This document shows, piece after piece, positions 1-64,000 of a stretch of DNA of 64,000 bases (the stretch's first letter is position 1; every line of letters starts with the position of its first letter). Under the pieces are notes generated by a model. That model worked only from the letters and a program-made list of their open reading frames with translations. It was not told the origin of the DNA and did not search any database. The translations under genes were made by a program, and so were the position numbers. The DNA comes from Methylobacter sp. (GTDB taxonomy: Bacteria > Pseudomonadota > Gammaproteobacteria > Methylococcales > Methylomonadaceae): NCBI GenBank assembly GCA_030679035.1, contig JAUXTH010000065.1, positions 1-64,000 of the forward strand. The letters run 5' to 3'.

Positions 1-1
1 C

Positions 2-358
2 AATCATAAAATTGTGATTGAAGCCTTCGACGACCCTGATGTTTCGGGCGTCGCCTGTCATATATCGCATGCTAAAACAGGCGGAATGAAAGGCGCGGTA
101 GGCCTGGCTGAAGATCCATCAGAAGCGTCAATTGCATGCCGGCAAATAGGCGCAATCGATACGAGCAAACTGGATAAATTGAAAAATGGCGAAGTGGTGT
201 TTAAAGAAAGCCTGTCGCTGGTTTTTAAGAGCCTGCAAGTGGTGCGTTTCTATGATAAAAAACGTAATGTTCTGGTCTATCTGGCTTACAGTGACAAGGT
301 GATTGAAGGCTCGCCGAAGAACTCTATTTCATCTGTACCGGTTATGAAATGGAATTAG
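2..358 (+). CDS. creA: CreA family periplasmic protein (5' end outside window)
   Basis: The reading frame is already open at the first bases of the window, so this is the C-terminal part of a gene whose start lies to the left. The visible 119 residues match my memory of the CreA family closely: the EAFDDPDV segment at the beginning, then the AKTGG and [14 protein letters not shown] segments, the [14 protein letters not shown] core and the [15 protein letters not shown] end. CreA proteins are short exported proteins of unclear biochemical role, named for their position beside the creBCD genes in E. coli. The signal peptide expected at the N-terminus cannot be seen. An internal GTG at base 14 opens a shorter frame, but the conserved sequence continues upstream of it, so it is not the start. 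No creBCD genes follow; the next 395 bases are repeat-rich and non-coding. Confidence 0.9.
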
Positions 359-574
359 TAATGGGCGTATGGCGGTTCGTCGGCAAATCGAAAATTACTA
401 AAAGTAGGCGCTTTAGGCGACGTACAGCGTCGATTACAATCAGTCGAAGTTGTGTGGACCGCCTGTTGGCGAATCCACCTTACGGCTTTTGAAAATGGAT
501 GATTGATGTAAGGGATTTCCGCCGTGAACGACCGCATGGGGCAGTTGCCGAGACACGAAGCAAAAGATAAAACC

Positions 575-669
575 AAGCTTAACCGTTCGCCCTGAGCCCT
601 TCGGCTACGCTCAGGATGCTTTGTCGTTAAGCCGCTAATGGTTCGGCGGTTCACCACGAACGGCTTAAC
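575..669. repeat. Palindromic intergenic repeat
   Basis: This lies in the gene-free stretch 359-753. A CCTGAGC / GCTCAGG hairpin (591-615) sits inside longer inverted arms: GCTTAACCGTTCG near 578-590 is mirrored by CGAACGGCTTAAC near 658-669, and GTTAAGCCG at 626-634 is mirrored at 661-669. A leftward frame of 100 codons crosses it, but its product is the low-complexity Arg/Ser-rich type read from such repeats and I reject it. Upstream, around 404-421, an 18-base segment recurs inverted near 54114-54131. Together these mark a REP or MITE-like dispersed element. Confidence 0.6.
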
Positions 670-753
670 ATTAGGCTGTTCCGGTCTAAGTTGGTAGCAA
701 AAATTTGAAGTTATTAACCAAGACTGAAAGCGTGGTATGAGATGAATCTATGG

Positions 754-888
754 TTATTTAAAACCGTCTTGCTTGAACTTCTCCAGCCGTCTTTTGAAGC
801 CTTTCCTGTCAAACAGGTAGTATAAAAAGACCAGTAAAAATGGCCACAACATAAAGGCCAGCAGTTTAAATGCAGTTCCAATATCCAT
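754..888 (-). CDS. Small single-pass membrane protein (44 aa)
   Basis: A 44-codon leftward gene starts with ATG at 888, preceded by ATGAGGAGTAACG, a good ribosome binding site at proper distance. The product begins MDIGTAFKLL, has a hydrophobic helix at about residues 8-25 (rich in Leu, Phe, Trp, Tyr) and ends in a strongly basic tail with RKGFKRRLEKFK, so the C-terminus should stay in the cytoplasm. It is too short for most gene finders. It lies about 80 bases downstream of the end of lpxB on the same strand and could be co-transcribed with it. I do not recognise the family. The ribosome binding site, codon pattern and clean membrane topology make it more likely real than not; no function can be assigned. 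Confidence 0.6.
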   Translation of the reverse strand: MDIGTAFKLLAFMLWPFLLVFLYYLFDRKGFKRRLEKFKQDGFK

Positions 889-969
889 CGTTACTCCTCA
901 TTTTATTTGGTTGCTGTTGATGAAGATTAACAGAAAAGCTTACCCTGTTTCCACTTCAATAGTATCCGG

Positions 970-2115
970 CTAAGTCGACAGCATTTCCAATGCCAGCTGT
1001 GCCATGTTTTTGGAACCGCCGCCCTGTCCTAACTGTTGTTTTACATGGTTCAGGTTTTCGCGCATTTGATCGGCATAGGCCTTATCGGTCAGGATCCGTG
1101 TCACTTCGGCAGACAGGTTTTCGGCCGTCGCTTCATGCTGGATCAGTTCTTTGATGATGCGTTTGCCCGACACGATATTCGGCAAGCCTATAAAAGGCGT
1201 ATTGACCAGCCATTTTCCCAACCAGTAGGTTAGCGTTGACAGTTTGTAGGCGATGACCATCGGTACGGCCAGTAAGGCGATTTCCAAGGTTGCGGTGCCT
1301 GAGGTGGTCATCACAGCATCGCAACATTGAATCACATCATAAGGCTGGTTTTTTATTACCGTAATTTTAATCGACGATTGGCGGGTGTAGTCTTCAAGCA
1401 ATGCATCGCTGATGGAATCGGCTTGAGGCAAGATAAACTGACACTCCGGCAAACCAGCCTGCACTTTTCCGGCGGCGGCCAGCATGACCGGCAACATGCG
1501 CTTGATTTCGTTGGCGCGGCTGCCGGGCAATAAGCCGACTATCGGTTTGCTTTTATCCAGGCCGAAAAGGGTTAAGTCCTCATCCTTGCTGTGCTGGGCA
1601 TGGACTTTATCCACCGAAGGATGTCCCACGTAGCGTACCGGCACTTTTTCGGCATCGTAATAAACCGTTTCAAAAGGGAAGATTACCGCCATCATGTCGA
1701 TGACTTTGCCGTAGGCCTTGACCCGACCCGGTCGCCATGCCCAGACCTGGGGGCTGACGTAAAACAACACTTTAATGCCCTGTTGTTTGGCGTAGCGCGC
1801 CAGTTTAAAGTTGAACTCCTTGTAGTCAACGCAAACCAGCAAATCGGGGCGCTCGTTTGCTACCAGCTGTTGCATCAGCTTTAACGCACGGCGGATTTCG
1901 GCGTAATGCTTGATGACTTCAACCACGCCGATGACGGCGATATTGGCTGAGTCATAGCGAATATCGATACCCGCCTGCGCCATTTTTGCGCCGCCCATGC
2001 CGATACCTTCAATGTCCGACTGCTGTTTTTTCAGCTCCAGAAACATGTTGGCGGCGTGCTGGTCGCCGGATGATTCTCCGGCGCTGAACAGGATTTTTAA
2101 GGGTTTATGTTGCAA
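970..2115 (-). CDS. lpxB: Lipid-A-disaccharide synthase
   Basis: LpxB (glycosyltransferase family 19) joins UDP-diacylglucosamine to lipid X to give the tetra-acyl disaccharide core of lipid A, at the inner face of the inner membrane. The 381 residues match the usual length. Family segments are in place: SAGESSGDQHA near the N-terminus (11-21), YVSPQVWAWRPGR in the middle, LLPGSRANEI, and TTSGTATLE near residue 270. The frame opens with TTG at 2115 (TTG CAA CAT AAA); I see no in-frame ATG upstream and only a weak ribosome binding site, because a palindromic repeat sits directly before the gene. It is the last of a leftward set with gnnA and gnnB, which suggests that the substrate may be the 3-amino analogue of the usual sugar. 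Confidence 0.95.
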   Translation of the reverse strand: MQHKPLKILFSAGESSGDQHAANMFLELKKQQSDIEGIGMGGAKMAQAGIDIRYDSANIAVIGVVEVIKHYAEIRRALKLMQQLVANERPDLLVCVDYKEFNFKLARYAKQQGIKVLFYVSPQVWAWRPGRVKAYGKVIDMMAVIFPFETVYYDAEKVPVRYVGHPSVDKVHAQHSKDEDLTLFGLDKSKPIVGLLPGSRANEIKRMLPVMLAAAGKVQAGLPECQFILPQADSISDALLEDYTRQSSIKITVIKNQPYDVIQCCDAVMTTSGTATLEIALLAVPMVIAYKLSTLTYWLGKWLVNTPFIGLPNIVSGKRIIKELIQHEATAENLSAEVTRILTDKAYADQMRENLNHVKQQLGQGGGSKNMAQLALEMLST

Positions 2116-2131
2116 GGTTTCTGGCTCAAAA

Positions 2132-2203
2132 GTAGGGTACGCTGTGCGTACCTTTATATAGCGTAAAAAACGCCTTGGAAATGGTACGCATAGCGTACCC
2201 TAC
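2132..2203. repeat. Inverted repeat between gnnB and lpxB
   Basis: The arms GTAGGGTACGCTGTGCGTACC and GGTACGCATAGCGTACCCTAC are near-perfect inverted copies, 72 bases end to end. The same element lies between gnnA and gnnB (3351-3420). The transcript would fold into a long hairpin between the two genes. It abuts the lpxB start and seems to have replaced the normal leader of that gene. Confidence 0.8.
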
Positions 2204-2209
2204 ATAATT

Positions 2210-3307
2210 TTATGCCGTCAAAACACCCCGAATAACCGCGACAATCTCCCTGATCGTATCATCCTCAAGGAACGGGCAAATCGGCAATGACATGCAGTTG
2301 GCCGCAACCGATTCGGTTACCGGCAAGCTGACTGCGGCATATTCTTCTTTAAATACATTTTGCCTATGCAAAGGCACGGGATAATACACGGCACAGGCGA
2401 TTTGTTTATCCTGCAAGGCTTTCATCACCTCGTCGCGACGCTCGCACAACACGGTGTATTGATGATAAACATGCTCGCCCAGACCGTCTTCAAACGGTGT
2501 GGTCAGCGGCAAACCGGCCATCAATTCCGAATAAAGGCGCCCGACATGTTGGCGGCCTTTATTGTACTGGTCGATGCGTTTCAATTTGGCTCTTAATATC
2601 ACCGCCTGCATTTCATCAAGGCGGCTGTTATAGCCGATCACATCATGGTAATAGCGGACATCCGAACCATGGTTGTGCAACATTTTAAGTTTTTTCGCGG
2701 TCTCGTCGGAGTTGGTGACGACCAGGCCGCCATCGCCGAATGCCCCCAGGTTCTTGCTCGGGAAAAAGCTAAACCCGGAGGCATGACCGATAGCGCCGGT
2801 TTGTTTGCCGTTAATGGTCGCGCCGAACGACTGGCAGCAATCTTCAATCAGTTTCAGGCTATGCTGGTCGCATAGCTGTTTAATCGCTGTCATGTCCGCA
2901 GGTTGTCCGAACAAATGCACCGGCATGACCGCCTTGGTTTTCGGGGTAATGGCTTTTGCTATGGCTTCGGGCGAGATATTAAAGGTCTTGGGATCAATAT
3001 CGACGAAAACGGGAACCGCGCCGACATATTTGATGGCTTCCGCCGTAGCAATAAAGGTGAACGCAGTGGTGATCACTTCGTCGCCGGCACCGATACCTTC
3101 TGCGATCAATGCAAGATGCAGCGCGTCGGTGCCTGAAGCCACGGCAATCGCGTGTTTAACGCCCAAATAGTCGGCCGCTTCTTTTTCAAAGGCCTGAACA
3201 TTAGGGCCTAATATGAACGAACAGTTTTCGATTGTTTCAGCCAGACCGCGCTCAATCTCATCTTTGATCTCAACGTATTGAGCCTTCAGGTTTACCATGG
3301 GTATCAT
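2210..3307 (-). CDS. gnnB: DegT/DnrJ/EryC1-type sugar aminotransferase, probable GnnB
   Basis: A PLP-dependent sugar aminotransferase of 365 residues. The lysine that binds PLP is K185, in FFPSKNLGAFGDGG; the SGTDALHLAL segment near residue 59 and IEDCCQSFGA near 154 are typical of the DegT/DnrJ/EryC1/StrS family. The frame runs back to a TTG at 3346, but I choose the ATG at 3307, which has CAAAGGC ten bases upstream and begins MIPMVNLKAQY as relatives do. The neighbours decide the likely role: next to a Gfo/Idh/MocA dehydrogenase and lpxB, as in Acidithiobacillus ferrooxidans, where GnnA oxidises the 3-OH of UDP-GlcNAc and GnnB transaminates it to UDP-GlcNAc3N. The alternative is a WbpE/WlbC-type enzyme for O-antigen sugars; without surrounding O-antigen genes that is less likely. 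Confidence 0.8.
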   Translation of the reverse strand: MIPMVNLKAQYVEIKDEIERGLAETIENCSFILGPNVQAFEKEAADYLGVKHAIAVASGTDALHLALIAEGIGAGDEVITTAFTFIATAEAIKYVGAVPVFVDIDPKTFNISPEAIAKAITPKTKAVMPVHLFGQPADMTAIKQLCDQHSLKLIEDCCQSFGATINGKQTGAIGHASGFSFFPSKNLGAFGDGGLVVTNSDETAKKLKMLHNHGSDVRYYHDVIGYNSRLDEMQAVILRAKLKRIDQYNKGRQHVGRLYSELMAGLPLTTPFEDGLGEHVYHQYTVLCERRDEVMKALQDKQIACAVYYPVPLHRQNVFKEEYAAVSLPVTESVAANCMSLPICPFLEDDTIREIVAVIRGVLTA

Positions 3308-3350
3308 GTTTTTATTGCCTTTGAGTTTATCAATTATTGGGTGCAATCAT

Positions 3351-3420
3351 GTAGGGTACGCTAAGCGTACCATTTAATTAAAATGTCGGCCGCCGAAAAG
3401 GTACGCACAGCGTACCCTAC
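3351..3420. repeat. Inverted repeat between gnnA and gnnB
   Basis: Second copy of the GTAGGGTACGC...GCGTACCCTAC palindrome seen at 2132-2203, here 70 bases. Its right end touches the last base of the gnnA stop codon (TAG, complement of 3421-3423), and its left end lies about 40 bases upstream of the gnnB start. Confidence 0.8.
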
Positions 3421-4356
3421 CTATTTATCGCCCAGCAACCGGGTGATGGCTATCGCCGTTTCCAGGGCTCGTCTTCCCGCTACGCCGGAAACCAGGGGGT
3501 TGTCGCCGGTATGAATGCAGTTTACGAAATGCTTGATTTCTTCCAACAGCGCATCGCCGCTTTCAAAAATGGATTCTTCCGTTTCTATTTCCGGAATGCC
3601 TGGGAACATTTCTTTTTTGCCGGTACGATGCTTGGTTAGGATGCGGTTCTGGAAATCTACAGAGACATACGAACACGGCCTGAACATGCGCATTTTGCGC
3701 TCCATCTTCATGCTGATCCGGCTGGCTGTCACATTAGCCACGCAACCGTTTTTAAATTTCAACCGGGCATTGGCAATATCGGTGCCTTGCGTTAATACCG
3801 CCGTGCCGCTGGCATCGATCCGCTCCACCTCGGAATCGACCAAGGCCAAAATAATGTCGATGTCATGGATCATTAAATCCAAAACCACGCTGACATCGTT
3901 GGCGCGCGGGTTAAACGGCGACAACCGGTGGGATTCGATAAACAGCGGTTTTTCTTGCTTGTCCAGGCCCAATACCGCAGGGTTAAAACGCTCCAGATGC
4001 CCGACCTGCAAAATCAGATTGTTTGCCTTGGCGATGGCGATCAACTCATCGGCTTCGGCAACGGTCACGGTGATCGGTTTTTCAACCAATACATGAGTGC
4101 CGGCATTGAGAAAATCCTTCGATACCTGGTGATGCAAGGTTGTCGGCACCACGATGCTGACCGCATCGACTTCGCCTAACAAAGATTGATAGTCGGTCAG
4201 CGCCGCTGCGCCGTGTTTTTCGGCGACGTCTTTGGCTGCCGCCTCATTAATATCGACCACGGCAACCAGTTCGCAATCAGGCAGCGACGCATATTTTTCC
4301 GCGTGAAACTTGCCCAAGTAACCGGTGCCGATGACAGCGCATTTTAGTTTTTTCAT
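3421..4356 (-). CDS. gnnA: Gfo/Idh/MocA family sugar-nucleotide dehydrogenase, probable GnnA
   Basis: This is a 311-residue NAD(P)-dependent oxidoreductase. The Rossmann motif GTGYLG occupies residues 10-15, the conserved EKP is at residues 92-94, and the substrate-domain segment with GHLERFNPA and MIHDIDI follows. As the first gene of a leftward set with an aminotransferase and lpxB, it best fits GnnA, which oxidises the 3-position of UDP-GlcNAc so that GnnB can put in an amine. LpxA and LpxD can then attach amide-linked acyl chains there. The WlbA/WbpB family (UDP-GlcNAcA 3-dehydrogenase) is the nearest alternative and cannot be excluded by eye. lpxA itself, which lies next to these genes in A. 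ferrooxidans, is not here: a divergent gene begins 234 bases upstream. Confidence 0.8.
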   Translation of the reverse strand: MKKLKCAVIGTGYLGKFHAEKYASLPDCELVAVVDINEAAAKDVAEKHGAAALTDYQSLLGEVDAVSIVVPTTLHHQVSKDFLNAGTHVLVEKPITVTVAEADELIAIAKANNLILQVGHLERFNPAVLGLDKQEKPLFIESHRLSPFNPRANDVSVVLDLMIHDIDIILALVDSEVERIDASGTAVLTQGTDIANARLKFKNGCVANVTASRISMKMERKMRMFRPCSYVSVDFQNRILTKHRTGKKEMFPGIPEIETEESIFESGDALLEEIKHFVNCIHTGDNPLVSGVAGRRALETAIAITRLLGDK

Positions 4357-4590
4357 TTGATCGTCTTATATCCAGTCTACTTGTGGCCCCGCTGTAGGGA
4401 CGAACTTACTCAGCGTATTGTAAACTATCAATAATGTATTCAGAAAATTTTGTACTTGGCGGTTACCACGCCTGATTTTTGATGTTATGATTAAATCGAT
4501 TTTAAAAAGTGATTAATTGTCCTCAAAATTCGCCGCACAGTATTAGTATTATTTTGACTTCATTGACAGCATAAAAATGGAAAAGACGTT

Positions 4591-6600
4591 ATGACTGACG
4601 AAGACAAGGATGATACCGAACTAATCAAGCAAGCGGCTCGATCAATTCTGAAGGATGAAATCAAGCACCTTCACCTGGTGTCGCCTGCCGCCCTCAAGCT
4701 ATTGAGGCTGACCACTGACGACGACGCCCGGATCGACAACTTATCCCATATCATAGAGACAGAGCCGGTGCTGGCGGCAAAAATCCTGAAGCAGGTTAAT
4801 TCGGCTGCCTATGCGCTGCCCAACAAAATGACCTCCATTAACCGCGCAGTTAATATGTTAGGATTTTCTACCGTGCGCCAGCTTGCGCTGAACCTGCAAT
4901 TTTATGACAAACTGATACAGCATAACTCGACCAATACCTTTGACTTGTTATTCTTCTGGCAACATTGTTTGTATGTCGCATCGTTAAGCAAAAGAATAGC
5001 CGTCGCGCTTGATTATCCAGACCCGGATCTGGTTTATACCGGCGGGCTTTTACACGATATTGGCAAGATAGTTCTGGAAGCCCATGGGCGTATAACCTAC
5101 AGCGATTATATTTGTTCGATTGGCGACAACAAGCATTCAACAACGGAAGAAGAGCGCAGCTTTTTCGGCATCACCCATACCGAGATAGGGCATGCATTTT
5201 GCCTGGAATGGCAACTGCCGGTGTCAATCACGGCCATCGTTGCCTGTCACCATAACCAGCCCGCTAAGTCCTCGCCGTACGCCGAATTTAAAACGGAAAT
5301 CGCGATCGTTTCCTTCGCCAACTATATCGCCTGGATACAGGGCATAGGTTCGGCTACCTACGATAGCCACCCGACACTACAGAGCGATTTGCTAGAGACT
5401 ATTGATATTGACCAATTGAATCTTGAAGTTCTATTGCAACAGGTCGATCAGGACATGCAAACCACTCAGGAATTCTACGACACCCAGTTGCCCGGTTTAA
5501 CTACGTTGCGGGCTGCGTTGGTCAAAGCAACCATTAACCTGAGCCAGATAAGCGAGGATAAAGCTTTTACGGTAAATCCTGCATATAACAAGAAATCGTC
5601 CAGTTTAACCGTACCCCATCACAGCCTTAACCCTAATGAGTTTATACCCCGGACGCTGGAGGCCATACAGGACGAATTTTCTTTCGACCGTTGCATTATG
5701 TTCACCATCGACCCTAAGCGCCGCTGTCTGCTCGCGCCCTACTGGTGGCCAAAATCAACATTGCCGACCGAGCTGCAACCCTTTGAGGTCGACATTAGCG
5801 ACATTTCCGGTTTGTTATTAAAATGTTTGCGCGAAAAGAAAGCTGTCCTGATCAATGCCAACAAAGAGCGCGACAACCCCATTATTCAACGTCTGAAGAC
5901 GACTGAGTTTATCGCTATTCCGGTCATACATCACAATAACCTGGTCGGAATGCTTTACGCGGATAATTCACTGTCGAAAAAACCAATGCATGAACAATTG
6001 TTACCGGAAATCATGCCGATAGCCTACGAATTGGGGGTCGCGATATTTAATGCCAATCAATATGGGCAGGAGAAAAAACACGCGCAGATCGATCATTTAA
6101 CCCAGCTGTACAATAAACGCATGATCAACAATTTCCTGGCTGATATTTTTCAGAGGGATAAATCCAAGCTGGCCAATATCGCCATCGGCTTTATCGATAT
6201 AGACAGGTTCAAACAGCTTAATGACGCCTGCGGGCATCAGGCTGGAGATGATGCGTTGAAGATTGTTGCCGATATTTTGCGCAACTCAGCCCGGCCTGGA
6301 GACTTCATCGGCCGCTATGGAGGGGAAGAGTTTTTATTCGTGCTTAAGAATACCAATGAAACCGGCGCCCAAGGCTATGCCGAGCGCATAAGATCGGAAA
6401 TCGAGCGTCGCGGCAAGATATTAAGCCGGCGATTTCATGGACAAATAATGACGGTCAGCATCGGCGTGTCCCTGTACAGCCCACGCTATACCAAATACAC
6501 CGACATGATTGAAGTCGCCGACCAAGCCATGTACCGGGCAAAAAACGAAGGCCGGAACCGGACTGTGCTGCTGCCCGGTGTTGAAACAGTCGAGAAATAA
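4591..6600 (+). CDS. HDOD-GAF-GGDEF signalling protein (predicted diguanylate cyclase)
   Basis: The 669 residues hold three parts in order. An HDOD domain (about 25-230) has the helical pattern LAAKILKQVNSAAY and LLHDIGKI; HDOD is a relative of HD hydrolases that usually binds partners rather than cutting. A GAF-like sensor follows at about 320-480. A GGDEF domain (about 505-660) has the active signature RYGGEEF near residue 575 and FIDIDRFKQLND before it, so it should make cyclic-di-GMP. There is no signal peptide or membrane segment, so the protein is cytoplasmic. The ATG at 4591 follows GGAAAAGACGTT. It is divergent from gnnA and stands alone. The ligand of the GAF domain cannot be read from sequence. 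Confidence 0.9.
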   Translation: MTDEDKDDTELIKQAARSILKDEIKHLHLVSPAALKLLRLTTDDDARIDNLSHIIETEPVLAAKILKQVNSAAYALPNKMTSINRAVNMLGFSTVRQLALNLQFYDKLIQHNSTNTFDLLFFWQHCLYVASLSKRIAVALDYPDPDLVYTGGLLHDIGKIVLEAHGRITYSDYICSIGDNKHSTTEEERSFFGITHTEIGHAFCLEWQLPVSITAIVACHHNQPAKSSPYAEFKTEIAIVSFANYIAWIQGIGSATYDSHPTLQSDLLETIDIDQLNLEVLLQQVDQDMQTTQEFYDTQLPGLTTLRAALVKATINLSQISEDKAFTVNPAYNKKSSSLTVPHHSLNPNEFIPRTLEAIQDEFSFDRCIMFTIDPKRRCLLAPYWWPKSTLPTELQPFEVDISDISGLLLKCLREKKAVLINANKERDNPIIQRLKTTEFIAIPVIHHNNLVGMLYADNSLSKKPMHEQLLPEIMPIAYELGVAIFNANQYGQEKKHAQIDHLTQLYNKRMINNFLADIFQRDKSKLANIAIGFIDIDRFKQLNDACGHQAGDDALKIVADILRNSARPGDFIGRYGGEEFLFVLKNTNETGAQGYAERIRSEIERRGKILSRRFHGQIMTVSIGVSLYSPRYTKYTDMIEVADQAMYRAKNEGRNRTVLLPGVETVEK

Positions 6601-6716
6601 ACACTGCAATTGTTTTTAGCGATAGCACATCGCAAGCTTTACTTGTACAGACTAAGCAAAGTCTACACTTCAGCCAAATTCACACGCCAATGCCCTAAGC
6701 AAAGAGGAAAAACCTG

Positions 6717-7280
6717 ATGAAAAAACATATTCTACTACCCGTCCTGGCCGGAATCGCTGTATCTGCGCTGTCGTTTTCCTGCATCGCTCAAGCCGAGCCT
6801 TCTGATGACTTGAAGGTGGTTATAATCCGGCACGGGGAAAAGCCTGATCCCGGTGACAATTTGTCATGTCAGGGCGAGAACCGCGCCCTGCAACTTCCAG
6901 CGGTCTTATATCAAAAATTCAACATACCGGACTACACCTATGTCCCAGCGTTGAAAACGGGTGACGCAACCAAACATTCCAGAATGTTCCAGACGGTTAG
7001 CCCGTTCGCAATTAAGTATAATCTGACGGTCGATAGCAAATATGAGGAAGATGATTATTCAAATGTCGCCGATGATGTAAAGAAGAAAGCCGGTACGGTT
7101 CTGTTGGTCTGGGAGCACAAGGCGATTTCACATATTGCCAAGCATCTAAAGGTAAAAAATCCGCCTACTTGGGAAGGTAGTGATTTCGACAGCATCTGGA
7201 TCATTACTTACAAGAACGGTGATGCTACATTATCTTTCGACAAAGAAGGAATAACCCCATCCTCAGACTGCAACTTTTAA
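6717..7280 (+). CDS. Periplasmic histidine phosphatase family protein
   Basis: A 187-residue protein with a clear signal peptide (MKKHILLPVL..., likely cut after AQA at residue 26). The mature part opens with the histidine phosphatase signature VVIIRHGEKP, with R38, H39 and G40; H39 would be the phosphorylated residue. The second family histidine is probably H134 in LLVWEHKAI. The domain is shorter than the usual phosphoglycerate mutase-like fold, as is seen in small exported members of the clan. RBS: AGAGGAAAAACCTG before ATG. Substrate unknown; the neighbours give no hint. Confidence 0.75.
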   Translation: MKKHILLPVLAGIAVSALSFSCIAQAEPSDDLKVVIIRHGEKPDPGDNLSCQGENRALQLPAVLYQKFNIPDYTYVPALKTGDATKHSRMFQTVSPFAIKYNLTVDSKYEEDDYSNVADDVKKKAGTVLLVWEHKAISHIAKHLKVKNPPTWEGSDFDSIWIITYKNGDATLSFDKEGITPSSDCNF

Positions 7281-7481
7281 AATACAGCTGATTAGCATGA
7301 TGCTTTAGCCGGAACTAAAAAGTTTATTGTTTGGTAAGGATCCTGAGCAGGGTAATAAGCGGGATTGTAACTTGCTAATGATTTGCGAATGCCCCGACAA
7401 TGGATTTCGATAAAGTTATTGGTCAGGGTGCTTGAGGGGGCGATTAATTCGATTATATGCCCTGTGATTTTCAAAAGCGTC

Positions 7482-7558
7482 ATTCCGGCAAGGGCTTGCC
7501 GGAATCGTTAGAGCGCGTAGCGAATCGAGGCACTGGATACCCGCTTCCCGGCGGGTAT
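7482..7558. repeat. Two palindromes in an intergenic gap
   Basis: The gap 7281-7667 holds no gene I can support. It carries a perfect 11-base-pair palindrome ATTCCGGCAAG gg CTTGCCGGAAT (7482-7505) and a second hairpin TACCCGC / GCGGGTA (7539-7558), joined by a short spacer. This arrangement is typical of dispersed intergenic repeats and could also end transcription of the upstream phosphatase gene, though there is no long T-run. Confidence 0.6.
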
Positions 7559-7667
7559 GACGAGCTTTCGTAGAATCTGACAAAGTAGAATTAAGATCTC
7601 AAGCCGCACGACCGAGATTTTGGTAGTTGAAATAACTCTATTAAGAATTCGAGTGCCAGTCCGACAC

Positions 7668-8126
7668 TTACCGTTTCAGGTTGATGACAATAGCCGCGCC
7701 ATCCAGTGATTTTCGTTTATCGGCTTCCGGTTCTTGCGACATCAACATCTGCCCATCTAAATCTAAAGACCGCAGCTTTTTTTTCTGTTCGTCGGCAAAC
7801 ATATTTGCTGATTCTATCTGGGCCATCCTGTTTTGTTCAGTTTTCAACCAGGCATTTTCAGAAGCTTTAAGAAACGGCACAGTAAGATCCAGCGATTTTT
7901 GAAGCTCAGCCTTTATCGCTATTGAATGCTTGTTTTTTGTTTTATGCTGTTTTGATTTAACAGGACTCTCTTTGCGGCTGATCTGAACTTCTTTTACGTC
8001 AACCGATACGGCCTGTTTTTCTGTTAAAAGCGCATGATTAACACCGGGCTTTTGAAACCCGGTCAGCAAAACAAATGAAACCGTCACAAAGCCCAATATA
8101 AACAGGCGGTAGTTTTTCATTTTCAT
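7668..8126 (-). CDS. Membrane-anchored or exported protein of unknown function
   Basis: 152 residues that I do not recognise. An N-terminal hydrophobic segment (about 7-22, RLFILGFVTVSFVLLTG) follows two lysines and would export or anchor the protein; there is no lipobox cysteine. The rest is hydrophilic, with a Lys/His-rich stretch near residue 55-68 (KSKQHKTKNKHS) and a helical C-terminal half with ADEQKKKLRSLDLDGQ. The ATG at 8126 has an unusually strong site, AGGAGGAGGACAAA. It lies downstream of ppsA on the same strand with a gap of about 107 bases and could be read through from it. Confidence 0.6.
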   Translation of the reverse strand: MKMKNYRLFILGFVTVSFVLLTGFQKPGVNHALLTEKQAVSVDVKEVQISRKESPVKSKQHKTKNKHSIAIKAELQKSLDLTVPFLKASENAWLKTEQNRMAQIESANMFADEQKKKLRSLDLDGQMLMSQEPEADKRKSLDGAAIVINLKR

Positions 8127-8233
8127 TTTGTCCTCCTCCTACGACTACAAACAAAAACCTCTATATTATCTAGTCTAGACCAACACACTGAAATTGGAAC
8201 GCTGTACAAGATCAATTTTTGATCAATTTTTGA

Positions 8234-10642
8234 TCAATGCGGCAGCTGCCTGTTCAAACGCAGTTCAGTTTCCAGCACCCGCTGCGTCGTTTGCAACACG
8301 GTGTCGGGATTTAGGCTCATCGAATCGATGCCGATTTCCACCAGGAATTCCGCCATCTCGGGATAATCTGATGGTGCTTGGCCGCAAAGGCCGCAATGTT
8401 TGCCGTTGCGCCGCGCGCCGTCAACGGCAAGGCGTATCATTTCCTTGACGCCGGGATCGCGCTCGTCAAAATCTTCGGCGATGATTGCGGAATCGCGGTC
8501 TACACCCAAGGTTAACTGGGTTAAGTCATTGGAACCGATGGAAAAGCCGTCGAAATATTCGGAAAAGGCGTCGATCTGAATGACGTTATTGGGAATCTCG
8601 CACATCACGTAAATTTCCAATCCCTGCTCGCCGCGCTTTAGGCCCAGCTGAGCCATGTAGTCGAGCACGCGCTTGGCTTCTTCTACCCGGCGGCAAAACG
8701 GGATCATCAAGATGACATTGGACAGGCCCATCTCGTTGCGCACCCGCTTCATGGCCCTGCATTCCAGAGCAAAACCTTCTGCATAAGCGGGATGGATGTA
8801 CCTAGACGCGCCGCGAAAGCCGATCATCGGGTTGGCTTCATCGAATTCAAACCAGCGCCCCCCGAGTAAGGTCGCGTATTCGTTGGTCTTAAAATCCGAC
8901 ATGCGCACGACCACGGGTTTGGGGTAAAACGCGGCGGCAATGGTGCCCACGCCTTCCGACAGTTTTTGGACAAAGTAATCCTCGGCGCCGGCGTAATTGC
9001 GTGTTAATTGGCTTAGCTGTTCCCGCTCGCCGGCATCCTGCACTCGCTCCGGGTGTATCAGCGCCATGGGATGCGCCTTGATGTATTCAGTGATGATAAA
9101 TTCCATCCTGGCCAGCCCCACGCCGTCATTGGGCAGAAAGCTGGTTTTAAAGGCCAGTTCGGGATTGCCGATATTGAGCATGATTTTGGTTTTCGGCCGT
9201 TGCAGGCCCGACAAATCGGTGCTCTTAATATCGAAGTCGAGCAGGCCGGAATAGACTTTTCCGACATCGCCCTCGGCACAGGATACGGTGACGGGGCTGT
9301 CGTGCTTGATCAAGGCTGTGGCATTATCGCAGCCGACCACGGCCGGAACGCCCAGTTCGCGGGAGACTATCGCCGCGTGGCAGGTGCGTCCGCCTCGGTT
9401 GGTGACTATCGCCGAGGCTATTTTCATGACCGGTTCCCAATCCGGCGTGGTCATATCGGCGACCAGCACATCGCCCGCTTTAAACGTGTTCAGCTGTTCG
9501 AGTTTATCGATAATCCGCGCATTGCCGGCGGCAATCTTGCTGCCCACCGCATGCCCGGTGACCATCGGTTCGGCCTGTTGTTTAAGACGATATTGCTCCA
9601 GAACCATGCCGCGCAATTGGGAAACCACGGTTTCCGGTCGCGCCTGAACGATATACAGCGTGCCGTCCAGGCCGTCTTTCGCCCATTCGATGTCCATCGG
9701 CTTGGACTGGTAATGTTTTTCTATTTTAATCGCGTAATCGGCAAGGGTCAGGACATCCGCATCGTTCAGGCAAAAACGGTTGCGTTCATCGGCCGAGGTC
9801 GCAATATTGCGGGTCGGCTCACGGGTGCGGCCGTCGCTGTAAACCATTTTGATTTTCTTCGCGCCCAAGGTACGCCGTAATACCGCCCGGTGGCCCTGCT
9901 CAAAAGTGGGCTTGTGTACATAAAACTCGTCGGGGTCTACTGCGCCTTGTACGACGTTTTCACCCAGCCCGTACGCGCCGGTAATAAACACCACATCCCT
10001 GAATCCCGACTCGGTATCCAGCGAAAACATCACGCCGCTGGCATCAAGATCCGAGCGCACCATTTTCATAATGCCTATCGACAGGGCCAGCTTGAAATGG
10101 TCGAAGCCCTGGTCAATGCGGTAATGTATCGCGCGGTCGGTGAACAGGCTGGCAAAACAGCGCTTGCAGGCGTCCAGCAGCTCCTGATCCCCGCGTATAT
10201 TAAGGTAGGTATCCTGTTGCCCGGCAAAACTGGCGGTCGGCAAGTCCTCTGCGGTGGCGGAACTGCGTACCGCAACGCTTAAGTCGTCGCCATACTGTTT
10301 TTTCAATTGGTTGAACGCCTCGATAATTTGCTGCTCAAGGTCTACAGGGAAGGGCGCGGCATAGATTATTTCTCTTGCCTTGCGCGCACGACTGGCAAGA
10401 TCGGCGACATCGTCGTGATGCAAATCATCTAATGCCTGATGCAGCGCTTCCCAGCCCTGCGCTTGATCCAGCACATAGCGGTAAGCTTCGGCGGTCACCG
10501 CAAAGCCGTTGGGGATCTGGATGCCCTGGGGTGTCAATTCCCGGTACATCTCGCCTAACGAGGCATTCTTGCCGCCTACCAGAGGCACATCGTCAATCGT
10601 TAATTCATTAAACCAACGGATATAGTTTGCTTGCTCGGACAT
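8234..10642 (-). CDS. ppsA: Phosphoenolpyruvate synthase
   Basis: PEP synthase converts pyruvate, ATP and water to PEP, AMP and phosphate for gluconeogenesis. The 802 residues fit the family. The N-terminal ATP-binding domain has SVAVRSSATAEDLPTASFAGQQ; the swivelling phosphohistidine domain has GGRTCHAAIVSRELGVPA near residue 420, with the catalytic His; the C-terminal barrel has IGSNDLTQLTLGVDRDS and the Cys-bearing CGLCGQAPSDYP. Two ATGs lie in tandem: the second (10642) has AAGGAG at five bases, so I prefer it to 10645. A candidate small RNA is read in the opposite direction from inside its upstream region. In one-carbon users this enzyme helps to link pyruvate to sugar phosphates, but that role here is inference. 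Confidence 0.97.
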   Translation of the reverse strand: MSEQANYIRWFNELTIDDVPLVGGKNASLGEMYRELTPQGIQIPNGFAVTAEAYRYVLDQAQGWEALHQALDDLHHDDVADLASRARKAREIIYAAPFPVDLEQQIIEAFNQLKKQYGDDLSVAVRSSATAEDLPTASFAGQQDTYLNIRGDQELLDACKRCFASLFTDRAIHYRIDQGFDHFKLALSIGIMKMVRSDLDASGVMFSLDTESGFRDVVFITGAYGLGENVVQGAVDPDEFYVHKPTFEQGHRAVLRRTLGAKKIKMVYSDGRTREPTRNIATSADERNRFCLNDADVLTLADYAIKIEKHYQSKPMDIEWAKDGLDGTLYIVQARPETVVSQLRGMVLEQYRLKQQAEPMVTGHAVGSKIAAGNARIIDKLEQLNTFKAGDVLVADMTTPDWEPVMKIASAIVTNRGGRTCHAAIVSRELGVPAVVGCDNATALIKHDSPVTVSCAEGDVGKVYSGLLDFDIKSTDLSGLQRPKTKIMLNIGNPELAFKTSFLPNDGVGLARMEFIITEYIKAHPMALIHPERVQDAGEREQLSQLTRNYAGAEDYFVQKLSEGVGTIAAAFYPKPVVVRMSDFKTNEYATLLGGRWFEFDEANPMIGFRGASRYIHPAYAEGFALECRAMKRVRNEMGLSNVILMIPFCRRVEEAKRVLDYMAQLGLKRGEQGLEIYVMCEIPNNVIQIDAFSEYFDGFSIGSNDLTQLTLGVDRDSAIIAEDFDERDPGVKEMIRLAVDGARRNGKHCGLCGQAPSDYPEMAEFLVEIGIDSMSLNPDTVLQTTQRVLETELRLNRQLPH

Positions 10643-10673
10643 CATAGCTCCTTAATTATTCAGGATATGGGTA

Positions 10674-10702
10674 TTGAAAAGTAACCAGGGTTTATCTATT
10701 AA
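10674..10702 (+). promoter_or_regulatory. Sigma-70 type promoter for a candidate small RNA
   Basis: TTGAAA (10674-10679) and TATTAA (10697-10702) are separated by exactly 17 bases on the + strand. No protein gene lies downstream on this strand before a strong terminator at 10823-10855, which points to a short RNA starting near 10709. Confidence 0.5.
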
Positions 10703-10708
10703 ATTCAA

Positions 10709-10855
10709 TAGCTTGTAAAAAATAACCCCGGTTATTATCTGTGACAAAATGCCGCATTATCATTTTGTCTTTACGTTGATAGCATATCAATATGCGCTCT
10801 TACTTACCGGCCCTTGGTAAGGGGGAGCTTAAGTCGATTAGGCTCCCTTTTTTTT
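10709..10855 (+). ncRNA. Candidate small RNA, about 150 nt
   Basis: Between a good promoter (10674-10702) and a strong intrinsic terminator there is a run of stable hairpins and no coding frame. These are AATAAC cccg GTTATT (10721-10736), a perfect 9-base-pair stem GACAAAATG / CATTTTGTC with a 9-base loop (10743-10769), TTGATA gca TATCAA (10776-10790), CTTACC / GGTAAG (10803-10821), and the terminator stem. The layout is that of a bacterial trans-acting small RNA. It does not look like 6S, SRP, tmRNA or RNase P RNA. It is divergent from ppsA, whose start lies about 65 bases to the left. Expression is not shown by sequence alone. Confidence 0.5.
10823..10855 (+). terminator. Intrinsic terminator of the candidate small RNA
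   Basis: GGGAGCTTAA (10823-10832) pairs with TTAGGCTCCC (10838-10847), with one T-G wobble and a five-base loop, followed by eight T (10848-10855). No + strand gene ends here, which is the main reason for proposing an RNA gene upstream. Confidence 0.8.
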
Positions 10856-10908
10856 GAATTTTTTTGTTGACTTCAGCATTCAAATTTAACAATCAAGCAC
10901 CTGCAATC

Positions 10909-11121
10909 TTATCCACAATTCCTGTGGATAACTCTGTGCAAAAGATCTAAATAACTCGATTAAGGCGCGATAGAGCCTGCGTCTTTGTTAGATTGTAGTG
11001 TTTTTGTACATAAACATTTTTATATTACAATCAATTGCTTGCGCTTGTAATTTATGGATGACAAGGGTTTGATCCAGGGCCGACATCATCAGTTATTGTA
11101 ACAAAGTCAATCTGTGCATAA
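10909..11121. other. DnaA-box cluster in a long AT-rich gap
   Basis: Two perfect DnaA boxes face each other, TTATCCACA (10909-10917) and TGTGGATAA (10923-10931); a third, TGTGCAAAA (10935-10943), and a fourth, TGTGCATAA (11113-11121), also fit the TTWTNCACA consensus on the reverse strand. One-mismatch sites occur at 11005-11013 and near 11138. The flanks are AT-rich, with T-runs at 10848-10866. Genes to the left mostly run leftward and, from 15.4 kb on, mostly rightward, as around an origin, although glpK and its neighbours do not fit. This may be oriC, a datA-like titration site, or DnaA control of ppsA. dnaA and dnaN are not in the window. The rest of the gap up to 11273 shows no gene. Confidence 0.45.
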
Positions 11122-11273
11122 ACAATGCCTGATAAGTTTATGAACAGGCTAAACTTTAACCGATTGCAAGTCTTTTTTTACCGAGTTTACCGCGTTTTTA
11201 ATGACGGCCTGTCAAGATAAAAATAAATTCTTTTGCAGCGAAAAATCAGTAAGACAATAGGGTATTACAATTT

Positions 11274-11621
11274 TTATTGCCGGGAGCGTTTTTGTTTCGG
11301 TAATACGCCAACATAGTACACCGCAAGAAACACAAAACCGATACTGAAAAACACCTTGGAAAAAGGCCTAAAACTGTCATTAAAAAAGAACTCGCCGATC
11401 ATCCAAATCGCATTACCGCATATCCAGCTGCAGATCGCTAAATTATGAAACAGGTTAGCGGTGTTTTTTCGTCCCAGCCAAGTGATATGAAAAGCGGCCA
11501 AAATCGTCGGCACGATCATGATCATCCCGCCAAGCTTCCATTCCATCATCCAGCACGTATCTTTCAATAGCCATAACACGATGTGGAAATTTTCATATTC
11601 TCGAAGTTTTGTCTCTATCAT
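11274..11621 (-). CDS. Small membrane protein of unknown function
   Basis: 115 residues with three hydrophobic helices (about 33-48, 60-77 and 90-107) and a basic tail ending KQKRSRQ. The middle helix is rich in Trp, Cys and Phe (NLAICSWICGNAIWMIGEFFF). I recognise no family. It starts 10 bases after the glpK stop codon; the site AAGGCTTGCCGA before its ATG overlaps the end of glpK, so the two genes are almost certainly one operon. It is not an aquaglyceroporin: it is too short and lacks NPA motifs. A role linked to glycerol is only guilt by association. Confidence 0.7.
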   Translation of the reverse strand: MIETKLREYENFHIVLWLLKDTCWMMEWKLGGMIMIVPTILAAFHITWLGRKNTANLFHNLAICSWICGNAIWMIGEFFFNDSFRPFSKVFFSIGFVFLAVYYVGVLPKQKRSRQ

Positions 11622-11631
11622 TCGGCAAGCC

Positions 11632-13116
<1,485 letters not shown>

Positions 13117-13319
13117 TGCTTTCACCTTGAAGGGCATGGGGGTAACCGGAGCTGTTTTCGAGTATGCTTGGGCCTGATGGGGTTGTTGCCCAGTTCGAAA
13201 TGTAAGTGTAGCCACTTAGCCCTGGCACCGCAAAAAACGATAGAAGCGGAGTTGAAAACTGCTTCGCTTAGGAGACGAGCCGTCGTTGTTCCTCAGACAG
13301 TTGTGTATAACGATGAGCG

Positions 13320-13348
13320 CGGGAGTGCAAGCTTTGCCTGCACTCCCG
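13320..13348. repeat. Palindromic repeat between YjdF-like gene and glpK
   Basis: CGGGAGTGCA (13320-13329) pairs with TGCACTCCCG (13339-13348). It is preceded by TATAACGATGAGC, a string that recurs near 48927-48940, so this is part of a dispersed repeat. The hairpin lies just after the end of the DUF2238 gene on the complementary side and upstream of nothing else. Confidence 0.6.
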
Positions 13349-13351
13349 GCC

Positions 13352-13957
13352 TTACGACAATCCCGCCACCAACCTGCCAAGTTGCCGGTCATGAATGCGA
13401 CTTAACAGCGCCAATGCCAGTATCGCGCCAAGCAGCGCATAAGCCATGTCCGACTGCGTATCCCAAATATAGCCTTGAGTGCCTAAAAATGCATCGGCGG
13501 CTTCCTTGCTCAAAATCGCAACCCACCATTCAATCAGCTCGTAAAAGGCGCTGATCGCAAGACAGATGCAGATGATGAAAAAATTAAGCCATTTGATGCT
13601 ATCCACGACATGGTTCCTGATAATGATTTCTCTAGCGATGATGGCGGGGATAAAGCCTTGGGCAAAATGACCGAGTTTATCGTAATTATTGCGGTCTAAA
13701 TTGAAGCTGTCTTTTAGCCAGTCGAACAGCGGGACTTCGGCGTAGGTGTAATGTCCGCCGACCATTAAGATAAGGCTGTGGACCAGTATCAAGCTATAAG
13801 CCAAATCGGTTAAGCGGAATGTACGGCGCGTCGTGACAAGCACAACAAAGGCGATCATTGCAGGCGCTGTTTCAAGCACCCAGGTCAGGTAATCTTTGGG
13901 ATAGATGCCTGACCAAAGCAGCGCCGAAAAAAATATTCCCAGCCATGTTTTATTCAT
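13352..13957 (-). CDS. DUF2238 (YjdF family) inner-membrane protein
   Basis: 201 residues with about six membrane helices. The segments NYDKLGHFAQGFIPAIIARE, SAFYELIEWW and GYIWDTQSDMAYALLGA are the hallmark of the DUF2238/YjdF family, whose acidic and His residues in the membrane (D, H, E, E, W, D) look functional but whose role is unknown. It starts three bases after the upstream glutaredoxin-like gene ends, so the two are co-transcribed. No close partner gene helps to assign a function. Confidence 0.85.
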   Translation of the reverse strand: MNKTWLGIFFSALLWSGIYPKDYLTWVLETAPAMIAFVVLVTTRRTFRLTDLAYSLILVHSLILMVGGHYTYAEVPLFDWLKDSFNLDRNNYDKLGHFAQGFIPAIIAREIIIRNHVVDSIKWLNFFIICICLAISAFYELIEWWVAILSKEAADAFLGTQGYIWDTQSDMAYALLGAILALALLSRIHDRQLGRLVAGLS

Positions 13958-13960
13958 GGT

Positions 13961-14407
13961 CTATTTAGCTAATGCTTGTTGATAGGTGTCTTCGCTAAAT
14001 CCACGGATGGCGGCACCATTAATGACTGCTAATGGAATGCCGCTATAACCCGGATCAAGCGTTTTTTTGCGCGCTGCGGCATCAAGGTCTTGCTCAATAT
14101 CATAGGCGGTAAAAGCAATAGCATTCTTGCGCAGATAGGCGATGGCTTTTTTGCAATAAGGACACCAACTGGTGACGTAAAGGTCGACTTTCGGCGCCGC
14201 TACAGGTTGAGCCTTGTTATCGACTGGAGCCGGTTGAGGGGATTTTACTTCAAGCTCATTACGGTTTTCTATGGAGACCGGATGAGCGGGTTTTGATCCG
14301 GAGAAATGCGATTTTCCGTCGGCATCGGTCCATTTGTAGATTTCAGCCTGGGCGGGTAATGCGAATGTCAGCGCAATTAACAGAATAAGCGATGGGTTAA
14401 TAATCAT
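13961..14407 (-). CDS. Exported glutaredoxin-like protein with DUF4124 domain
   Basis: 148 residues in three parts. A signal peptide (about 1-21, ending PAQA) exports it. A DUF4124 domain at 22-40 has the pattern IYKWTDADGKSHFS. A glutaredoxin fold at 73-148 carries the redox motif CPYC (C82 and C85) in YVTSWCPYCKKA, a cis-proline in YSGIPLAVINGAAIRGF, and the expected glycine. DUF4124-glutaredoxin fusions are known in proteobacteria; a periplasmic glutaredoxin is unusual because glutathione is mostly cytoplasmic, so it may use another reductant. It is joined to the DUF2238 gene by a three-base gap. RBS: AGGAACCCACGCC before ATG. Confidence 0.88.
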   Translation of the reverse strand: MIINPSLILLIALTFALPAQAEIYKWTDADGKSHFSGSKPAHPVSIENRNELEVKSPQPAPVDNKAQPVAAPKVDLYVTSWCPYCKKAIAYLRKNAIAFTAYDIEQDLDAAARKKTLDPGYSGIPLAVINGAAIRGFSEDTYQQALAK

Positions 14408-14438
14408 GGCGTGGGTTCCTGCGTTTGGATGATTAAAT

Positions 14439-15281
14439 TTATTCAGGTTCTTGGCAACTACTATGTCCCTGTTTGGTACAAAGCTGGTAGTTTAATTGAC
14501 TCGCCCAGTATTGGTAGGCTTGCTCAACATCATCCCAACTGTCGAAAGCCCCCATTATAGTTTTTCCTCCTGCCCGGCAGTCTGCCGAAGCCATCAGCAA
14601 TTCGCCGGTTTGCGAGTCGGTGATTTTTCCCTCGACACTGGCTTTGCCCACATAAGATTCGGTGCCTGTCGCCAACATTTTAAGCAGCGATAAGGCGCGG
14701 GCCGATGGATAGAAGGCGGTATACAAATCCAGCAGCAGTATCGAGGATTCCGCATCGGTGATGGCAAATTGGACGCGTAGCGTGTCGGGGCCGGAATGGG
14801 TGACCAGTTTGAAATTCTTCTTTAAGGCTTCGCGCATTTTGTATTCAAACAGTTCTTTAAACTTGTGGTTATCAGCGTGCGTCATGTCATTGAGGTCGGA
14901 ATCGGGCAGTTTACTGATAACGACGGGATCTAAAATAATCTTTTTATAACCGGCCCAGTTAGTGCCGTCTTTCCAGAAGCTTAGTAAGGCATCGCCGTCT
15001 TCACCGTCTTTAAGCAGGGAGTAATCATCCAGAAAGTGCGACGTTTCTACATACCGGGCCTGATAGGTTCTCGCGCAACCGGCGCTGAGCAGGAAAAGGG
15101 TAATGACGGCAATAAGCTTAATGGTTGACGTGTATAGGCTGGTTCCCAAGCTCCAGCTTGGTAACCCAGTCTTGGAAGCTCCAGCTTCCTGTCTCGCGAA
15201 GCTGGAGCTTCGCCTCCTGAATTCCCAAGCCGGAGCTTGGGAACTAGCGACTTGGTTAATCGGGGTTGATAGGGTGGGCAT
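14439..15281 (-). CDS. DUF3313 family lipoprotein, start disturbed by a repeat
   Basis: The mature protein begins at the lipobox LLSAGC (Cys 69 of the longest frame) after a hydrophobic stretch IKLIAVITLFLLSAG, and continues with the DUF3313 pattern (YSLLKDGEDGDALLSFWKDG, ILDPVVI, LRVQFAITDAESS, GKITDSQTGELL). The first 50 residues of the frame are encoded by a GC-rich palindromic repeat (15141-15244) and cannot belong to a signal peptide. No good start lies close to the hydrophobic segment: TTG at 15149 is possible but poorly placed, and ATT codons are the only others. The repeat may have replaced the original start, leaving the gene poorly translated or silent. Function of the family is unknown; anchored to the envelope if expressed. 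Confidence 0.7.
   Translation of the reverse strand: MPTLSTPINQVASSQAPAWEFRRRSSSFARQEAGASKTGLPSWSLGTSLYTSTIKLIAVITLFLLSAGCARTYQARYVETSHFLDDYSLLKDGEDGDALLSFWKDGTNWAGYKKIILDPVVISKLPDSDLNDMTHADNHKFKELFEYKMREALKKNFKLVTHSGPDTLRVQFAITDAESSILLLDLYTAFYPSARALSLLKMLATGTESYVGKASVEGKITDSQTGELLMASADCRAGGKTIMGAFDSWDDVEQAYQYWASQLNYQLCTKQGHSSCQEPE
15141..15244. repeat. Compound palindromic repeat in the 5' end of the DUF3313 gene
   Basis: Repeated GGAGCTT/AAGCTCC units form nested hairpins: GGTTCCCAAGCTCCAGCTTGG at the left is mirrored by CCCAAGCCGGAGCTTGGGAAC at the right, with GGAAGCTCCAGCTTCC and GCGAAGCTGGAGCTTCGC between. The unit is typical of a dispersed repeat rather than coding DNA, though the lipoprotein frame runs through it. 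Confidence 0.75.
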
Positions 15282-15317
15282 AGGGGCATCAAATCCTGTT
15301 CACTAAAGTGCGCGTGT

Positions 15318-15346
15318 TTGTGTTAATCGGGCTTTGCTCGTATATT
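15318..15346 (+). promoter_or_regulatory. Predicted sigma-70 promoter of uvrA
   Basis: TTGTGT (15318-15323) and TATATT (15341-15346) are 17 bases apart, 32 bases before the uvrA start. The -10 box lies in a perfect odd palindrome, CGTATA t TATACG (15339-15351), which could be an operator. No CTGT-N8-ACAG LexA box is visible in this gap, although uvrA is SOS-controlled in E. coli. Confidence 0.45.
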
Positions 15347-15377
15347 ATACGGTTGTTTTAATTGCCGGAAATATTTA

Positions 15378-18194
15378 ATGGATACGATCAGCATTCGTGG
15401 CGCCAGAACGCATAACCTGAAAAATATCGACCTTGATCTGCCCAGGGATCAGCTTATCGTCATCACCGGGCTGTCCGGCTCGGGTAAGTCATCGTTGGCC
15501 TTCGACACCATTTATGCAGAAGGCCAACGGCGCTATGTGGAATCCTTGTCTACCTATGCCCGCCAGTTTCTATCGATCATGGAAAAGCCGGATGTCGACC
15601 ATATCGAAGGCCTGTCCCCGGCTATTTCCATTGAGCAAAAATCCACGTCGCACAACCCTAGATCCACGGTCGGCACCATCACCGAAATCTACGATTATTT
15701 ACGACTGCTTTATGCCCGAGCGGGGACGCCGCGATGCCCTGAACATCACGCTTCGCTAGAGGCGCAAACCGTCAGCCAGATGGTTGACCATGTGCTGTCG
15801 CAGCCCCAAGATCAGCGCTGGATGCTGCTGGCGCCGGTGGTCAACGACCGCAAAGGCGAACATATCCAGTTGCTCGACGACCTGCGCGCCCAGGGCTTCA
15901 TCCGCGCCCGGATCGACGGCACGGTGTACGACCTGGACGAGCCGCCGGTGCTGGATTTAAAAAAGAAACACACCATCGAGGTCATCGTCGACCGCTTCAA
16001 GATCCGCGACGACATCGCGTTAAGACTATCCGAATCCTTCGAGACCGCGCTGCGCATCGCCGACGGCATCGCTATTGCCGCCTGTATAGATGACGCGACC
16101 GAGCTGATGTTTTCCGAGCGCTATGCCTGTCCTCTTTGTGGTTACAGTCTGACCGAACTGGAGCCGCGCATCTTCTCGTTCAACAATCCCAAGGGCGCGT
16201 GTAGCAGTTGCGACGGATTGGGCGTGCGTCAGCATTTCGATCCCGAGCTGATTATCCATAATCCCGATATCAGCCTTGCCGGGGGCGCGATTCGCGGCTG
16301 GGATCGGCGCAACGCCTATTATTACCAAATCATCTGTTCGTTGGCCAAGCACTATAACTTCGACCCGGAAGCGCCGTTTTCGGAGCTGTCCAAGGAACAT
16401 CAGGCCGTTATTCTTTACGGCAGCGGTCATGAGGAGATTGAATTCAAGTTCATGGCCGGAACCGGATCGGTCAAGAAGAAACGCCATAGCTTTGAAGGCA
16501 TCATCGCCAATATGGATCGGCGTTACCACGAGACCGACTCGCAACTGGTGCGCGATGAACTGGCCAAATATCTGTCCCAGAAACCCTGTAGCGTTTGCGA
16601 GGGCGCAAGGCTTAATGTTTCGGCCAGAAATGTGTTTGTCGAGGATTTGCCGATCCATCATTTGACCCGCTTCCCGATTCGCAAATCCTTGGACTTTTTT
16701 GCGCAGCTTAATCTGACCGGCAAGCGCGGCGAAGTTGCGGCAAAAATCGTCAAGGAAATCCAGGAACGGCTGGAATTCCTGGTCAATGTAGGCCTCGATT
16801 ATTTAACGCTGGATCGCAGCGCGGACACGCTGTCCGGCGGCGAAGCTCAGCGCATCCGTCTTGCCAGCCAGATCGGCGCGGGTCTGGTCGGCGTGATGTA
16901 TGTGCTGGATGAGCCGTCGATAGGTCTGCATCAGCGCGACAACCAGCGCCTGTTGAACACCTTGTTCCGCCTGCGCGACCTGGGCAATACCGTGATCGTG
17001 GTTGAGCATGACGAGGATGCGATCCGTTCGGCCCAGCATATTGTCGATATAGGTCCCGGCGCCGGCGTGCATGGCGGGCAGATCATTGCGCAAGGTACGC
17101 TGGAAGACATCCTTAACAATAAAGACTCATTAACCGGCCAGTATTTATCGGGAAAAATCGGCATTACCGTGCCCGAAAAATTAACGCCTGTCGATAAAGA
17201 CAAACAGATCGTCATTCGCAATGCGCATGGCAATAACCTGAAGAATGTCGATATTTCATTTCCTATCGGCCTACTGACCTGTGTAACCGGCGTCTCCGGT
17301 TCAGGCAAATCGACGCTGATAAACGACACCTTATACTGTCATGCGGCGCGATTGATTAACCGCGCCGGAGTCATTCCAGCGCCTTGCGATGCTATCGAAG
17401 GCCTGGAACATTTCGATAAAGTCGTCGATATAGACCAAAGCCCGATAGGCCGCACGCCGCGTTCGAATCCGGCTACCTATACCGGGCTGTTTACGCCAAT
17501 ACGCGAATTATTTTCGGCGACGCCGGAAGCGCGTTCGCGCGGTTATACGCCCGGCCGGTTCAGCTTTAACGTCAAAGGCGGCCGTTGCGAAGCCTGCAAA
17601 GGCGATGGCGTGATTAAGGTCGAAATGCATTTTCTGCCCGATATTTTCGTCCATTGCGACAGTTGCGGCGGCAAACGATATAATCGGGAGACGCTGGAAA
17701 TACGCTACAAAGGCAAAACCATCAACCAGGTGCTGGACATGACCGTCGAAGATGCGGCCGAATTTTTCAGCCCGGTGCCGACGCTGGCGCGTAAACTGCA
17801 AACCTTGGTCGAAGTGGGCTTGAGCTACATCACCCTGGGGCAGAATGCGACCACGCTGTCCGGCGGCGAAGCGCAGCGGGTAAAGCTTGCCAAAGAACTG
17901 TCCAAACGCGATACCGGCAAAACCTTATATATACTGGATGAGCCGACCACCGGCCTGCATTTCCACGACATCAAGCAATTGTTGAACGTGCTGCATACCC
18001 TGCGCGATCACGGCAATACCGTCATCGTCATCGAACACAATCTGGATGTGATCAAAACCGCAGACTGGATCATCGACATGGGGCCGGAAGGCGGCGATGG
18101 AGGAGGGACGCTGGTTGCAGAAGGTACGCCGAAACAGGTTTCCGAAAATAAGGCCTCGCATACCGGTGAGTATTTGAAGCGGTTTTTTGAGTAA
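15378..18194 (+). CDS. uvrA: Excinuclease ABC subunit A
   Basis: UvrA finds DNA damage for nucleotide excision repair and loads UvrB. The 938 residues fit the family. There are two ABC ATPase halves: Walker [10 protein letters not shown] at about 30-38 and GVSGSGKST near 640, with signatures [12 protein letters not shown] near 487 and [12 protein letters not shown] near 826. Zinc-binding pairs are CPLC...CSSC near 250-280 and CEAC...CDSC near 737-763. The order uvrA, MFS transporter, ssb is found in many gammaproteobacteria. Start: ATG at 15378 giving [16 protein letters not shown], the usual N-terminus. Confidence 0.98.
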
Positions 18195-18216
18195 TACAAT
18201 TAGAAGGTTTTAAATA

Positions 18217-18543
18217 ATGATCAACAAATTAAATTCATTCGTCTTCGAATACATTAGATTCATTGAAATGCTCGGCGTGCTGATGCGAATTTTCAGTTTC
18301 TCGCTGGTCAGTTGGATGGGCCCGGAAAGTCCGTTTATGTTCGTCTGGGCGTTTAATACCACAGATGCGGTGATACTTTCCTGGTGCTCGATACTCAAGA
18401 AAGACAGCGCCTATACCTTGCTGAACGTGTTCTGGATTATGGTCGGCGTTGTCGGCATGTTAAGAGCCAGTCATTTTTCGGTGATTGATGTAAAAACCGC
18501 TTTGCTGCACTTGATTACTCAGACTCTGGCGCTGTTTAGTTAA
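18217..18543 (+). CDS. Small membrane protein of unknown function
   Basis: 108 residues, begun 22 bases after uvrA with AGAAGG nine bases before the ATG. Three hydrophobic helices can be seen (about 20-34, 42-58 and 68-84), the middle one with the motif FVWAFNTTDAVILSWCSILKK. The pattern somewhat recalls small PQ-loop-like membrane proteins, but I cannot confirm that. The stop codon lies in a perfect palindrome, GGCGCTGTTTA gt TAAACAGCGCC (18528-18551), which would end or stabilise the uvrA transcript. Probably co-transcribed with uvrA; no function can be given. Confidence 0.65.
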   Translation: MINKLNSFVFEYIRFIEMLGVLMRIFSFSLVSWMGPESPFMFVWAFNTTDAVILSWCSILKKDSAYTLLNVFWIMVGVVGMLRASHFSVIDVKTALLHLITQTLALFS

Positions 18544-18586
18544 ACAGCGCCCCACGCACAATTGAACGAATGCGGTAAACAAAGCT

Positions 18587-18595
18587 TGTTATAAT
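18587..18595 (+). promoter_or_regulatory. Extended -10 promoter of the MFS transporter gene
   Basis: TGTTATAAT (18587-18595) is a perfect extended -10 element with TG one base upstream of TATAAT. There is no good -35 at the usual distance, which extended -10 promoters do not need. It would give a leader of about 105 bases before the transporter gene. Confidence 0.5.
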
Positions 18596-18707
18596 GGACG
18601 CCATTAAAATAATGATATAAACCACTGGGTTAGTCCGGCATATATGAAGTCGGCGCTAAGTTGAGTTTGTTTTCTTAATAATTCTGGTTCAAAAGGAGAA
18701 GCTGGTT

Positions 18708-20099
18708 TTGACAACAACGCAGGACATTACAAGTTCGATGACGTCATCGGAAAAACGCGCCACATGGTCGTTGGCAAGCATTTATGCGTTGCGGATGCTG
18801 GGGCTGTTTATGATTTTGCCGGTGTTATCTTTATTTGCCGAACAGCTTGAAGGCTCAACGCCCGCGCTGATCGGTCTGGCGATGGGGATTTATGGCTTGC
18901 CTCAGGTTCTGTTGCAAATCCCTTTCGGCTTGCTGTCGGATCGTTTCGGGCGTAAAAAAATCATCATTATCGGCTTGGGGTTGTTTTTTATCGGCAGCGT
19001 GATTGCGGCGTTGTCGACAACTATTTACGGGGTTTTGGTGGGGCGGGCTTTCCAGGGCGCAGGCGCGGTTTCGGCTGTTATCATGGCCTTGGTCGCCGAT
19101 TTGACCCAGGAAGTTCATCGCACCAAAGCCATGGCGATTATCGGCATCAGCATCGGCGCGTCGTTTGGTGTCGGCATCATAGCAGGGCCTGTTATTTCCG
19201 GGTTTGGCGGCGTGCAGGCGGTGTTCTGGGTTACTGCGGTGCTAACCACGCTGGCAATCTTGACGATTATTTTCATCGTGCCCAACCCTCATCAATCCAA
19301 ACTGCATCGGGATGCGGAAGTCGTTCCCGAGGAAATGATGAATGTGTTGAAAAGCCCTGACCTGTTGCGGTTGAATTACGGCATTTTTACCTTGCATATG
19401 ATCTTAATGGCTATCTTTGTGGTGGTGCCTTCCTTAATGAGGAATGCGGGGTTGGCAGTCGGGCATGAATGGCAGGTTTATCTGCCGGTGTTTGTTATTT
19501 CGATGGCGTTCGCCGTGCCGTTCGTTATCCTGGCCGAAAAGAAACGTAAGATGAAACAAGTATTTCTGGGAGCCATCGCGGTATTGATGATGGCTGAATT
19601 GGGCTTGTCGGCAGTTCATCAAAACCTGGTCGGGATTATAGGTTTCTTGTGGTTGTTTTTTTGCGGTTTTAACCTGCTGGAAGCGACACTGCCGTCGTTA
19701 ATCTCAAAGACCGCGCCGGCCGATTTGAAAGGCACAGCGATGGGCGCTTATTCAAGCTCCCAGTTTTTGGGGCTTTTTCTGGGTGGGGTTGTCGGCGGCT
19801 GGTTTAACGGCCAGTTCGGAGTCACGGCGGTATTCTTGTTTTGCGCCGCTGCCGCATTCAGCTGGTTGTTGGTATCATTATGGATGAAGCCTCCCCGTTA
19901 TGTGGCAAACCTGTTGATAGCACTGGAACAACTCAGCGAACAGGAAGCCAACGAATTTGTTGCCGAAATGCTCAAGCTCAACGGTGTAGAGGAAATTACT
20001 CTGCATTATGAAGAGGCTTTGGCTTATCTCAAGGTTGATAATCAGCAGCTGGATAAAGACCGATTACAGGGTTTGATCACGCAGTACGTTAATGCCTAA
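18708..20099 (+). CDS. YajR-like MFS transporter
   Basis: 463 residues. Twelve membrane helices of the major facilitator fold (about 20-395) carry the family loop motif GLLSDRFGRKKII between helices 2 and 3. A soluble C-terminal part of about 60 residues (ALEQLSEQEANEF...) resembles the ferredoxin-like YAM domain of E. coli YajR, whose length (454) is similar. The start is a TTG at 18708 with AGGAG nine bases upstream; an ATG ten codons later has no site. It lies between uvrA and ssb as in Pseudomonas. The substrate is unknown; drug efflux is a frequent but unproven annotation. Confidence 0.9.
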   Translation: MTTTQDITSSMTSSEKRATWSLASIYALRMLGLFMILPVLSLFAEQLEGSTPALIGLAMGIYGLPQVLLQIPFGLLSDRFGRKKIIIIGLGLFFIGSVIAALSTTIYGVLVGRAFQGAGAVSAVIMALVADLTQEVHRTKAMAIIGISIGASFGVGIIAGPVISGFGGVQAVFWVTAVLTTLAILTIIFIVPNPHQSKLHRDAEVVPEEMMNVLKSPDLLRLNYGIFTLHMILMAIFVVVPSLMRNAGLAVGHEWQVYLPVFVISMAFAVPFVILAEKKRKMKQVFLGAIAVLMMAELGLSAVHQNLVGIIGFLWLFFCGFNLLEATLPSLISKTAPADLKGTAMGAYSSSQFLGLFLGGVVGGWFNGQFGVTAVFLFCAAAAFSWLLVSLWMKPPRYVANLLIALEQLSEQEANEFVAEMLKLNGVEEITLHYEEALAYLKVDNQQLDKDRLQGLITQYVNA

Positions 20100-20123
20100 T
20101 CACGTAAACAATGGGAGAAATAG

Positions 20124-20618
20124 ATGCTTAATAAGGTGATGTTGATAGGAAGACTGGGCGCCGACCCCGAGGTTCGTTATCTGCCTAGCGGCGGCGCGGT
20201 TACGACCATTCGTCTGGCAACGTCCAGGCGCTGGAAAGACAAGCAAACCGGCGAGCGCCGCGAAGAAACCGAATGGCACCGAGTGGTGTTTTTTAGCCGA
20301 TTGGCTGAAATCGCCGGCGAGTATTTAAAAAAAGGCAGCCAAGCGTATATTGAAGGCCGCATCCGCACCCAGAAATGGCAAGGTCAGGACGGTCAGGATC
20401 GCTATACCACTGAAATCGTAGCCGACACCATGAACATGCTGGACAGTCGTAGCGGCGGCACGTCCGAATTTGGCGGCGATCAGGCGCAGGGCGGATATTC
20501 TGCACCTTCATCAAGACCTGCCAGTCAGCCGCAGCAATCGGCGCCGCAACAAGCCTCCGGCTCCATGCCCCCGCCACCGCCAAGTTATGACGATTTTGAT
20601 GATGACATTCCGTTTTGA
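20124..20618 (+). CDS. ssb: Single-stranded DNA-binding protein
   Basis: SSB coats single-stranded DNA in replication, repair and recombination and recruits partners through its tail. The 164 residues show an OB fold (about 1-110, beginning [20 protein letters not shown], with WHRVVFF), a flexible Gly/Gln/Pro linker, and the acidic C-terminal tip DDDIPF, which is essential for partner binding. GGGAGAAATAG precedes the ATG; 24 bases separate it from the transporter gene, so they are likely one transcript. Confidence 0.98.
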
Positions 20619-20995
20619 ATGACGGCCTGATTGGTGCCTTAATCGGCCCGGGCCATAAATTGCGCCGAAGGAACACCACGCAGGCCGCTATATAAATCAA
20701 ATGCTTGAAAGGTGTTTCTTAAGGGCAAAGACTCTCAGTCAACATCGTCAAAACATTGCGGAAATAGAATGTGTTCGGTGTAGGCTGAAATAAGACCACC
20801 CAAGCGCAGTTTGGGCGTTTCCGGCTTTGTCGTATAGTGTGCGGAAACATCAGTTCGCGCTTATGATCGAACAGACTTATAGCTGAATACCCGACGTGGG
20901 CGTTGACGATGGTCGGGGCATTGTGTCAGCACGGCAGTTTGCTACGATTCACTCAATTTTATTTCCGATTCGATCGTCTTTTGTCTTGCGGCAAG
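20619..20995. other. Intergenic region between ssb and the exported-protein cluster
   Basis: No gene of either strand is supported here. I see a perfect 10-base palindrome GGCCCGGGCC near 20646 and a short hairpin CCCAA / TTGGG near 20800-20820, but no terminator with a T-run. The ends of ssb (rightward) and of the next gene (leftward) converge on it. Confidence 0.5.
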
Positions 20996-22543
20996 TTATT
21001 TCAGGTTTTTCACTCTCGCCTCACAAATTTTCCACGGATCCCGTGCCGCGGGTGTTTTGATTTTTGCACAGTTAGCTCCCAGATGAGTCACTATCTCATC
21101 GCGTATTGCCGATTGGCCTTTACTCTGGATGAACTTGCGTAGCCCCTGGATCGGCTCCAGCAGTTTCGGCTGCTTTTGTTGCACCGCCTTGGCATACACT
21201 TGTGCGATCCACTGATAGGGCATAACGGAACAACTGGTCTGTTCATGCTCTATTTTTTCCAATGCATAGGCATACCAAAATTGCAGCGGTAAATTATTAT
21301 AGACATGCTGCGCCAAGTCACAGTCAATTGTCTGGGCATATTCCTGTCCCAATTTATTGAGTAAACGTGGCAGCGCTGGTTCCATGGCTTTGCCCCGGTC
21401 CAAGGTCGCCCATGGGTCGACGAAATCGCGCACACCCAGTTTAAGGTTGGGACTTAGTCCAGCTTGAATCACATCCATCTGTTCCAGAGTTACGGTCAGA
21501 TTGATCAGCAATCTCATATCTTTTTCAAGTTCGTCGTGCGGCCATTTCTCGCCAGTTTGCAACAATACCGGCAGTTTGGCGGTCAGGAAGATGGCTTTGC
21601 GCAAGATGACGCGTCGAATCGTTTGTAATGTTTCGAACTCTTCGGTTGATAGAGACCCAGCCTTGCCTTGAAAGGTGTCAGGAATTTTCACCTCATCTGT
21701 TAATGCAAATTCAGGTTCCAATGTTTTTAAAATAGCAACTAATTGTTCGGGCCGCTGATTAAGCGACAGCAGGGAATGTAACAAGAGCAGGCAATTATCC
21801 GCCCCCTTCCTTGAACAACGGTGTTGAAGCAGGTAGGCGCTGAGCTTTTTTTCCAACACGTTGGCCGAAGTTTTGCCGCGCTTGGTGTCGGGTAAACTAG
21901 GCCAGGGAGAAGATCCAAGCTCCTCTTTCTGTTTGCGCACACACATACCGAAATCCAAACCATTGGGTAAACCCACAGCGTTCGTCTCCATCGCCCACAG
22001 CAGCGGTTCCTCGTGGTACACCGCCCAATAAGGCGGTGGCAAACAGTTGAGCAGTGCGATCATCGCGCCCGCTTCGTCGGCCCATTTCTCGTCAGCATGG
22101 AAAGAAACAGGCGATATCACCATATTTCGGGTATCTCGGGTAACAGGTTTGCCGATGTTCTTTTCGGGATACCAGCGTGCCCACATGGCTAACGCTTCGG
22201 ATGGGCTTTCGAAAGGCATGAGTTCCCAGGCGCCTGCCTGGTCAATCAGGGGGGGCTTGATATCGTCATCTAGCGCCGCAAATTCCGGCATGCTCAGTAA
22301 TCGAGCCAACTTCTCTCGATCCAACGAATACCAATCCTTCCCAACCGGATCTTCCTGACGCATGTGACGTTTGGCTTCCACTACAATTGCGTCAAATTCC
22401 TCTTTCAAAAGTGGCGTCGCTGTGTTGGCCGGGGCTTGCGGTGGCGCAGCCAGTGCAGGTATCGGCAGGCAGATTAAAACGAACGAGATAGCCAGTGTGA
22501 TAAACCAGCGCGGACATATCAATTCAGTGCGTATTGTATTCAA
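20996..22543 (-). CDS. Exported protein of unknown function (515 aa)
   Basis: The frame opens at 22633, overlapping the previous gene, but a TTG at 22543 with AAGGA seven bases upstream gives a clean signal peptide (RTELICPRWFITLAISFVLICLPIPALA), so I choose it. The mature protein is about 480 residues, mainly helical, with several Cys (CLPPPYW, GMCVRKQ, RCSRKGADNC, IDCDLAQH, ANCAKIK, WKICEA) that could form disulfides in the periplasm. I recognise no family. It follows the 745-residue propeller gene by 25 bases and must be in one operon with it, so the two probably act together outside the cytoplasm. Confidence 0.7.
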   Translation of the reverse strand: MNTIRTELICPRWFITLAISFVLICLPIPALAAPPQAPANTATPLLKEEFDAIVVEAKRHMRQEDPVGKDWYSLDREKLARLLSMPEFAALDDDIKPPLIDQAGAWELMPFESPSEALAMWARWYPEKNIGKPVTRDTRNMVISPVSFHADEKWADEAGAMIALLNCLPPPYWAVYHEEPLLWAMETNAVGLPNGLDFGMCVRKQKEELGSSPWPSLPDTKRGKTSANVLEKKLSAYLLQHRCSRKGADNCLLLLHSLLSLNQRPEQLVAILKTLEPEFALTDEVKIPDTFQGKAGSLSTEEFETLQTIRRVILRKAIFLTAKLPVLLQTGEKWPHDELEKDMRLLINLTVTLEQMDVIQAGLSPNLKLGVRDFVDPWATLDRGKAMEPALPRLLNKLGQEYAQTIDCDLAQHVYNNLPLQFWYAYALEKIEHEQTSCSVMPYQWIAQVYAKAVQQKQPKLLEPIQGLRKFIQSKGQSAIRDEIVTHLGANCAKIKTPAARDPWKICEARVKNLK

Positions 22544-22568
22544 AGGGAGATCCTTGCCGCTATGGCGG

Positions 22569-24806
22569 TTAATGAGGAACAGGAACGATCTTGAAGGTAT
22601 CATAGGAACGCACCAGCATGCGCTTGCTATCAAGTGGTGTAACCGCCAGTGGGAACTCCTTGTTCCATGTCTGCGCTATGGACCAAGCCCGGCTGGTGTC
22701 ATTCCAGATCACTGTCTTACGATATGGTTTATCGGGTAAAATGTAGACGCGATTGCCTACGACCATCATATCCATAACATTGAACTCCTTAAGCGGAAAC
22801 TCCGGTAGTTTTTTCCAGCGCGTAAAAGCCGCATCGGCGACCTCGGCTTGGTATCCGTTTGTTACATACCAATTCTTCATGGAAAGTTTGAAAACACGGC
22901 CATTCGTCAGCTTGACGGCTCGCCCGCCCGCATAGTTCGGCCGGGGACCCGCTACCCATTCATTTGCCTTGTCGTTGAAAATCTCGGTCGTGGGTGCAAA
23001 TTGTAGAGGCTCAGCGGGATTAAGCGGCGATGGTCGCACTTCGCCGCCGATCACGGCTAGATGAGCATCGGCCAGCTCGATCAGCGTTGCGCGTAATCTT
23101 CCCTGGCTTAGATGCGCCATAGGCTGAGGGCTGATGCCGGGGTGCCAGCGAATGAGTGCGGTACTTAATATCTCGTTGTCTTGCAGGCCAAGCGTGTTGC
23201 CGCTGTCGAGATACACGAAATCACCATTCCTGCGCAGCAGCGTATCGTTTCTAGGCCATTGACTCGTTATGTCTGAATCCCCAGTTCTCCCGAACTGTCC
23301 GCTGGCGAAGTGAATTGACAGGCCCGGTACCGGTTCCCAGCGATTCTGCAAGGGAAAGTAGCGGTACGATGCTTGCGCCGGTAGCTTGCCGCACGGATTG
23401 CCAAAGGATGACGGACTACATCGTGGCGGCAAACCGCCAAACACCAATATCGTTTTGTCAGGCAATTCGATACCGGACAGAAAACCCAATTGCTGAGGCA
23501 ATGGGTTGATCGGCTGTGATAGCCGGTAGGGCGGCTTAATGATTTCCGGGCGATTGGACGGATGCCACTGGGTTCCTCCGCCTGTCAGTAAAAGCCCGCC
23601 CCGGCCAAGCCGCACTTCGCCCAACCGGTAGTGGTTATAAAGAAAGCGGCCTGGAACGTAGGCGCGTATCGGATCCAATAAGAGAATTTGTCCGCGTTCG
23701 CTAAGAAAAGCGATGGCTTGTCCCGTGCTCAGCGGGGCGAGTCTCGGCCCATAAGTTTGCGGTAATTTCTGCCGGGAACGGATCCAGTGCAAGGTTTTGG
23801 GGTCGAGAAACTCGACAAATTCTGCGTCAACCGTCGTAACGGAGACGACCGGGTCGTTGATGCCATAGCTTCTGAACATGCCCACGTCATCGCCATCTTG
23901 CGCGGTGTTGTCGATAGCCTCCCATTGACCGGATGCGGCATTCCACAACAAGGGCGCTGCAAGTTTGTCGATGTGTCCCTGTGAGGGGCTGTACCAATCG
24001 GCCTGGCCGATCAGGATGCGACCATCGGGCAAGCGATAGTGTTTGATGTACAATTTCTGGGCATCGCGCATATTTTCGGGCAACGCTTTCATTTCCCATT
24101 GACAGGCCTGGGTATTGAAAATGACGGGCGGCAAGGTTTCGGTTGACGCGCCTCCCGCATTTCCCATGCCTTCCACCGGCCCTCGTATATCTGCCGCCAG
24201 CATAGCGGACTGGAGCTGATCGGAATTCTCTGTTTCCCAGCGCAGTGCGCCTTCGCGCAGGGAGACAATTTGCGCTGTAAATCGCACTGGATCGGCAGAT
24301 TTACGCGATTCCTCATTCAGCCGCATACATACCAATGCGTGATGGGTGTCGATGGATACAAGATCTCTCACCAGCATGCCCTGACGTAGGGGTAAAGGCG
24401 TCGAAAAGCTCTGTGTTGCTGCGTTCCACCAGAGTACATGGTGTTGAGGTATGTCTTTTTCGTTGTGACTGCCCGCGACGAGTAAACTGCCCTCGCTCAA
24501 TCTGGCCCATACGACACCGAGAGCCGAATGCATCGGCCAGTCCTTGGCTTCCGAAAAAGTGTTTTGCTTGGCGTTCCATAACTGCATGCCGCTGCTGGTG
24601 GCGAGCAAATATTGATCCGCTCCCAGGTTGACGAACCGGGGGTTCATCGGATCAGGCCATGAGACCGTCGCATAGGTTTGTGCGATCGGATCGGTTTCGC
24701 TGTTTTGCTGTTTGGATGATTGTGCTGTCAGGCCGCTGCCGCTTAGCATGAGTAGCGCAAGAGCGGATACCACATGCAACCAGCTGAATCGGGTTATGTG
24801 CATCAT
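22569..24806 (-). CDS. Exported kelch-type beta-propeller protein (745 aa)
   Basis: A signal peptide (MMHITRFSWLHVVSALALLMLSGSGLTAQ) leads into a long run of kelch/galactose-oxidase-like blades: repeated units with GG and a W about 20 residues on, such as GRGGLLLTGGGTQWHP, DKTILVFGGLPP, ADAHLAVIGGEVRP and EIFNDKANEWVAGPRP. One or two propellers of six or seven blades would fit. No copper-site or catalytic signature of galactose oxidase stands out, so a binding role is likely. Tandem ATGs (24806, 24803) follow AAGGAGG. It overlaps a 30-codon frame upstream by four bases and heads a two-gene operon, divergent from a second propeller operon. Confidence 0.78.
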   Translation of the reverse strand: MMHITRFSWLHVVSALALLMLSGSGLTAQSSKQQNSETDPIAQTYATVSWPDPMNPRFVNLGADQYLLATSSGMQLWNAKQNTFSEAKDWPMHSALGVVWARLSEGSLLVAGSHNEKDIPQHHVLWWNAATQSFSTPLPLRQGMLVRDLVSIDTHHALVCMRLNEESRKSADPVRFTAQIVSLREGALRWETENSDQLQSAMLAADIRGPVEGMGNAGGASTETLPPVIFNTQACQWEMKALPENMRDAQKLYIKHYRLPDGRILIGQADWYSPSQGHIDKLAAPLLWNAASGQWEAIDNTAQDGDDVGMFRSYGINDPVVSVTTVDAEFVEFLDPKTLHWIRSRQKLPQTYGPRLAPLSTGQAIAFLSERGQILLLDPIRAYVPGRFLYNHYRLGEVRLGRGGLLLTGGGTQWHPSNRPEIIKPPYRLSQPINPLPQQLGFLSGIELPDKTILVFGGLPPRCSPSSFGNPCGKLPAQASYRYFPLQNRWEPVPGLSIHFASGQFGRTGDSDITSQWPRNDTLLRRNGDFVYLDSGNTLGLQDNEILSTALIRWHPGISPQPMAHLSQGRLRATLIELADAHLAVIGGEVRPSPLNPAEPLQFAPTTEIFNDKANEWVAGPRPNYAGGRAVKLTNGRVFKLSMKNWYVTNGYQAEVADAAFTRWKKLPEFPLKEFNVMDMMVVGNRVYILPDKPYRKTVIWNDTSRAWSIAQTWNKEFPLAVTPLDSKRMLVRSYDTFKIVPVPH

Positions 24807-24895
24807 TCATCCTCCTTCTTGGCGATGTGCTGGCAACCATTGAATAATGCAGCTAATCCACGATGACTTCGAGGTTCTCGCTCTAAATCCGACAT
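24803..24895 (-). CDS. Candidate 30-codon leader peptide coupled to the propeller gene
   Basis: ATG at 24895 is preceded by AAGGGGG at seven bases, and the 30-codon frame (MSDLEREPRSHRG...) ends with TGA overlapping the ATG of the propeller gene as ATGA. That geometry is typical of translational coupling. The peptide is charged, not hydrophobic, and unlike anything I know. Chance cannot be excluded for such a short frame. Confidence 0.35.
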   Translation of the reverse strand: MSDLEREPRSHRGLAALFNGCQHIAKKEDE

Positions 24896-25081
24896 CTTCT
24901 GACCCCCTTAAATTATTAATATGGAAAATACGCATCACTCTAACATACTTTCTCTGTTTTTATTTTGAGTGTAGTATGATTGCTCGGTTTGAATCAGGTG
25001 ACAGTGATCGTTAGTTATGCGAGAGGAAGCCTGGATGCTTGTTAAGTTAATCTGGCGCTCAATTCAATAGGGTTACAAAAA

Positions 25082-25939
25082 ATGAAAATAACTTTGCTTA
25101 AACAAATAATGCTCTATTGTTTGGGTCTTGCTTTGCCGTTTGCGGTAATTGCCCAAAATTCACTTAATCACAAAACAACTGCCCCAGTGTTGATATTGCC
25201 TGCACCTAATGAGGGCGAAGCTAAGGATGATGAAAGTTTACCGCCAGACATGTATTTGCCTGGTTTGGACTATCAGTCGGGTAAGGATTGGTGGGCATTA
25301 AGTTGTGGCGACGACACTGATGCTGATGCAGATACAAACACATGCAAGATTACACCTTCAGTATTAAAGGTTAGCCGCAGCCCATTTTCTCCTTACGGTT
25401 CGTCTATGGATTCAGACCCAATAGAGGGGCAAAAGCTGCATTGGCTTCCCGGCCCTCCAGTGGGCACTTTGTTGATGTTTAAATTCAATCCGACAGCAAA
25501 GTTAGTAAAGCCGACAGCCGGGCCGGTAGAAACTTATTATTACCCAGTAAAAGATAAAGATATTTTCAGAAAAAATACGCTGGGAATGACGGAATCCGAA
25601 TTGGTCATGCCAAATGGCATCAAGGCGCAACTATTGCCTGTTTTGGTGCTCCCAAACTCAAAAGATAAAGTGGTAGGCGATCAATTAAGCAATCTGCTAA
25701 CCCTTGAATTACGCATCGGCGCTAAACGCCAAACACTCATCAAAAATGGTTTCAGTGCCTATAATCAGGATTATCTCGCTTGGGCGGGAGATTTAGACAG
25801 CGACGGCAAATTAGATTTACTGATCAATACCGGTAGCTGTAGCAATGAAAAAAATATTGCCTTATTCCTGTCATCCTTGGCGAAGCCGGATGAGCTATTA
25901 GGTGAGGCAGGCCGTTTTGAGGAGGATAAGGGATGCTAA
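25082..25939 (+). CDS. Exported protein of unknown function with a DxDxDG calcium-type loop
   Basis: 285 residues. A signal peptide (MKITLLKQIMLYCLGLALPFAVIAQ) is followed by a mature part with paired Cys (LSCGDDTDADADTNTCK) and, near the end, AGDLDSDGKLDLLINTGSC, a DxDxDG loop of the kind found in FG-GAP/VCBS blades or dockerin/EF-hand type calcium sites. Family otherwise unknown. Its end overlaps the next gene by seven bases, so the two are translationally coupled. Base composition looks more AT-rich than the neighbouring housekeeping genes, a hint of separate origin. Confidence 0.7.
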   Translation: MKITLLKQIMLYCLGLALPFAVIAQNSLNHKTTAPVLILPAPNEGEAKDDESLPPDMYLPGLDYQSGKDWWALSCGDDTDADADTNTCKITPSVLKVSRSPFSPYGSSMDSDPIEGQKLHWLPGPPVGTLLMFKFNPTAKLVKPTAGPVETYYYPVKDKDIFRKNTLGMTESELVMPNGIKAQLLPVLVLPNSKDKVVGDQLSNLLTLELRIGAKRQTLIKNGFSAYNQDYLAWAGDLDSDGKLDLLINTGSCSNEKNIALFLSSLAKPDELLGEAGRFEEDKGC

Positions 25940-28323
25940 TGCGCTATTGGATATTCATCTGTGTTGTACTGCTGGCTTGCTCGCCCTCGCCGCAACCCTT
26001 GGCGGAAGAGAAAGTGGTCAATAGTCCTGATCTTCGGCTGTTCGATAAATTTGCGCCCATGCTACCAATGGACGATGGTAGTGTATTGATTTTTAGACAA
26101 GATGGCCAGGCCATAAGCTTATGGCCTGATATAACACCAAAACAGACAGTCGAAAAGATTAAAGAGTTTGATATGCCTTACAGCTATCGTGAAGGTCGCA
26201 GTGAGCTATATCCTGCAACGTACGCAAGCGTCAGAAGTAGCAAAGGTGTTTGGTTAGTCGGCGCTACTATAGAGTTTATAGGTCCGTCAAAACAACATCT
26301 GTCAGGGCATCTGCAATTTCCTCGCAATAACCCAACGGCAGTGGCGCTGCCTGACGGTAGTATCTTGGTTGCGGGTGGTATCCCTTGGGTTGAAGTCATT
26401 AAGCAGCAACCTTTCCAAAACAGGCCAGAATTTCGCAGTATTGAGCGAGTCAGTGTTAGTAGCGATGGTCGTATTGTCAGTGAATACGTTGCACCACTGC
26501 CCGCGTGTACTGAGCCGAATTGTTCTTCCAATAATGGCTTTAGCCCACAAAGTTTCTCCATGATTCATCTTGGGCGAGGTCGTGTCATGTTTGCAGGAGG
26601 ATACTACAACAAAGACACTTTCCTCTATGACTCCGCTACTAATCAGTGGCGAACAAGTGCGCCCTTGAGTCAACAGCGCGTTGCTTTCACATTGAGCCTA
26701 TTGCCGGATGGCCGTGTGCTGGCTGCGGGCGGCAGCGAAGATTATCGAGAGCAGTCAACTAAAAATATGACCACTGAAATATGGGATCCCAAAACAGATA
26801 AATGGACAGCAGGGCCGCTATTGCCGGTTCCCATGCAACACCATACGGCAATCGTGATTGATAATAAAACAGTCGTTCTTGCCGGCGGACGGTTTGCGGG
26901 GGTATTGGCTTGGGATATTGATCAGCCGCAGTGGCGCATTGCGGCACAGCTTGCTTTGGCAAGAGCTGATGCCGGGGTAGCATACTTAGGCAATAACAGG
27001 TTGGCTATTATTGCAGGTTCTCATGCTAGAACTTACGATGAGGCTTGGGGGCGGCGCACAGAGGGGTATTCTTTGGTGGATATTTCGCGTGAGGCGACTC
27101 GGGTTGGCACGCCAACAGGATATGATGCAACGGGACAGGCCTTTGCCGTTCATGGTTCAAAATTGTTTGTGGCAGGCGGCAAAATTACCAGTACTTTTGA
27201 TGGCAGCGTGGACAGCCAGCCGACTGCAAACGTCGAGCTATATGATTATCGCGATAATTCTGTTCGCAGTCTATCAACATTGCCCTTTGGCGCGAGTTCC
27301 GCAAAAGCAATTTGGTTGGATGATCACCGCGTGTTGACTATGGCATTAAAGTCTGGCGATCTTAAGTCAATGTGGTTTGGGATTTTCGATATGGTAAACG
27401 GCAGCCATACAACGCTGCCTTTGCCTAGGCTGGGATCTTATGCAGTACCAACAAATGCATATTCAAAACCAAATGCGCAAGAGTATGCGGATGGGAACAG
27501 AATTGGCGTTCGTGATCAGGAATACTACCAAGATTTGCAGATGATTGGCGTTCACGATAACCACGTTTTAATTGGTGGCCAACGGGCAGGCTTGCATTGG
27601 CTCGATATCACCAATAATACCTCGGTAGCTATACCCACGCTACCGCATGGCTACGAAACGAGTATACGCCTGTTGAATAACGGCAAAATCGTTAGAGCTG
27701 GTGGCTATACGTATTTTGACATAGTGCTTTCTCGAGTAGAAAATTGCGAAGACTGCCCGGAACAATACGTCGAAAGCGAAAAAAGTTTGCCCTTAAGCAC
27801 TTATCAAATGTATGACACCGTCACGAAAAAGTGGCAAAAATCTGCGCCATCAACCGCTTTGGGTGGTCCTGTAGCAATATTGGCTGATGGGCGCGTAGCG
27901 AAATTGGGGACAATCACCGAGCGCGTTAAAAATACCGTAGACACAAACTCACCTACAGAGAAATCACTCAAAGTACTTGAACTATCAAATCCAGATGGGA
28001 CTGGTTGGCAATCTTTGAAATTGCCACAATCGGTACTAACAATGACCGGCGATGGCAAGGACCGCCTTTTATCTCCAACTAATTTAGATGGCTCACTGGG
28101 TAGCTTGTTGTTTCTTGGCGTATCGAGCGGTGATGAACAATTAGACTGGTGGTGGATCGATTTAAATAATGAGACGTCTAATTGGCAACATTTAAATCTA
28201 ACACAAACTCGAAAACCCGCTATGTATATTCCAAGTGATGTCTATTTTGGCAGCCTTCAAGTGGCCGGGCATGATGTTGGCTTGGTGATTAATCAACAGG
28301 GTATGGCGGTATTTGAAAAGTAA
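25933..28323 (+). CDS. Kelch-type beta-propeller lipoprotein (796 aa)
   Basis: The N-terminus MLMRYWIFICVVLLACSPSPQ has a lipobox with Cys 16, so this should be a lipid-anchored envelope protein. Kelch repeats are plain: LPDGSILVAGGIPW, GRGRVMFAGGYYN followed by YDSATNQWRTSAPL, LLPDGRVLAAGGSED followed by WDPKTDKWTAGPLLP, and NKTVVLAGGRFAG. The blades fill at least the first half and recur in the second. It overlaps the upstream gene by seven bases. It shares plan and size with the propeller at 22569-24806, on the other side of the 275-base divergent gap, and the two may be distant paralogues. No enzyme signature is visible; ligand unknown. Confidence 0.78.
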   Translation: MLMRYWIFICVVLLACSPSPQPLAEEKVVNSPDLRLFDKFAPMLPMDDGSVLIFRQDGQAISLWPDITPKQTVEKIKEFDMPYSYREGRSELYPATYASVRSSKGVWLVGATIEFIGPSKQHLSGHLQFPRNNPTAVALPDGSILVAGGIPWVEVIKQQPFQNRPEFRSIERVSVSSDGRIVSEYVAPLPACTEPNCSSNNGFSPQSFSMIHLGRGRVMFAGGYYNKDTFLYDSATNQWRTSAPLSQQRVAFTLSLLPDGRVLAAGGSEDYREQSTKNMTTEIWDPKTDKWTAGPLLPVPMQHHTAIVIDNKTVVLAGGRFAGVLAWDIDQPQWRIAAQLALARADAGVAYLGNNRLAIIAGSHARTYDEAWGRRTEGYSLVDISREATRVGTPTGYDATGQAFAVHGSKLFVAGGKITSTFDGSVDSQPTANVELYDYRDNSVRSLSTLPFGASSAKAIWLDDHRVLTMALKSGDLKSMWFGIFDMVNGSHTTLPLPRLGSYAVPTNAYSKPNAQEYADGNRIGVRDQEYYQDLQMIGVHDNHVLIGGQRAGLHWLDITNNTSVAIPTLPHGYETSIRLLNNGKIVRAGGYTYFDIVLSRVENCEDCPEQYVESEKSLPLSTYQMYDTVTKKWQKSAPSTALGGPVAILADGRVAKLGTITERVKNTVDTNSPTEKSLKVLELSNPDGTGWQSLKLPQSVLTMTGDGKDRLLSPTNLDGSLGSLLFLGVSSGDEQLDWWWIDLNNETSNWQHLNLTQTRKPAMYIPSDVYFGSLQVAGHDVGLVINQQGMAVFEK

Positions 28324-28557
28324 GGTTACTTAATATAGATAGGGCCAGATGTTGATTTATCTCCGCGAAGTTCAGAAACATAATGCGTTATCGACATAAG
28401 GCTGACTAATAGATCCTGTTGCAAAGTTTGTCAGACTGAGTGGTAATTGTTCAAATCTCGTTACGGGCTTGCGCTTGTGTACGAGCCACAGTGAAGGCCG
28501 GATAAAAAAACTGTTTCCGTCTTTGCTAAAAAGACTTTCCGGTAAGCCCTGTCGCGG

Positions 28558-28586
28558 TTGAGAATGCCTCATTTTTATGGTCTAAT
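28558..28586 (+). promoter_or_regulatory. Predicted promoter of the nqr operon
   Basis: TTGAGA (28558-28563) and TCTAAT (28581-28586) are separated by 17 bases, about 95 bases before the chosen nqrA start. The rest of the gap 28324-28681 holds no gene that I can support; a 66-codon leftward frame in it has no ribosome binding site. Confidence 0.45.
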
Positions 28587-28633
28587 ACTGATGTTTTACG
28601 TCTTAATGCGCCTCTTGTTTTATTTGTACTTGA

Positions 28634-30030
<1,397 letters not shown>

Positions 30031-30031
<1 letters not shown>

Positions 30032-31233
30032 TGTCGCCTAGAGATATTTTAGACAGCATAGAACCGCATTTCACCAAAGGTGGGCGGTTCGAAAAGTATT
30101 ACGGTCTCTACGAGATGGTCGATACTTTCATTTATACACCGGCTGATGTAACGCGCGGCACCACGCATGTTCGCGATGGCAATGACCTGAAACGAACCAT
30201 GACTTTTGTCGTGATCGCGACGTTTTTTTGCATCTTGATGGCCTTGTATAACACCGGCTATCAAGCCAATTTAGCCATGGCATCAATGGGCCTGGAACAG
30301 GCTCCGGGCTGGCGCAGTATCCCGATGATGATCTTCGGTTACAGCACGATGAACCCGTTTTCGAACATGGTGCACGGCGCTTTGTACTTTCTGCCTATTT
30401 ATATAGTCACGCTGGCAGTCGGCGGCGTGTGGGAAGTGTTGTTTGCAACCGTTCGCGGACATGAAGTGAATGAAGGCTTTCTGGTGTCGTCAATGTTGTA
30501 CACATTGATTATGCCGCCCGATATGCCCTTATGGCAGGTGGCTTTAGGCATTTCTTTCGGTATCGTTATCGGTAAGGAAGTCTTCGGTGGTACCGGCAAA
30601 AACTTTTTGAATCCTGCGTTGACTGGACGGGCGTTTTTATATTTCGCTTATCCGGCTTCTATTTCAGGCGATTCAGTCTGGGTCGCAGTTGACGGCTACA
30701 CTGCGGCTACCCCCTTAGGTTTGGCGGCGAATGGCGGTCTTGAAGCGGTTTATTCTGCTAACTACAGCTGGATGCAAAGCTTTTTCGGTTTTGAGCCAGG
30801 CTGTCTTGGCGAAACCTCAACGCTGGCTATTTTGATTGGTGCGGCCTTCCTGCTGTATACCAAAGTCGCATCGTACCGCATCATGGGCGGCGTATTTGCA
30901 GGCATGGTGGCGACTTCGTTGTTGTTCAACTTTATTGGTAGCGACACCAATCACATGTTTGCTTTGCCTTGGTACTGGCACTTGACTATGGGCGGCTTTG
31001 CTTTCGGTATGGTTTATATGGCAACTGACCCAGTTAGTGCGGCAATGACCGATACCGGTCGCTGGATTTTCGGGGGACTTGTAGGAACTATGACGGTATT
31101 GATCAGGGTTGTTAATCCGGCATTCCCAGAAGGTATTATGCTGGCAATTCTATTTTCCAACATGTTCGCGCCTACGATTGACTATTTCGTCATTCAGGCC
31201 AATATCAGAAGAAGGATGAAACGTCATGCTTAA
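30031..31233 (+). CDS. nqrB: Na+-NQR subunit B
   Basis: NqrB is the main membrane subunit and carries a covalently bound FMN and riboflavin; it forms much of the Na+ path. The 400 residues have about ten membrane helices. The flavin attachment motif is DGYTAATPLG, where the T of AAT would take FMN through a phosphoester made by ApbE. GAAGGAAGGATA precedes the ATG, which overlaps the nqrA stop by one base. It overlaps nqrC by eight bases. Confidence 0.96.
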
Positions 31234-32145
31234 ATGCGAACAGTTCAATAAAATTTGCGCCGCATTGGATAAATGCGAGCATTACCAAAAATTCAAAGTT
31301 TACAGGGATAAAGTTCTTGCTTTAGGTAATGATAGTTTAGAAAAAACTATCGCCATTGCGGTTGCTCTGTGTCTGGTTTGTGCAGTTTTGGTTTCATTTT
31401 CTGCGGTTGCGTTAAAACCTCTTCAAGTCGGTAACAAAGAACTGGACATGAAGAAGAATATTCTGGAAGTGGCTGGTTTGCTTCAGGAAGGCGGCAATAT
31501 TGACGCGGTATTTAAGGATAAGATCGAGGCTAAAATTGTCAACCTGGAAACAGGCGATTATGTTGAAGATATGAATCCTGCCGAATACGATCAGCGTAAA
31601 GCAGCAAAAGATCCTGCTTTAAGCGTCGCCATTCCGAAGGATAAAGATATTGCCCACATCAGGATAAAAGCTAAATATGCGAAGGTCTTTTTGGTAAAAG
31701 AGGCTGGCGCAATCAAGTCGATTATTCTTCCGATTAATGGCTACGGTTTATGGTCAACTTTATACGGCTTCCTGTCGTTGGATGCTGATGGACAAACCGT
31801 ACAAAGCATCAACTTTTATGACCAAGCGGAAACTCCGGGACTGGGTGGTGAAGTGGTTAACCCGAACTGGCGTGCGCTGTGGAAAGGCAAAAAAGTTTAT
31901 GCCGAAAGCGAGCAGGCTGGGTCAGAAAAAGGCCTGATAGAGGCCGCCGAGATTGGTGAACCTGCATTAGCTCTGATTAAAGGTGTAGTCGATAACAGCA
32001 AGCCGGGATCGCAATATCAGGTCGATGGTTTGGCGGGTGCGTCATTAACCAGCGCCGGTGTAACTAATCTGGTCAGATACTGGATGAGCAAAGAAGGTTT
32101 TGCTCCGTATTTAGCTAAAGTAAGAACGGTTAAAGGAGTTAAATC

Positions 32146-32149
<4 letters not shown>
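31226..32149 (+). CDS. nqrC: Na+-NQR subunit C, with extended N-terminus
   Basis: NqrC holds a second covalent FMN in a periplasmic FMN-bind domain. At 307 residues it is about 50 longer than the Vibrio subunit; the extra part lies before the single membrane helix (about 47-66) and carries Cys 4, 11 and 18 ([20 protein letters not shown]). The flavinylation motif reads [10 protein letters not shown]: the acceptor position that is usually Thr in SGAT is Ser here, and the preceding Ser/Thr is Ala. Ser acceptors are tolerated by ApbE in some proteins, so activity is likely kept. It overlaps nqrB by eight and nqrD by four bases. Confidence 0.94.
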
Positions 32150-32837
<688 letters not shown>

Positions 32838-32838
<1 letters not shown>

Positions 32839-33446
32839 TGGAAGCTTATATTAGTCTTTTCATAAAGGCTGTCTTTATCGAAAACCTGGCGCTGTCCTTC
32901 TTTTTGGGCATGTGTACTTTCATCGCGGTGTCCAAGAAAATCTCGACGGCGATGGGTTTGGGGATTGCGGTCATGATGGTGCAAATTATTACCGTACCGG
33001 CCAATAACTTTATTTATCACGCCTTGTTAAAGGAAGACGCCTTATCCTGGATGGGTATTACCGGCGTTGATTTAAGCTTTTTGGCGCTGTTAAGCTGTAT
33101 CGGTGTTATTGCTGCGTTGGTGCAAATTTTGGAAATGATTTTAGATAAATTCTTTCCTGCTTTGTATCATGCGTTAGGGATATTTTTGCCTTTAATCACG
33201 GTGAACTGCGCGATTTTAGCGGGTAGTTTGTTTATGATTGAACGTGATTACAATCTGCCCGAAAGCGTCGTATACGGCGTAGGCAGCGGCTTTGGTTGGG
33301 CGCTGGCTATTACCGTCATGGCAGGGGTGCGCGAAAAACTCAAATACAGTGATATACCTGCTGGTTTACAAGGTCTGGGTATTACCTTCATAACTGCGGG
33401 TCTGATGTCGCTTGGCTTCATGGCTTTCTCTGGAATCCAACTTTAA
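32838..33446 (+). CDS. nqrE: Na+-NQR subunit E
   Basis: NqrE, 202 residues, is the partner of NqrD, with six membrane helices in inverted topology. Conserved stretches are [20 protein letters not shown] and [11 protein letters not shown] ([11 protein letters not shown]), each with the cysteine thought to bind the intramembrane iron. GAAGGAGGG precedes its ATG, which shares one base with the nqrD stop (TAATG). Confidence 0.96.
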
Positions 33447-33455
33447 GGGTGCGAC

Positions 33456-34676
33456 ATGCTTGAAATTCTATTAGGGATTATTATTTTCACGGCTTTTGTG
33501 ATTGCACTGGTATTTGTGATTATCGGTGCTAAAAGCAAATTGGTCGCTGAAGGGGATGTGGAGATTCTGATCAATGATGAAAAGAAAATTCATGTACCGG
33601 TAGGGTCTAAATTATTAACCGCGTTGGCTGATAACGGTTTGTTTGTTTCATCGGCTTGCGGCGGCGGCGGTACCTGCGGACAATGCAAGGTGAAAGTCAA
33701 TTCAGGCGGCGGTGAAATTTTAGCCACTGAATTAAGCCATATCAGCAAACGGGAAGCGGCCCACGGCGAGCGTCTTGCTTGTCAGGTTTCGATTAAGCAC
33801 GATATGAACATTGAAGTCGAAGACAGTGTTTTCGGCGTCAAAAAATGGGAGTGTACGGTTAAATCGAATCATAACGTTGCTACGTTCATTAAGGAGCTGG
33901 TACTGGAGCTGCCCAAAGGCGAAGAAATCAAGTATCGCGCGGGCGGTTACATTCAGATTGAATGCCCTGCCTATGTTGCCAAATACAGTGATTTTAACGT
34001 CGAAGAAAGATTTCGTGATGATTGGGATAAGTTTAATTTGTGGCGCTATGTTTCCACTGTAAAAGAGCCTGCGTTGCGCGCTTATTCAATGGCAAGTTAT
34101 CCTGAAGAAAAAGAAATCATGCTGAACGTGCGTATTGCGACACCGCCTCCCGGTGCGCCGGATAGCGTGCCTCCAGGCATCATGTCTTCTTTTATCTTTA
34201 ATCTGAAACCTGGCGATAAATGTATTGTTTCCGGGCCTTATGGCGAGTTTTTCGCTAAAGACACCCAAAATGAAATGGTCTTTATCGGCGGCGGTGCGGG
34301 TATGGCGCCGATGCGTTCGCATATCTTCGATCAATTACGCAGACTGAAATCCAAGCGTAAAATGAGTTTCTGGTATGGCGCACGTAGCAAACGCGAAATG
34401 TTCTATGTAGAAGATTTCGATATGCTGGCCAAAGAAAATGACAATTTTGAATGGCATGTTGCATTGTCCGATCCATTACCGGAAGATAACTGGACAGGCT
34501 ATACCGGATTTATTCATAATGTTCTTTTCGAAGAATACATTAAGAACCATCCGGCTCCGGAAGATTGCGAGTTTTACATGTGCGGACCGCCGATGATGAA
34601 CTCGGCGGTGATCAAGATGCTTTTAGATAACGGCGTAGAGCCTGAAAATATCCTGCTTGACGATTTCGGCGGGTAG
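33456..34676 (+). CDS. nqrF: Na+-NQR subunit F (NADH dehydrogenase module)
   Basis: NqrF takes electrons from NADH through FAD to a [2Fe-2S] cluster. The 406 residues have an N-terminal membrane helix (about 3-23), a ferredoxin domain with C68, C74, C77 and C109 ([13 protein letters not shown] and LACQ), then FAD- and NADH-binding parts with [21 protein letters not shown] and MCGPPMMN, ending DDFGG. It is ten bases downstream of nqrE. The TAG stop codon is part of a GTAGGGGC repeat hairpin (34673-34698). Confidence 0.97.
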
Positions 34677-34742
34677 GGGCAGCCCTTGTGGTTGCCCATA
34701 AAGAGCAATCATCCCTCTTTATAAGGGGGTAGCATCAAACTA

Positions 34743-34779
34743 AACGAGGAGTGCGGCTAGTCCCGCTCCTCGTTTTTTT
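34743..34779 (+). terminator. Intrinsic terminator after nqrF
   Basis: AACGAGGAG (34743-34751) pairs with CTCCTCGTT (34766-34774), with a further GCGG/CCGC inside the loop and a run of seven T (34773-34779). It ends the nqrABCDEF transcript, or gives partial read-through into nqrM 36 bases on. Confidence 0.85.
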
Positions 34780-34814
34780 ATTGCAGGCCTTTACAAACTT
34801 TACGAGGTGATACC

Positions 34815-35009
34815 ATGGCTTATTTTCTAGTGACTTTCGTGTTTATGGCTGTTGTTATTGCCATTATGGCGATAGGCGTTATTTTCGGCAGGCGCGCGAT
34901 TAAAGGATCATGCGGCGGTGCTGCGAACAATGCGGATTGTGTTTGTGTTGAAAAATGTGATAAAAGAAAGAAGCTGGAAGCGGAAGCTCGTTTGAATCAA
35001 GGATCGTAG
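34815..35009 (+). CDS. nqrM: NqrM, iron-delivery maturation factor for Na+-NQR
   Basis: 64 residues: an N-terminal membrane helix (about 3-24) and a short cytoplasmic tail with four Cys (C33, C42, C44, C48; GSCGG...DCVCVEKC), the pattern of NqrM (formerly DUF539). In Vibrio and Klebsiella NqrM is needed to place iron in the NqrD/NqrE site. GAGGTGATACC precedes the ATG. It lies after the nqr terminator but close enough for read-through. The flavin transferase gene apbE, often next to nqrF, is not in the window. Confidence 0.92.
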   Translation: MAYFLVTFVFMAVVIAIMAIGVIFGRRAIKGSCGGAANNADCVCVEKCDKRKKLEAEARLNQGS

Positions 35010-35046
35010 GTTATTTTGCAATAATAATGACACTCAGGAGATCATC

Positions 35047-35442
35047 ATGTTGGCAAAAATTACTGTTGAAGATTATATGTCGAAAAGATTGGTTACGCTT
35101 ACCAAGGATGCCGATGTGATCGATGCCGTTAATAAACTGCTGGATCATAAAATCACCAGCGCGCCGGTTGTTGATCAACGAGGTCACTTGCTGGGCATGT
35201 TTTCTGAAAAAGACGTGATGGATATTGTTTTGGAGGCGGTCTACAACCAAAGCATGAGCGGCAAGGTGGGTGACTATATGACTACAGAGGTCATTAGTGT
35301 CAATGCCGACTCCAGTATTGTGGATTTGGCGGCGAAGTTCCAGCAGTCTACAGTCAGAAGTTTTCCGGTTTTTCAGGATAATGATTTAGTCGGGATAGTC
35401 AGTCGCACCGATGTCTTAAGAGCCTTGGCTTCAAGTAATTAA
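35047..35442 (+). CDS. CBS-domain pair protein
   Basis: 131 residues made of two CBS motifs and nothing else: VEDYMSKRLVTLTKDADVIDA...LLGMFSEKDVMD and VGDYMTTEVISVNADSSIVDLA...LVGIVSRTDVLRAL. Such pairs bind adenosyl ligands (AMP, ATP, NAD, SAM) and act as energy or redox sensors. It starts 37 bases after nqrM and may be in its transcript, which would suit control linked to NADH or Na+ balance; that is only inference from position. CACTCAGGAGATCATC precedes the ATG. Confidence 0.85.
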   Translation: MLAKITVEDYMSKRLVTLTKDADVIDAVNKLLDHKITSAPVVDQRGHLLGMFSEKDVMDIVLEAVYNQSMSGKVGDYMTTEVISVNADSSIVDLAAKFQQSTVRSFPVFQDNDLVGIVSRTDVLRALASSN

Positions 35443-35485
35443 GGTTTTTGTGAATCTGCGTTAAAAAACAGAGTGATTTGTAAAT

Positions 35486-35569
35486 GGAGCCGCGACTTTA
35501 GTCGCGCACGAGTCATAATACACAAGCTGTGAAGGAAATAGCCGCTAGCGCGACTAATGTCGCGGCTCC
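35486..35569. repeat. Inverted repeat with GGAGCCGCGAC ends
   Basis: GGAGCCGCGACTTTAGTCGCG at the left is mirrored by CGCGACTAATGTCGCGGCTCC at the right; each arm is itself a GCGAC/GTCGC hairpin. At 84 bases it has the form of a REP-pair (BIME) between the CBS gene and sbcB. Confidence 0.75.
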
Positions 35570-35650
35570 AATATACTTAATTTAAAGTCGATGTGTTTTT
35601 GTTTATAACCGCTGCTGCGGCAGTTTCCACACGTTTAGTGGACGAATCTA

Positions 35651-37096
35651 ATGAGCAGTACGCAAACATTTTATTGGCATGATTACGAAACATTCGGTAC
35701 CGACCCTCGAAGAGATAGGCCCGTCCAATTTGCCGGGATTCGTACTGATTTTGACTTCAATATCGTAGACGATCCATTAGTCGTTTACTGCAAACCGGCG
35801 GCAGACTGTCTTCCTCATCCCGATGCGTGCTTGATTACCGGCATTACGCCGCAGCTTGCCGAACAAAAAGGCGTTTGCGAAGCTGAATTTATTCGTCAGA
35901 TTCATGATCAATTAGTCCAGCCCAATACCTGCACGCTTGGTTACAACAGTCTTCGTTTTGATGACGAGGTCACCCGCAATTGTTTGTATCGCAATTTTTA
36001 CGATCCCTACGCAAGGGAATGGCAAAACGGCAATTCCCGCTGGGACTTGATCGATGTGCTCAGGGCGGCCAGGGCTTTGCGCCCGGAAGGCATCGTCTGG
36101 CCGGTTAACGGGGAGGGCGGTTCCAGTTTTAGGCTGGATCAGCTCACCCAAGTCAATAACATAGCCCATGAAGCGGCGCATGATGCGCTGTCGGATGTCT
36201 ATGCCACCATAGCAATCGCCAAGCTGGTCAAGCAGGCCCAGCCTAAGCTCTACGAGTTCCTGTTGCTGCATCGGGTTAAGGCCGAGGCGCTTAACTTGCT
36301 TCAGTTCGGCAGTTTTAAGCCGGTGGTGCATATTTCCGGTAAATATCCCGCCGTTAAAAACTGCTTGGCTATTGTGTTGCCTGTTTGCAAGCATCCTACC
36401 AATACCAACGGCATGATTGTCTATGATCTGTCCGTTGATCCGGAGCCGATGCTTGGCTTGTCAGCGGAAGAGATTCAACAAAGAATCTTCACGGCAACGG
36501 CCGACCTGCCGGAAGGCGTGGCGAGAATCCCGCTAAAAACCGTGCATATCAACAAATGCCCTGTATTGGCTCCCGTGTCGGTCATCAGGCCGGATGATGC
36601 GGAGCGGCTCCAAATCGACCTAGCGCTATGCTATGCCAATATCGACAAGATTAAAGCCGCTGCCGGATTGGCTGATAAGTTGGCGGCAGTGTTTGGCGGA
36701 CAGGACTACGGCGAACAGGACTCCGATCCCGATCTGGAAATATACAGCGGCGGTTTCTTTTCTGAGAACGATAAAAAACAAATGATTAAAATCAGGACAA
36801 TGCCGCCTGAGCAATTAGCCAAATCGGCATTCAAATTTACCGATAGCCGCTTGCCGGAAATGCTGTTTAGATACCGAGCTCGAAATTATCCCCAAACCCT
36901 GAATGCTGATGAGCAACAAAGGTGGGATGCGTTTTGTGTCGGCCGGTTAACTGGCCGTCAGGCGGGCGCAGGCATATTGCTTGATGATTACTTCAGTCGG
37001 TTGGAGGAATTGCGTAGCGCCGACAATGTAAATGCAGATATTATTAACGCCTTGGAAGCTTATGCGCGTGAGAAAATGCAGCTGTTGGGCATTTAA
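35651..37096 (+). CDS. sbcB: Exodeoxyribonuclease I
   Basis: ExoI degrades single-stranded DNA 3' to 5' and works in mismatch repair and recombination, in part by binding the SSB tail. The 481 residues match E. coli (475). The DnaQ-type exonuclease motif I is WHDYETFGTDP with D11 and E13; GYNSLRFDDEVTR and HDALSDVYATIAIAKL follow as motifs II and III. The SH3-like and C-terminal parts are present (GKYPAVKNCLA onward). Stands alone, rightward, between a repeat and the tRNA. Confidence 0.96.
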   Translation: MSSTQTFYWHDYETFGTDPRRDRPVQFAGIRTDFDFNIVDDPLVVYCKPAADCLPHPDACLITGITPQLAEQKGVCEAEFIRQIHDQLVQPNTCTLGYNSLRFDDEVTRNCLYRNFYDPYAREWQNGNSRWDLIDVLRAARALRPEGIVWPVNGEGGSSFRLDQLTQVNNIAHEAAHDALSDVYATIAIAKLVKQAQPKLYEFLLLHRVKAEALNLLQFGSFKPVVHISGKYPAVKNCLAIVLPVCKHPTNTNGMIVYDLSVDPEPMLGLSAEEIQQRIFTATADLPEGVARIPLKTVHINKCPVLAPVSVIRPDDAERLQIDLALCYANIDKIKAAAGLADKLAAVFGGQDYGEQDSDPDLEIYSGGFFSENDKKQMIKIRTMPPEQLAKSAFKFTDSRLPEMLFRYRARNYPQTLNADEQQRWDAFCVGRLTGRQAGAGILLDDYFSRLEELRSADNVNADIINALEAYAREKMQLLGI

Positions 37097-37140
37097 AAAG
37101 CCTGGGCGGCTAAGTCATTCCGGTTAAAGATATAAATAGA

Positions 37141-37168
37141 TTGCTAAATATTGAGAATGCTCTATAAT
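37141..37168 (+). promoter_or_regulatory. Promoter of the tRNA-fMet / rimP-nusA-infB operon
   Basis: TTGCTA (37141-37146) and a consensus TATAAT (37163-37168), 16 bases apart, lie 13 bases before the tRNA. The bases after -10 (GCCCT) are GC-rich, as in stringently controlled stable-RNA promoters. Confidence 0.7.
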
Positions 37169-37181
37169 GCCCTAAATCAAT

Positions 37182-37258
<77 letters not shown>

Positions 37259-37310
37259 TATAGGACTGCATGGATGCAGGAGTTAGAGCGCCGCATGAAG
37301 CGGTTGCCGG

Positions 37311-37332
37311 AAACCCCATTTTGGGGTTTTTT
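37311..37332 (+). terminator. Terminator/attenuator between tRNA-fMet and rimP
   Basis: AAACCCC attt TGGGGTTTTTT (37311-37332) is a compact hairpin with T-run. Lying between tRNA and rimP, it would let the tRNA be made in excess over the protein operon. Read-through reaches rimP; NusA, coded downstream, itself affects such terminators. Confidence 0.75.
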
Positions 37333-37424
37333 ATTTTCTGGGCTTTGGTGAAAAAAGCTCATAGTTGATAGTTAATGGAAGAGCCTTGGGCTCTTTTTTT
37401 TTGTGCGAAAGTAAGAGAGGAAAG

Positions 37425-37910
37425 ATGAAACAGGCTCCTGAGCACTTGGTTAATCTGATTGAGCCAATTGTTGAAGGTTTAGGTTATGAATGCGTAGGCA
37501 TTGAATATAATCCTCATCCTAAACATGGTCTGTTAAGAATCTATATTGATAGCGATAACGGAATATTGGTTGAAGACTGCACTAAAGTCAGTCATCAAAT
37601 CAGCGGGGTCATGGATGTGGAAGATCCTATTCAAGGCAACTATCAGTTAGAGGTTTCTTCGCCGGGCGAAGACCGGCCTTTTTTTAAAGTGAGCCAGTTC
37701 GAACGGTATATTGGCAGTAAGGTGTTGGTTCATTTATTTAAAGCTATAGATGGCCGTAGAAAAATTACAGGCCTGATCGAAAAAGTTGAAGGTGATAGTA
37801 TTACGCTACAGGAAGGCGATCAGGTTTTTGAGGTTCCATTTATCGCGATGAGCAAAGCGCGTTTGGTTCCTGAGTATTTAATTGAAAAAGGGGGACGCAG
37901 TGGCAAATAA
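37425..37910 (+). CDS. rimP: Ribosome maturation factor RimP
   Basis: RimP helps assemble the 30S subunit. I choose the ATG at 37425 with AGAGGAAAG just before it; the longer frame from 37365 adds 20 residues read from the terminator region. The 161-residue product has the usual two-part layout: the N-terminal part with [21 protein letters not shown] and [19 protein letters not shown], and [10 protein letters not shown] before an Sm-like C-terminal part. It overlaps nusA by 11 bases. Confidence 0.95.
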
Positions 37911-39417
37911 AGAAATTTTGTTGGTGGTGGATGTTTTTTCTAATGAAAAAGATATTGAAAAAGAGATTATTTTCCAGGCCATAGAGTCAGCATTGGAAGC
38001 GGCTACAATCAAGCGCCACGCAAATCAAATTAAAGCTCGTGTCTGCATTGACAGAAAAACCGGCGACTACGTTACCTATAGAGTTTGGGAGGTCGTTGAT
38101 GCCAACAGTCAAATTGACGGCGATGTGGAGTTTCCGGAAACGCAGATATTGCTGGAAGTCGCAAGGCTTGATAATCCGAACGCCCAAGTCGGTGATTTGA
38201 TCGAAGAAGAGATTGAATCCGTCGATTTCGGACGCATCGCTGCGCAGACTGCCAAGCAGGTTATCATTCACAAAGTCAGGGAAGCGGAGCGCAAGAAAAT
38301 TGTTGACGCTTATCTAAGCCGCGTGGGCGAGCTGATTACCGGTATCGTAAAACGTATCGAAAAGGGCAGCGTCTATCTGGATTTGGGCGGCCATGTAGAA
38401 GCTTATATCGCCAAGGAAGATATGATTCCGCGTGAAGCCATTCGCATTGGCGACAGAATCCGGGGCTATTTGAAAGATGTGCGATCAGAGCCTCGCGGCC
38501 CGCAACTGTTTGTCAGTCGGACCGCACCGGAATTGCTGATTGCGTTGTTTCGTCTTGAAGTGCCCGAGGTGGGCGAAGGTTTGATCGAAGTGATGGGCGC
38601 GGCGCGTGATCCCGGTTCCAGAGCCAAGATTGCGGTCAAAGGCAACGACCCCAGATTGGATCCGGTTGGCGCTTGCGTTGGCATGAGGGGATCGAGAGTA
38701 CAATCGGTTTCCAATGAGCTGGCCGGAGAGCGCGTTGACATTATCCTTTGGAATCCAAGCGAAGCGCAGTTCGTGATCAATGCGATGTCGCCGGCTGAAA
38801 TCCAGTCCATCGTTGTCGATGAAGACAAGCACAGCATGGATCTGGCGGTCAGTTCGGATAATTTGTCCCAGGCTATAGGCCGCGGCGGACAAAACGTACG
38901 TCTTGCAACACAGTTAACAGGTTGGGAGCTGAATGTCATCGACGCCTCTAAGGCGGAAGAAAACAGTGAGGCCGAGGCTGACAAGATAAAACAGATGTTT
39001 ATCGATCAATTGGATATCGATGAAGACATTGCCTTGATTCTGGTAGAAGAGGGCTTTAATACGGTTGAAGAAATCGCCTATGTTCCGGTCAGTGAAATGC
39101 TGGAAATCGAAGGCTTTGACGAAGATCTTGTTAATGCGCTCAGAAGCCGCGCTAAAGATGCCTTGCTGATTAGCGCCATTGCGGCGGAAGAAAAAATAGA
39201 AACGGCCGAGCCTGCACAGGATTTGCTGGAAATGGAAGGAATGGAAAGGGATTTGGCTTATGACATGGCAAGTCACGGCATTATTACGATGGATGATTTG
39301 GCAGAGCAGGCGGTAGATGATTTGCTGGGTTTTGCAGGAATGAACGAAGATCGGGCGGCAAAGTTGATTATGAAGGCGCGTGAGCCTTGGTTTGCTGAGG
39401 AACAGGCGAGTAGGTAA
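37900..39417 (+). CDS. nusA: Transcription termination/antitermination factor NusA
   Basis: NusA binds RNA polymerase and modulates pausing, termination and antitermination. The GTG at 37900 gives [17 protein letters not shown], aligned with the known MNKEILAVV start, after GGGGGACGCA; the product has 505 residues. Order of parts: N-terminal polymerase-binding domain (1-130), S1 (about 135-200), two KH domains (about 200-345, with [11 protein letters not shown]), and two acidic C-terminal repeats ([16 protein letters not shown] and [15 protein letters not shown]), as in E. coli. Confidence 0.97.
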
Positions 39418-39427
39418 GGGGTATGAA

Positions 39428-42037
39428 ATGAGTAATAAAACGGTACGGCAATTAGCGGAGGTGGTAAAAATACCTCTGGAACGATTATTAGAGCAGCTTA
39501 AAGAAGCGGGATTATCTGCGAGCGCCCCTGATGATGTCATCAATGAAGACGAAAAGATGCAGCTGCTTGCGCATCTGCGCAAACGCCATGGCAAGGATGA
39601 GGGTGAGGCCGAAGGTACGTTGAAACGGGTGACGCTAAAGCGCAGAACCGTGAGCGAGCTGAAGCAGGCCAGCGCCCCCGGCAGCACAACCAAAACGATT
39701 AGCGTTGAAGTCCGCAAACAGAAAACCTATATCAAGCGTAGCGAAGTGGCCGATACTGACGAACAAAGGAATCTGGATTTGGCCAAGCAGGCTCTTAAAG
39801 AGCAGGTTGCGCAACAAGCAGAAGAGGTTCCAGCAGTTGAGGAGCAGGTAAAGGCAAAAGAAGTTGTTTCAGAACAAAAGATAGAGGTTGTTGCTGGGCC
39901 TGAAACTAAACCTGCTGTCGAAGTCGTTGAAGCTGAAGTCACTATTGAGCCTGAAGCGGAAGAAAAGATTGAAGTCCTGCCGACTAAGGAAACTCAGGAA
40001 ATCGACCTTGAAAAACAGGCTAAAGCTAAAGAATCGGCAGAAGCCAAAAAGAAGCAGCATGAGAAAGATCTTCGACTTGAAGAGTCCATCAAAAGAAATG
40101 CGGACAAAGTAAGGCAGCAGGCTTCAGCCAAACAAGAAACGCTGCATAGAAAAAAACAGGAAGAGAGTGGTGCTGGCGGCAGAGACAGCAGAAAACCTAA
40201 GAAAAAAGGCAAGAAGACCGAGCGCGTCAGCGTGAAGTCCGACGGCAAGCATCAGTTTGAAATGCCGGTTGAGCCTATCGTAAAAGAGGTCGCTATACCG
40301 GAAATGATTATGGTGTCCGATCTTGCGCAAAAGATGAGTGTTAAAGCCGCGATGGTGATCAAGCACCTGATGAAGCTCGGCATTATGGCGACCATCAATC
40401 AAAGCATAGACCAGGAAACAGCAGCTATTTTGGTTGAAGAAATGGGTCACAAAGCTATTATGCAGAGTGATGACGATCTTGAGCAGGAAATGCTGGCCGA
40501 GGCGCAAGAAGAAGATAACCGTGTGGCATTGCCCAGGGCGCCGATTGTTACCATTATGGGTCATGTCGACCATGGTAAAACCTCGTTGTTGGATTATATC
40601 CGTAAAACGCGTGTTGCCGCCGGTGAAGCGGGCGGTATTACCCAGCATATCGGTGCCTATCAGGTGAAAACCGATCACGGTTCGGTAACCTTTTTGGATA
40701 CACCGGGTCACGCCGCATTTACCGCCATGCGCGCCAGAGGCGCGGACGTTACCGACGTGGTGATTGTCGTGGTTGCAGCCGATGACGGTGTGATGCCGCA
40801 AACCAAGGAAGCTGTTGAGCACGCAAGAGCGGCCAATGTGCCGATTATTGTGGCGATGAACAAGATCGATAAGCCCGACGCGAATCCTGAAAAAGTGATG
40901 CAGGAACTATCTACCATCAACGTGCTGGCCGAAGAGTGGGGCGGCGATGTGCAGTTCCTGAAAATTTCGGCAAAAACCGGCGAAGGAATCGATGATTTAA
41001 TCGAAGCTTTGATTGTTCAGACTGAAATCCTTGAATTGAAAGCGCCTGTTGAAGGCGCGGCATCCGGTATCGTTATTGAATCAAGGCTGGATAAAGGCCG
41101 CGGCGTCGTGGCCACGGTGTTGATTCAAAAAGGTACGCTGGAAAGCGGTCAAATGGTGCTGTGCGGCCATGAATACGGTCGTGTTCGAGCCATGTTTAAC
41201 GAGAACGGCGCAACCATCAAATCAGCCGGGCCTTGTGCCCCGGTTGAGATTCTAGGGCTTTCGGGTACGCCGAATGCCGGTGATGAATTTCTGGTGGTGC
41301 AAAACGAACGTATTGCCAAAGACTTGGCCAAGCATCGTGAAGACCGCAAAAAACTGTCCCGTCATGCCGTGCAACAAGCCTCCAAGCTGGACGAAGTATT
41401 CTCCAGAATGACGACCGGTGAAATCGCCAGCGTTAACTTGGTGCTTAAAACGGATGTTCAGGGTAGTCTGGAAGCGTTGCGCAGCTCCTTAGTCGGCTTG
41501 TCGAATGACGAAGTTGAAGTCAAAGTTGTTTTTGGCGGCGTCGGCGGCATTAATGAGGGTGATGCGAATTTGGCATTGGCTTCCGGTGCGATATTGATGG
41601 GCTTTAATGTCCGTGCCGATGCGACTGCGCGAAAACTGATTGAAGAAAAAGGCATCGACCTGCATTACTACAGCATCATTTATGAAGCGATTGATGAAGT
41701 TAAAAAAGCCATCAGCGGTATGCTGGCACCGGAAATCAGAGAACAGATTGTCGGTCTTGCTGAAGTGCGGGATGTGTTTAAATCGCCAAAATTCGGTGCG
41801 GTTGCCGGCTGTATGGTCATTGACGGCTTTGTGAAGAGAAACCTGCCGATTCGAGTCCTGCGTAATAACGTGGTGATTTATGAAGGACAGTTGGAATCTT
41901 TGCGTCGCTTCAAAGACGATGCGGCTGAGGTCAAGATGGGCATGGAGTGCGGTATCGGTGTGAAAAATTACAACGATGTACAGCCCGGCGATCAGATCGA
42001 AGTGTTTGAACGCATCGAAGTTAAACGGGAACTGTAA
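39428..42037 (+). CDS. infB: Translation initiation factor IF-2
   Basis: IF-2 is the GTPase that brings fMet-tRNA to the 30S subunit and joins 50S. The chosen ATG (39428) has AAGGGG six bases upstream and gives [16 protein letters not shown]; the frame upstream of it overlaps nusA. The 869 residues hold an IF2_N domain, a long charged linker with Lys/Glu repeats (about 100-290), and the G domain from about 375 with [18 protein letters not shown] and NKIDKPDA, then domains II-IV. Its location after the initiator tRNA and before rbfA is conserved. Confidence 0.97.
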
Positions 42038-42042
42038 AACTT

Positions 42043-42405
42043 ATGGCAAGAGAATTTGGCCGTAATGCCCGCGTTTCATCGCAGATGCAAAAAGAGCTTT
42101 CTTTGGTCTTGCAGCGTGATATTGACGATTCCAGGCTGGGCTTTATTACCATCAATGAGGTCGAGGTCACTAAAGACTTGGCTGTTGCCAAAGTGTACGT
42201 CACCGTGTTGAATGTTGATGAGGCGGGCAAGAAGGCCAATGTTAAATTGTTGAACGAGATGTCGCCTGTGATCCGGCACCAATTAGCCAAAAGGATGCGT
42301 TTGCGGCATATCTCGGATTTGCGTTTTTATTACGATGATTCATTTGATACCGGCATGCGGGTTTCGGAGCTGTTAAGCGATTTGGATAAGCGGGGCGAAG
42401 GCTAG
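42043..42405 (+). CDS. rbfA: Ribosome-binding factor A
   Basis: RbfA is a small KH-fold protein needed for late 30S maturation and cold adaptation. The 120 residues start MAREFGRNARVSSQMQKELS and contain FITINEVEVTKDLAVAKVYVTVLN and LRHISDLRFYYDDSFD, the conserved strands of the fold. Five bases separate infB from it and five more precede truB, so translation is closely linked. Confidence 0.96.
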   Translation: MAREFGRNARVSSQMQKELSLVLQRDIDDSRLGFITINEVEVTKDLAVAKVYVTVLNVDEAGKKANVKLLNEMSPVIRHQLAKRMRLRHISDLRFYYDDSFDTGMRVSELLSDLDKRGEG

Positions 42406-42410
42406 TCTGC

Positions 42411-43367
42411 ATGAGTAAACGCAAGTCCGGGTGCAATATTCACGGCATATTGCTGTTAGACAAGCGCCTGGGTGTGTCTTCAAACAAAGCCTTACAGGAA
42501 GTCAGGCGCTTGTTTAATGCCAATAAAGCGGGACACACCGGCAGTCTTGATCCTCTGGCTACCGGTTTGTTGCCGCTTTGTTTCGGCGAAGCGACCAAGG
42601 TTTCTGCATTGATGCTCGATGATAACAAGCGTTATCAGGTCGTTGTCCAGCTCGGGGTTATGACCGATACAGGCGATCTTGAAGGCGTTGTGATAGAGAC
42701 CAAGCCCGTGCCTGAGCTATCTATTGACGACATTCTGTCTTGCCTGGAAAAATTTACCGGCGAAATCGAGCAAGTCCCCCCGATGTATTCGGCTTTAAAG
42801 CATAACGGTAAAAAGCTTTATGAACTGGCGCGGGAAGGCAAAACCGTCGAGCGCAAAGCCAGGCGTATCACCATATTTGAATTGAAACTGTTGACCAGCT
42901 CCCAAGCCTTGGCTCGGGAACCGGATCAGTTTACGCTGGACGTATTTTGTTCAAAAGGCACTTATATTCGCTCATTGGCAGAAGACATCGGGCATGCTCT
43001 GGGCTGCGGTGCAACGGTAAAAGAACTGCGCCGACTGGAAGCGGGCCAATTCAATATTGAAAATGCCAAAACCATCGAACAATTGACGGCAATGGATCAG
43101 CACAGCCTGTCGCAGTGCCTGATTAATGTCGATAAACCGCTGGAAGCTTTGCCCGTTGTGCAGTTGTCAGACGAACAAGCCGCCTGCATAAAATACGGTC
43201 AGTCACTCGATTTTTCGCCCACTGATGAACTCAGCGCGAACGTAACGGGTGAAAGCCTGGAAAGCAGGCAAAATACGGTGCGTATGTATAACGATGCGGT
43301 GTTTTTAGGCTTGGGAGAAATGCGTTTGGATGGTAAACTAGCGCCGAAAAAGTTGTTCAATATGTAG
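42411..43367 (+). CDS. truB: tRNA pseudouridine(55) synthase
   Basis: TruB makes pseudouridine 55 in the T-loop of tRNAs. The 318 residues include the catalytic motif GHTGSLDPLATGLLP, with D47 as nucleophile, and PPMYSALKHNGKKLYELAREG and SKGTYIRSLAEDIG. A short PUA-like C-terminal part ends in APKKLFNM. The TAG stop codon lies within the left arm of a palindromic repeat (43364-43420), so the repeat seems to have inserted right at, and now supplies, the end of the gene. Confidence 0.96.
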   Translation: MSKRKSGCNIHGILLLDKRLGVSSNKALQEVRRLFNANKAGHTGSLDPLATGLLPLCFGEATKVSALMLDDNKRYQVVVQLGVMTDTGDLEGVVIETKPVPELSIDDILSCLEKFTGEIEQVPPMYSALKHNGKKLYELAREGKTVERKARRITIFELKLLTSSQALAREPDQFTLDVFCSKGTYIRSLAEDIGHALGCGATVKELRRLEAGQFNIENAKTIEQLTAMDQHSLSQCLINVDKPLEALPVVQLSDEQAACIKYGQSLDFSPTDELSANVTGESLESRQNTVRMYNDAVFLGLGEMRLDGKLAPKKLFNM

Positions 43368-43420
43368 GGGCGAATTTATTCGCCTATTGTTCGTTACAGG
43401 GCGAATAAATTCGCCCCTAC
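43364..43420. repeat. Palindromic repeat at the truB stop codon
   Basis: GTAGGGGCGAATTTATTCGCC at the left and GGCGAATAAATTCGCCCCTAC at the right form a 57-base inverted repeat; its TAG is the truB stop. The GTAGGGGC end is shared with the hairpin that follows nqrF. It would fold in the truB-rpsO intercistronic RNA. Confidence 0.8.
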
Positions 43421-43530
43421 AGCTAAAGAATACACCTGTTTCTACACCCTATCGTGGAAGCAGTGTACTTAAAGAAGTCGCTATGTTGGCGGCTTTATTT
43501 TTTAATTTTTAATCTAAATAGGGATTACAA

Positions 43531-43800
43531 ATGCCATTTACAGCAGAACAAAAAAAAGCGGTCGTCGAAGCGTATCGTCAATCAGAAACCGATACCGGTT
43601 CGCCTGAAGTACAAGTCGCTTTATTGACAGCGCACATCACTCATTTAGCGCCGCATTTTGCAGAACACAAAAAAGACAACCATTCACGTCGCGGATTGTT
43701 GCGCATGGTTAACCAGCGTCGTAAATTGCTGGATTACCTAAAGAATAAAGATGTAAACCGTTACCGTACTTTGATTGAGCGTCTCGGATTACGTAAGTAA
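43531..43800 (+). CDS. rpsO: 30S ribosomal protein S15
   Basis: S15 binds the central domain of 16S rRNA early in 30S assembly. The 89 residues are the standard length and include [19 protein letters not shown] and [20 protein letters not shown]. In E. coli S15 represses its own translation by binding a leader pseudoknot; the leader here (43421-43530) is long enough, but I could not verify a matching fold. Confidence 0.97.
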
Positions 43801-43808
43801 TAGAACAA

Positions 43809-43842
43809 AGAAACGGCACATACCCTTGTGCCGTTTCTGTTT
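43809..43842 (+). terminator. Terminator between rpsO and pnp
   Basis: AGAAACGGCAC (43809-43819) pairs with GTGCCGTTTCT (43828-43838) followed by a short T-rich tail. E. coli has a terminator at this same place, with part of the transcripts reading on into pnp. Confidence 0.75.
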
Positions 43843-43899
43843 TAACACTTCATGGATTGAACAAATTTTCAAACAACCTCTACGCAAAGGAACCTTATA

Positions 43900-45978
43900 G
43901 TGAACCCTATCAGGAAAGAATTTCAGTACGGCGATCGACTCGTTAAATTAGAAACTGGTGAAATAGCACGTCAAGCAGACGGTGCTGTGATGATCGATGT
44001 AGATGGTACGACACTGTTGGTCACTGTCGTCGGTAAAAAACAGGCAAGCGGCGGCGACTTTTTTCCGTTGACCGTTAACTATCAAGAAAAAGCCTATGCA
44101 GCGGGTAAAATACCCGGCGGTTTTTTCAAGAGAGAAGGCCGCCCCAGCGAAAAAGAGACCTTAACCTCTCGTCTGATTGACCGGCCTATCCGTCCTCTTT
44201 TCCCTGAGGGCTATACCAACGAAGTTCAGATTATTGCAACCGTCGTATCATTAAATCCTGAAGTTGATCCCGAGATTCCTGCTTTGCTGGGCGCTTCTGC
44301 TGCCTTGGCAGTTTCAGGTTTGCCGTTTAACGGCCCGGTAGGCGCAGCCACGGTCGGCTACAAAGACGGCGGCTATTTATTAAATCCAACCCCTGCTGCA
44401 TTGAAAGAATCACAGCTGGAATTGGTCGTTGCGGGAACCGCACATGCCGTATTAATGGTTGAGTCTGAAGCCGACAATCTGTCGGAAGAAGTGATGTTGG
44501 GCGCGGTTTTATTCGGTCACCAGCAAATGCAGGTTGCCATCAACGCCATTAACGAATTTGCAGCCGCTGCCGGCGCAGGCGTCGTTGAGTGGGTAGCCCC
44601 TGAAGTTAATGCCGAACTTAAAAAACTGGTCACTGACGAAGTTGAAGCGGGCATTAAAGCTTCTTATCAAGTCGCTGAAAAACTGGTCAGACAAGAGCAG
44701 TTGAAAGAAATCAGAAATGCCGTGGTTGAAAAACTGGTGGCAAATGGCGAGTATGCAGAAAGCGACATCCGCGGCATTATCGAACACCTGGAATACAGCA
44801 TCGTTCGTAACGCTATTCTTAACGAAGGCAAACGCATTGACGGACGCGCATTAGACAAAATCAGACCAATTACGGTCAGAACCGGCGTATTGCCCAGAAC
44901 CCATGGTTCGGCATTGTTTACCCGTGGCGAGACCCAAGCGATAGTGGTCGCAACATTGGGCACACAACGCGATGCGCAAATCATCGACGCGCTGGCTGGC
45001 GAGTACAAAGAGCCGTTCATGCTGCATTACAACTTCCCTCCGTACAGCGTTGGCGAAACCGGTTTTGTCGGCTCGCCCAAACGTCGCGAGATCGGTCATG
45101 GCCGTTTGGCCAAACGCGGCGTTGCTGCCGTATTGCCGAACATGGAAGAGTTTCCGTACACCATTCGCGTAGTTTCAGAAATCACTGAATCAAACGGCTC
45201 AAGCTCAATGGCTTCGGTTTGCGGCAGCAGCTTGGCGTTAATGGATGCCGGTGTGCCTATTAAATCACCTGTTGCCGGTATTGCGATGGGCCTGATTAAA
45301 GAAGGCGACAGCTTTGCGGTATTGTCCGACATCATGGGTGATGAAGATCATCTGGGCGATATGGACTTTAAAGTTGCCGGTTCCGTAGACGGTATTACCG
45401 CGCTGCAAATGGACATCAAAATCGATGGCATTACCGCAGAAATCATGAAGGCAGCTCTGGAACAAGCAAAACACGGTCGTTTGCATATCCTGGGCGAAAT
45501 GAACAAAGCGTTGTCCAGTACTCGTGAAGAAATGTCCGACTTCGCACCGCGTATTATCACCTTTAAAATCGATCCGGCTAAAATTCGCGAAGTTATCGGC
45601 AAAGGCGGCGCAACCATCCGCAGTATTACCGAGCAGACCGGCGCCAGTGTTGATTTGACTGATGACGGTGTCGTTAAAGTGGCGTCCGTTGATAAAGCCG
45701 CCGGTGAAGAAGCGCGTCGTTTGATTGAAGAAATCACCGCTGAAGTTGAAGTCGGTAAAGTCTATGAAGGCAAAGTAGTCAGATTAATGGATTTTGGCGC
45801 GTTTGTTACCATACTGCCCGGCAAAGACGGTTTGGTTCATATCTCGCAAATTTCAGACGAACGTGTCGACAAAGTCAGCGACAAACTCAATGAAGGCGAT
45901 GTGGTCAAAGTCAAAGTACTTGAAATCGACCGTCAAGGCCGAGTCAGATTGAGCATGAAAGAAGTTGAAGTGGAATAA
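43900..45978 (+). CDS. pnp: Polyribonucleotide nucleotidyltransferase (PNPase)
   Basis: PNPase degrades RNA 3' to 5' with phosphate and is part of the degradosome. The start is GTG at 43900 after AAAGGAACCTTATA. The 692 residues hold two RNase PH domains (1-215 and 310-540, with [15 protein letters not shown] and the catalytic [15 protein letters not shown]), a KH domain near 555-610 ([15 protein letters not shown]) and an S1 domain near 620-690 ([13 protein letters not shown]). In E. coli it controls itself through RNase III cleavage of its leader; an equal stem may be formed by the terminator upstream. Confidence 0.97.
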
Positions 45979-46021
45979 CCCGCATTGCTGCCGCCCTTAA
46001 CAAGGGCGGCTTTAAGGGTAT

Positions 46022-46057
46022 AAAAAAGGGGTTGTGATTTGTCACAGCCCCTTTTTT
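46022..46057 (+). terminator. Terminator after pnp
   Basis: AAAAAAGGGG TTGTG pairs with CACA GCCCCTTTTTT, with one wobble and a six-base loop, and ends in six T. A perfect stem CCGCCCTT aac AAGGGCGG (45991-46009) right after the pnp stop precedes it and may protect the 3' end. Together they close the operon. Confidence 0.85.
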
Positions 46058-46131
46058 GTTTATCCACGAAGCTTCGGCATCGGGCATTAGATGATGCCAG
46101 TCAATCCACAAATAACCCAGCGTAAATACTA

Positions 46132-46476
46132 ATGATTAGTGACAGTCAAAAAATACAAATAGCTAAAAGTTTCGCAAAGCTGCACCCTACGCCATTTGCT
46201 GCATGGACGCCTGATCAGGATTATCCGTCAGATGATGATCGTTATTTGGCTGTTTATGACAACATTATTCTTGGCGTTTATGGCGACTGCTACGGGATTA
46301 ATGCCGAGTATGATGAAGATGATAATTTAATACAAGAAGCCACAGAATTTGAAGTTGCGGTTGAAGGATTTGAATCAAAAGGGGGGCAGGCTGAAGTATT
46401 CTTATTTGAAATAACCAGTGAGCCGACGGGCGTAAGTAAATTCATTGAAGAGCATGGCAGGCATGGTGATTGGTAG
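46132..46476 (+). CDS. Small acidic hypothetical protein
   Basis: 114 residues, very acidic (for example NAEYDEDDNLIQEATEFE), without signal peptide or membrane segment, so cytoplasmic. No recognised family. The ATG at 46132 lacks a clear ribosome binding site, but the codon pattern and steady amino-acid composition look like a real protein. It stands alone between pnp and the permease gene, after the pnp terminator. A DNA-mimic or immunity-type role is sometimes seen for such acidic proteins, but there is no evidence here. Confidence 0.5.
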   Translation: MISDSQKIQIAKSFAKLHPTPFAAWTPDQDYPSDDDRYLAVYDNIILGVYGDCYGINAEYDEDDNLIQEATEFEVAVEGFESKGGQAEVFLFEITSEPTGVSKFIEEHGRHGDW

Positions 46477-46674
46477 CCTGAATGGAGATTGGAGCTTAGC
46501 TAAAATAAATGTCGGATGGGAAGTTTTGCTTTGTTCGAAATATTTTGCGTCGTTTTAAGTGGCAACTTAGCTCGGACAGCGCAAAATAGAAACGGGGTTG
46601 CCCCCGTCCTGTTTGGTTATCTGAAAGAGCCCAGCCGGCAACACATCCTCAACCGACAGGGTGAGCCATTCCGG

Positions 46675-47775
46675 CTAAAGTTTCGTATCCGTGGAGGATG
46701 CTGAACCTGTCGCGTCTTCTTCATGGTTTTGCAGCTTCAACCAAGCTCGCCACACGGCCAGCAGCACGGCCAGGATCACCGGGCCTAAAAACAGGCCGAT
46801 AGCGCCAAACGTTGTGAGCCCACCAAGAACGCCGAACAACACCACCAAAAAGGGTATCCGGCCCGCGCCGCTGATAACCAGCGGCCGGATCAGATTATCC
46901 ACCGTGCTCACCGCCAGAAAACCCCAGAGCAATAGCCCCATGCCTTGCCAAGGCTGCCCCGTAAGCAGCAGCATAATACTTAAAGGTATCCAAACCAGCG
47001 TTGCGCCCATCGGAACCATTGCCAACAGCGCGGTCACCGCACCGAACAGCACAGGGGCTTGGACACCGGCAACCGCATAGCCCAATCCGGCCAGCATGCC
47101 TTGCCCTAGCGCGGCCAGCACCAGGCCGTAAACCACGGCTCGGGTCGTGTGTCCGGCGGCTTGCAGATAGACATGCTGATATTTTCCGAGAAACCGCACC
47201 AGGCCTTGGTGCAGCTGCCGTACGGCCTCGTCGCCGTCGCGAAAGCAAAAAAACACCGTCACCAGGATAACGCCCAGCCTTATCATATAGCGACCGATAT
47301 TGCCGAGGAACTTGGCAAATTCCCCCGACCACTGCTGCGCCCAGGCGGCAAACTGCGCTATCGCATTTCCCCGGTCGGCAGTCAACCGATCCAGCCATTC
47401 CTGCGCGGTGTCGCCGAGCCAAGGAATATGGCGGATAAAGTCCGGCAGCCGGTAACTATCCTGGCTAAAGCCGCTGATCAGGGCTTGATAAGCGGTTTTC
47501 AGCTCGTCTTGCAACATGGCAACCAGCCAGTAAACGGTCAGGAAGATCACCGTTGCAATAATCGCCGTCATCAGCCCCGCACTGAGCGTGGCATTGCCTT
47601 TGAGGTGCCGTCTTAAGCGACGATAAGGCGGCCATACCACATAGGCGATAATCAGCGCCCAGGCCAGGGTGAGCAAAAACTCGCGGAGCACCATAAAGCC
47701 CAGCAATAAAAGACCGGCCAGCAAAATGCCGGGAATGAGCTGCCGTATCGGTGTATTACCTAGATAATCATTCAT
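46675..47775 (-). CDS. AI-2E family permease
   Basis: 366 residues with about seven or eight membrane helices and a soluble middle part (about 80-160). Typical family segments are WALIIAYVVWPPYRRL, VFFCFRDGD, LAALGQGMLAGLGYAVAG and LAMVPMGATLVWIPLSIMLLL, and FLGPVILAVLLAVW near the end. Members include PerM, YdiK and the putative AI-2 exporter TqsA; some are Na+/H+ antiporters. Substrate cannot be told from sequence. Monocistronic and leftward. Confidence 0.9.
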   Translation of the reverse strand: MNDYLGNTPIRQLIPGILLAGLLLLGFMVLREFLLTLAWALIIAYVVWPPYRRLRRHLKGNATLSAGLMTAIIATVIFLTVYWLVAMLQDELKTAYQALISGFSQDSYRLPDFIRHIPWLGDTAQEWLDRLTADRGNAIAQFAAWAQQWSGEFAKFLGNIGRYMIRLGVILVTVFFCFRDGDEAVRQLHQGLVRFLGKYQHVYLQAAGHTTRAVVYGLVLAALGQGMLAGLGYAVAGVQAPVLFGAVTALLAMVPMGATLVWIPLSIMLLLTGQPWQGMGLLLWGFLAVSTVDNLIRPLVISGAGRIPFLVVLFGVLGGLTTFGAIGLFLGPVILAVLLAVWRAWLKLQNHEEDATGSASSTDTKL

Positions 47776-47895
47776 GCCCGTGCCTCAAAAAAAAGTAAAC
47801 CACATTGTATGCCATAGCCGCTTAATTATCAGCAATGTGCGACGAGCTCTATGCTGGCGGATCGCAACTATTCAGCGTGGGGTGTGTCGCGTGAT

Positions 47896-48034
47896 CCCAA
47901 TGCCATTAAGTTAAGCGCTGTAGGAGCGGGCCATGCCCGCGATGATGGGGTTACAACTTAGAAATCGCGGCTCAAATGTCGCGGGCGCGGCCCGCTCCTA
48001 CGGCATCATTGTGTTTAACTTAATGGTATTGCCC
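47896..48034. repeat. MITE-like element with long nested inverted repeats
   Basis: Outer arms CAATGCCATTAAGTTAA (left) and TTAACTTAATGGTATTG (right) enclose inner arms GTAGGAGCGGGCC and GGCCCGCTCCTAC, with further small hairpins between them. It has no coding frame. The two-layer inverted structure of about 135 bases resembles a miniature transposable element or a REP pair mobilised in trans. It lies just upstream of the riboswitch promoter in the gap 47776-48293. Confidence 0.75.
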
Positions 48035-48103
48035 ATGATCCTACGTAGAAATACTCTAAGCAGTTGTATCAATAGATATTTGCCTGATACTGCCGCACAC
48101 TTT

Positions 48104-48192
48104 CATCACACACGATAAAGCCAATCCTGCCGAGAGACAGGAGCAGAAAGTCGCGGATCCTATCAATGGAAAGCCGGACTGCCGAAGGTGAC
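48104..48192 (+). promoter_or_regulatory. GEMM-like (cyclic-di-GMP-I class) riboswitch aptamer
   Basis: The pattern follows the GEMM consensus: closing helix TCAC (48106-48109) / GTGA (48188-48191); AAAGCCAA; a stem TCCTG / CAGGA capped by a GAGA tetraloop of GNRA type; GCAGAAAG in the place of GACGCAAAG; then a second arm GGATCC...GGAAAGCC and the 3' signature GCCGGACTGCCGAAGG. The 21-46 pair of Vc2 appears as C-G instead of G-C, a compensated change, but one neighbouring pair seems lost. So I am fairly sure of the class and unsure of the ligand (c-di-GMP, cGAMP or variant). A weak promoter, TTGTAT-16-GATACT, lies at 48064-48091. Confidence 0.6.
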
Positions 48193-48227
48193 TGCAAAAA
48201 AGTCACGCGAGGCAGTCCGGCTTTTTT
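48171..48227 (+). terminator. Riboswitch expression platform (terminator)
   Basis: AAGCCGGACTGCC (48171-48183), which is also the 3' strand of the aptamer, pairs perfectly with GGCAGTCCGGCTT (48211-48223), around an inner GTGACT / AGTCAC stem, followed by a T-run (48222-48227). Aptamer and terminator share this strand, so they exclude each other: ligand binding should prevent termination and turn the downstream gene on. Confidence 0.75.
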
Positions 48228-48293
48228 GTGTTTGGCAAAGAGGAAAATATTTCCAGGCCAAGGTTGGCGACTACTTACAAGAGGGCACTAACT

Positions 48294-48404
48294 ATGGAAA
48301 ACAGAAACCTTTTTTTTCGTTCTGCCCGCATCATGGTCTCGACCATAAGCGGGCTAGTCATTTTATCGCTAATTTTATTGAGGATATTAACGCTTTCGCG
48401 GTGA
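48294..48404 (+). CDS. Putative 36-residue membrane peptide under riboswitch control
   Basis: The first well-placed start after the riboswitch terminator is ATG at 48294, with AGAGGG eight bases upstream. It encodes MENRNLFFRSARIMVS followed by one membrane helix (TISGLVILSLILLRIL, about residues 17-32) and ends with a TGA. It looks like a tiny inner-membrane protein, or the N-terminal anchor of a larger receptor or pilin-like protein that has been cut short. Another frame crosses the same DNA from 48188 to 48418 but starts in the riboswitch stem and has no ribosome binding site. Confidence 0.45.
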   Translation: MENRNLFFRSARIMVSTISGLVILSLILLRILTLSR

Positions 48405-48424
48405 AGTCATTGTCTTAGGGGGAG

Positions 48425-48469
48425 GGCGGTTTTGCTTCGTGCCCTAACGGGGCGCGATAGCAAACCGCC
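48425..48469. repeat. Palindromic hairpin repeat
   Basis: GGCGGTTTTGCT and AGCAAACCGCC enclose GCCC/GGGC, giving a 45-base hairpin right after the membrane-peptide gene. It may also act as its 3' end. Similar strings with TTTGCT and ATCGCGAAACC occur near 49788 and 54220. Confidence 0.55.
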
Positions 48470-48580
48470 AATCACCCAAAGTAGGTTCTTTACGATTACA
48501 TGGGCAATATTTGATATTGCTTATTGGCACCGGCTAGCTGAACAGATATAAAATAAGCCGATAAATACTGAGAACCCGAT

Positions 48581-48787
48581 ATGAATGATATTGCCCCGGA
48601 TAAAAAAAAGGACGTTATTTGCCACTGTAGCGGAACAACAAAAGAGCAAATTAAGGGGCTTGTTAATGATGGAATCGACAACCTGGACGGAATATCCAGA
48701 ATGACCGGCGCTTGTTCAGGATGCGGGGCTTGTGATGTTTCGATATTGGAATTGCTGGACGAGAATGGCGCTGATTGTGATGTTTAG
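48581..48787 (+). CDS. BFD-like [2Fe-2S] protein
   Basis: 68 residues with the Bfd fold signature: C14-x-C16 (VICHCSGTT) and C45-x2-C48 (GACSGCGAC), about 28 residues apart, as in bacterioferritin-associated ferredoxin. Bfd gives electrons to release iron from bacterioferritin; similar domains also sit in nitrite reductase and other enzymes. A further Cys 51 is present. No bacterioferritin gene is adjacent, so the partner is unknown. It stands alone between repeats; a weak GAGAA site precedes the ATG. Confidence 0.85.
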   Translation: MNDIAPDKKKDVICHCSGTTKEQIKGLVNDGIDNLDGISRMTGACSGCGACDVSILELLDENGADCDV

Positions 48788-49050
48788 CCATTTAGTTATG
48801 TGGGGCGGGCATGCCGTTTATGCCGACATGACAATGCGCAATAGTCGGCATCCTTACTCCCTCTCCTGCTGGAGAGGGTTGGGGAGAGGAGATTCTAGAA
48901 GCCGAATTTTGAAGTGCAAACAAGTATATAACGATGAGCACCGGAGCGTGGAACGATGCCATGATTCAAGCACGGGCTCTTTAACGGACGCCCATAAAGC
49001 CGGTGTCGCGCTTCATCGTTAAACATAGCCCGGTAATTATCCGGGCTTGA

Positions 49051-49473
49051 TCATTTTCCGCTCCGATCTGAATCGATTAGAGGAATCAGCCTATTCCGGT
49101 CGTTATTCTGTTTCTCAAGCGCCCTGGCCTGCCTATCCAGTGCGTCTTTTTGTTGGGACTGTGCATCAGCATTACGCTTTAGCGCGTCGACTTCGCTAAT
49201 GCGCAGTTTCCTTGATTCTTCTTCCTGCCTGGCCTTATATTCCGCCAACTCCTTGGCATCATGGTTTGCTTGCCATGCCTTTAAGTTGGCCTCGGCTTGT
49301 TTTTCTTCTTCTGGGCTGCGCTGTTTGATTTCTATTTTTCTTACATCATCCGCATCAGAACATGGAGCAGGCTGATAACTCACTTTTGACCCATCACCCT
49401 TGCACTTGAACACTTCCGCATGAGTCGGCAATGATGCGGTTAATGCAAGCCATAAAATGATAGTTATTTTCAT
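49051..49473 (-). CDS. DUF4124 domain periplasmic protein
   Basis: 140 residues. A signal peptide (MKITIILWLALTASLPTHA) is followed by the DUF4124 domain, EVFKCKGDGSKVSYQPAPCSD, with a Cys pair likely bridged in the periplasm. The remainder (about 50-130) is one long charged helix rich in Glu, Lys, Gln and Ala (KQAEANLKAWQANHDAKELA...), probably a coiled coil. The family is common in gammaproteobacteria and of unknown role. The inverted repeat AGCCCGG / CCGGGCT near 49028-49045 lies beyond its end and could stop transcription. Confidence 0.85.
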   Translation of the reverse strand: MKITIILWLALTASLPTHAEVFKCKGDGSKVSYQPAPCSDADDVRKIEIKQRSPEEEKQAEANLKAWQANHDAKELAEYKARQEEESRKLRISEVDALKRNADAQSQQKDALDRQARALEKQNNDRNRLIPLIDSDRSGK

Positions 49474-49710
49474 AAAACAAGCCTCTGATAAGTCTTAAAA
49501 AGGGCGCGTTATTCTTTCATTTAGAATCAGTTGCGCGTTCAGATGGCGACTATATCATAGCGTCCCTATGTGATAAAATTAAACGCTGTTTAATTGGCTA
49601 ATTGTCGGGAGACAACGCATGCTTTAACTTTAAGCAAGTAAAATCACTTCCCGAGTTTTCGGCTATGTCAGACAGCGATATTATTGCTCACGGAAAGTCA
49701 AGCGGCCTAG

Positions 49711-49795
49711 AGCTTTAGGGTGGATTCGCCGTAAGGCAATCCGCCGCAACTTCGGTAGGCTGATGTCGGCGTTGTGCGTGTGTGACGGTTTGCTA
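49711..49795. repeat. Partial copy of the 3' half of the long repeat
   Basis: This block, starting TAGGGTGGATTCGCC and ending GTGTGTGACGGTTTGCT, is a near-identical copy of 49951-50032 in the adjacent element and of the end of the element at 53875-54106. So the 3' half occurs twice in tandem here. It includes the hairpin GGTGGATT...AATCCGCC. Confidence 0.8.
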
Positions 49796-49808
49796 TCGCG
49801 AAACCATC

Positions 49809-50163
49809 CCCCAAGCGGGACGGGGTTTGTAACCCCGTCCCTAACGTTTTTGCGATGCTTGAGTTTTAACCAATGCAAAACGTTTCGGACGGGGCAACAT
49901 GCCCCGTCCGGCTATCGGTGACAATGGACAAACGCAAAACTGGAGAACTGTAGGGTGGATTCGCCCTAAGGCAATCCGCCGCAACTTCTGTAGGCTGATG
50001 TCGGCGTTGTGCGTGTGTGTGACGGTTTGCTCGGCAACTGCTGATAGCTGGACGGGGCATGTTGCCCCGTCCGAAACGTTTTGCGTGTATTAAATGCAAT
50101 CCCTGAGCTCGGAAATCGTAAAAACGTTAGGGACGGGGTTACAAACCCCGTCCCGCTTGGGGA
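49809..50163. mobile_element. MITE/REP-type element with about 110-base inverted arms
   Basis: The left arm (49809 to about 49918) and right arm (about 50045 to 50163) are inverted copies. Each has two strong hairpins, GGGACGGGG TTTGTAA CCCCGTCCC and CGGACGGGGCAACATGCCCCGTCCG, and the ends read CCCCAAGCGGG / CCCGCTTGGGG. No coding frame exists in it. Left arm and core recur at 53875-54106, with only a few differences, without the right arm. The structure suits a non-autonomous element moved in trans, for example by a REP-associated (RAYT) transposase; no such gene is in the window. Confidence 0.7.
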
Positions 50164-50211
50164 ATATCTATAGTGGATTTGTTGGGCTTTATTGCATTCA
50201 GCCCAACCAAC

Positions 50212-50268
50212 GGCCCTAGCCAGGGCTATCACCGGTAATAAGGGTAAAATCAACAGCAGTTTACGCAT
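50212..50268 (-). pseudogene. Signal-peptide gene fragment cut off by a repeat
   Basis: ATG at 50268 with GGAG seven bases upstream begins a typical signal sequence (MRKLLLILPLLPVIALARA), but after 19 codons the frame enters a GTTGGGCTGAATGC repeat and then the long repeat element, giving meaningless residues. So the start of an exported protein remains and the body is gone. It is divergent from the CpxR-like regulator gene 188 bases away, where cpxP or spy-like targets usually lie; that it was such a gene is a guess. Confidence 0.45.
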
Positions 50269-50456
50269 AAAAAATCTCCGTGTGTTTAATGAAAATGACA
50301 GCGGAATGCGCCTGATTCCGTCCAGTTCAGTATCACGCTAATGCAGGTAAGGCACTGTTATTGAAATGTAAATTCAGGTAAATCCTGCGGACGGATTGTG
50401 GCGGTTGTGATTGTGTAACGTTATGATGCTGCCAACTATGCAATAAGGTGGCGAGT

Positions 50457-51143
50457 GTGACGAAAATTTTGATCATTGATGACGATGTAGAGCTGGCCGG
50501 GCTGTTTAAGGAATATCTGGAGCAGGATGGCTTTTCGGTCGAGGTGATTCATCAGGGCGAGTCCGGGTTGCGTCTGGCTTTGTCGGGAGGCTACCAGCTG
50601 GCGATACTCGACATCATGTTGCCGGATATAAAAGGCACCGAGGTTTTAATCCGCATCCGTATGGAAAGCCGTCTTCCGGTGCTGATGTTTACCGCCAAAG
50701 GCGATGATATTGATCGGATTATCGGCCTGGAATCGGGGGCTGACGATTATGTGCCCAAGCCTTGCACACCCAGGGAACTGGCGGCGCGTATCCGCGCGAT
50801 TTTACGGCGAACTCAGGCTGTAGACGGTGCGGGCAGCAACGGGCCGATTATTGCCGGGCCTTTGAAAATATGGAGTGAAAAACGCAAGGCGTCATGGTTC
50901 GATCAGGATATGGAACTGACCAGTACCGAGTTTAATTTGCTGGAAGCGCTGGCGATGAATTCCGGCCGTATCGTCACCAAGAACGAATTGTCCGAAAAAG
51001 CGCTGGGACGGCCTCTGGCGCGTTTCGATAGAAGTATCGATGTGCATATGAGCAGCATTCGCCAGAAACTGGGCTGTCAGAACGACGGGCGCTCGTATAT
51101 CCAGACGGTGCGCGGACAGGGTTACCAATTGGTAAAGGAGTAG
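50457..51143 (+). CDS. OmpR/CpxR family response regulator
   Basis: 228 residues from the GTG at 50457, which has AAGG seven bases upstream; an earlier GTG at 50448 is too close to that site. The receiver domain has the acidic pocket IIDDD, the phosphate acceptor D52 in LAILDIMLPD, and the conserved Thr and Lys (LMFTAKG, VPKPCTPRE). A winged-helix output domain (about 130-228) ends with RQKLGCQNDGRSYIQTVRGQGYQLV. Length and sequence resemble CpxR. The sensor kinase gene follows after four bases. Confidence 0.93.
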   Translation: MTKILIIDDDVELAGLFKEYLEQDGFSVEVIHQGESGLRLALSGGYQLAILDIMLPDIKGTEVLIRIRMESRLPVLMFTAKGDDIDRIIGLESGADDYVPKPCTPRELAARIRAILRRTQAVDGAGSNGPIIAGPLKIWSEKRKASWFDQDMELTSTEFNLLEALAMNSGRIVTKNELSEKALGRPLARFDRSIDVHMSSIRQKLGCQNDGRSYIQTVRGQGYQLVKE

Positions 51144-51147
51144 TTGC

Positions 51148-52533
51148 ATGGGGCGATTGTTCTGGAAGTTTTTTCTTACTTTTTGGCTGGCATTGCTGGT
51201 GGCCGGTATCGGTGTCGGCACGGCTGTCTGGTTAAGGCATAACGCCTGGGAGGGTGATAAAACGGCCAATCATTCGGTTGATGTCGGACATGCCTCATCG
51301 TTAATCGCTGTCGCCGAGAATGTTATCCGGCATGGCGGTATCGCCGGTTTGCGCAGTTTTCTTGAGGCGATGCGCAATGCTCCTTTTCCGCCGGTTTATG
51401 CAGTTGACGATCAAGACCGGGAACTTTTGCAACGTAGCATAGCGCCCGAGGTTTTGCGGCAGGCACGCACACTGTTCTTGCAGGCCGAGTATCCTGAGGC
51501 GGTCCGTGTGGTGTCGGCGGACGACGGACATCGTTATTTGTTGTTTGTACCGCTGCCCGAACACGGTTTTATCGATCATCCGCCGCCTCCAGGTGATCAT
51601 TCGTTGCATCCGCCCCGACCGCCGGGCGAGCCGCCATCGCCGCTGTTGCCGATTCTGGCCGGCACTTTTGCCAGCCTGCTGTTCAGTGCGGCGCTGGCCT
51701 GGTATTTTGCCAAGCCGATTCGCAGCTTGCGTAATGCTTTTGCCGCGCTGGCCCACGGCAACCTGGATACCCGGGTCGGTGCGTCGATGGGGAAACGCCG
51801 CGATGAGTTATCCGATTTGGGGCAAAATTTCGATCACATGGCCGGACAGATTCATAGTCTGGTGCATGCCCAGCAACGCTTGTTGCATGATGTTTCCCAC
51901 GAATTGCGTTCGCCGCTGGCGCGGATACAGGCTGCTACCGGTCTGGCCCAACAACAACCGGAAAAGACGCAGGCGATGCTGGAGCGTATCGAACGGGAGT
52001 CGCAGCGGATCAGCGATCTGGTCGGCGAGTTATTGGTGCTTTCCCGTCTGGAAGCCGGTGTGCCCTGTAGCGAAAGCTACGATTTCGACATCGGCGGGTT
52101 GCTGGACGATATTGTCGAGGATGCCCGTTTTGAGGCTGAGCAGCATGAGCTTATTCTTAATTATGACGGCATTACGGAAACGCTGGTCAAAGGCCGTAGC
52201 GAATTACTGCATCGCGCTATTGAAAACGTGCTGCGCAATGCGTTGCAGCATTGCAAAAAAGGCGGTGAAGTGTCGGTTGCCGCCCGTTTCGATACCGGTA
52301 AGCACCGTTTGTTGGTGACGGTCGATGATCAGGGCGCTGGCGTTGCCGAAACCGATTTGTCGGCGATTTTTGAGCCGTTTTTCCGGAGCGGCGACCGTAG
52401 CAAGGCCGACAGCATAGGTTTGGGTTTAGCCATCGCCTATCGCTCGATAGAGGCGCACGGCGGACGTATTCAGGCCAGTAACCGCCAGCAAGGCGGATTA
52501 CGTGTCGAAATAGATATTCCTTTTGTTGAGTAA
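51148..52533 (+). CDS. CpxA-like sensor histidine kinase with Pro/His-rich periplasmic tail
   Basis: 461 residues: membrane helix 1 (about 8-28), a periplasmic domain (30-165), helix 2 (167-187), HAMP (188-240), a dimerisation domain with the phospho-acceptor H251 in LLHDVSHELRSPLARIQ, and an ATPase domain with N, G1 and G2 boxes (ENVLRNALQH, VDDQGAGV, IGLGLAIAY). The general plan is that of CpxA. Unusual is the last part of the periplasmic domain, HPPPPGDHSLHPPRPPGEPP at 144-163, rich in Pro and with His 144, 151 and 154, which might bind metal. Co-transcribed with the regulator. Confidence 0.93.
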   Translation: MGRLFWKFFLTFWLALLVAGIGVGTAVWLRHNAWEGDKTANHSVDVGHASSLIAVAENVIRHGGIAGLRSFLEAMRNAPFPPVYAVDDQDRELLQRSIAPEVLRQARTLFLQAEYPEAVRVVSADDGHRYLLFVPLPEHGFIDHPPPPGDHSLHPPRPPGEPPSPLLPILAGTFASLLFSAALAWYFAKPIRSLRNAFAALAHGNLDTRVGASMGKRRDELSDLGQNFDHMAGQIHSLVHAQQRLLHDVSHELRSPLARIQAATGLAQQQPEKTQAMLERIERESQRISDLVGELLVLSRLEAGVPCSESYDFDIGGLLDDIVEDARFEAEQHELILNYDGITETLVKGRSELLHRAIENVLRNALQHCKKGGEVSVAARFDTGKHRLLVTVDDQGAGVAETDLSAIFEPFFRSGDRSKADSIGLGLAIAYRSIEAHGGRIQASNRQQGGLRVEIDIPFVE

Positions 52534-52567
52534 TAAAAGCCCCTGCTCGACGATGTCGGGCAGGGGC
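52532..52567 (-). terminator. Terminator of the EF-hand gene
   Basis: Read leftward, GCCCCTGC / GCAGGGGC with an inner CGA/TCG pairing (52539-52567) is followed by TTTTATT. It lies between the convergent kinase and EF-hand genes and best serves the leftward one; the hairpin alone may act on both. Confidence 0.7.
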
Positions 52568-52577
52568 ATAGCTTAAA

Positions 52578-53516
52578 TTAAACGGATGTCGAGAAATTGC
52601 TGTTTTCCGACGGCTGGTTAGGGTCGGCATAAGCTTGCAGCAATTGCATCATCTTTTTCATGAACTGCGCATCGGCATTTGATGCGGAAGACGTTTCGGT
52701 ACTGCTGCCGGACGAGTTTTTCGAGTCCTCAAAAGCCCTCGCTTCGCTGCCGCTCACCTTGCCGTCACCGTTGACATCGGCGGCATCGAAATTGGCGGCT
52801 ATATCGCTCATTACCTTGGATCTTTCGCTGTCTGTCGAACTCAGCTCTTTTGACATTGAGGTGAGTTGATCTTTGGTAAAGCCTTGATCGTCTTGGCCTC
52901 CATCTGGGGGCGGCGGTGGAGGCATGCCGCCTGCCAACATTTGCATTAACTGCTCACCGGCGCTTGACGTAGAGGAAGAAGATGAAGTGTCGGTGCTGGA
53001 CGAGGCTTGCGATTGTGCATAGACCTGCGCCTCTTTAACGCTCACCGTGCCGTCACCGTTGGTATCGGCAGGATCGCTGTCCTGGTCGGATTGGGTGCTG
53101 TCTGTCGAACTTGCTTGTTGGGTGCCTTGACCGCCACTTGGTGGAGGCGGCGGTGGAGGCATGTCGCCCTGCTGTCCACCTTGATCGTTTTGACCGTCTT
53201 GCAAGCGCATTCTCGGAAACGGCCCATCCAGTTGCGAGGCGATTTTTTCCAATGTCGCCGACATTTCCTCTTTGGTAACCTTGCCGTTGCCGTCGCCATC
53301 CATTTTGGAGAATAGGTCATCTGCGGATGTGGAGCTGTTTGAACTATCCGATTGAGACAATTTGCCAAGCGCAGTTTGCAAATCACTTTTTTCAATATAG
53401 CCTTTCCCCGTGGTATCCATCTTTGAAAACAGATCTTCAGCCATTTTCGATGTATCGGGACGTTGCATGCCCCTCATCATTGCGGAACTACTGCTGTTTA
53501 CACTGCTAATATTCAT
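52578..53516 (-). CDS. EF-hand calcium-binding protein with polyproline tracts
   Basis: 312 residues with four canonical 12-residue EF-hand loops: 34-45 (DTTGKGYIEKSD), 73-84 (DGDGNGKVTKEE), 151-162 (DTNGDGTVSVKE) and 247-258 (DVNGDGKVSGSE). Between them lie Ser/Thr-rich linkers and two polyproline runs (about 120-126 and 199-204) that would need EF-P for smooth translation. The first loop ends in D and may bind less well. No signal peptide is visible, so it is cytoplasmic or exported by another route. Such XopAW-like EF-hand proteins are common and of unknown role. It converges on the CpxRA-like pair. Confidence 0.88.
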   Translation of the reverse strand: MNISSVNSSSSAMMRGMQRPDTSKMAEDLFSKMDTTGKGYIEKSDLQTALGKLSQSDSSNSSTSADDLFSKMDGDGNGKVTKEEMSATLEKIASQLDGPFPRMRLQDGQNDQGGQQGDMPPPPPPPSGGQGTQQASSTDSTQSDQDSDPADTNGDGTVSVKEAQVYAQSQASSSTDTSSSSSTSSAGEQLMQMLAGGMPPPPPPDGGQDDQGFTKDQLTSMSKELSSTDSERSKVMSDIAANFDAADVNGDGKVSGSEARAFEDSKNSSGSSTETSSASNADAQFMKKMMQLLQAYADPNQPSENSNFSTSV

Positions 53517-53874
53517 TGTTTTATCCTCATCTTGGTTGTCATTGCCTGACGGCTGATTAGCCGCCCGATATTGCCGTTCTTGTAAATACTATGCCTGATT
53601 GACACAACAGAACTACATAAGTCCTTGAGCAATATATCGGCCAGTGAGGGGGTAAGAACAGGCTCGGAAAGGTAAAGTTAAGTTAAAGAATGTTAAGGAT
53701 TTTCGGTCGAAGTTAAATTGATAACGTTTGCTGAAAGGACAACCTTGCGAAAACCTGAAGTTTGGTCGTCGATCGGCAAAGTATTGCCGCTGTTGCCGTC
53801 GAGCTGCGACTGTTTCAATGGCTTAACTGCACTGCGGTCGGGTTAGCGATAGCGTACCCGACAAAGCATACATT

Positions 53875-54106
53875 CCCCAAGCGGGACGGGGTTTGTAACC
53901 CCGTCCCTAACGTTTTTTCGATGCTTGAGTTTTAACCAATGCAAAACGTTTCGGACGGGGCAACATGCCCCGTCCGGCTATCGGTGACAATGGACAAACG
54001 CAAAACTGGAGAACTGTAGGGTGGATTCGCCCTAAGGCAATCCGCCGCAACTCCGGTAGGCTGATGTCGGCGTTGTGCGTGTGTGACGGTTTGCTCGGCC
54101 ACTGCT
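53875..54106. repeat. Second copy of the long repeat element (left arm and core)
   Basis: About 232 bases, nearly identical to 49809-50043 (a T/G change, a few changes near 54052, a two-base shorter GT run). It begins CCCCAAGCGGGACGGGG and ends TGCTCGGCCACTGCT. The right inverted arm is missing. The stretch 53517-54235 has no gene that I can support; besides this copy it holds GGGTTAGCGATAGCGTACCCGACAAAGC-like sequence at about 53840-53868, which recurs in decayed form near 55829-55856, and an inverted match to 404-421. Confidence 0.8.
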
Positions 54107-54235
54107 CCTGCGTCGCCTAAAGCGCCTACTGTTGGTGCTCTACCTCCTGCATGACCCACAGGGATGTGGGAAATGCAGATTTTGCAGGGAGCAAAAATCT
54201 GTCCATGCAGTCGTATCGCGAAACCATCCTACTAG

Positions 54236-54475
54236 CTAATCGGCCAGAGGAACCGAACGGTCATAGAGGGTTTCCGGGGCGATGTCTAAGTCGCCCGGCC
54301 AGCACACGGTATCCAATGCAACAAAGGCTTGTTTAAACAAAGAGATGTCTTGCAGACGCGTAAATACGCCCCGATTCAGATAGGGTCGCGCATCAAACAA
54401 GCGATGATCTCCGGTATTAAACCAGAGCTCCAGGGAATAATCTTCACGAGGTACTACGCGGATAACTGCTTCCAT
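54236..54475 (-). CDS. DUF2442 domain protein
   Basis: 79 residues with the DUF2442 pattern: VVPREDYSLELWFNTGDHRLFDARPYL...GVFTRLQDISLFKQAFVALDTVCWPGDLDIAPETLYD. The family is small, cytoplasmic and of unknown function, and is very often coded beside DUF4160, forming a toxin-antitoxin-like pair. Here a remnant of DUF4160 lies directly upstream, eight bases away. Confidence 0.88.
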   Translation of the reverse strand: MEAVIRVVPREDYSLELWFNTGDHRLFDARPYLNRGVFTRLQDISLFKQAFVALDTVCWPGDLDIAPETLYDRSVPLAD

Positions 54476-54483
54476 GGTAATGC

Positions 54484-54600
54484 CTAGCGCAAGGGATCAA
54501 TGGCAAACGGTGTTTGACCATTAACGGCCAGCTCCCAATCTGCAAGCAAGGATTCGCGGTGAATTTCAATCCATGCCTGAACGAGTCGAACTTTTGTCAC
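54484..54600 (-). pseudogene. DUF4160 remnant or short form (38 aa)
   Basis: A GTG at 54600 with GGAG nine bases upstream opens 38 codons: MTKVRLVQAWIEIHRE then LLADWELAVNGQTPFAIDPL. This is the C-terminal half of the DUF4160 family (normally about 80 residues, ending HRDELLANWE...). The N-terminal half, with its HFH-type motif, is not found upstream. Either it is a 5'-deleted gene or a short product started internally. Sits directly before the DUF2442 gene as the full pair would. Confidence 0.6.
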
Positions 54601-54634
54601 AGGAGTTTCTCCACTTTTGGCTTTATTCCTGATC

Positions 54635-54988
54635 TTACAACTTCACTGCAAGTTTTTTGTCTAGCGTTAATAGTTTAATGCCATGCGCGGTGGCCGTGGC
54701 GGCGATAATGGCATCGGGTAATTTGACGCGGTGTTGATGTCTAAATTGTATCGTTAAATCTTCAATCAACGGGCTAATCGCTAAATGCGTCATCCGATCC
54801 AATAGACGGTTGATGGCCTGTTCCTCATCCATAGTCAAATCGGGATAACTCAACAATTCCATCCGAGTGATGGCGCTAAACCCGCAAGCAGGCAGACTGA
54901 TGCCTCTTAAAATAGAGATAGCTTCGTCATTGCCTTTAAGCAAGCCGATGATGGTATTGGTATCAAGCAAATAGCTAAGACCATTCAT
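54635..54988 (-). CDS. PIN-domain toxin, VapC type
   Basis: 117 residues. The PIN nuclease fold is shown by YLLDTNTIIGLLKG with the first catalytic Asp, MELLSYP with the Glu, LPDAIIAATA with the second Asp and LLTLDKKL with the last Asp (D10, E45, D93 and D111 counted from the GTG three bases upstream). VapC toxins cut tRNA or rRNA with Mg2+. I prefer the ATG at 54988. Its start overlaps the antitoxin gene by 14 bases, the standard vapBC order with the antitoxin first. Confidence 0.92.
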   Translation of the reverse strand: MNGLSYLLDTNTIIGLLKGNDEAISILRGISLPACGFSAITRMELLSYPDLTMDEEQAINRLLDRMTHLAISPLIEDLTIQFRHQHRVKLPDAIIAATATAHGIKLLTLDKKLAVKL

Positions 54989-55217
54989 CACGCATCGCCT
55001 GTTGAATCTCTAATGGGTTGCCGCTGAATGAGGGGGAGTTTTTTAGTATCCCGGCAAAGTCGGTCAGTAATTCGGGCTGCTCGGTATGATGGGCTTGTTG
55101 TGTGCGGCGATAGACTAGCGCCAGGTTTTTTAATAATTGCGCAGGGCTAATATGCTCATGTTCTGCCAATTCATTAAGTAGGACAGCCGTTTCATCGTCT
55201 AATTCTATGATTGCCAT
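54975..55217 (-). CDS. Antitoxin of the VapBC pair
   Basis: 80 residues. The first half (MAIIELDDETAVLLNELAEHEHISPAQLLKNLAL) resembles a ribbon-helix-helix DNA-binding domain; the rest, with SFSGNPLEIQQAMRDEW, should wrap the toxin. AGGAGG lies nine bases before the ATG. By analogy it represses its own operon together with VapC. Assigned mainly by size and its overlap with the PIN gene. Confidence 0.82.
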   Translation of the reverse strand: MAIIELDDETAVLLNELAEHEHISPAQLLKNLALVYRRTQQAHHTEQPELLTDFAGILKNSPSFSGNPLEIQQAMRDEWS

Positions 55218-55441
55218 GGTTTATATCCTCCTTTTAAAACTAATAGCTTATGCTTCATCGCTGGGAGAAGTAAAATTTTCTTCAAATTCGCGCAGCTGTT
55301 CGGCATATTGCCAATCAACGTATCGCAGCGATGACAGCCTGTCGCAGTTGCGGCTTGCCTGGCGGCGAATCCAACAAATATCCGTCTACGGCATTTTTTC
55401 GAAATCTTGTGCAGACACGGGCAATCACGGCCAATAGGTTA

Positions 55442-55774
55442 CTATTGGTTTGTCATCGTTTGATCCTTGCTCAGATTGGTCGGGGTTAGCTTTGCCAGCT
55501 TTTCTTTCAGGAGGTCGACTTCCCGTGCAAGGCGATTGTTCTCGCCCATGATTTCCTCAATATTTACGGTTTGCGGGGTTATGATTTCCTCGCTTGTTAT
55601 GGTTTGTATTTCGACCTTGCTTTTATCCTTGACGTAAGTTACGTATTGAGAAAATGGTGAGGTTTCTGGACTGTATTGATCGGCAGCCACTATAAAGGAC
55701 AACATTTCTGGGGTAACTTCGATGTAGTTATGAATTTTGACTAGGATTTTTATATTGCTCACGAGTACGTCCAA
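55442..55774 (-). CDS. Hypothetical protein with C-terminal coiled coil
   Basis: 110 residues from a TTG at 55774; a GTG four codons further on is as likely, and neither has a clear ribosome binding site. The C-terminal half (IEEIMGENNRLAREVDLLKEKLAKL) has a heptad pattern of a coiled coil. No family is recognised. Its 5' side (55775-55931) contains repeat-like sequence, so the gene may be 5'-truncated. Between it and vapB (55218-55441) I see no gene, only short broken frames. Confidence 0.4.
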   Translation of the reverse strand: MDVLVSNIKILVKIHNYIEVTPEMLSFIVAADQYSPETSPFSQYVTYVKDKSKVEIQTITSEEIITPQTVNIEEIMGENNRLAREVDLLKEKLAKLTPTNLSKDQTMTNQ

Positions 55775-56073
55775 AAGTTGTGCGCCATTCTTGGGGCGGG
55801 TTAATTAAGCGGCAGGGTTCATAGGTTAGCGATAGTATAACCCGAGAAAGCATACATTCTACCGTGTGTGTTGAGTTACCGTAAGGGGTAATGGTAAACG
55901 GGCTGGGCCACTTTGACCGCGCCAGTGCCATGTCGCCAACCTCTCCGCATTAAATGCGGATATTGTGCGGCGTTGTCTCCGCAACAGTTCGAACATAAAA
56001 ATAAAGACTTTTCTCCAAGTCCATCCCTTGCTGCTACAATGCGCGCATCTTAAACTGCACAAGAACTCAAAAA

Positions 56074-58356
56074 ATGGATGTAATCCAACGCATTGCCGAA
56101 GAATTAGCCGTTAATGTCAAACAAGTCAGCGCCGCTGTCAACTTGCTGGACGAGGGCGCGACCGTTCCGTTTATTTCCCGCTACCGGAAGGAAGTGACCG
56201 GCGGTCTGGACGATACCCAATTGCGGCTGCTTGAAGAACGCTTGGGCTATCTGCGCGAACTTAACGCGCGGCGCAAAACCATTCTGGACAGCATCAGCTC
56301 TCAAGACAAGCTGACGCCGGAACTGGAAAAAGCCATCAACGATGCCGATACCAAAACGCTGCTCGAAGATTTGTATTTGCCCTACAAACCCAAGCGCCGC
56401 ACTAAAGCGCAGATCGCCCGCGAAGCGGGGCTTGAGCCGCTGGCCGATGCGTTGTTGGATGACCGCAGCCTGATTCCCGAACAAGTCGCCGCCGCTTATA
56501 TCGATGCGGAAAAAGGCGTGCCGGATATTGCCGCAGCTTTGGATGGCGCACGGCAAATCATCATGGAACGCATTTCCGAAGACGCCGAACTGTTGGCCGA
56601 ACTGCGCGAGCGCATCTGGCAAAAAGGCATCGTTCACGCCACGCTGGTGACCGGCAAAGAACAGGCCGCTGAAAAGTTTAAGGATTATTTCGATTACGAA
56701 GAAGCCATCAACAAGATCCCTTCGCACCGGGCTTTGGCGTTATTTCGCGGCCGCAATGAGGATATGTTGAATCTAACGCTTAAACCCGGCGCTGACGATA
56801 AAGCGGAACATGATCTTTGCGCCCAGTTTGTCGCCCGACGCCTGAATATTACCGACAGCTCAAAACCTGCCGATGCCTGGCTGGCGGAAACTGCGCGTTT
56901 TGCTTGGAAAATCAAGCTGTACACCCGTATCGACCTGGACTTGAAACTCAGGCTGCGCGAAGCCGCCGAACTGGAAGCGATCCGGGTGTTCGCCAGCAAT
57001 TTAAGGGACTTGCTGCTGGCCGCTCCGGCCGGGCCTAAAGCCACGATGGGACTTGATCCCGGCATACGCACCGGCGTTAAAGTCGCTATCGTCGATCCGA
57101 CCGGAAAAGTGCTGGGCACGGACACCATCTACCCGCATCCGCCGCGCAAAGACTGGGATGGGTCGATAAACACGCTGGCAAAACTGATCCAAAAGCACAA
57201 GGTCGATTTGGTCAGCATAGGCAACGGCACGGGTTCGCGGGAAACCGACCAGCTGGTGGCCGATGTGATGAAGCGGCACAGCGAACTTAAGTTTACCAAG
57301 ATCACGGTGTCGGAAGCGGGAGCGTCGGTTTATTCGGCGTCGGAATTGGCCGCCAAGGAATTTCCCGAGCTGGACGTGTCCTTGCGCGGCGCGGTTTCTA
57401 TCGCCAGACGCTTGCAGGACCCGCTGGCTGAGCTGGTCAAGATCGATCCCAAATCGATCGGCGTCGGCCAGTATCAGCACGACATCAATCAGGTGCAGTT
57501 GGCCAAGGGGTTGGATACCGTGGTCGAGGATTGCGTCAACGCGGTCGGCGTCGATGTGAACACCGCATCGGTATCGCTGCTTAAACAGGTGTCGGGCTTG
57601 TCCTCCAGCATCAGCGAAAATATCGTCGCCTTCCGCAATGAAAACGGCCCGTTCGCCAACCGCAAGCAATTGAAAAAAGTGCCGCGTTTGGGCGACAAGG
57701 CTTATGAACAGGCGGCGGGATTCCTGCGCATCATGAACGGCGACAACCCGTTGGATGCGTCTTCGGTTCATCCCGAAGCTTATCCGGTTGTCGAAGCGAT
57801 CATCGACAGCACCGGAAAATCGATCCGCGACCTGATCGGCCAGAGCCAGTTTTTGCGCAGCCTGAACCCGGCCAATTACACCAATGAAAACTTCGGTTTG
57901 CCGACCGTGACCGACATCTTGCAGGAGCTGGAAAAGCCGGGCCGCGATCCCAGGCCGGAATTCAAAAGCGTGGAATTCAAGGCGGGCATCGAGAAAATCA
58001 CCGACCTTGAGGTCGGCATGAGGCTGGACGGCGTGGTCACCAATGTCGCCAATTTCGGCGCGTTTGTCGACATCGGCGTACACCAGGACGGCTTGGTGCA
58101 TATCTCCCATTTGTCCGATACCTTCGTCAAAGACCCCAGGGATGCGGTTAAAACCGGCGATATGGTCAAAGTGACAGTGATGGAGGTCGATGCCCAGCGC
58201 AAGCGCATTTCCTTATCGATGAAAACCAATCCTGAAGCGAGTGAAGCCAGACCCGAACGGAATAATCAAAAGCAGGCGTCGCATAAGCCCAAACAACAGG
58301 CTCCGGTGCAAGGCTCGATGGCTAGCGCCTTTGCCAAGGCGCGGATCAGTAAATAA
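56074..58356 (+). CDS. tex: Tex family RNA-binding transcription accessory protein
   Basis: Tex (YhgF) is a broadly conserved nucleic-acid-binding protein, relative of eukaryotic Spt6. The 760 residues are the normal size. An N-terminal helical part (1-320) has [17 protein letters not shown] and [20 protein letters not shown]; a YqgF-like nuclease-fold domain (about 325-450) has [16 protein letters not shown]; helix-hairpin-helix units follow ([17 protein letters not shown]); and an S1 domain (about 645-720) has [21 protein letters not shown]. The tail is Lys/Gln-rich. Start ATG 56074. It stands alone. Confidence 0.96.
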
Positions 58357-58409
58357 TTTTAGCTCTGCTATACTGACGATCAGTATTAACACACCAAACA
58401 GGATTTGAT

Positions 58410-59018
58410 ATGCGTAAGTTCAGTCGTTTTTTTGTTTTTCTTTTATCCACCGGCCTGTTTACGGCATATGCGCCGATGACTCTGGCTGACATGCAGCAAC
58501 AGGGTTACGACAATATGGGCTCTACTCAAGGGAATGAATACCAACATCGGAGTTTTGGCAGCAGCTATGGCAGTAAGGTCGGCAACAAGGCGCTAAACGG
58601 GTTTGCCAATCTGACCACCAGCGTGCTGGAAATCCCCAAGAACATCATTAATACGACCAATCAAAGCAATGTCATTTATGGCTTTATCGGTGGCTTATTT
58701 AAAGGAATTATCCACACCTGTGGGCGCATAGGGGTAGGGGTCGCAGATTTGCTTACCATACCGCTTCCCACAAAGCCTATTGCTCAGCCTGTGTATATCT
58801 GGAACGATTTTGATGTGGACACGACTTACGGGCCGGTATTTCGATTGGATGAAAGCCGGGAAGAGGAGTCCCCCGTCGTTCAGGCACCTGTTGCAGAGCC
58901 GGTTGCAGCGCCTGCTGTCGTAGCGCCCAGACCGGAACCGATTGATAATTCAAAGCAGTACAACCAGGAAACCAACCAGAAATTGGATACCCTATTCAAA
59001 AAAGAAATGAAGAAATAA
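58410..59018 (+). CDS. Exosortase-associated protein, TIGR04073 family
   Basis: 202 residues. A signal peptide (MRKFSRFFVFLLSTGLFTAYAPMTLA) is followed by the family core: GSKVGNKALNGFANLTTSVLEIPKNI, then a Gly-rich helix IYGFIGGLFKGIIHTCGRIGVGVADLLTIPLPT. TIGR04073 members occur in genomes with exosortase/PEP-CTERM sorting, though they lack a PEP-CTERM tail themselves. A Pro/Ala/Val-rich stretch (about 152-180) and a short helical end follow. AACAGGATTTGAT precedes the ATG. Exosortase genes are not in the window. Confidence 0.8.
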   Translation: MRKFSRFFVFLLSTGLFTAYAPMTLADMQQQGYDNMGSTQGNEYQHRSFGSSYGSKVGNKALNGFANLTTSVLEIPKNIINTTNQSNVIYGFIGGLFKGIIHTCGRIGVGVADLLTIPLPTKPIAQPVYIWNDFDVDTTYGPVFRLDESREEESPVVQAPVAEPVAAPAVVAPRPEPIDNSKQYNQETNQKLDTLFKKEMKK

Positions 59019-59036
59019 ATCGGCGCTGCTTAAACT

Positions 59037-59073
59037 AAAAAAAGCCCGGAGGCGGAAGCCTCTGGGCTTTTTT
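59037..59073. terminator. Bidirectional terminator
   Basis: GCCCGGAGGC (59044-59053) pairs with GCCTCTGGGC (59058-59067) around a GGAA loop, with A-run on the left and T-run on the right. It can end the rightward TIGR04073 gene and the leftward GGDEF-EAL gene, which converge here. Confidence 0.88.
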
Positions 59074-59188
59074 ATGCGTTGTCACTTTTGAATATATTTA
59101 ACATCGCACCGTTAAATAGGGGATAAAGGTTGGATTTGATCGAAAGTTGTTTATCGGCCAACAGACGCGGGCTGCCCAAACGCAAGCA

Positions 59189-62100
59189 TCAAACAGAAAA
59201 GCCCTGCTTCAATAATGCTTCGAACTGCTCGATCGGTACCGGCTTGCTGAATAGATAACCCTGTATTTCATCACAGCCCTGTTCACGCAGGAATGCCAGT
59301 TGCCCAGCCGTCTCCACGCCTTCGGCAATGGTTTGCAAGCCAAGACTCTTCGCCAAGTTGATAATGGCGCTGACGATAGCCTTGTCTTCCGGGTCGGTGC
59401 TGATGTCTCGGACAAAGGATTGGTCGATCTTGAGTTTATACACTTTGAATTTCTTTAAATAGCTCAGCGAGGAATAGCCGGTACCGAAATCGTCAATGGA
59501 CATGCGTATGCCGAGCTCGTGGAGATTATTCATCACTGCGATGGCTTCTTGTGGGTTGTGCATCGCCACGCCTTCGGTCAACTCCAGTTCCAGATACTCG
59601 GGAGGCAGGCCTTCTTCGTTGAGTATGCGTGTTATCAGCTCCGGCAAATCGGGATGACGAAATTGCACGACGGACAAGTTCACTGCCATAACCAGCGGTT
59701 CGAAGCCACTCTTCAGCCAAGTTTTTGCTTGCCTTACCGCCGATCTCAGCACCCATTCACCGATCGGCAAGATCAATCCGCAGTCTTCGGCGATGGGGAT
59801 AAACTCCGCCGGAGACACCATGCCAAGTTCGGGATGCTGCCAGCGTAGCAAGGCTTCCGCGCCGACAATGCGACCATCTTGCATGGCAACTTGCGGCTGG
59901 TAATGCACATGCAATTGCCCGTATTCCAGTGCCTGGTGCAAGGCATTGACCAATTGTAGGTTGCGTGCCAAACGTGCTTGCATATCCGGGGTAAAGAAAC
60001 GATAGCCTTGGCGGCCTTCCTGCTTAGCACGATACATGGCGGCATCCGCGCTCTTGGATAGAATTTCCAGATCATCACCATCTTCCGGATAGAGCGCAAT
60101 ACCAATCGAGGCCGACAGGGTCAACGTATACTGCTCAATCTGATAAGACTCGGCAATGGTATCCAGTAACTTTTGCGCCACCTGCGTGGCTCCGTGTGCA
60201 TCGACGCCAGGCAATAATAAAATAAATTCATCCCCGCCCAACCGTGTCACCGTATCTTCTTCGCGCAGCAATAGAGACAGGCGCTTGGCCAACTCGATCA
60301 ACACGGCATCGCCAACGCTATGGCCGAGGGTGTCGTTGATGTCCTTGAAATGATCGAGATCAAGGAATATCAATGCCAAGTGTCCATTGCTGCGTTTCGC
60401 CAAACTAAGGGCATACTTAAGGTGGTCGTTCAGTTGGGTGCGGTTGGGTAATCCAGTCAGCGGATCAAAATTTGCCAGATAGTGAATGCGCTCCTCGGTA
60501 AGTTTTTGCTCTGTTATGTCTTCATAAACGCCCAGGATGCCGATAATTTCATTGGCCTCATTCTGAAGCGGTACTTTAGATGTGCGCAGCCAAATCGTGT
60601 TGCCGGCTGATGTGGTCTGTGTTTCTTCATAGAAAAGCTTGGGGACGCCTGAATCCATGACTTGTTGGTCATCAGTACGATAAAGTTCCGCCTGCTCATT
60701 CCAACCCAATTGATAGTCGTCTTTCCCGATGACAGCCTGTGTATCAACCGCTCCAGCATCTGCGGCAAAGGCGGGATTACAACCCAGATAGCGTAAGTTC
60801 TTATCTTTCCAGAAAATGCGCACAGGCGCCGTGTCGATGATGGTCTTAAGCAGGTTGTGCGAATCTGCCAGTGAGCTTTCAGCTTGTCTGCGCCGTGCCT
60901 CGCGTTCAAAGTTGCTCAGCGCATAGTCGATGTCCATCACCATTTCAACCAGTAAGTCGCGTGCGGCTTGATCAAAGGCGTTGACCTCGGAGGAATATAG
61001 AGTGAAAACACCGATGACCGCGCCGTTTCGGTGCAGGGGCAGCGCGGCAGAAGCCCTCCAACCAAATTTTGCACCACGCTCATGCCATGGAGCAGTGACT
61101 GAATCATGTAGGAAATCCTGGCACCAGAAAGGTTGATCTTCGCGCATGGCTGTTCCTGTTGGACCTCGCCCGGCAGTCTCATTTTCATCAACCGAGATTT
61201 CAATTCCTTCCAGATATTCCGTGCCACTGCCATAGGATGAAACTTGCTTAAGCTGTTTGGTTTGTTCGTCTAGCAAGCCTATCCAAGCCATTTTCATCCC
61301 GCCGAAGATCACCGTGTCACGGCAAATTTGTGGAAACAATTGTTCTTCATTGTTGCAGCGCACGATGGCCTCGTTGCATTGGCTCAGCGCGGCGTAAAGC
61401 TGGGTTATGCGCTCCAGTTTCGCCGTTCTTTTCTTGACCTTATGTTCAAGGGAGGCGTTGATCTCCTTAATCTGCTGTATTTTCAGGTTTACCGCCTGAT
61501 CCATCGCGATAAAGCTCTGCGTCAGATCGCCCAGCTCATCATCCCGTTTTTTTTCTGTTTCCAGTTGGCTGAGTTCCTCGCTCAGTGTACCGCTTGATTT
61601 GCCACTGGCAACGCCGCGAAAAATATGACTGAGGATAGTGAGCGGCTGGGAGATGGAGCTGGCAAAATACCAGGCAAACGGGAAAATTAACAACAGGCTG
61701 GCAGCCGCAATCAGCCCCAGGATTTGTATCATCTGCCAGGTGTTTTTTTGGGCAACGTCCTTGGAGTGGAGCGCAGTAATAGTACCGACGATATCGTTGT
61801 CGGTGTAAAGCGGTATCAGGCTCTGATAGTAGCCAGCCCCCTCAATCACTATTTCATTGAGCGTTATTGCCGGGGGCTGGGCGTCTAACTCTGCTTTCAT
61901 GCTACCCCAGTCGGGATTCCGATAGGCAATCATGCCGCCGCTACTAAAGCCTTGTGGAGTGAAGACATTGATCTTGACGTCAGTCACACGGGACAGGTGG
62001 TCGACAAAATCCTGATCGAGCGACTGCACCATGACAACTAAGCCTAGTTGCTTTATTTCTTGCTTCCCGCTGGTTGGGTTGAAAGCCTCGCCCATGATTG

Positions 62101-62719
62101 GAACATGGCTTTCGATCGCGAGTAATCCGTCCGCCACTTTATAGGACACGCTTTCGCGCTCCGGTAGCCGCCCGTTGAACTCGACGTCTATCTTGGCGAC
62201 GGAAGTCGCTCTGTGCAGGTTTTGCCGGTTTAACTCTTCGCCGTCTTTCAATGCGGCAACCTGAAACACGGGTATAGGAGAGCGCTCGACAAAACCGACC
62301 AACTCACTGCTGCCGTCAGTCAAAGCAAAGGCGACCAAGTTGCCGGTAGAATTGTAGAGGGTGATCTTGGAAAGCTTTGCGGCACGAACTAGCTTGTGGG
62401 TATCCCTCGCCAATTGCTGATAGGTGTTAAACAGCGTTTCGCTGTCGACGTCCGATTGCGCATATTGCGCCAGGTACCAGATGGTCGAGCCGAGATTTTT
62501 CTGCGTCGCCAATTGGCGCGATGCAGTCAATAGATTGTCTTTACGCTCGGCCAGGCTGTCCTCAATGACACTGGATGCCTTAATCAATCGGGCATTGGAC
62601 TGCTCCAGATATTGTTGGCGAATGACCCAAGAAACAGCCAGCATGGAGGCCAACGCCACCACAAAGCTTATGGCAACCGCACCGAGTAGAAGTTTGTTTT
62701 TTAGCTGCCTGACTTTCAT
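59189..62719 (-). CDS. Membrane sensor with GGDEF and EAL domains (c-di-GMP turnover)
   Basis: 1176 residues. Membrane helix 1 (about 9-31), a large periplasmic sensor of dCACHE type (35-325), helix 2 (about 330-352), HAMP (353-420), GAF (about 450-600), PAS (about 620-740), GGDEF (about 750-910) with intact RLGGDEF and FLDLDHFKDINDTLGH, and EAL (about 925-1170) with GAEALLRW, VNLSVVQF, ELTEGV, IDDFGTGYSSL, LKIDQSFV and AEGVET. Both enzyme sites look complete, so it could make or degrade c-di-GMP depending on its state. It follows the TorT-like binding-protein gene by about 70 bases, which suggests that the loaded binding protein docks on its periplasmic part. Confidence 0.94.
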   Translation of the reverse strand: MKVRQLKNKLLLGAVAISFVVALASMLAVSWVIRQQYLEQSNARLIKASSVIEDSLAERKDNLLTASRQLATQKNLGSTIWYLAQYAQSDVDSETLFNTYQQLARDTHKLVRAAKLSKITLYNSTGNLVAFALTDGSSELVGFVERSPIPVFQVAALKDGEELNRQNLHRATSVAKIDVEFNGRLPERESVSYKVADGLLAIESHVPIMGEAFNPTSGKQEIKQLGLVVMVQSLDQDFVDHLSRVTDVKINVFTPQGFSSGGMIAYRNPDWGSMKAELDAQPPAITLNEIVIEGAGYYQSLIPLYTDNDIVGTITALHSKDVAQKNTWQMIQILGLIAAASLLLIFPFAWYFASSISQPLTILSHIFRGVASGKSSGTLSEELSQLETEKKRDDELGDLTQSFIAMDQAVNLKIQQIKEINASLEHKVKKRTAKLERITQLYAALSQCNEAIVRCNNEEQLFPQICRDTVIFGGMKMAWIGLLDEQTKQLKQVSSYGSGTEYLEGIEISVDENETAGRGPTGTAMREDQPFWCQDFLHDSVTAPWHERGAKFGWRASAALPLHRNGAVIGVFTLYSSEVNAFDQAARDLLVEMVMDIDYALSNFEREARRRQAESSLADSHNLLKTIIDTAPVRIFWKDKNLRYLGCNPAFAADAGAVDTQAVIGKDDYQLGWNEQAELYRTDDQQVMDSGVPKLFYEETQTTSAGNTIWLRTSKVPLQNEANEIIGILGVYEDITEQKLTEERIHYLANFDPLTGLPNRTQLNDHLKYALSLAKRSNGHLALIFLDLDHFKDINDTLGHSVGDAVLIELAKRLSLLLREEDTVTRLGGDEFILLLPGVDAHGATQVAQKLLDTIAESYQIEQYTLTLSASIGIALYPEDGDDLEILSKSADAAMYRAKQEGRQGYRFFTPDMQARLARNLQLVNALHQALEYGQLHVHYQPQVAMQDGRIVGAEALLRWQHPELGMVSPAEFIPIAEDCGLILPIGEWVLRSAVRQAKTWLKSGFEPLVMAVNLSVVQFRHPDLPELITRILNEEGLPPEYLELELTEGVAMHNPQEAIAVMNNLHELGIRMSIDDFGTGYSSLSYLKKFKVYKLKIDQSFVRDISTDPEDKAIVSAIINLAKSLGLQTIAEGVETAGQLAFLREQGCDEIQGYLFSKPVPIEQFEALLKQGFSV

Positions 62720-62787
62720 GCGTGAACTGTTTTTTTAATTAGCCTGGAGTTGGTCGGTCTGGAAGATGAGTTACCCAGGCGTACGCA

Positions 62788-63963
62788 TTAGTTAACTTCC
62801 CTTGGGGCATAGGAAAGGACGGGCGTATACCCCTCGGGTGCGATGGAGGTGTCGAACGGGTATGTCGCATAGTTGTTCTGATCGACTAAGCCCAATTTGA
62901 CTAGAATAGTATGGGGCAGCTTCTTGGTTCTTCCCTCCAGGAAATTTACCGCAGCATTGAGGGTCACCCGTGCCTGACTGACGCCTTTGGTGTCGGCGGA
63001 GGCAAAAATTTCACCCTTGCGGATAAAATCGGCAATCTCATGGGTCAGGTCATAGGAGACAATCCTGATTTTTCCGCTTAGCCCGGTTTCTTTGATCGGC
63101 AGTATTGCAGCCGGCGCGCATCCGGTACAGCCAAGCACATAGTCGAGTTGTTTGCCGTGTTCGGCGAGCAATTGCGCCGCCAATTGCGACTGCTCGATCC
63201 GGTCGCTGTCGCCGTACTTGATATCGACAATATTGACCTTGATGGCTGATTTATGTGCCGCGTCGAGGGTGCCCTCGACCTCGCCCTTGACCCAGCCTGC
63301 GTCAGAAGGGCCGGGCAACAGTGCGATATTGATCGACTTCAGCCCGCGCTGCTGCGCATCGCGGATTATCCATTGCGTAGCTTCAATCCCCATGCCTATT
63401 AGCGAGGTGGTCACCTTGATCGTCAAGTCGTCGCTGGTGCTGTCGTTTGCCAACTCGAAGACCGGGATGCCCAGTGCACGAGCGTTGGCTATTGAGGAAT
63501 TGTTGGCGGTTTGGCTAATCGGTGAAATGACGATCGCATCGTATTTCGCCGCAATGGCTTCGTCCATTTTGCGCAACTGACCTATCAAGTCGCTGTACCC
63601 ATCTGCCGGAAAGATGTCCACTGCGACGCCCAGACGTTCGGCTTCGCTAATTACCCCGTAACTACAGCCGACCCAGTAAGGATCTTTCATATGCGGGAAT
63701 AGAAAAGCAATACGCCATGGCTTGCCCGCAGGCTCGGCCATGGCGTAATGGCCGTTTACCACATGACCGCTGGCCAATGCCTGATCCGCCGATCCCTGTC
63801 GCTTGACCGGTGGGTAAATGGAATGGACTGGAATAGGATCGAATTTGTCATCAGCAGGTGCCACCGTGGTGTCTGCTGATGCGGGAGCTGAGGTCGCACT
63901 TAGCAAAAGAGTGCATAGGATGATTTGACGGGGAAAGACTTTCGCAAAACTTATTGTTTCCAT
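62788..63963 (-). CDS. TorT-like periplasmic binding protein
   Basis: 391 residues from the ATG at 63963 (a TTG at 63996 extends the frame without a site). A signal peptide (about 1-30, ending APASA) leads to a type I periplasmic binding protein of the sugar/TorT class: WRIAFLFPHMKDPYWVGCSYG, AIVISPISQTANN, LPGPSDAGWVKGEVEG, YVLGCTGCAPAAILPIKETG and VSYDLTHEI. TorT binds TMAO and signals to the TorS kinase. Here the neighbour is a GGDEF-EAL protein instead, so the same type of sensing would feed c-di-GMP. The natural ligand cannot be told; TMAO is only one option. Confidence 0.87.
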   Translation of the reverse strand: METISFAKVFPRQIILCTLLLSATSAPASADTTVAPADDKFDPIPVHSIYPPVKRQGSADQALASGHVVNGHYAMAEPAGKPWRIAFLFPHMKDPYWVGCSYGVISEAERLGVAVDIFPADGYSDLIGQLRKMDEAIAAKYDAIVISPISQTANNSSIANARALGIPVFELANDSTSDDLTIKVTTSLIGMGIEATQWIIRDAQQRGLKSINIALLPGPSDAGWVKGEVEGTLDAAHKSAIKVNIVDIKYGDSDRIEQSQLAAQLLAEHGKQLDYVLGCTGCAPAAILPIKETGLSGKIRIVSYDLTHEIADFIRKGEIFASADTKGVSQARVTLNAAVNFLEGRTKKLPHTILVKLGLVDQNNYATYPFDTSIAPEGYTPVLSYAPREVN

Positions 63964-64000
63964 TTTCTCTGTTTCGAGTTTCAAGAAAGGCAGCAATTCT

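Follow-up and report, generated by a model that had tools for sequence, protein, structure and literature searches.

The window, a stretch of 64,000 nucleotides of Methylobacter sp. DNA, contains on its plus strand a structured RNA leader followed by an open reading frame of only 36 codons. This arrangement raised the question of whether the leader is a working riboswitch, which ligand it would sense, and whether so short a frame is a gene in its own right. We consider it probable, with good confidence, that the locus is a c-di-GMP-I riboswitch which turns transcription ON ahead of a gene encoding an inner-membrane microprotein of 36 residues. At the level of sequence and comparison, the class of the aptamer, the overlapping terminator, the conserved gene and the linkage of gene and switch could be demonstrated. 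The unit is called the cassette below.

The frame at 48294-48404 (+) starts with ATG, runs for 36 codons and ends with TGA, and a ribosome binding site, GAGGG, lies at 48281-48285 (+), 8 nt before the ATG. GAGGG was kept in all seven copies of the cassette, and ATG and stop were the same and intact in six of them. In the seventh, from the metagenome assembly G036 (L036, 1501-1816), a one-base shift breaks the frame, which represents either a real loss or an assembly error. The codon test and the peptide alignment were therefore made without G036, and the peptide alignment also without G028, whose peptide is identical to that of G033. Over the 15 pairs of the six intact copies dN/dS was 0-0.47, and the variable sites fell 14/4/23 on the three codon positions. 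An amino-acid identity as high as that observed was found in 4 of 5000 column shuffles of these copies, and 4879 of the 5000 shuffles contained a stop. The conservation faded at or soon after the stop codon of the microprotein. The frame open around the ORF covers 70-94 codons in four copies and just 44 in G030 and 55 in G027, so a longer gene is not kept, and profile searches of the family, order and named genomes revealed no longer homologue of the peptide. The original prediction had left the choice between a tiny peptide and a truncated gene. The tiny peptide stood, with start, stop, ribosome site and codon conservation in six of the seven copies, and the truncation was given up: judged from the sequences compared, the 36-codon ORF is a conserved protein-coding gene. 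Behind it, a strong hairpin at 48418-48478 (+; -40.5 kcal/mol vs -20.9 ± 3.0 for shuffles, no U run) is a possible 3' end of the mRNA; one partial copy of this hairpin, 22 bases long, occurs elsewhere in the genome.

The peptide was folded alone, with no alignment, and one helix spanning residues 2-35 was modelled with a mean pLDDT of 94.8. The KD19 hydropathy was 2.31 and the net charge +4 (1.95-2.27 and +4 to +5 in the relatives), and this hydropathy is consistent with one membrane-spanning helix over roughly residues 13-29. Helix model and hydropathy thus agree with the one-helix membrane peptide that had been predicted for the ORF. The residues invariant in the five distinct peptides include N5, F8, R9, R12, S16, G20, S25, R30 and T33, among which S16 and G20 form a small-xxx-small pair. 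Such pairs are typical of packed helices. The invariant residues did not cluster significantly on any one side of the helix (P 0.13). No match of the peptide was detected in NCBIfam, PHROGs, PDB sequences, plasmids or viral contigs, and the search against Pfam gave one sub-threshold match (14 bits vs a cut-off of 27). MgrB, TisB and the like are small single-helix bacterial membrane proteins, and the peptide resembles them in size, in its one hydrophobic helix and in its positive charge; unlike them, it is under the predicted control of a cyclic-dinucleotide riboswitch, and no family relation to them was found.

As to the role of the peptide, the most likely appears to be that of a small regulator, packed as a subunit against a larger membrane protein and installed at high c-di-GMP; the S16/G20 pair would suit such packing, and we offer this role as a tentative proposal. 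It is possible, on an equally tentative footing, that the whole GEMM output of the organism consists of this one 36-residue membrane peptide adjusting a membrane complex, with c-di-GMP acting through RNA. Known type I toxins resemble small, charged, hydrophobic single-helix peptides of this kind. The 36 residues, the one predicted helix, the net charge of +4 to +5 and the strongly hydrophobic core would also suit a toxin-like peptide which is released at high c-di-GMP, depolarises the membrane and thereby slows growth or promotes dormancy. That role is unlikely, given that a consensus scan of 48038-48407 revealed no promoter-like site on the minus strand for an antisense antitoxin, that the DNA block gave no match when compared with phages, and that the plasmid and viral-contig searches of the peptide were likewise negative.

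A search of the window against the whole of Rfam gave two matches above cut-off, a tRNA and the c-di-GMP-I family RF01051. The RF01051 match at 48110-48186 (+) reached 44.1 bits against a cut-off of 35 (E 2.4e-5) and spanned the model from end to end (positions 1-87 of 87), and this covariance-model check upheld the GEMM (c-di-GMP-I) class that had been read from the letters. In the 4.8 Mb genome the same stretch was the sole RF01051 match found, with E 4.2e-7 at genome scale, in a search whose 14 control genomes gave no match and which therefore had no positive control; the same search matches 125 of 237 family genomes. By itself, the stretch 48090-48200 has a folding stability within the ordinary range (z -1.57; matched by 16 of 200 shuffles), so the support for the aptamer consists of the covariance model and the comparison, including base-pair covariation in 13 related leaders.

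The ligand-contact bases are given by their Vc2 positions as named in PMC3764141. According to the Rfam alignment, all three are present in the window, G20 at 48120, A47 at 48147 and C92 at 48182. P2, placed by the Rfam alignment and the genus leaders, occupies 48121-48146 (+), and its loop at 48132-48135 is GAGA, a GNRA loop (GAAA and GCAA in orthologues); both the GNRA-capped stem and the 3' signature of the GEMM layout were thus confirmed as predicted. P3, placed by folding and covariation, occupies 48149-48180 (+), and its 3' strand, 48168-48180, is mostly terminator sequence too. Within the aptamer, P1 (the closing helix) is the weakest element: G14-C93 and C13-G94 lie beside the pocket, followed either by CAC/GUG on the far side of a 3x3 loop, as read by eye, or, in the MFE structure, by CACUUUC/GAAGGUG.

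The base of P2 departs from the Rfam consensus in two places. The 21-46 pair (48121-48146) is C21-G46, swapped relative to the consensus G21-C46, and 22-45 (48122, 48145) is a C22.A45 mismatch; GCAGAAAG in the leader corresponds to A45-G46-A47, that is, to the swapped C21-G46 pair plus A45. Among 31 family loci (the window and the best 30 loci of the RF01051 search of the family genomes) the 21-46 pair is C-G in 9 and G-C in 22. Among 31 genus leaders (the window, L028 and L059-L087; L001 and L028 belong to both the family and the genus sets) it is C-G in all, and G20 is present in 30. The C22-G45 pair of c-di-GMP-I aptamers is highly conserved, common though not absolute. In the genus leaders this place holds C-G in 12, U-A in 11, U-G in 2 and C.A in 6, the last being the window and five orthologues, while the other 25 all carry C-G, U-A or U-G. 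The pair therefore covaries in the genus, and the C.A mismatch is peculiar to the cassette. Core deviations had been pointed out from the start; they hold for 22-45, peculiar to six of the seven orthologues, and fall away for C21-G46, which is normal for the genus. In addition, a Watson-Crick U25-A42 pair replaces the consensus A.G in six of the seven orthologues.

The terminator is composed of a left arm at 48170-48183, an inner hairpin at 48188-48206 (6 bp, 48188-48193/48201-48206) and a right arm with U run at 48211-48227 (arm 48211-48224, T6 at 48222-48227), all on the plus strand. The two arms form 14 perfect pairs, and 48170-48230 folds at -37.6 kcal/mol, compared with -16.0 ± 2.6 for shuffles, none of 200 being as stable. 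A perfect terminator sharing an aptamer strand had been proposed at 48171-48227; perfection and sharing were confirmed, and the left arm proved to be one base longer, beginning at 48170. This arm belongs to both folds, since it contains most of the P3 3' strand along with C92/C93; the P1 3' strand is contested by the inner hairpin. Since the terminator re-uses the 3' strands of P3 and P1, the aptamer and terminator folds exclude each other. A simple terminator scan of the window did not list the terminator at 48170-48227, probably owing to the loop limit of the scan.

When transcripts of increasing length were folded, those ending at or before 48208 adopted the aptamer-type structure, with P2, P3 and a closing helix. 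At 48212 the closing helix has given way to the inner hairpin, and in transcripts that reach 48216 or beyond the terminator prevails. At equilibrium the terminator fold reaches -55.1 kcal/mol vs -32.3 with the right arm barred, about 23 kcal/mol better, so that switching must be kinetic and decided during transcription. The closing helix ends at 48190, and 20 nt separate it from the right arm. Once RNA has been made to about 48190, the aptamer could fold. In the ligand-free case the right arm, 48211-48224, would take the P3 3' strand and the inner hairpin the P1 3' strand, the terminator would form and transcription would stop at the U run. If c-di-GMP is bound in time, the aptamer would keep its P3 and P1 strands, the terminator would fail and the microprotein gene would be read. 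The terminator arm is shared with a ligand-stabilised strand, and hence the ligand should turn the gene ON; the same direction had been predicted from the shared strand, and the anatomy supports it. For the cassette as a whole we infer c-di-GMP binding, the ON direction, translation of the ORF and membrane insertion of its product.

For the comparative analysis of the RNA, 13 leaders were aligned, comprising the seven orthologues and six sister leaders chosen for the same sub-type, with 18 of the 31 genus leaders left out. In this alignment the aptamer pairs were formed in 91.1% of cells and 7 of 20 pairs were changed on both sides, and neither value was reached in 500 shuffles; the number of further pair types was not above shuffles (476 of 500 reached it). 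The terminator pairs of the 13 leaders were formed in 88.0% of cells (a value also attained by 28 of 500 shuffles), and their covariation was weak, its score being reached by 24 of 500 shuffles. In the seven orthologues the terminator pairs were formed in 97.1% of cells, with no double changes and a covariation score reached by 500 of 500 shuffles. The shared left arm hardly varies in the orthologues and the right arm drifts through G-U, a pattern which fits one strand serving two folds, short of statistical proof.

A decaying riboswitch, that is, a structural relic which no longer switches and has left a constitutive terminator, was also considered. It would account for C22.A45 in the window and five other orthologues, for the non-consensus A42 and U25, for the weak P1 and for a score of 44 bits vs 60-80 for the best family members. 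Decay is nevertheless very unlikely, as the aptamer core hardly varies between seven species whose DNA is 83-95% identical, the substitution to U25-A42 yields a Watson-Crick pair in six of the seven copies, and selection at the codon level would hardly be expected behind a dead, always-on terminator.

The alignment of the same locus in relatives, suggested as a check by the original prediction, recovered the aptamer, terminator and ORF as one block. DNA search of 23 genus genomes detected the block 48080-48440 in seven, the window's own included, the rest being 83-95% identical to it; an eighth genome matched in the aptamer alone. The conserved block of about 370 bp contains the upstream stretch, the aptamer, the terminator and the ORF. 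BLAST comparison of the neighbourhoods placed its start at 48038-48041 and its end between 48394 and 48498, the earliest ends, in G027 and G047, being at the end of the ORF. A profile of the five distinct peptides gave strong scores in 7 of 237 family genomes, and the peptide was found in 7 of 311 genomes of the order (E <= 0.001), in all seven with the aptamer upstream. Two weak matches in another genus (E 0.003 and 0.006) were dropped, one of which lies within a 415-codon frame with an internal stop and the other of which was examined as DNA only. The scan of named genomes for the peptide returned six Methylobacter records, including M. tundripaludum SV96, a carrier of the cassette, and Ca. 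M. oryzae KRF1. As far as searched, the microprotein family thus appears to be restricted to the genus. In the genomes of the window, G027, G028 and G033 (completeness 100, 100, 93 and 81%), the cassette aptamer was the sole RF01051 match found.

The upstream part of the block, 48038-48093 (+), is common to the six relatives by BLAST and is presumed to be the promoter region; a consensus scan of its plus strand found no sigma-70 consensus-like site. The conserved CTACGTANAAATAC was considered as a regulator site and dropped, with 10 genome matches at <=1 mismatch vs 5 for the reversed control. In the window TACGTANAAA is no more frequent than expected by chance (26 of 100 shuffles), and no site is proposed from either motif. 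Directly upstream of the cassette, 47915-48012 is a palindromic dispersed repeat, REP/MITE-like, with 63 matches on both strands of the genome at E <= 0.001.

No constant neighbour gene accompanies the cassette across its copies. Neighbours were identified by Pfam for the window and some loci, and by DNA similarity and ORF reading for the rest. An AI-2E-type transporter gene on the opposite strand lies upstream in the window, G033 and G028, and a class-I adenylate cyclase gene upstream in G047 and G027; the G028 contig ends soon after the cassette. A gene for a BFD-like ferredoxin is located upstream in G036, G030, G047 and G027 and downstream in the window and G033. In six species this BFD-like [2Fe-2S] gene, at 48581-48787 in the window, is no more than a few kb away from the cassette, on differing sides. 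An operon with it was rejected because of these differing sides and the hairpin in between. The ORF might still be untranslated or a remnant, with the riboswitch serving the BFD-like gene, 176 bp downstream in the window and also downstream in G033, or another neighbour, and the wide open frames in four copies would be compatible with this. Such a reading is highly improbable in view of the four copies with the BFD-like gene upstream, the strong hairpin between ORF and BFD-like gene, the absence of a longer homologue from the searches above, and the short open frames of G030 and G027, in which ATG, GAGGG and stop were all kept.

Regarding the ligand, PMC6456294 reports that the A20G change makes the Gmet_0970 cGAMP riboswitch c-di-GMP selective, so the G20 of the window points to c-di-GMP, although position 20 is described in PMC9262584 as influencing selectivity without acting as a hard filter. 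The cyclases were examined from the side of synthesis. S or T at the base-selecting place of GGDEF domains marks cGAMP makers. Of 42 GGDEF matches in the genome, 40 showed the searched motif, and all 40 carry D at this place; in G028 the motif was readable in 38 of 39 GGDEF stretches, again with D in 38 of 38. A Hypr-type (cGAMP-type) residue was thus found in none of the 40 and 38 readable GGDEF domains, the only domains searched for it. Two GGDEF domains are encoded in the window itself, at 6082-6561 and 60008-60475. A search for c-di-GMP-II riboswitches gave no match in the genome, and likewise none in the control genomes. From G20 and the GGDEF sequences, c-di-GMP is the likelier ligand of the aptamer. 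That the aptamer senses 3',3'-cGAMP (GEMM-Ib type), as originally suggested, or both ligands is the least probable reading, for although the 21-46 place appears to be C-G in a Geobacter cGAMP riboswitch too (its P2 runs from C15 to G40 in PMC6274999) and the orthologue in G028 has the cGAMP-type A at position 20, the window and five of its six orthologues have G20. So do 30 of the 31 genus leaders, every one of which carries C-G at 21-46, and each readable GGDEF domain here and in G028 bears D at the base-selecting place. The orthologous aptamer of G028 (L064, 736-812) combines the cGAMP-favouring A20 with no Hypr GGDEF among the 38 readable stretches.

The c-di-GMP-I riboswitch proposed here resembles other RF01051 members in its full-length match, in G20, A47 and C92, in the GNRA-capped P2 and in a platform that shares aptamer strands; it differs from the RF01051 consensus in the swapped 21-46 pair, C.A at 22-45, U25-A42, a short P3 and the microprotein gene behind it. 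The Geobacter cGAMP riboswitches (GEMM-Ib, e.g. the pgcA leader) show the same fold and a terminator, whereas they have A20, a cytochrome target and cGAMP from a Hypr GGDEF, compared with G20 and no Hypr GGDEF found here. For the Geobacter GEMM-Ib leader, a ligand-stabilised anti-terminator has been proposed to turn the gene ON, as stated in PMC6456294. Within openly licensed literature on c-di-GMP riboswitches with small proteins or with methanotrophs/Methylococcus, as represented by titles and abstract openings, no description of such a cassette was found. The switch itself would add to a known riboswitch class, and the microprotein family appears, by sequence, to be without known relatives. 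If the reading is true, the cassette would be a c-di-GMP effector arm of a membrane-microprotein kind, of which no example was found in the literature so surveyed. It would also be a one-switch, one-peptide system, the sole GEMM-I match found in four genomes, with ligand, switch and output separable. A 36-residue peptide of this kind is easily missed by annotation, and in methane oxidisers the cassette would offer a direct route to the role of a small membrane protein controlled by c-di-GMP.

The best-known c-di-GMP-I riboswitches precede genes whose products are surface, motility or secreted proteins. The other GEMM leaders of the genus share the C21-G46 core with the window, and 24 non-orthologous loci were collected from eight genomes; five further RF01051 matches in the genus, for which no locus was extracted, lie outside the 24. 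About 20 of the 24 leaders precede long ORFs with secretion-signal-like starts, as read by eye. By a simple rule, a stem of at least 10 pairs before a T run was found among these 24 only in L028, L073 (G035) and L065 (G045). These three leaders belong to the same sub-type and have a terminator in the same place, with other genes downstream.
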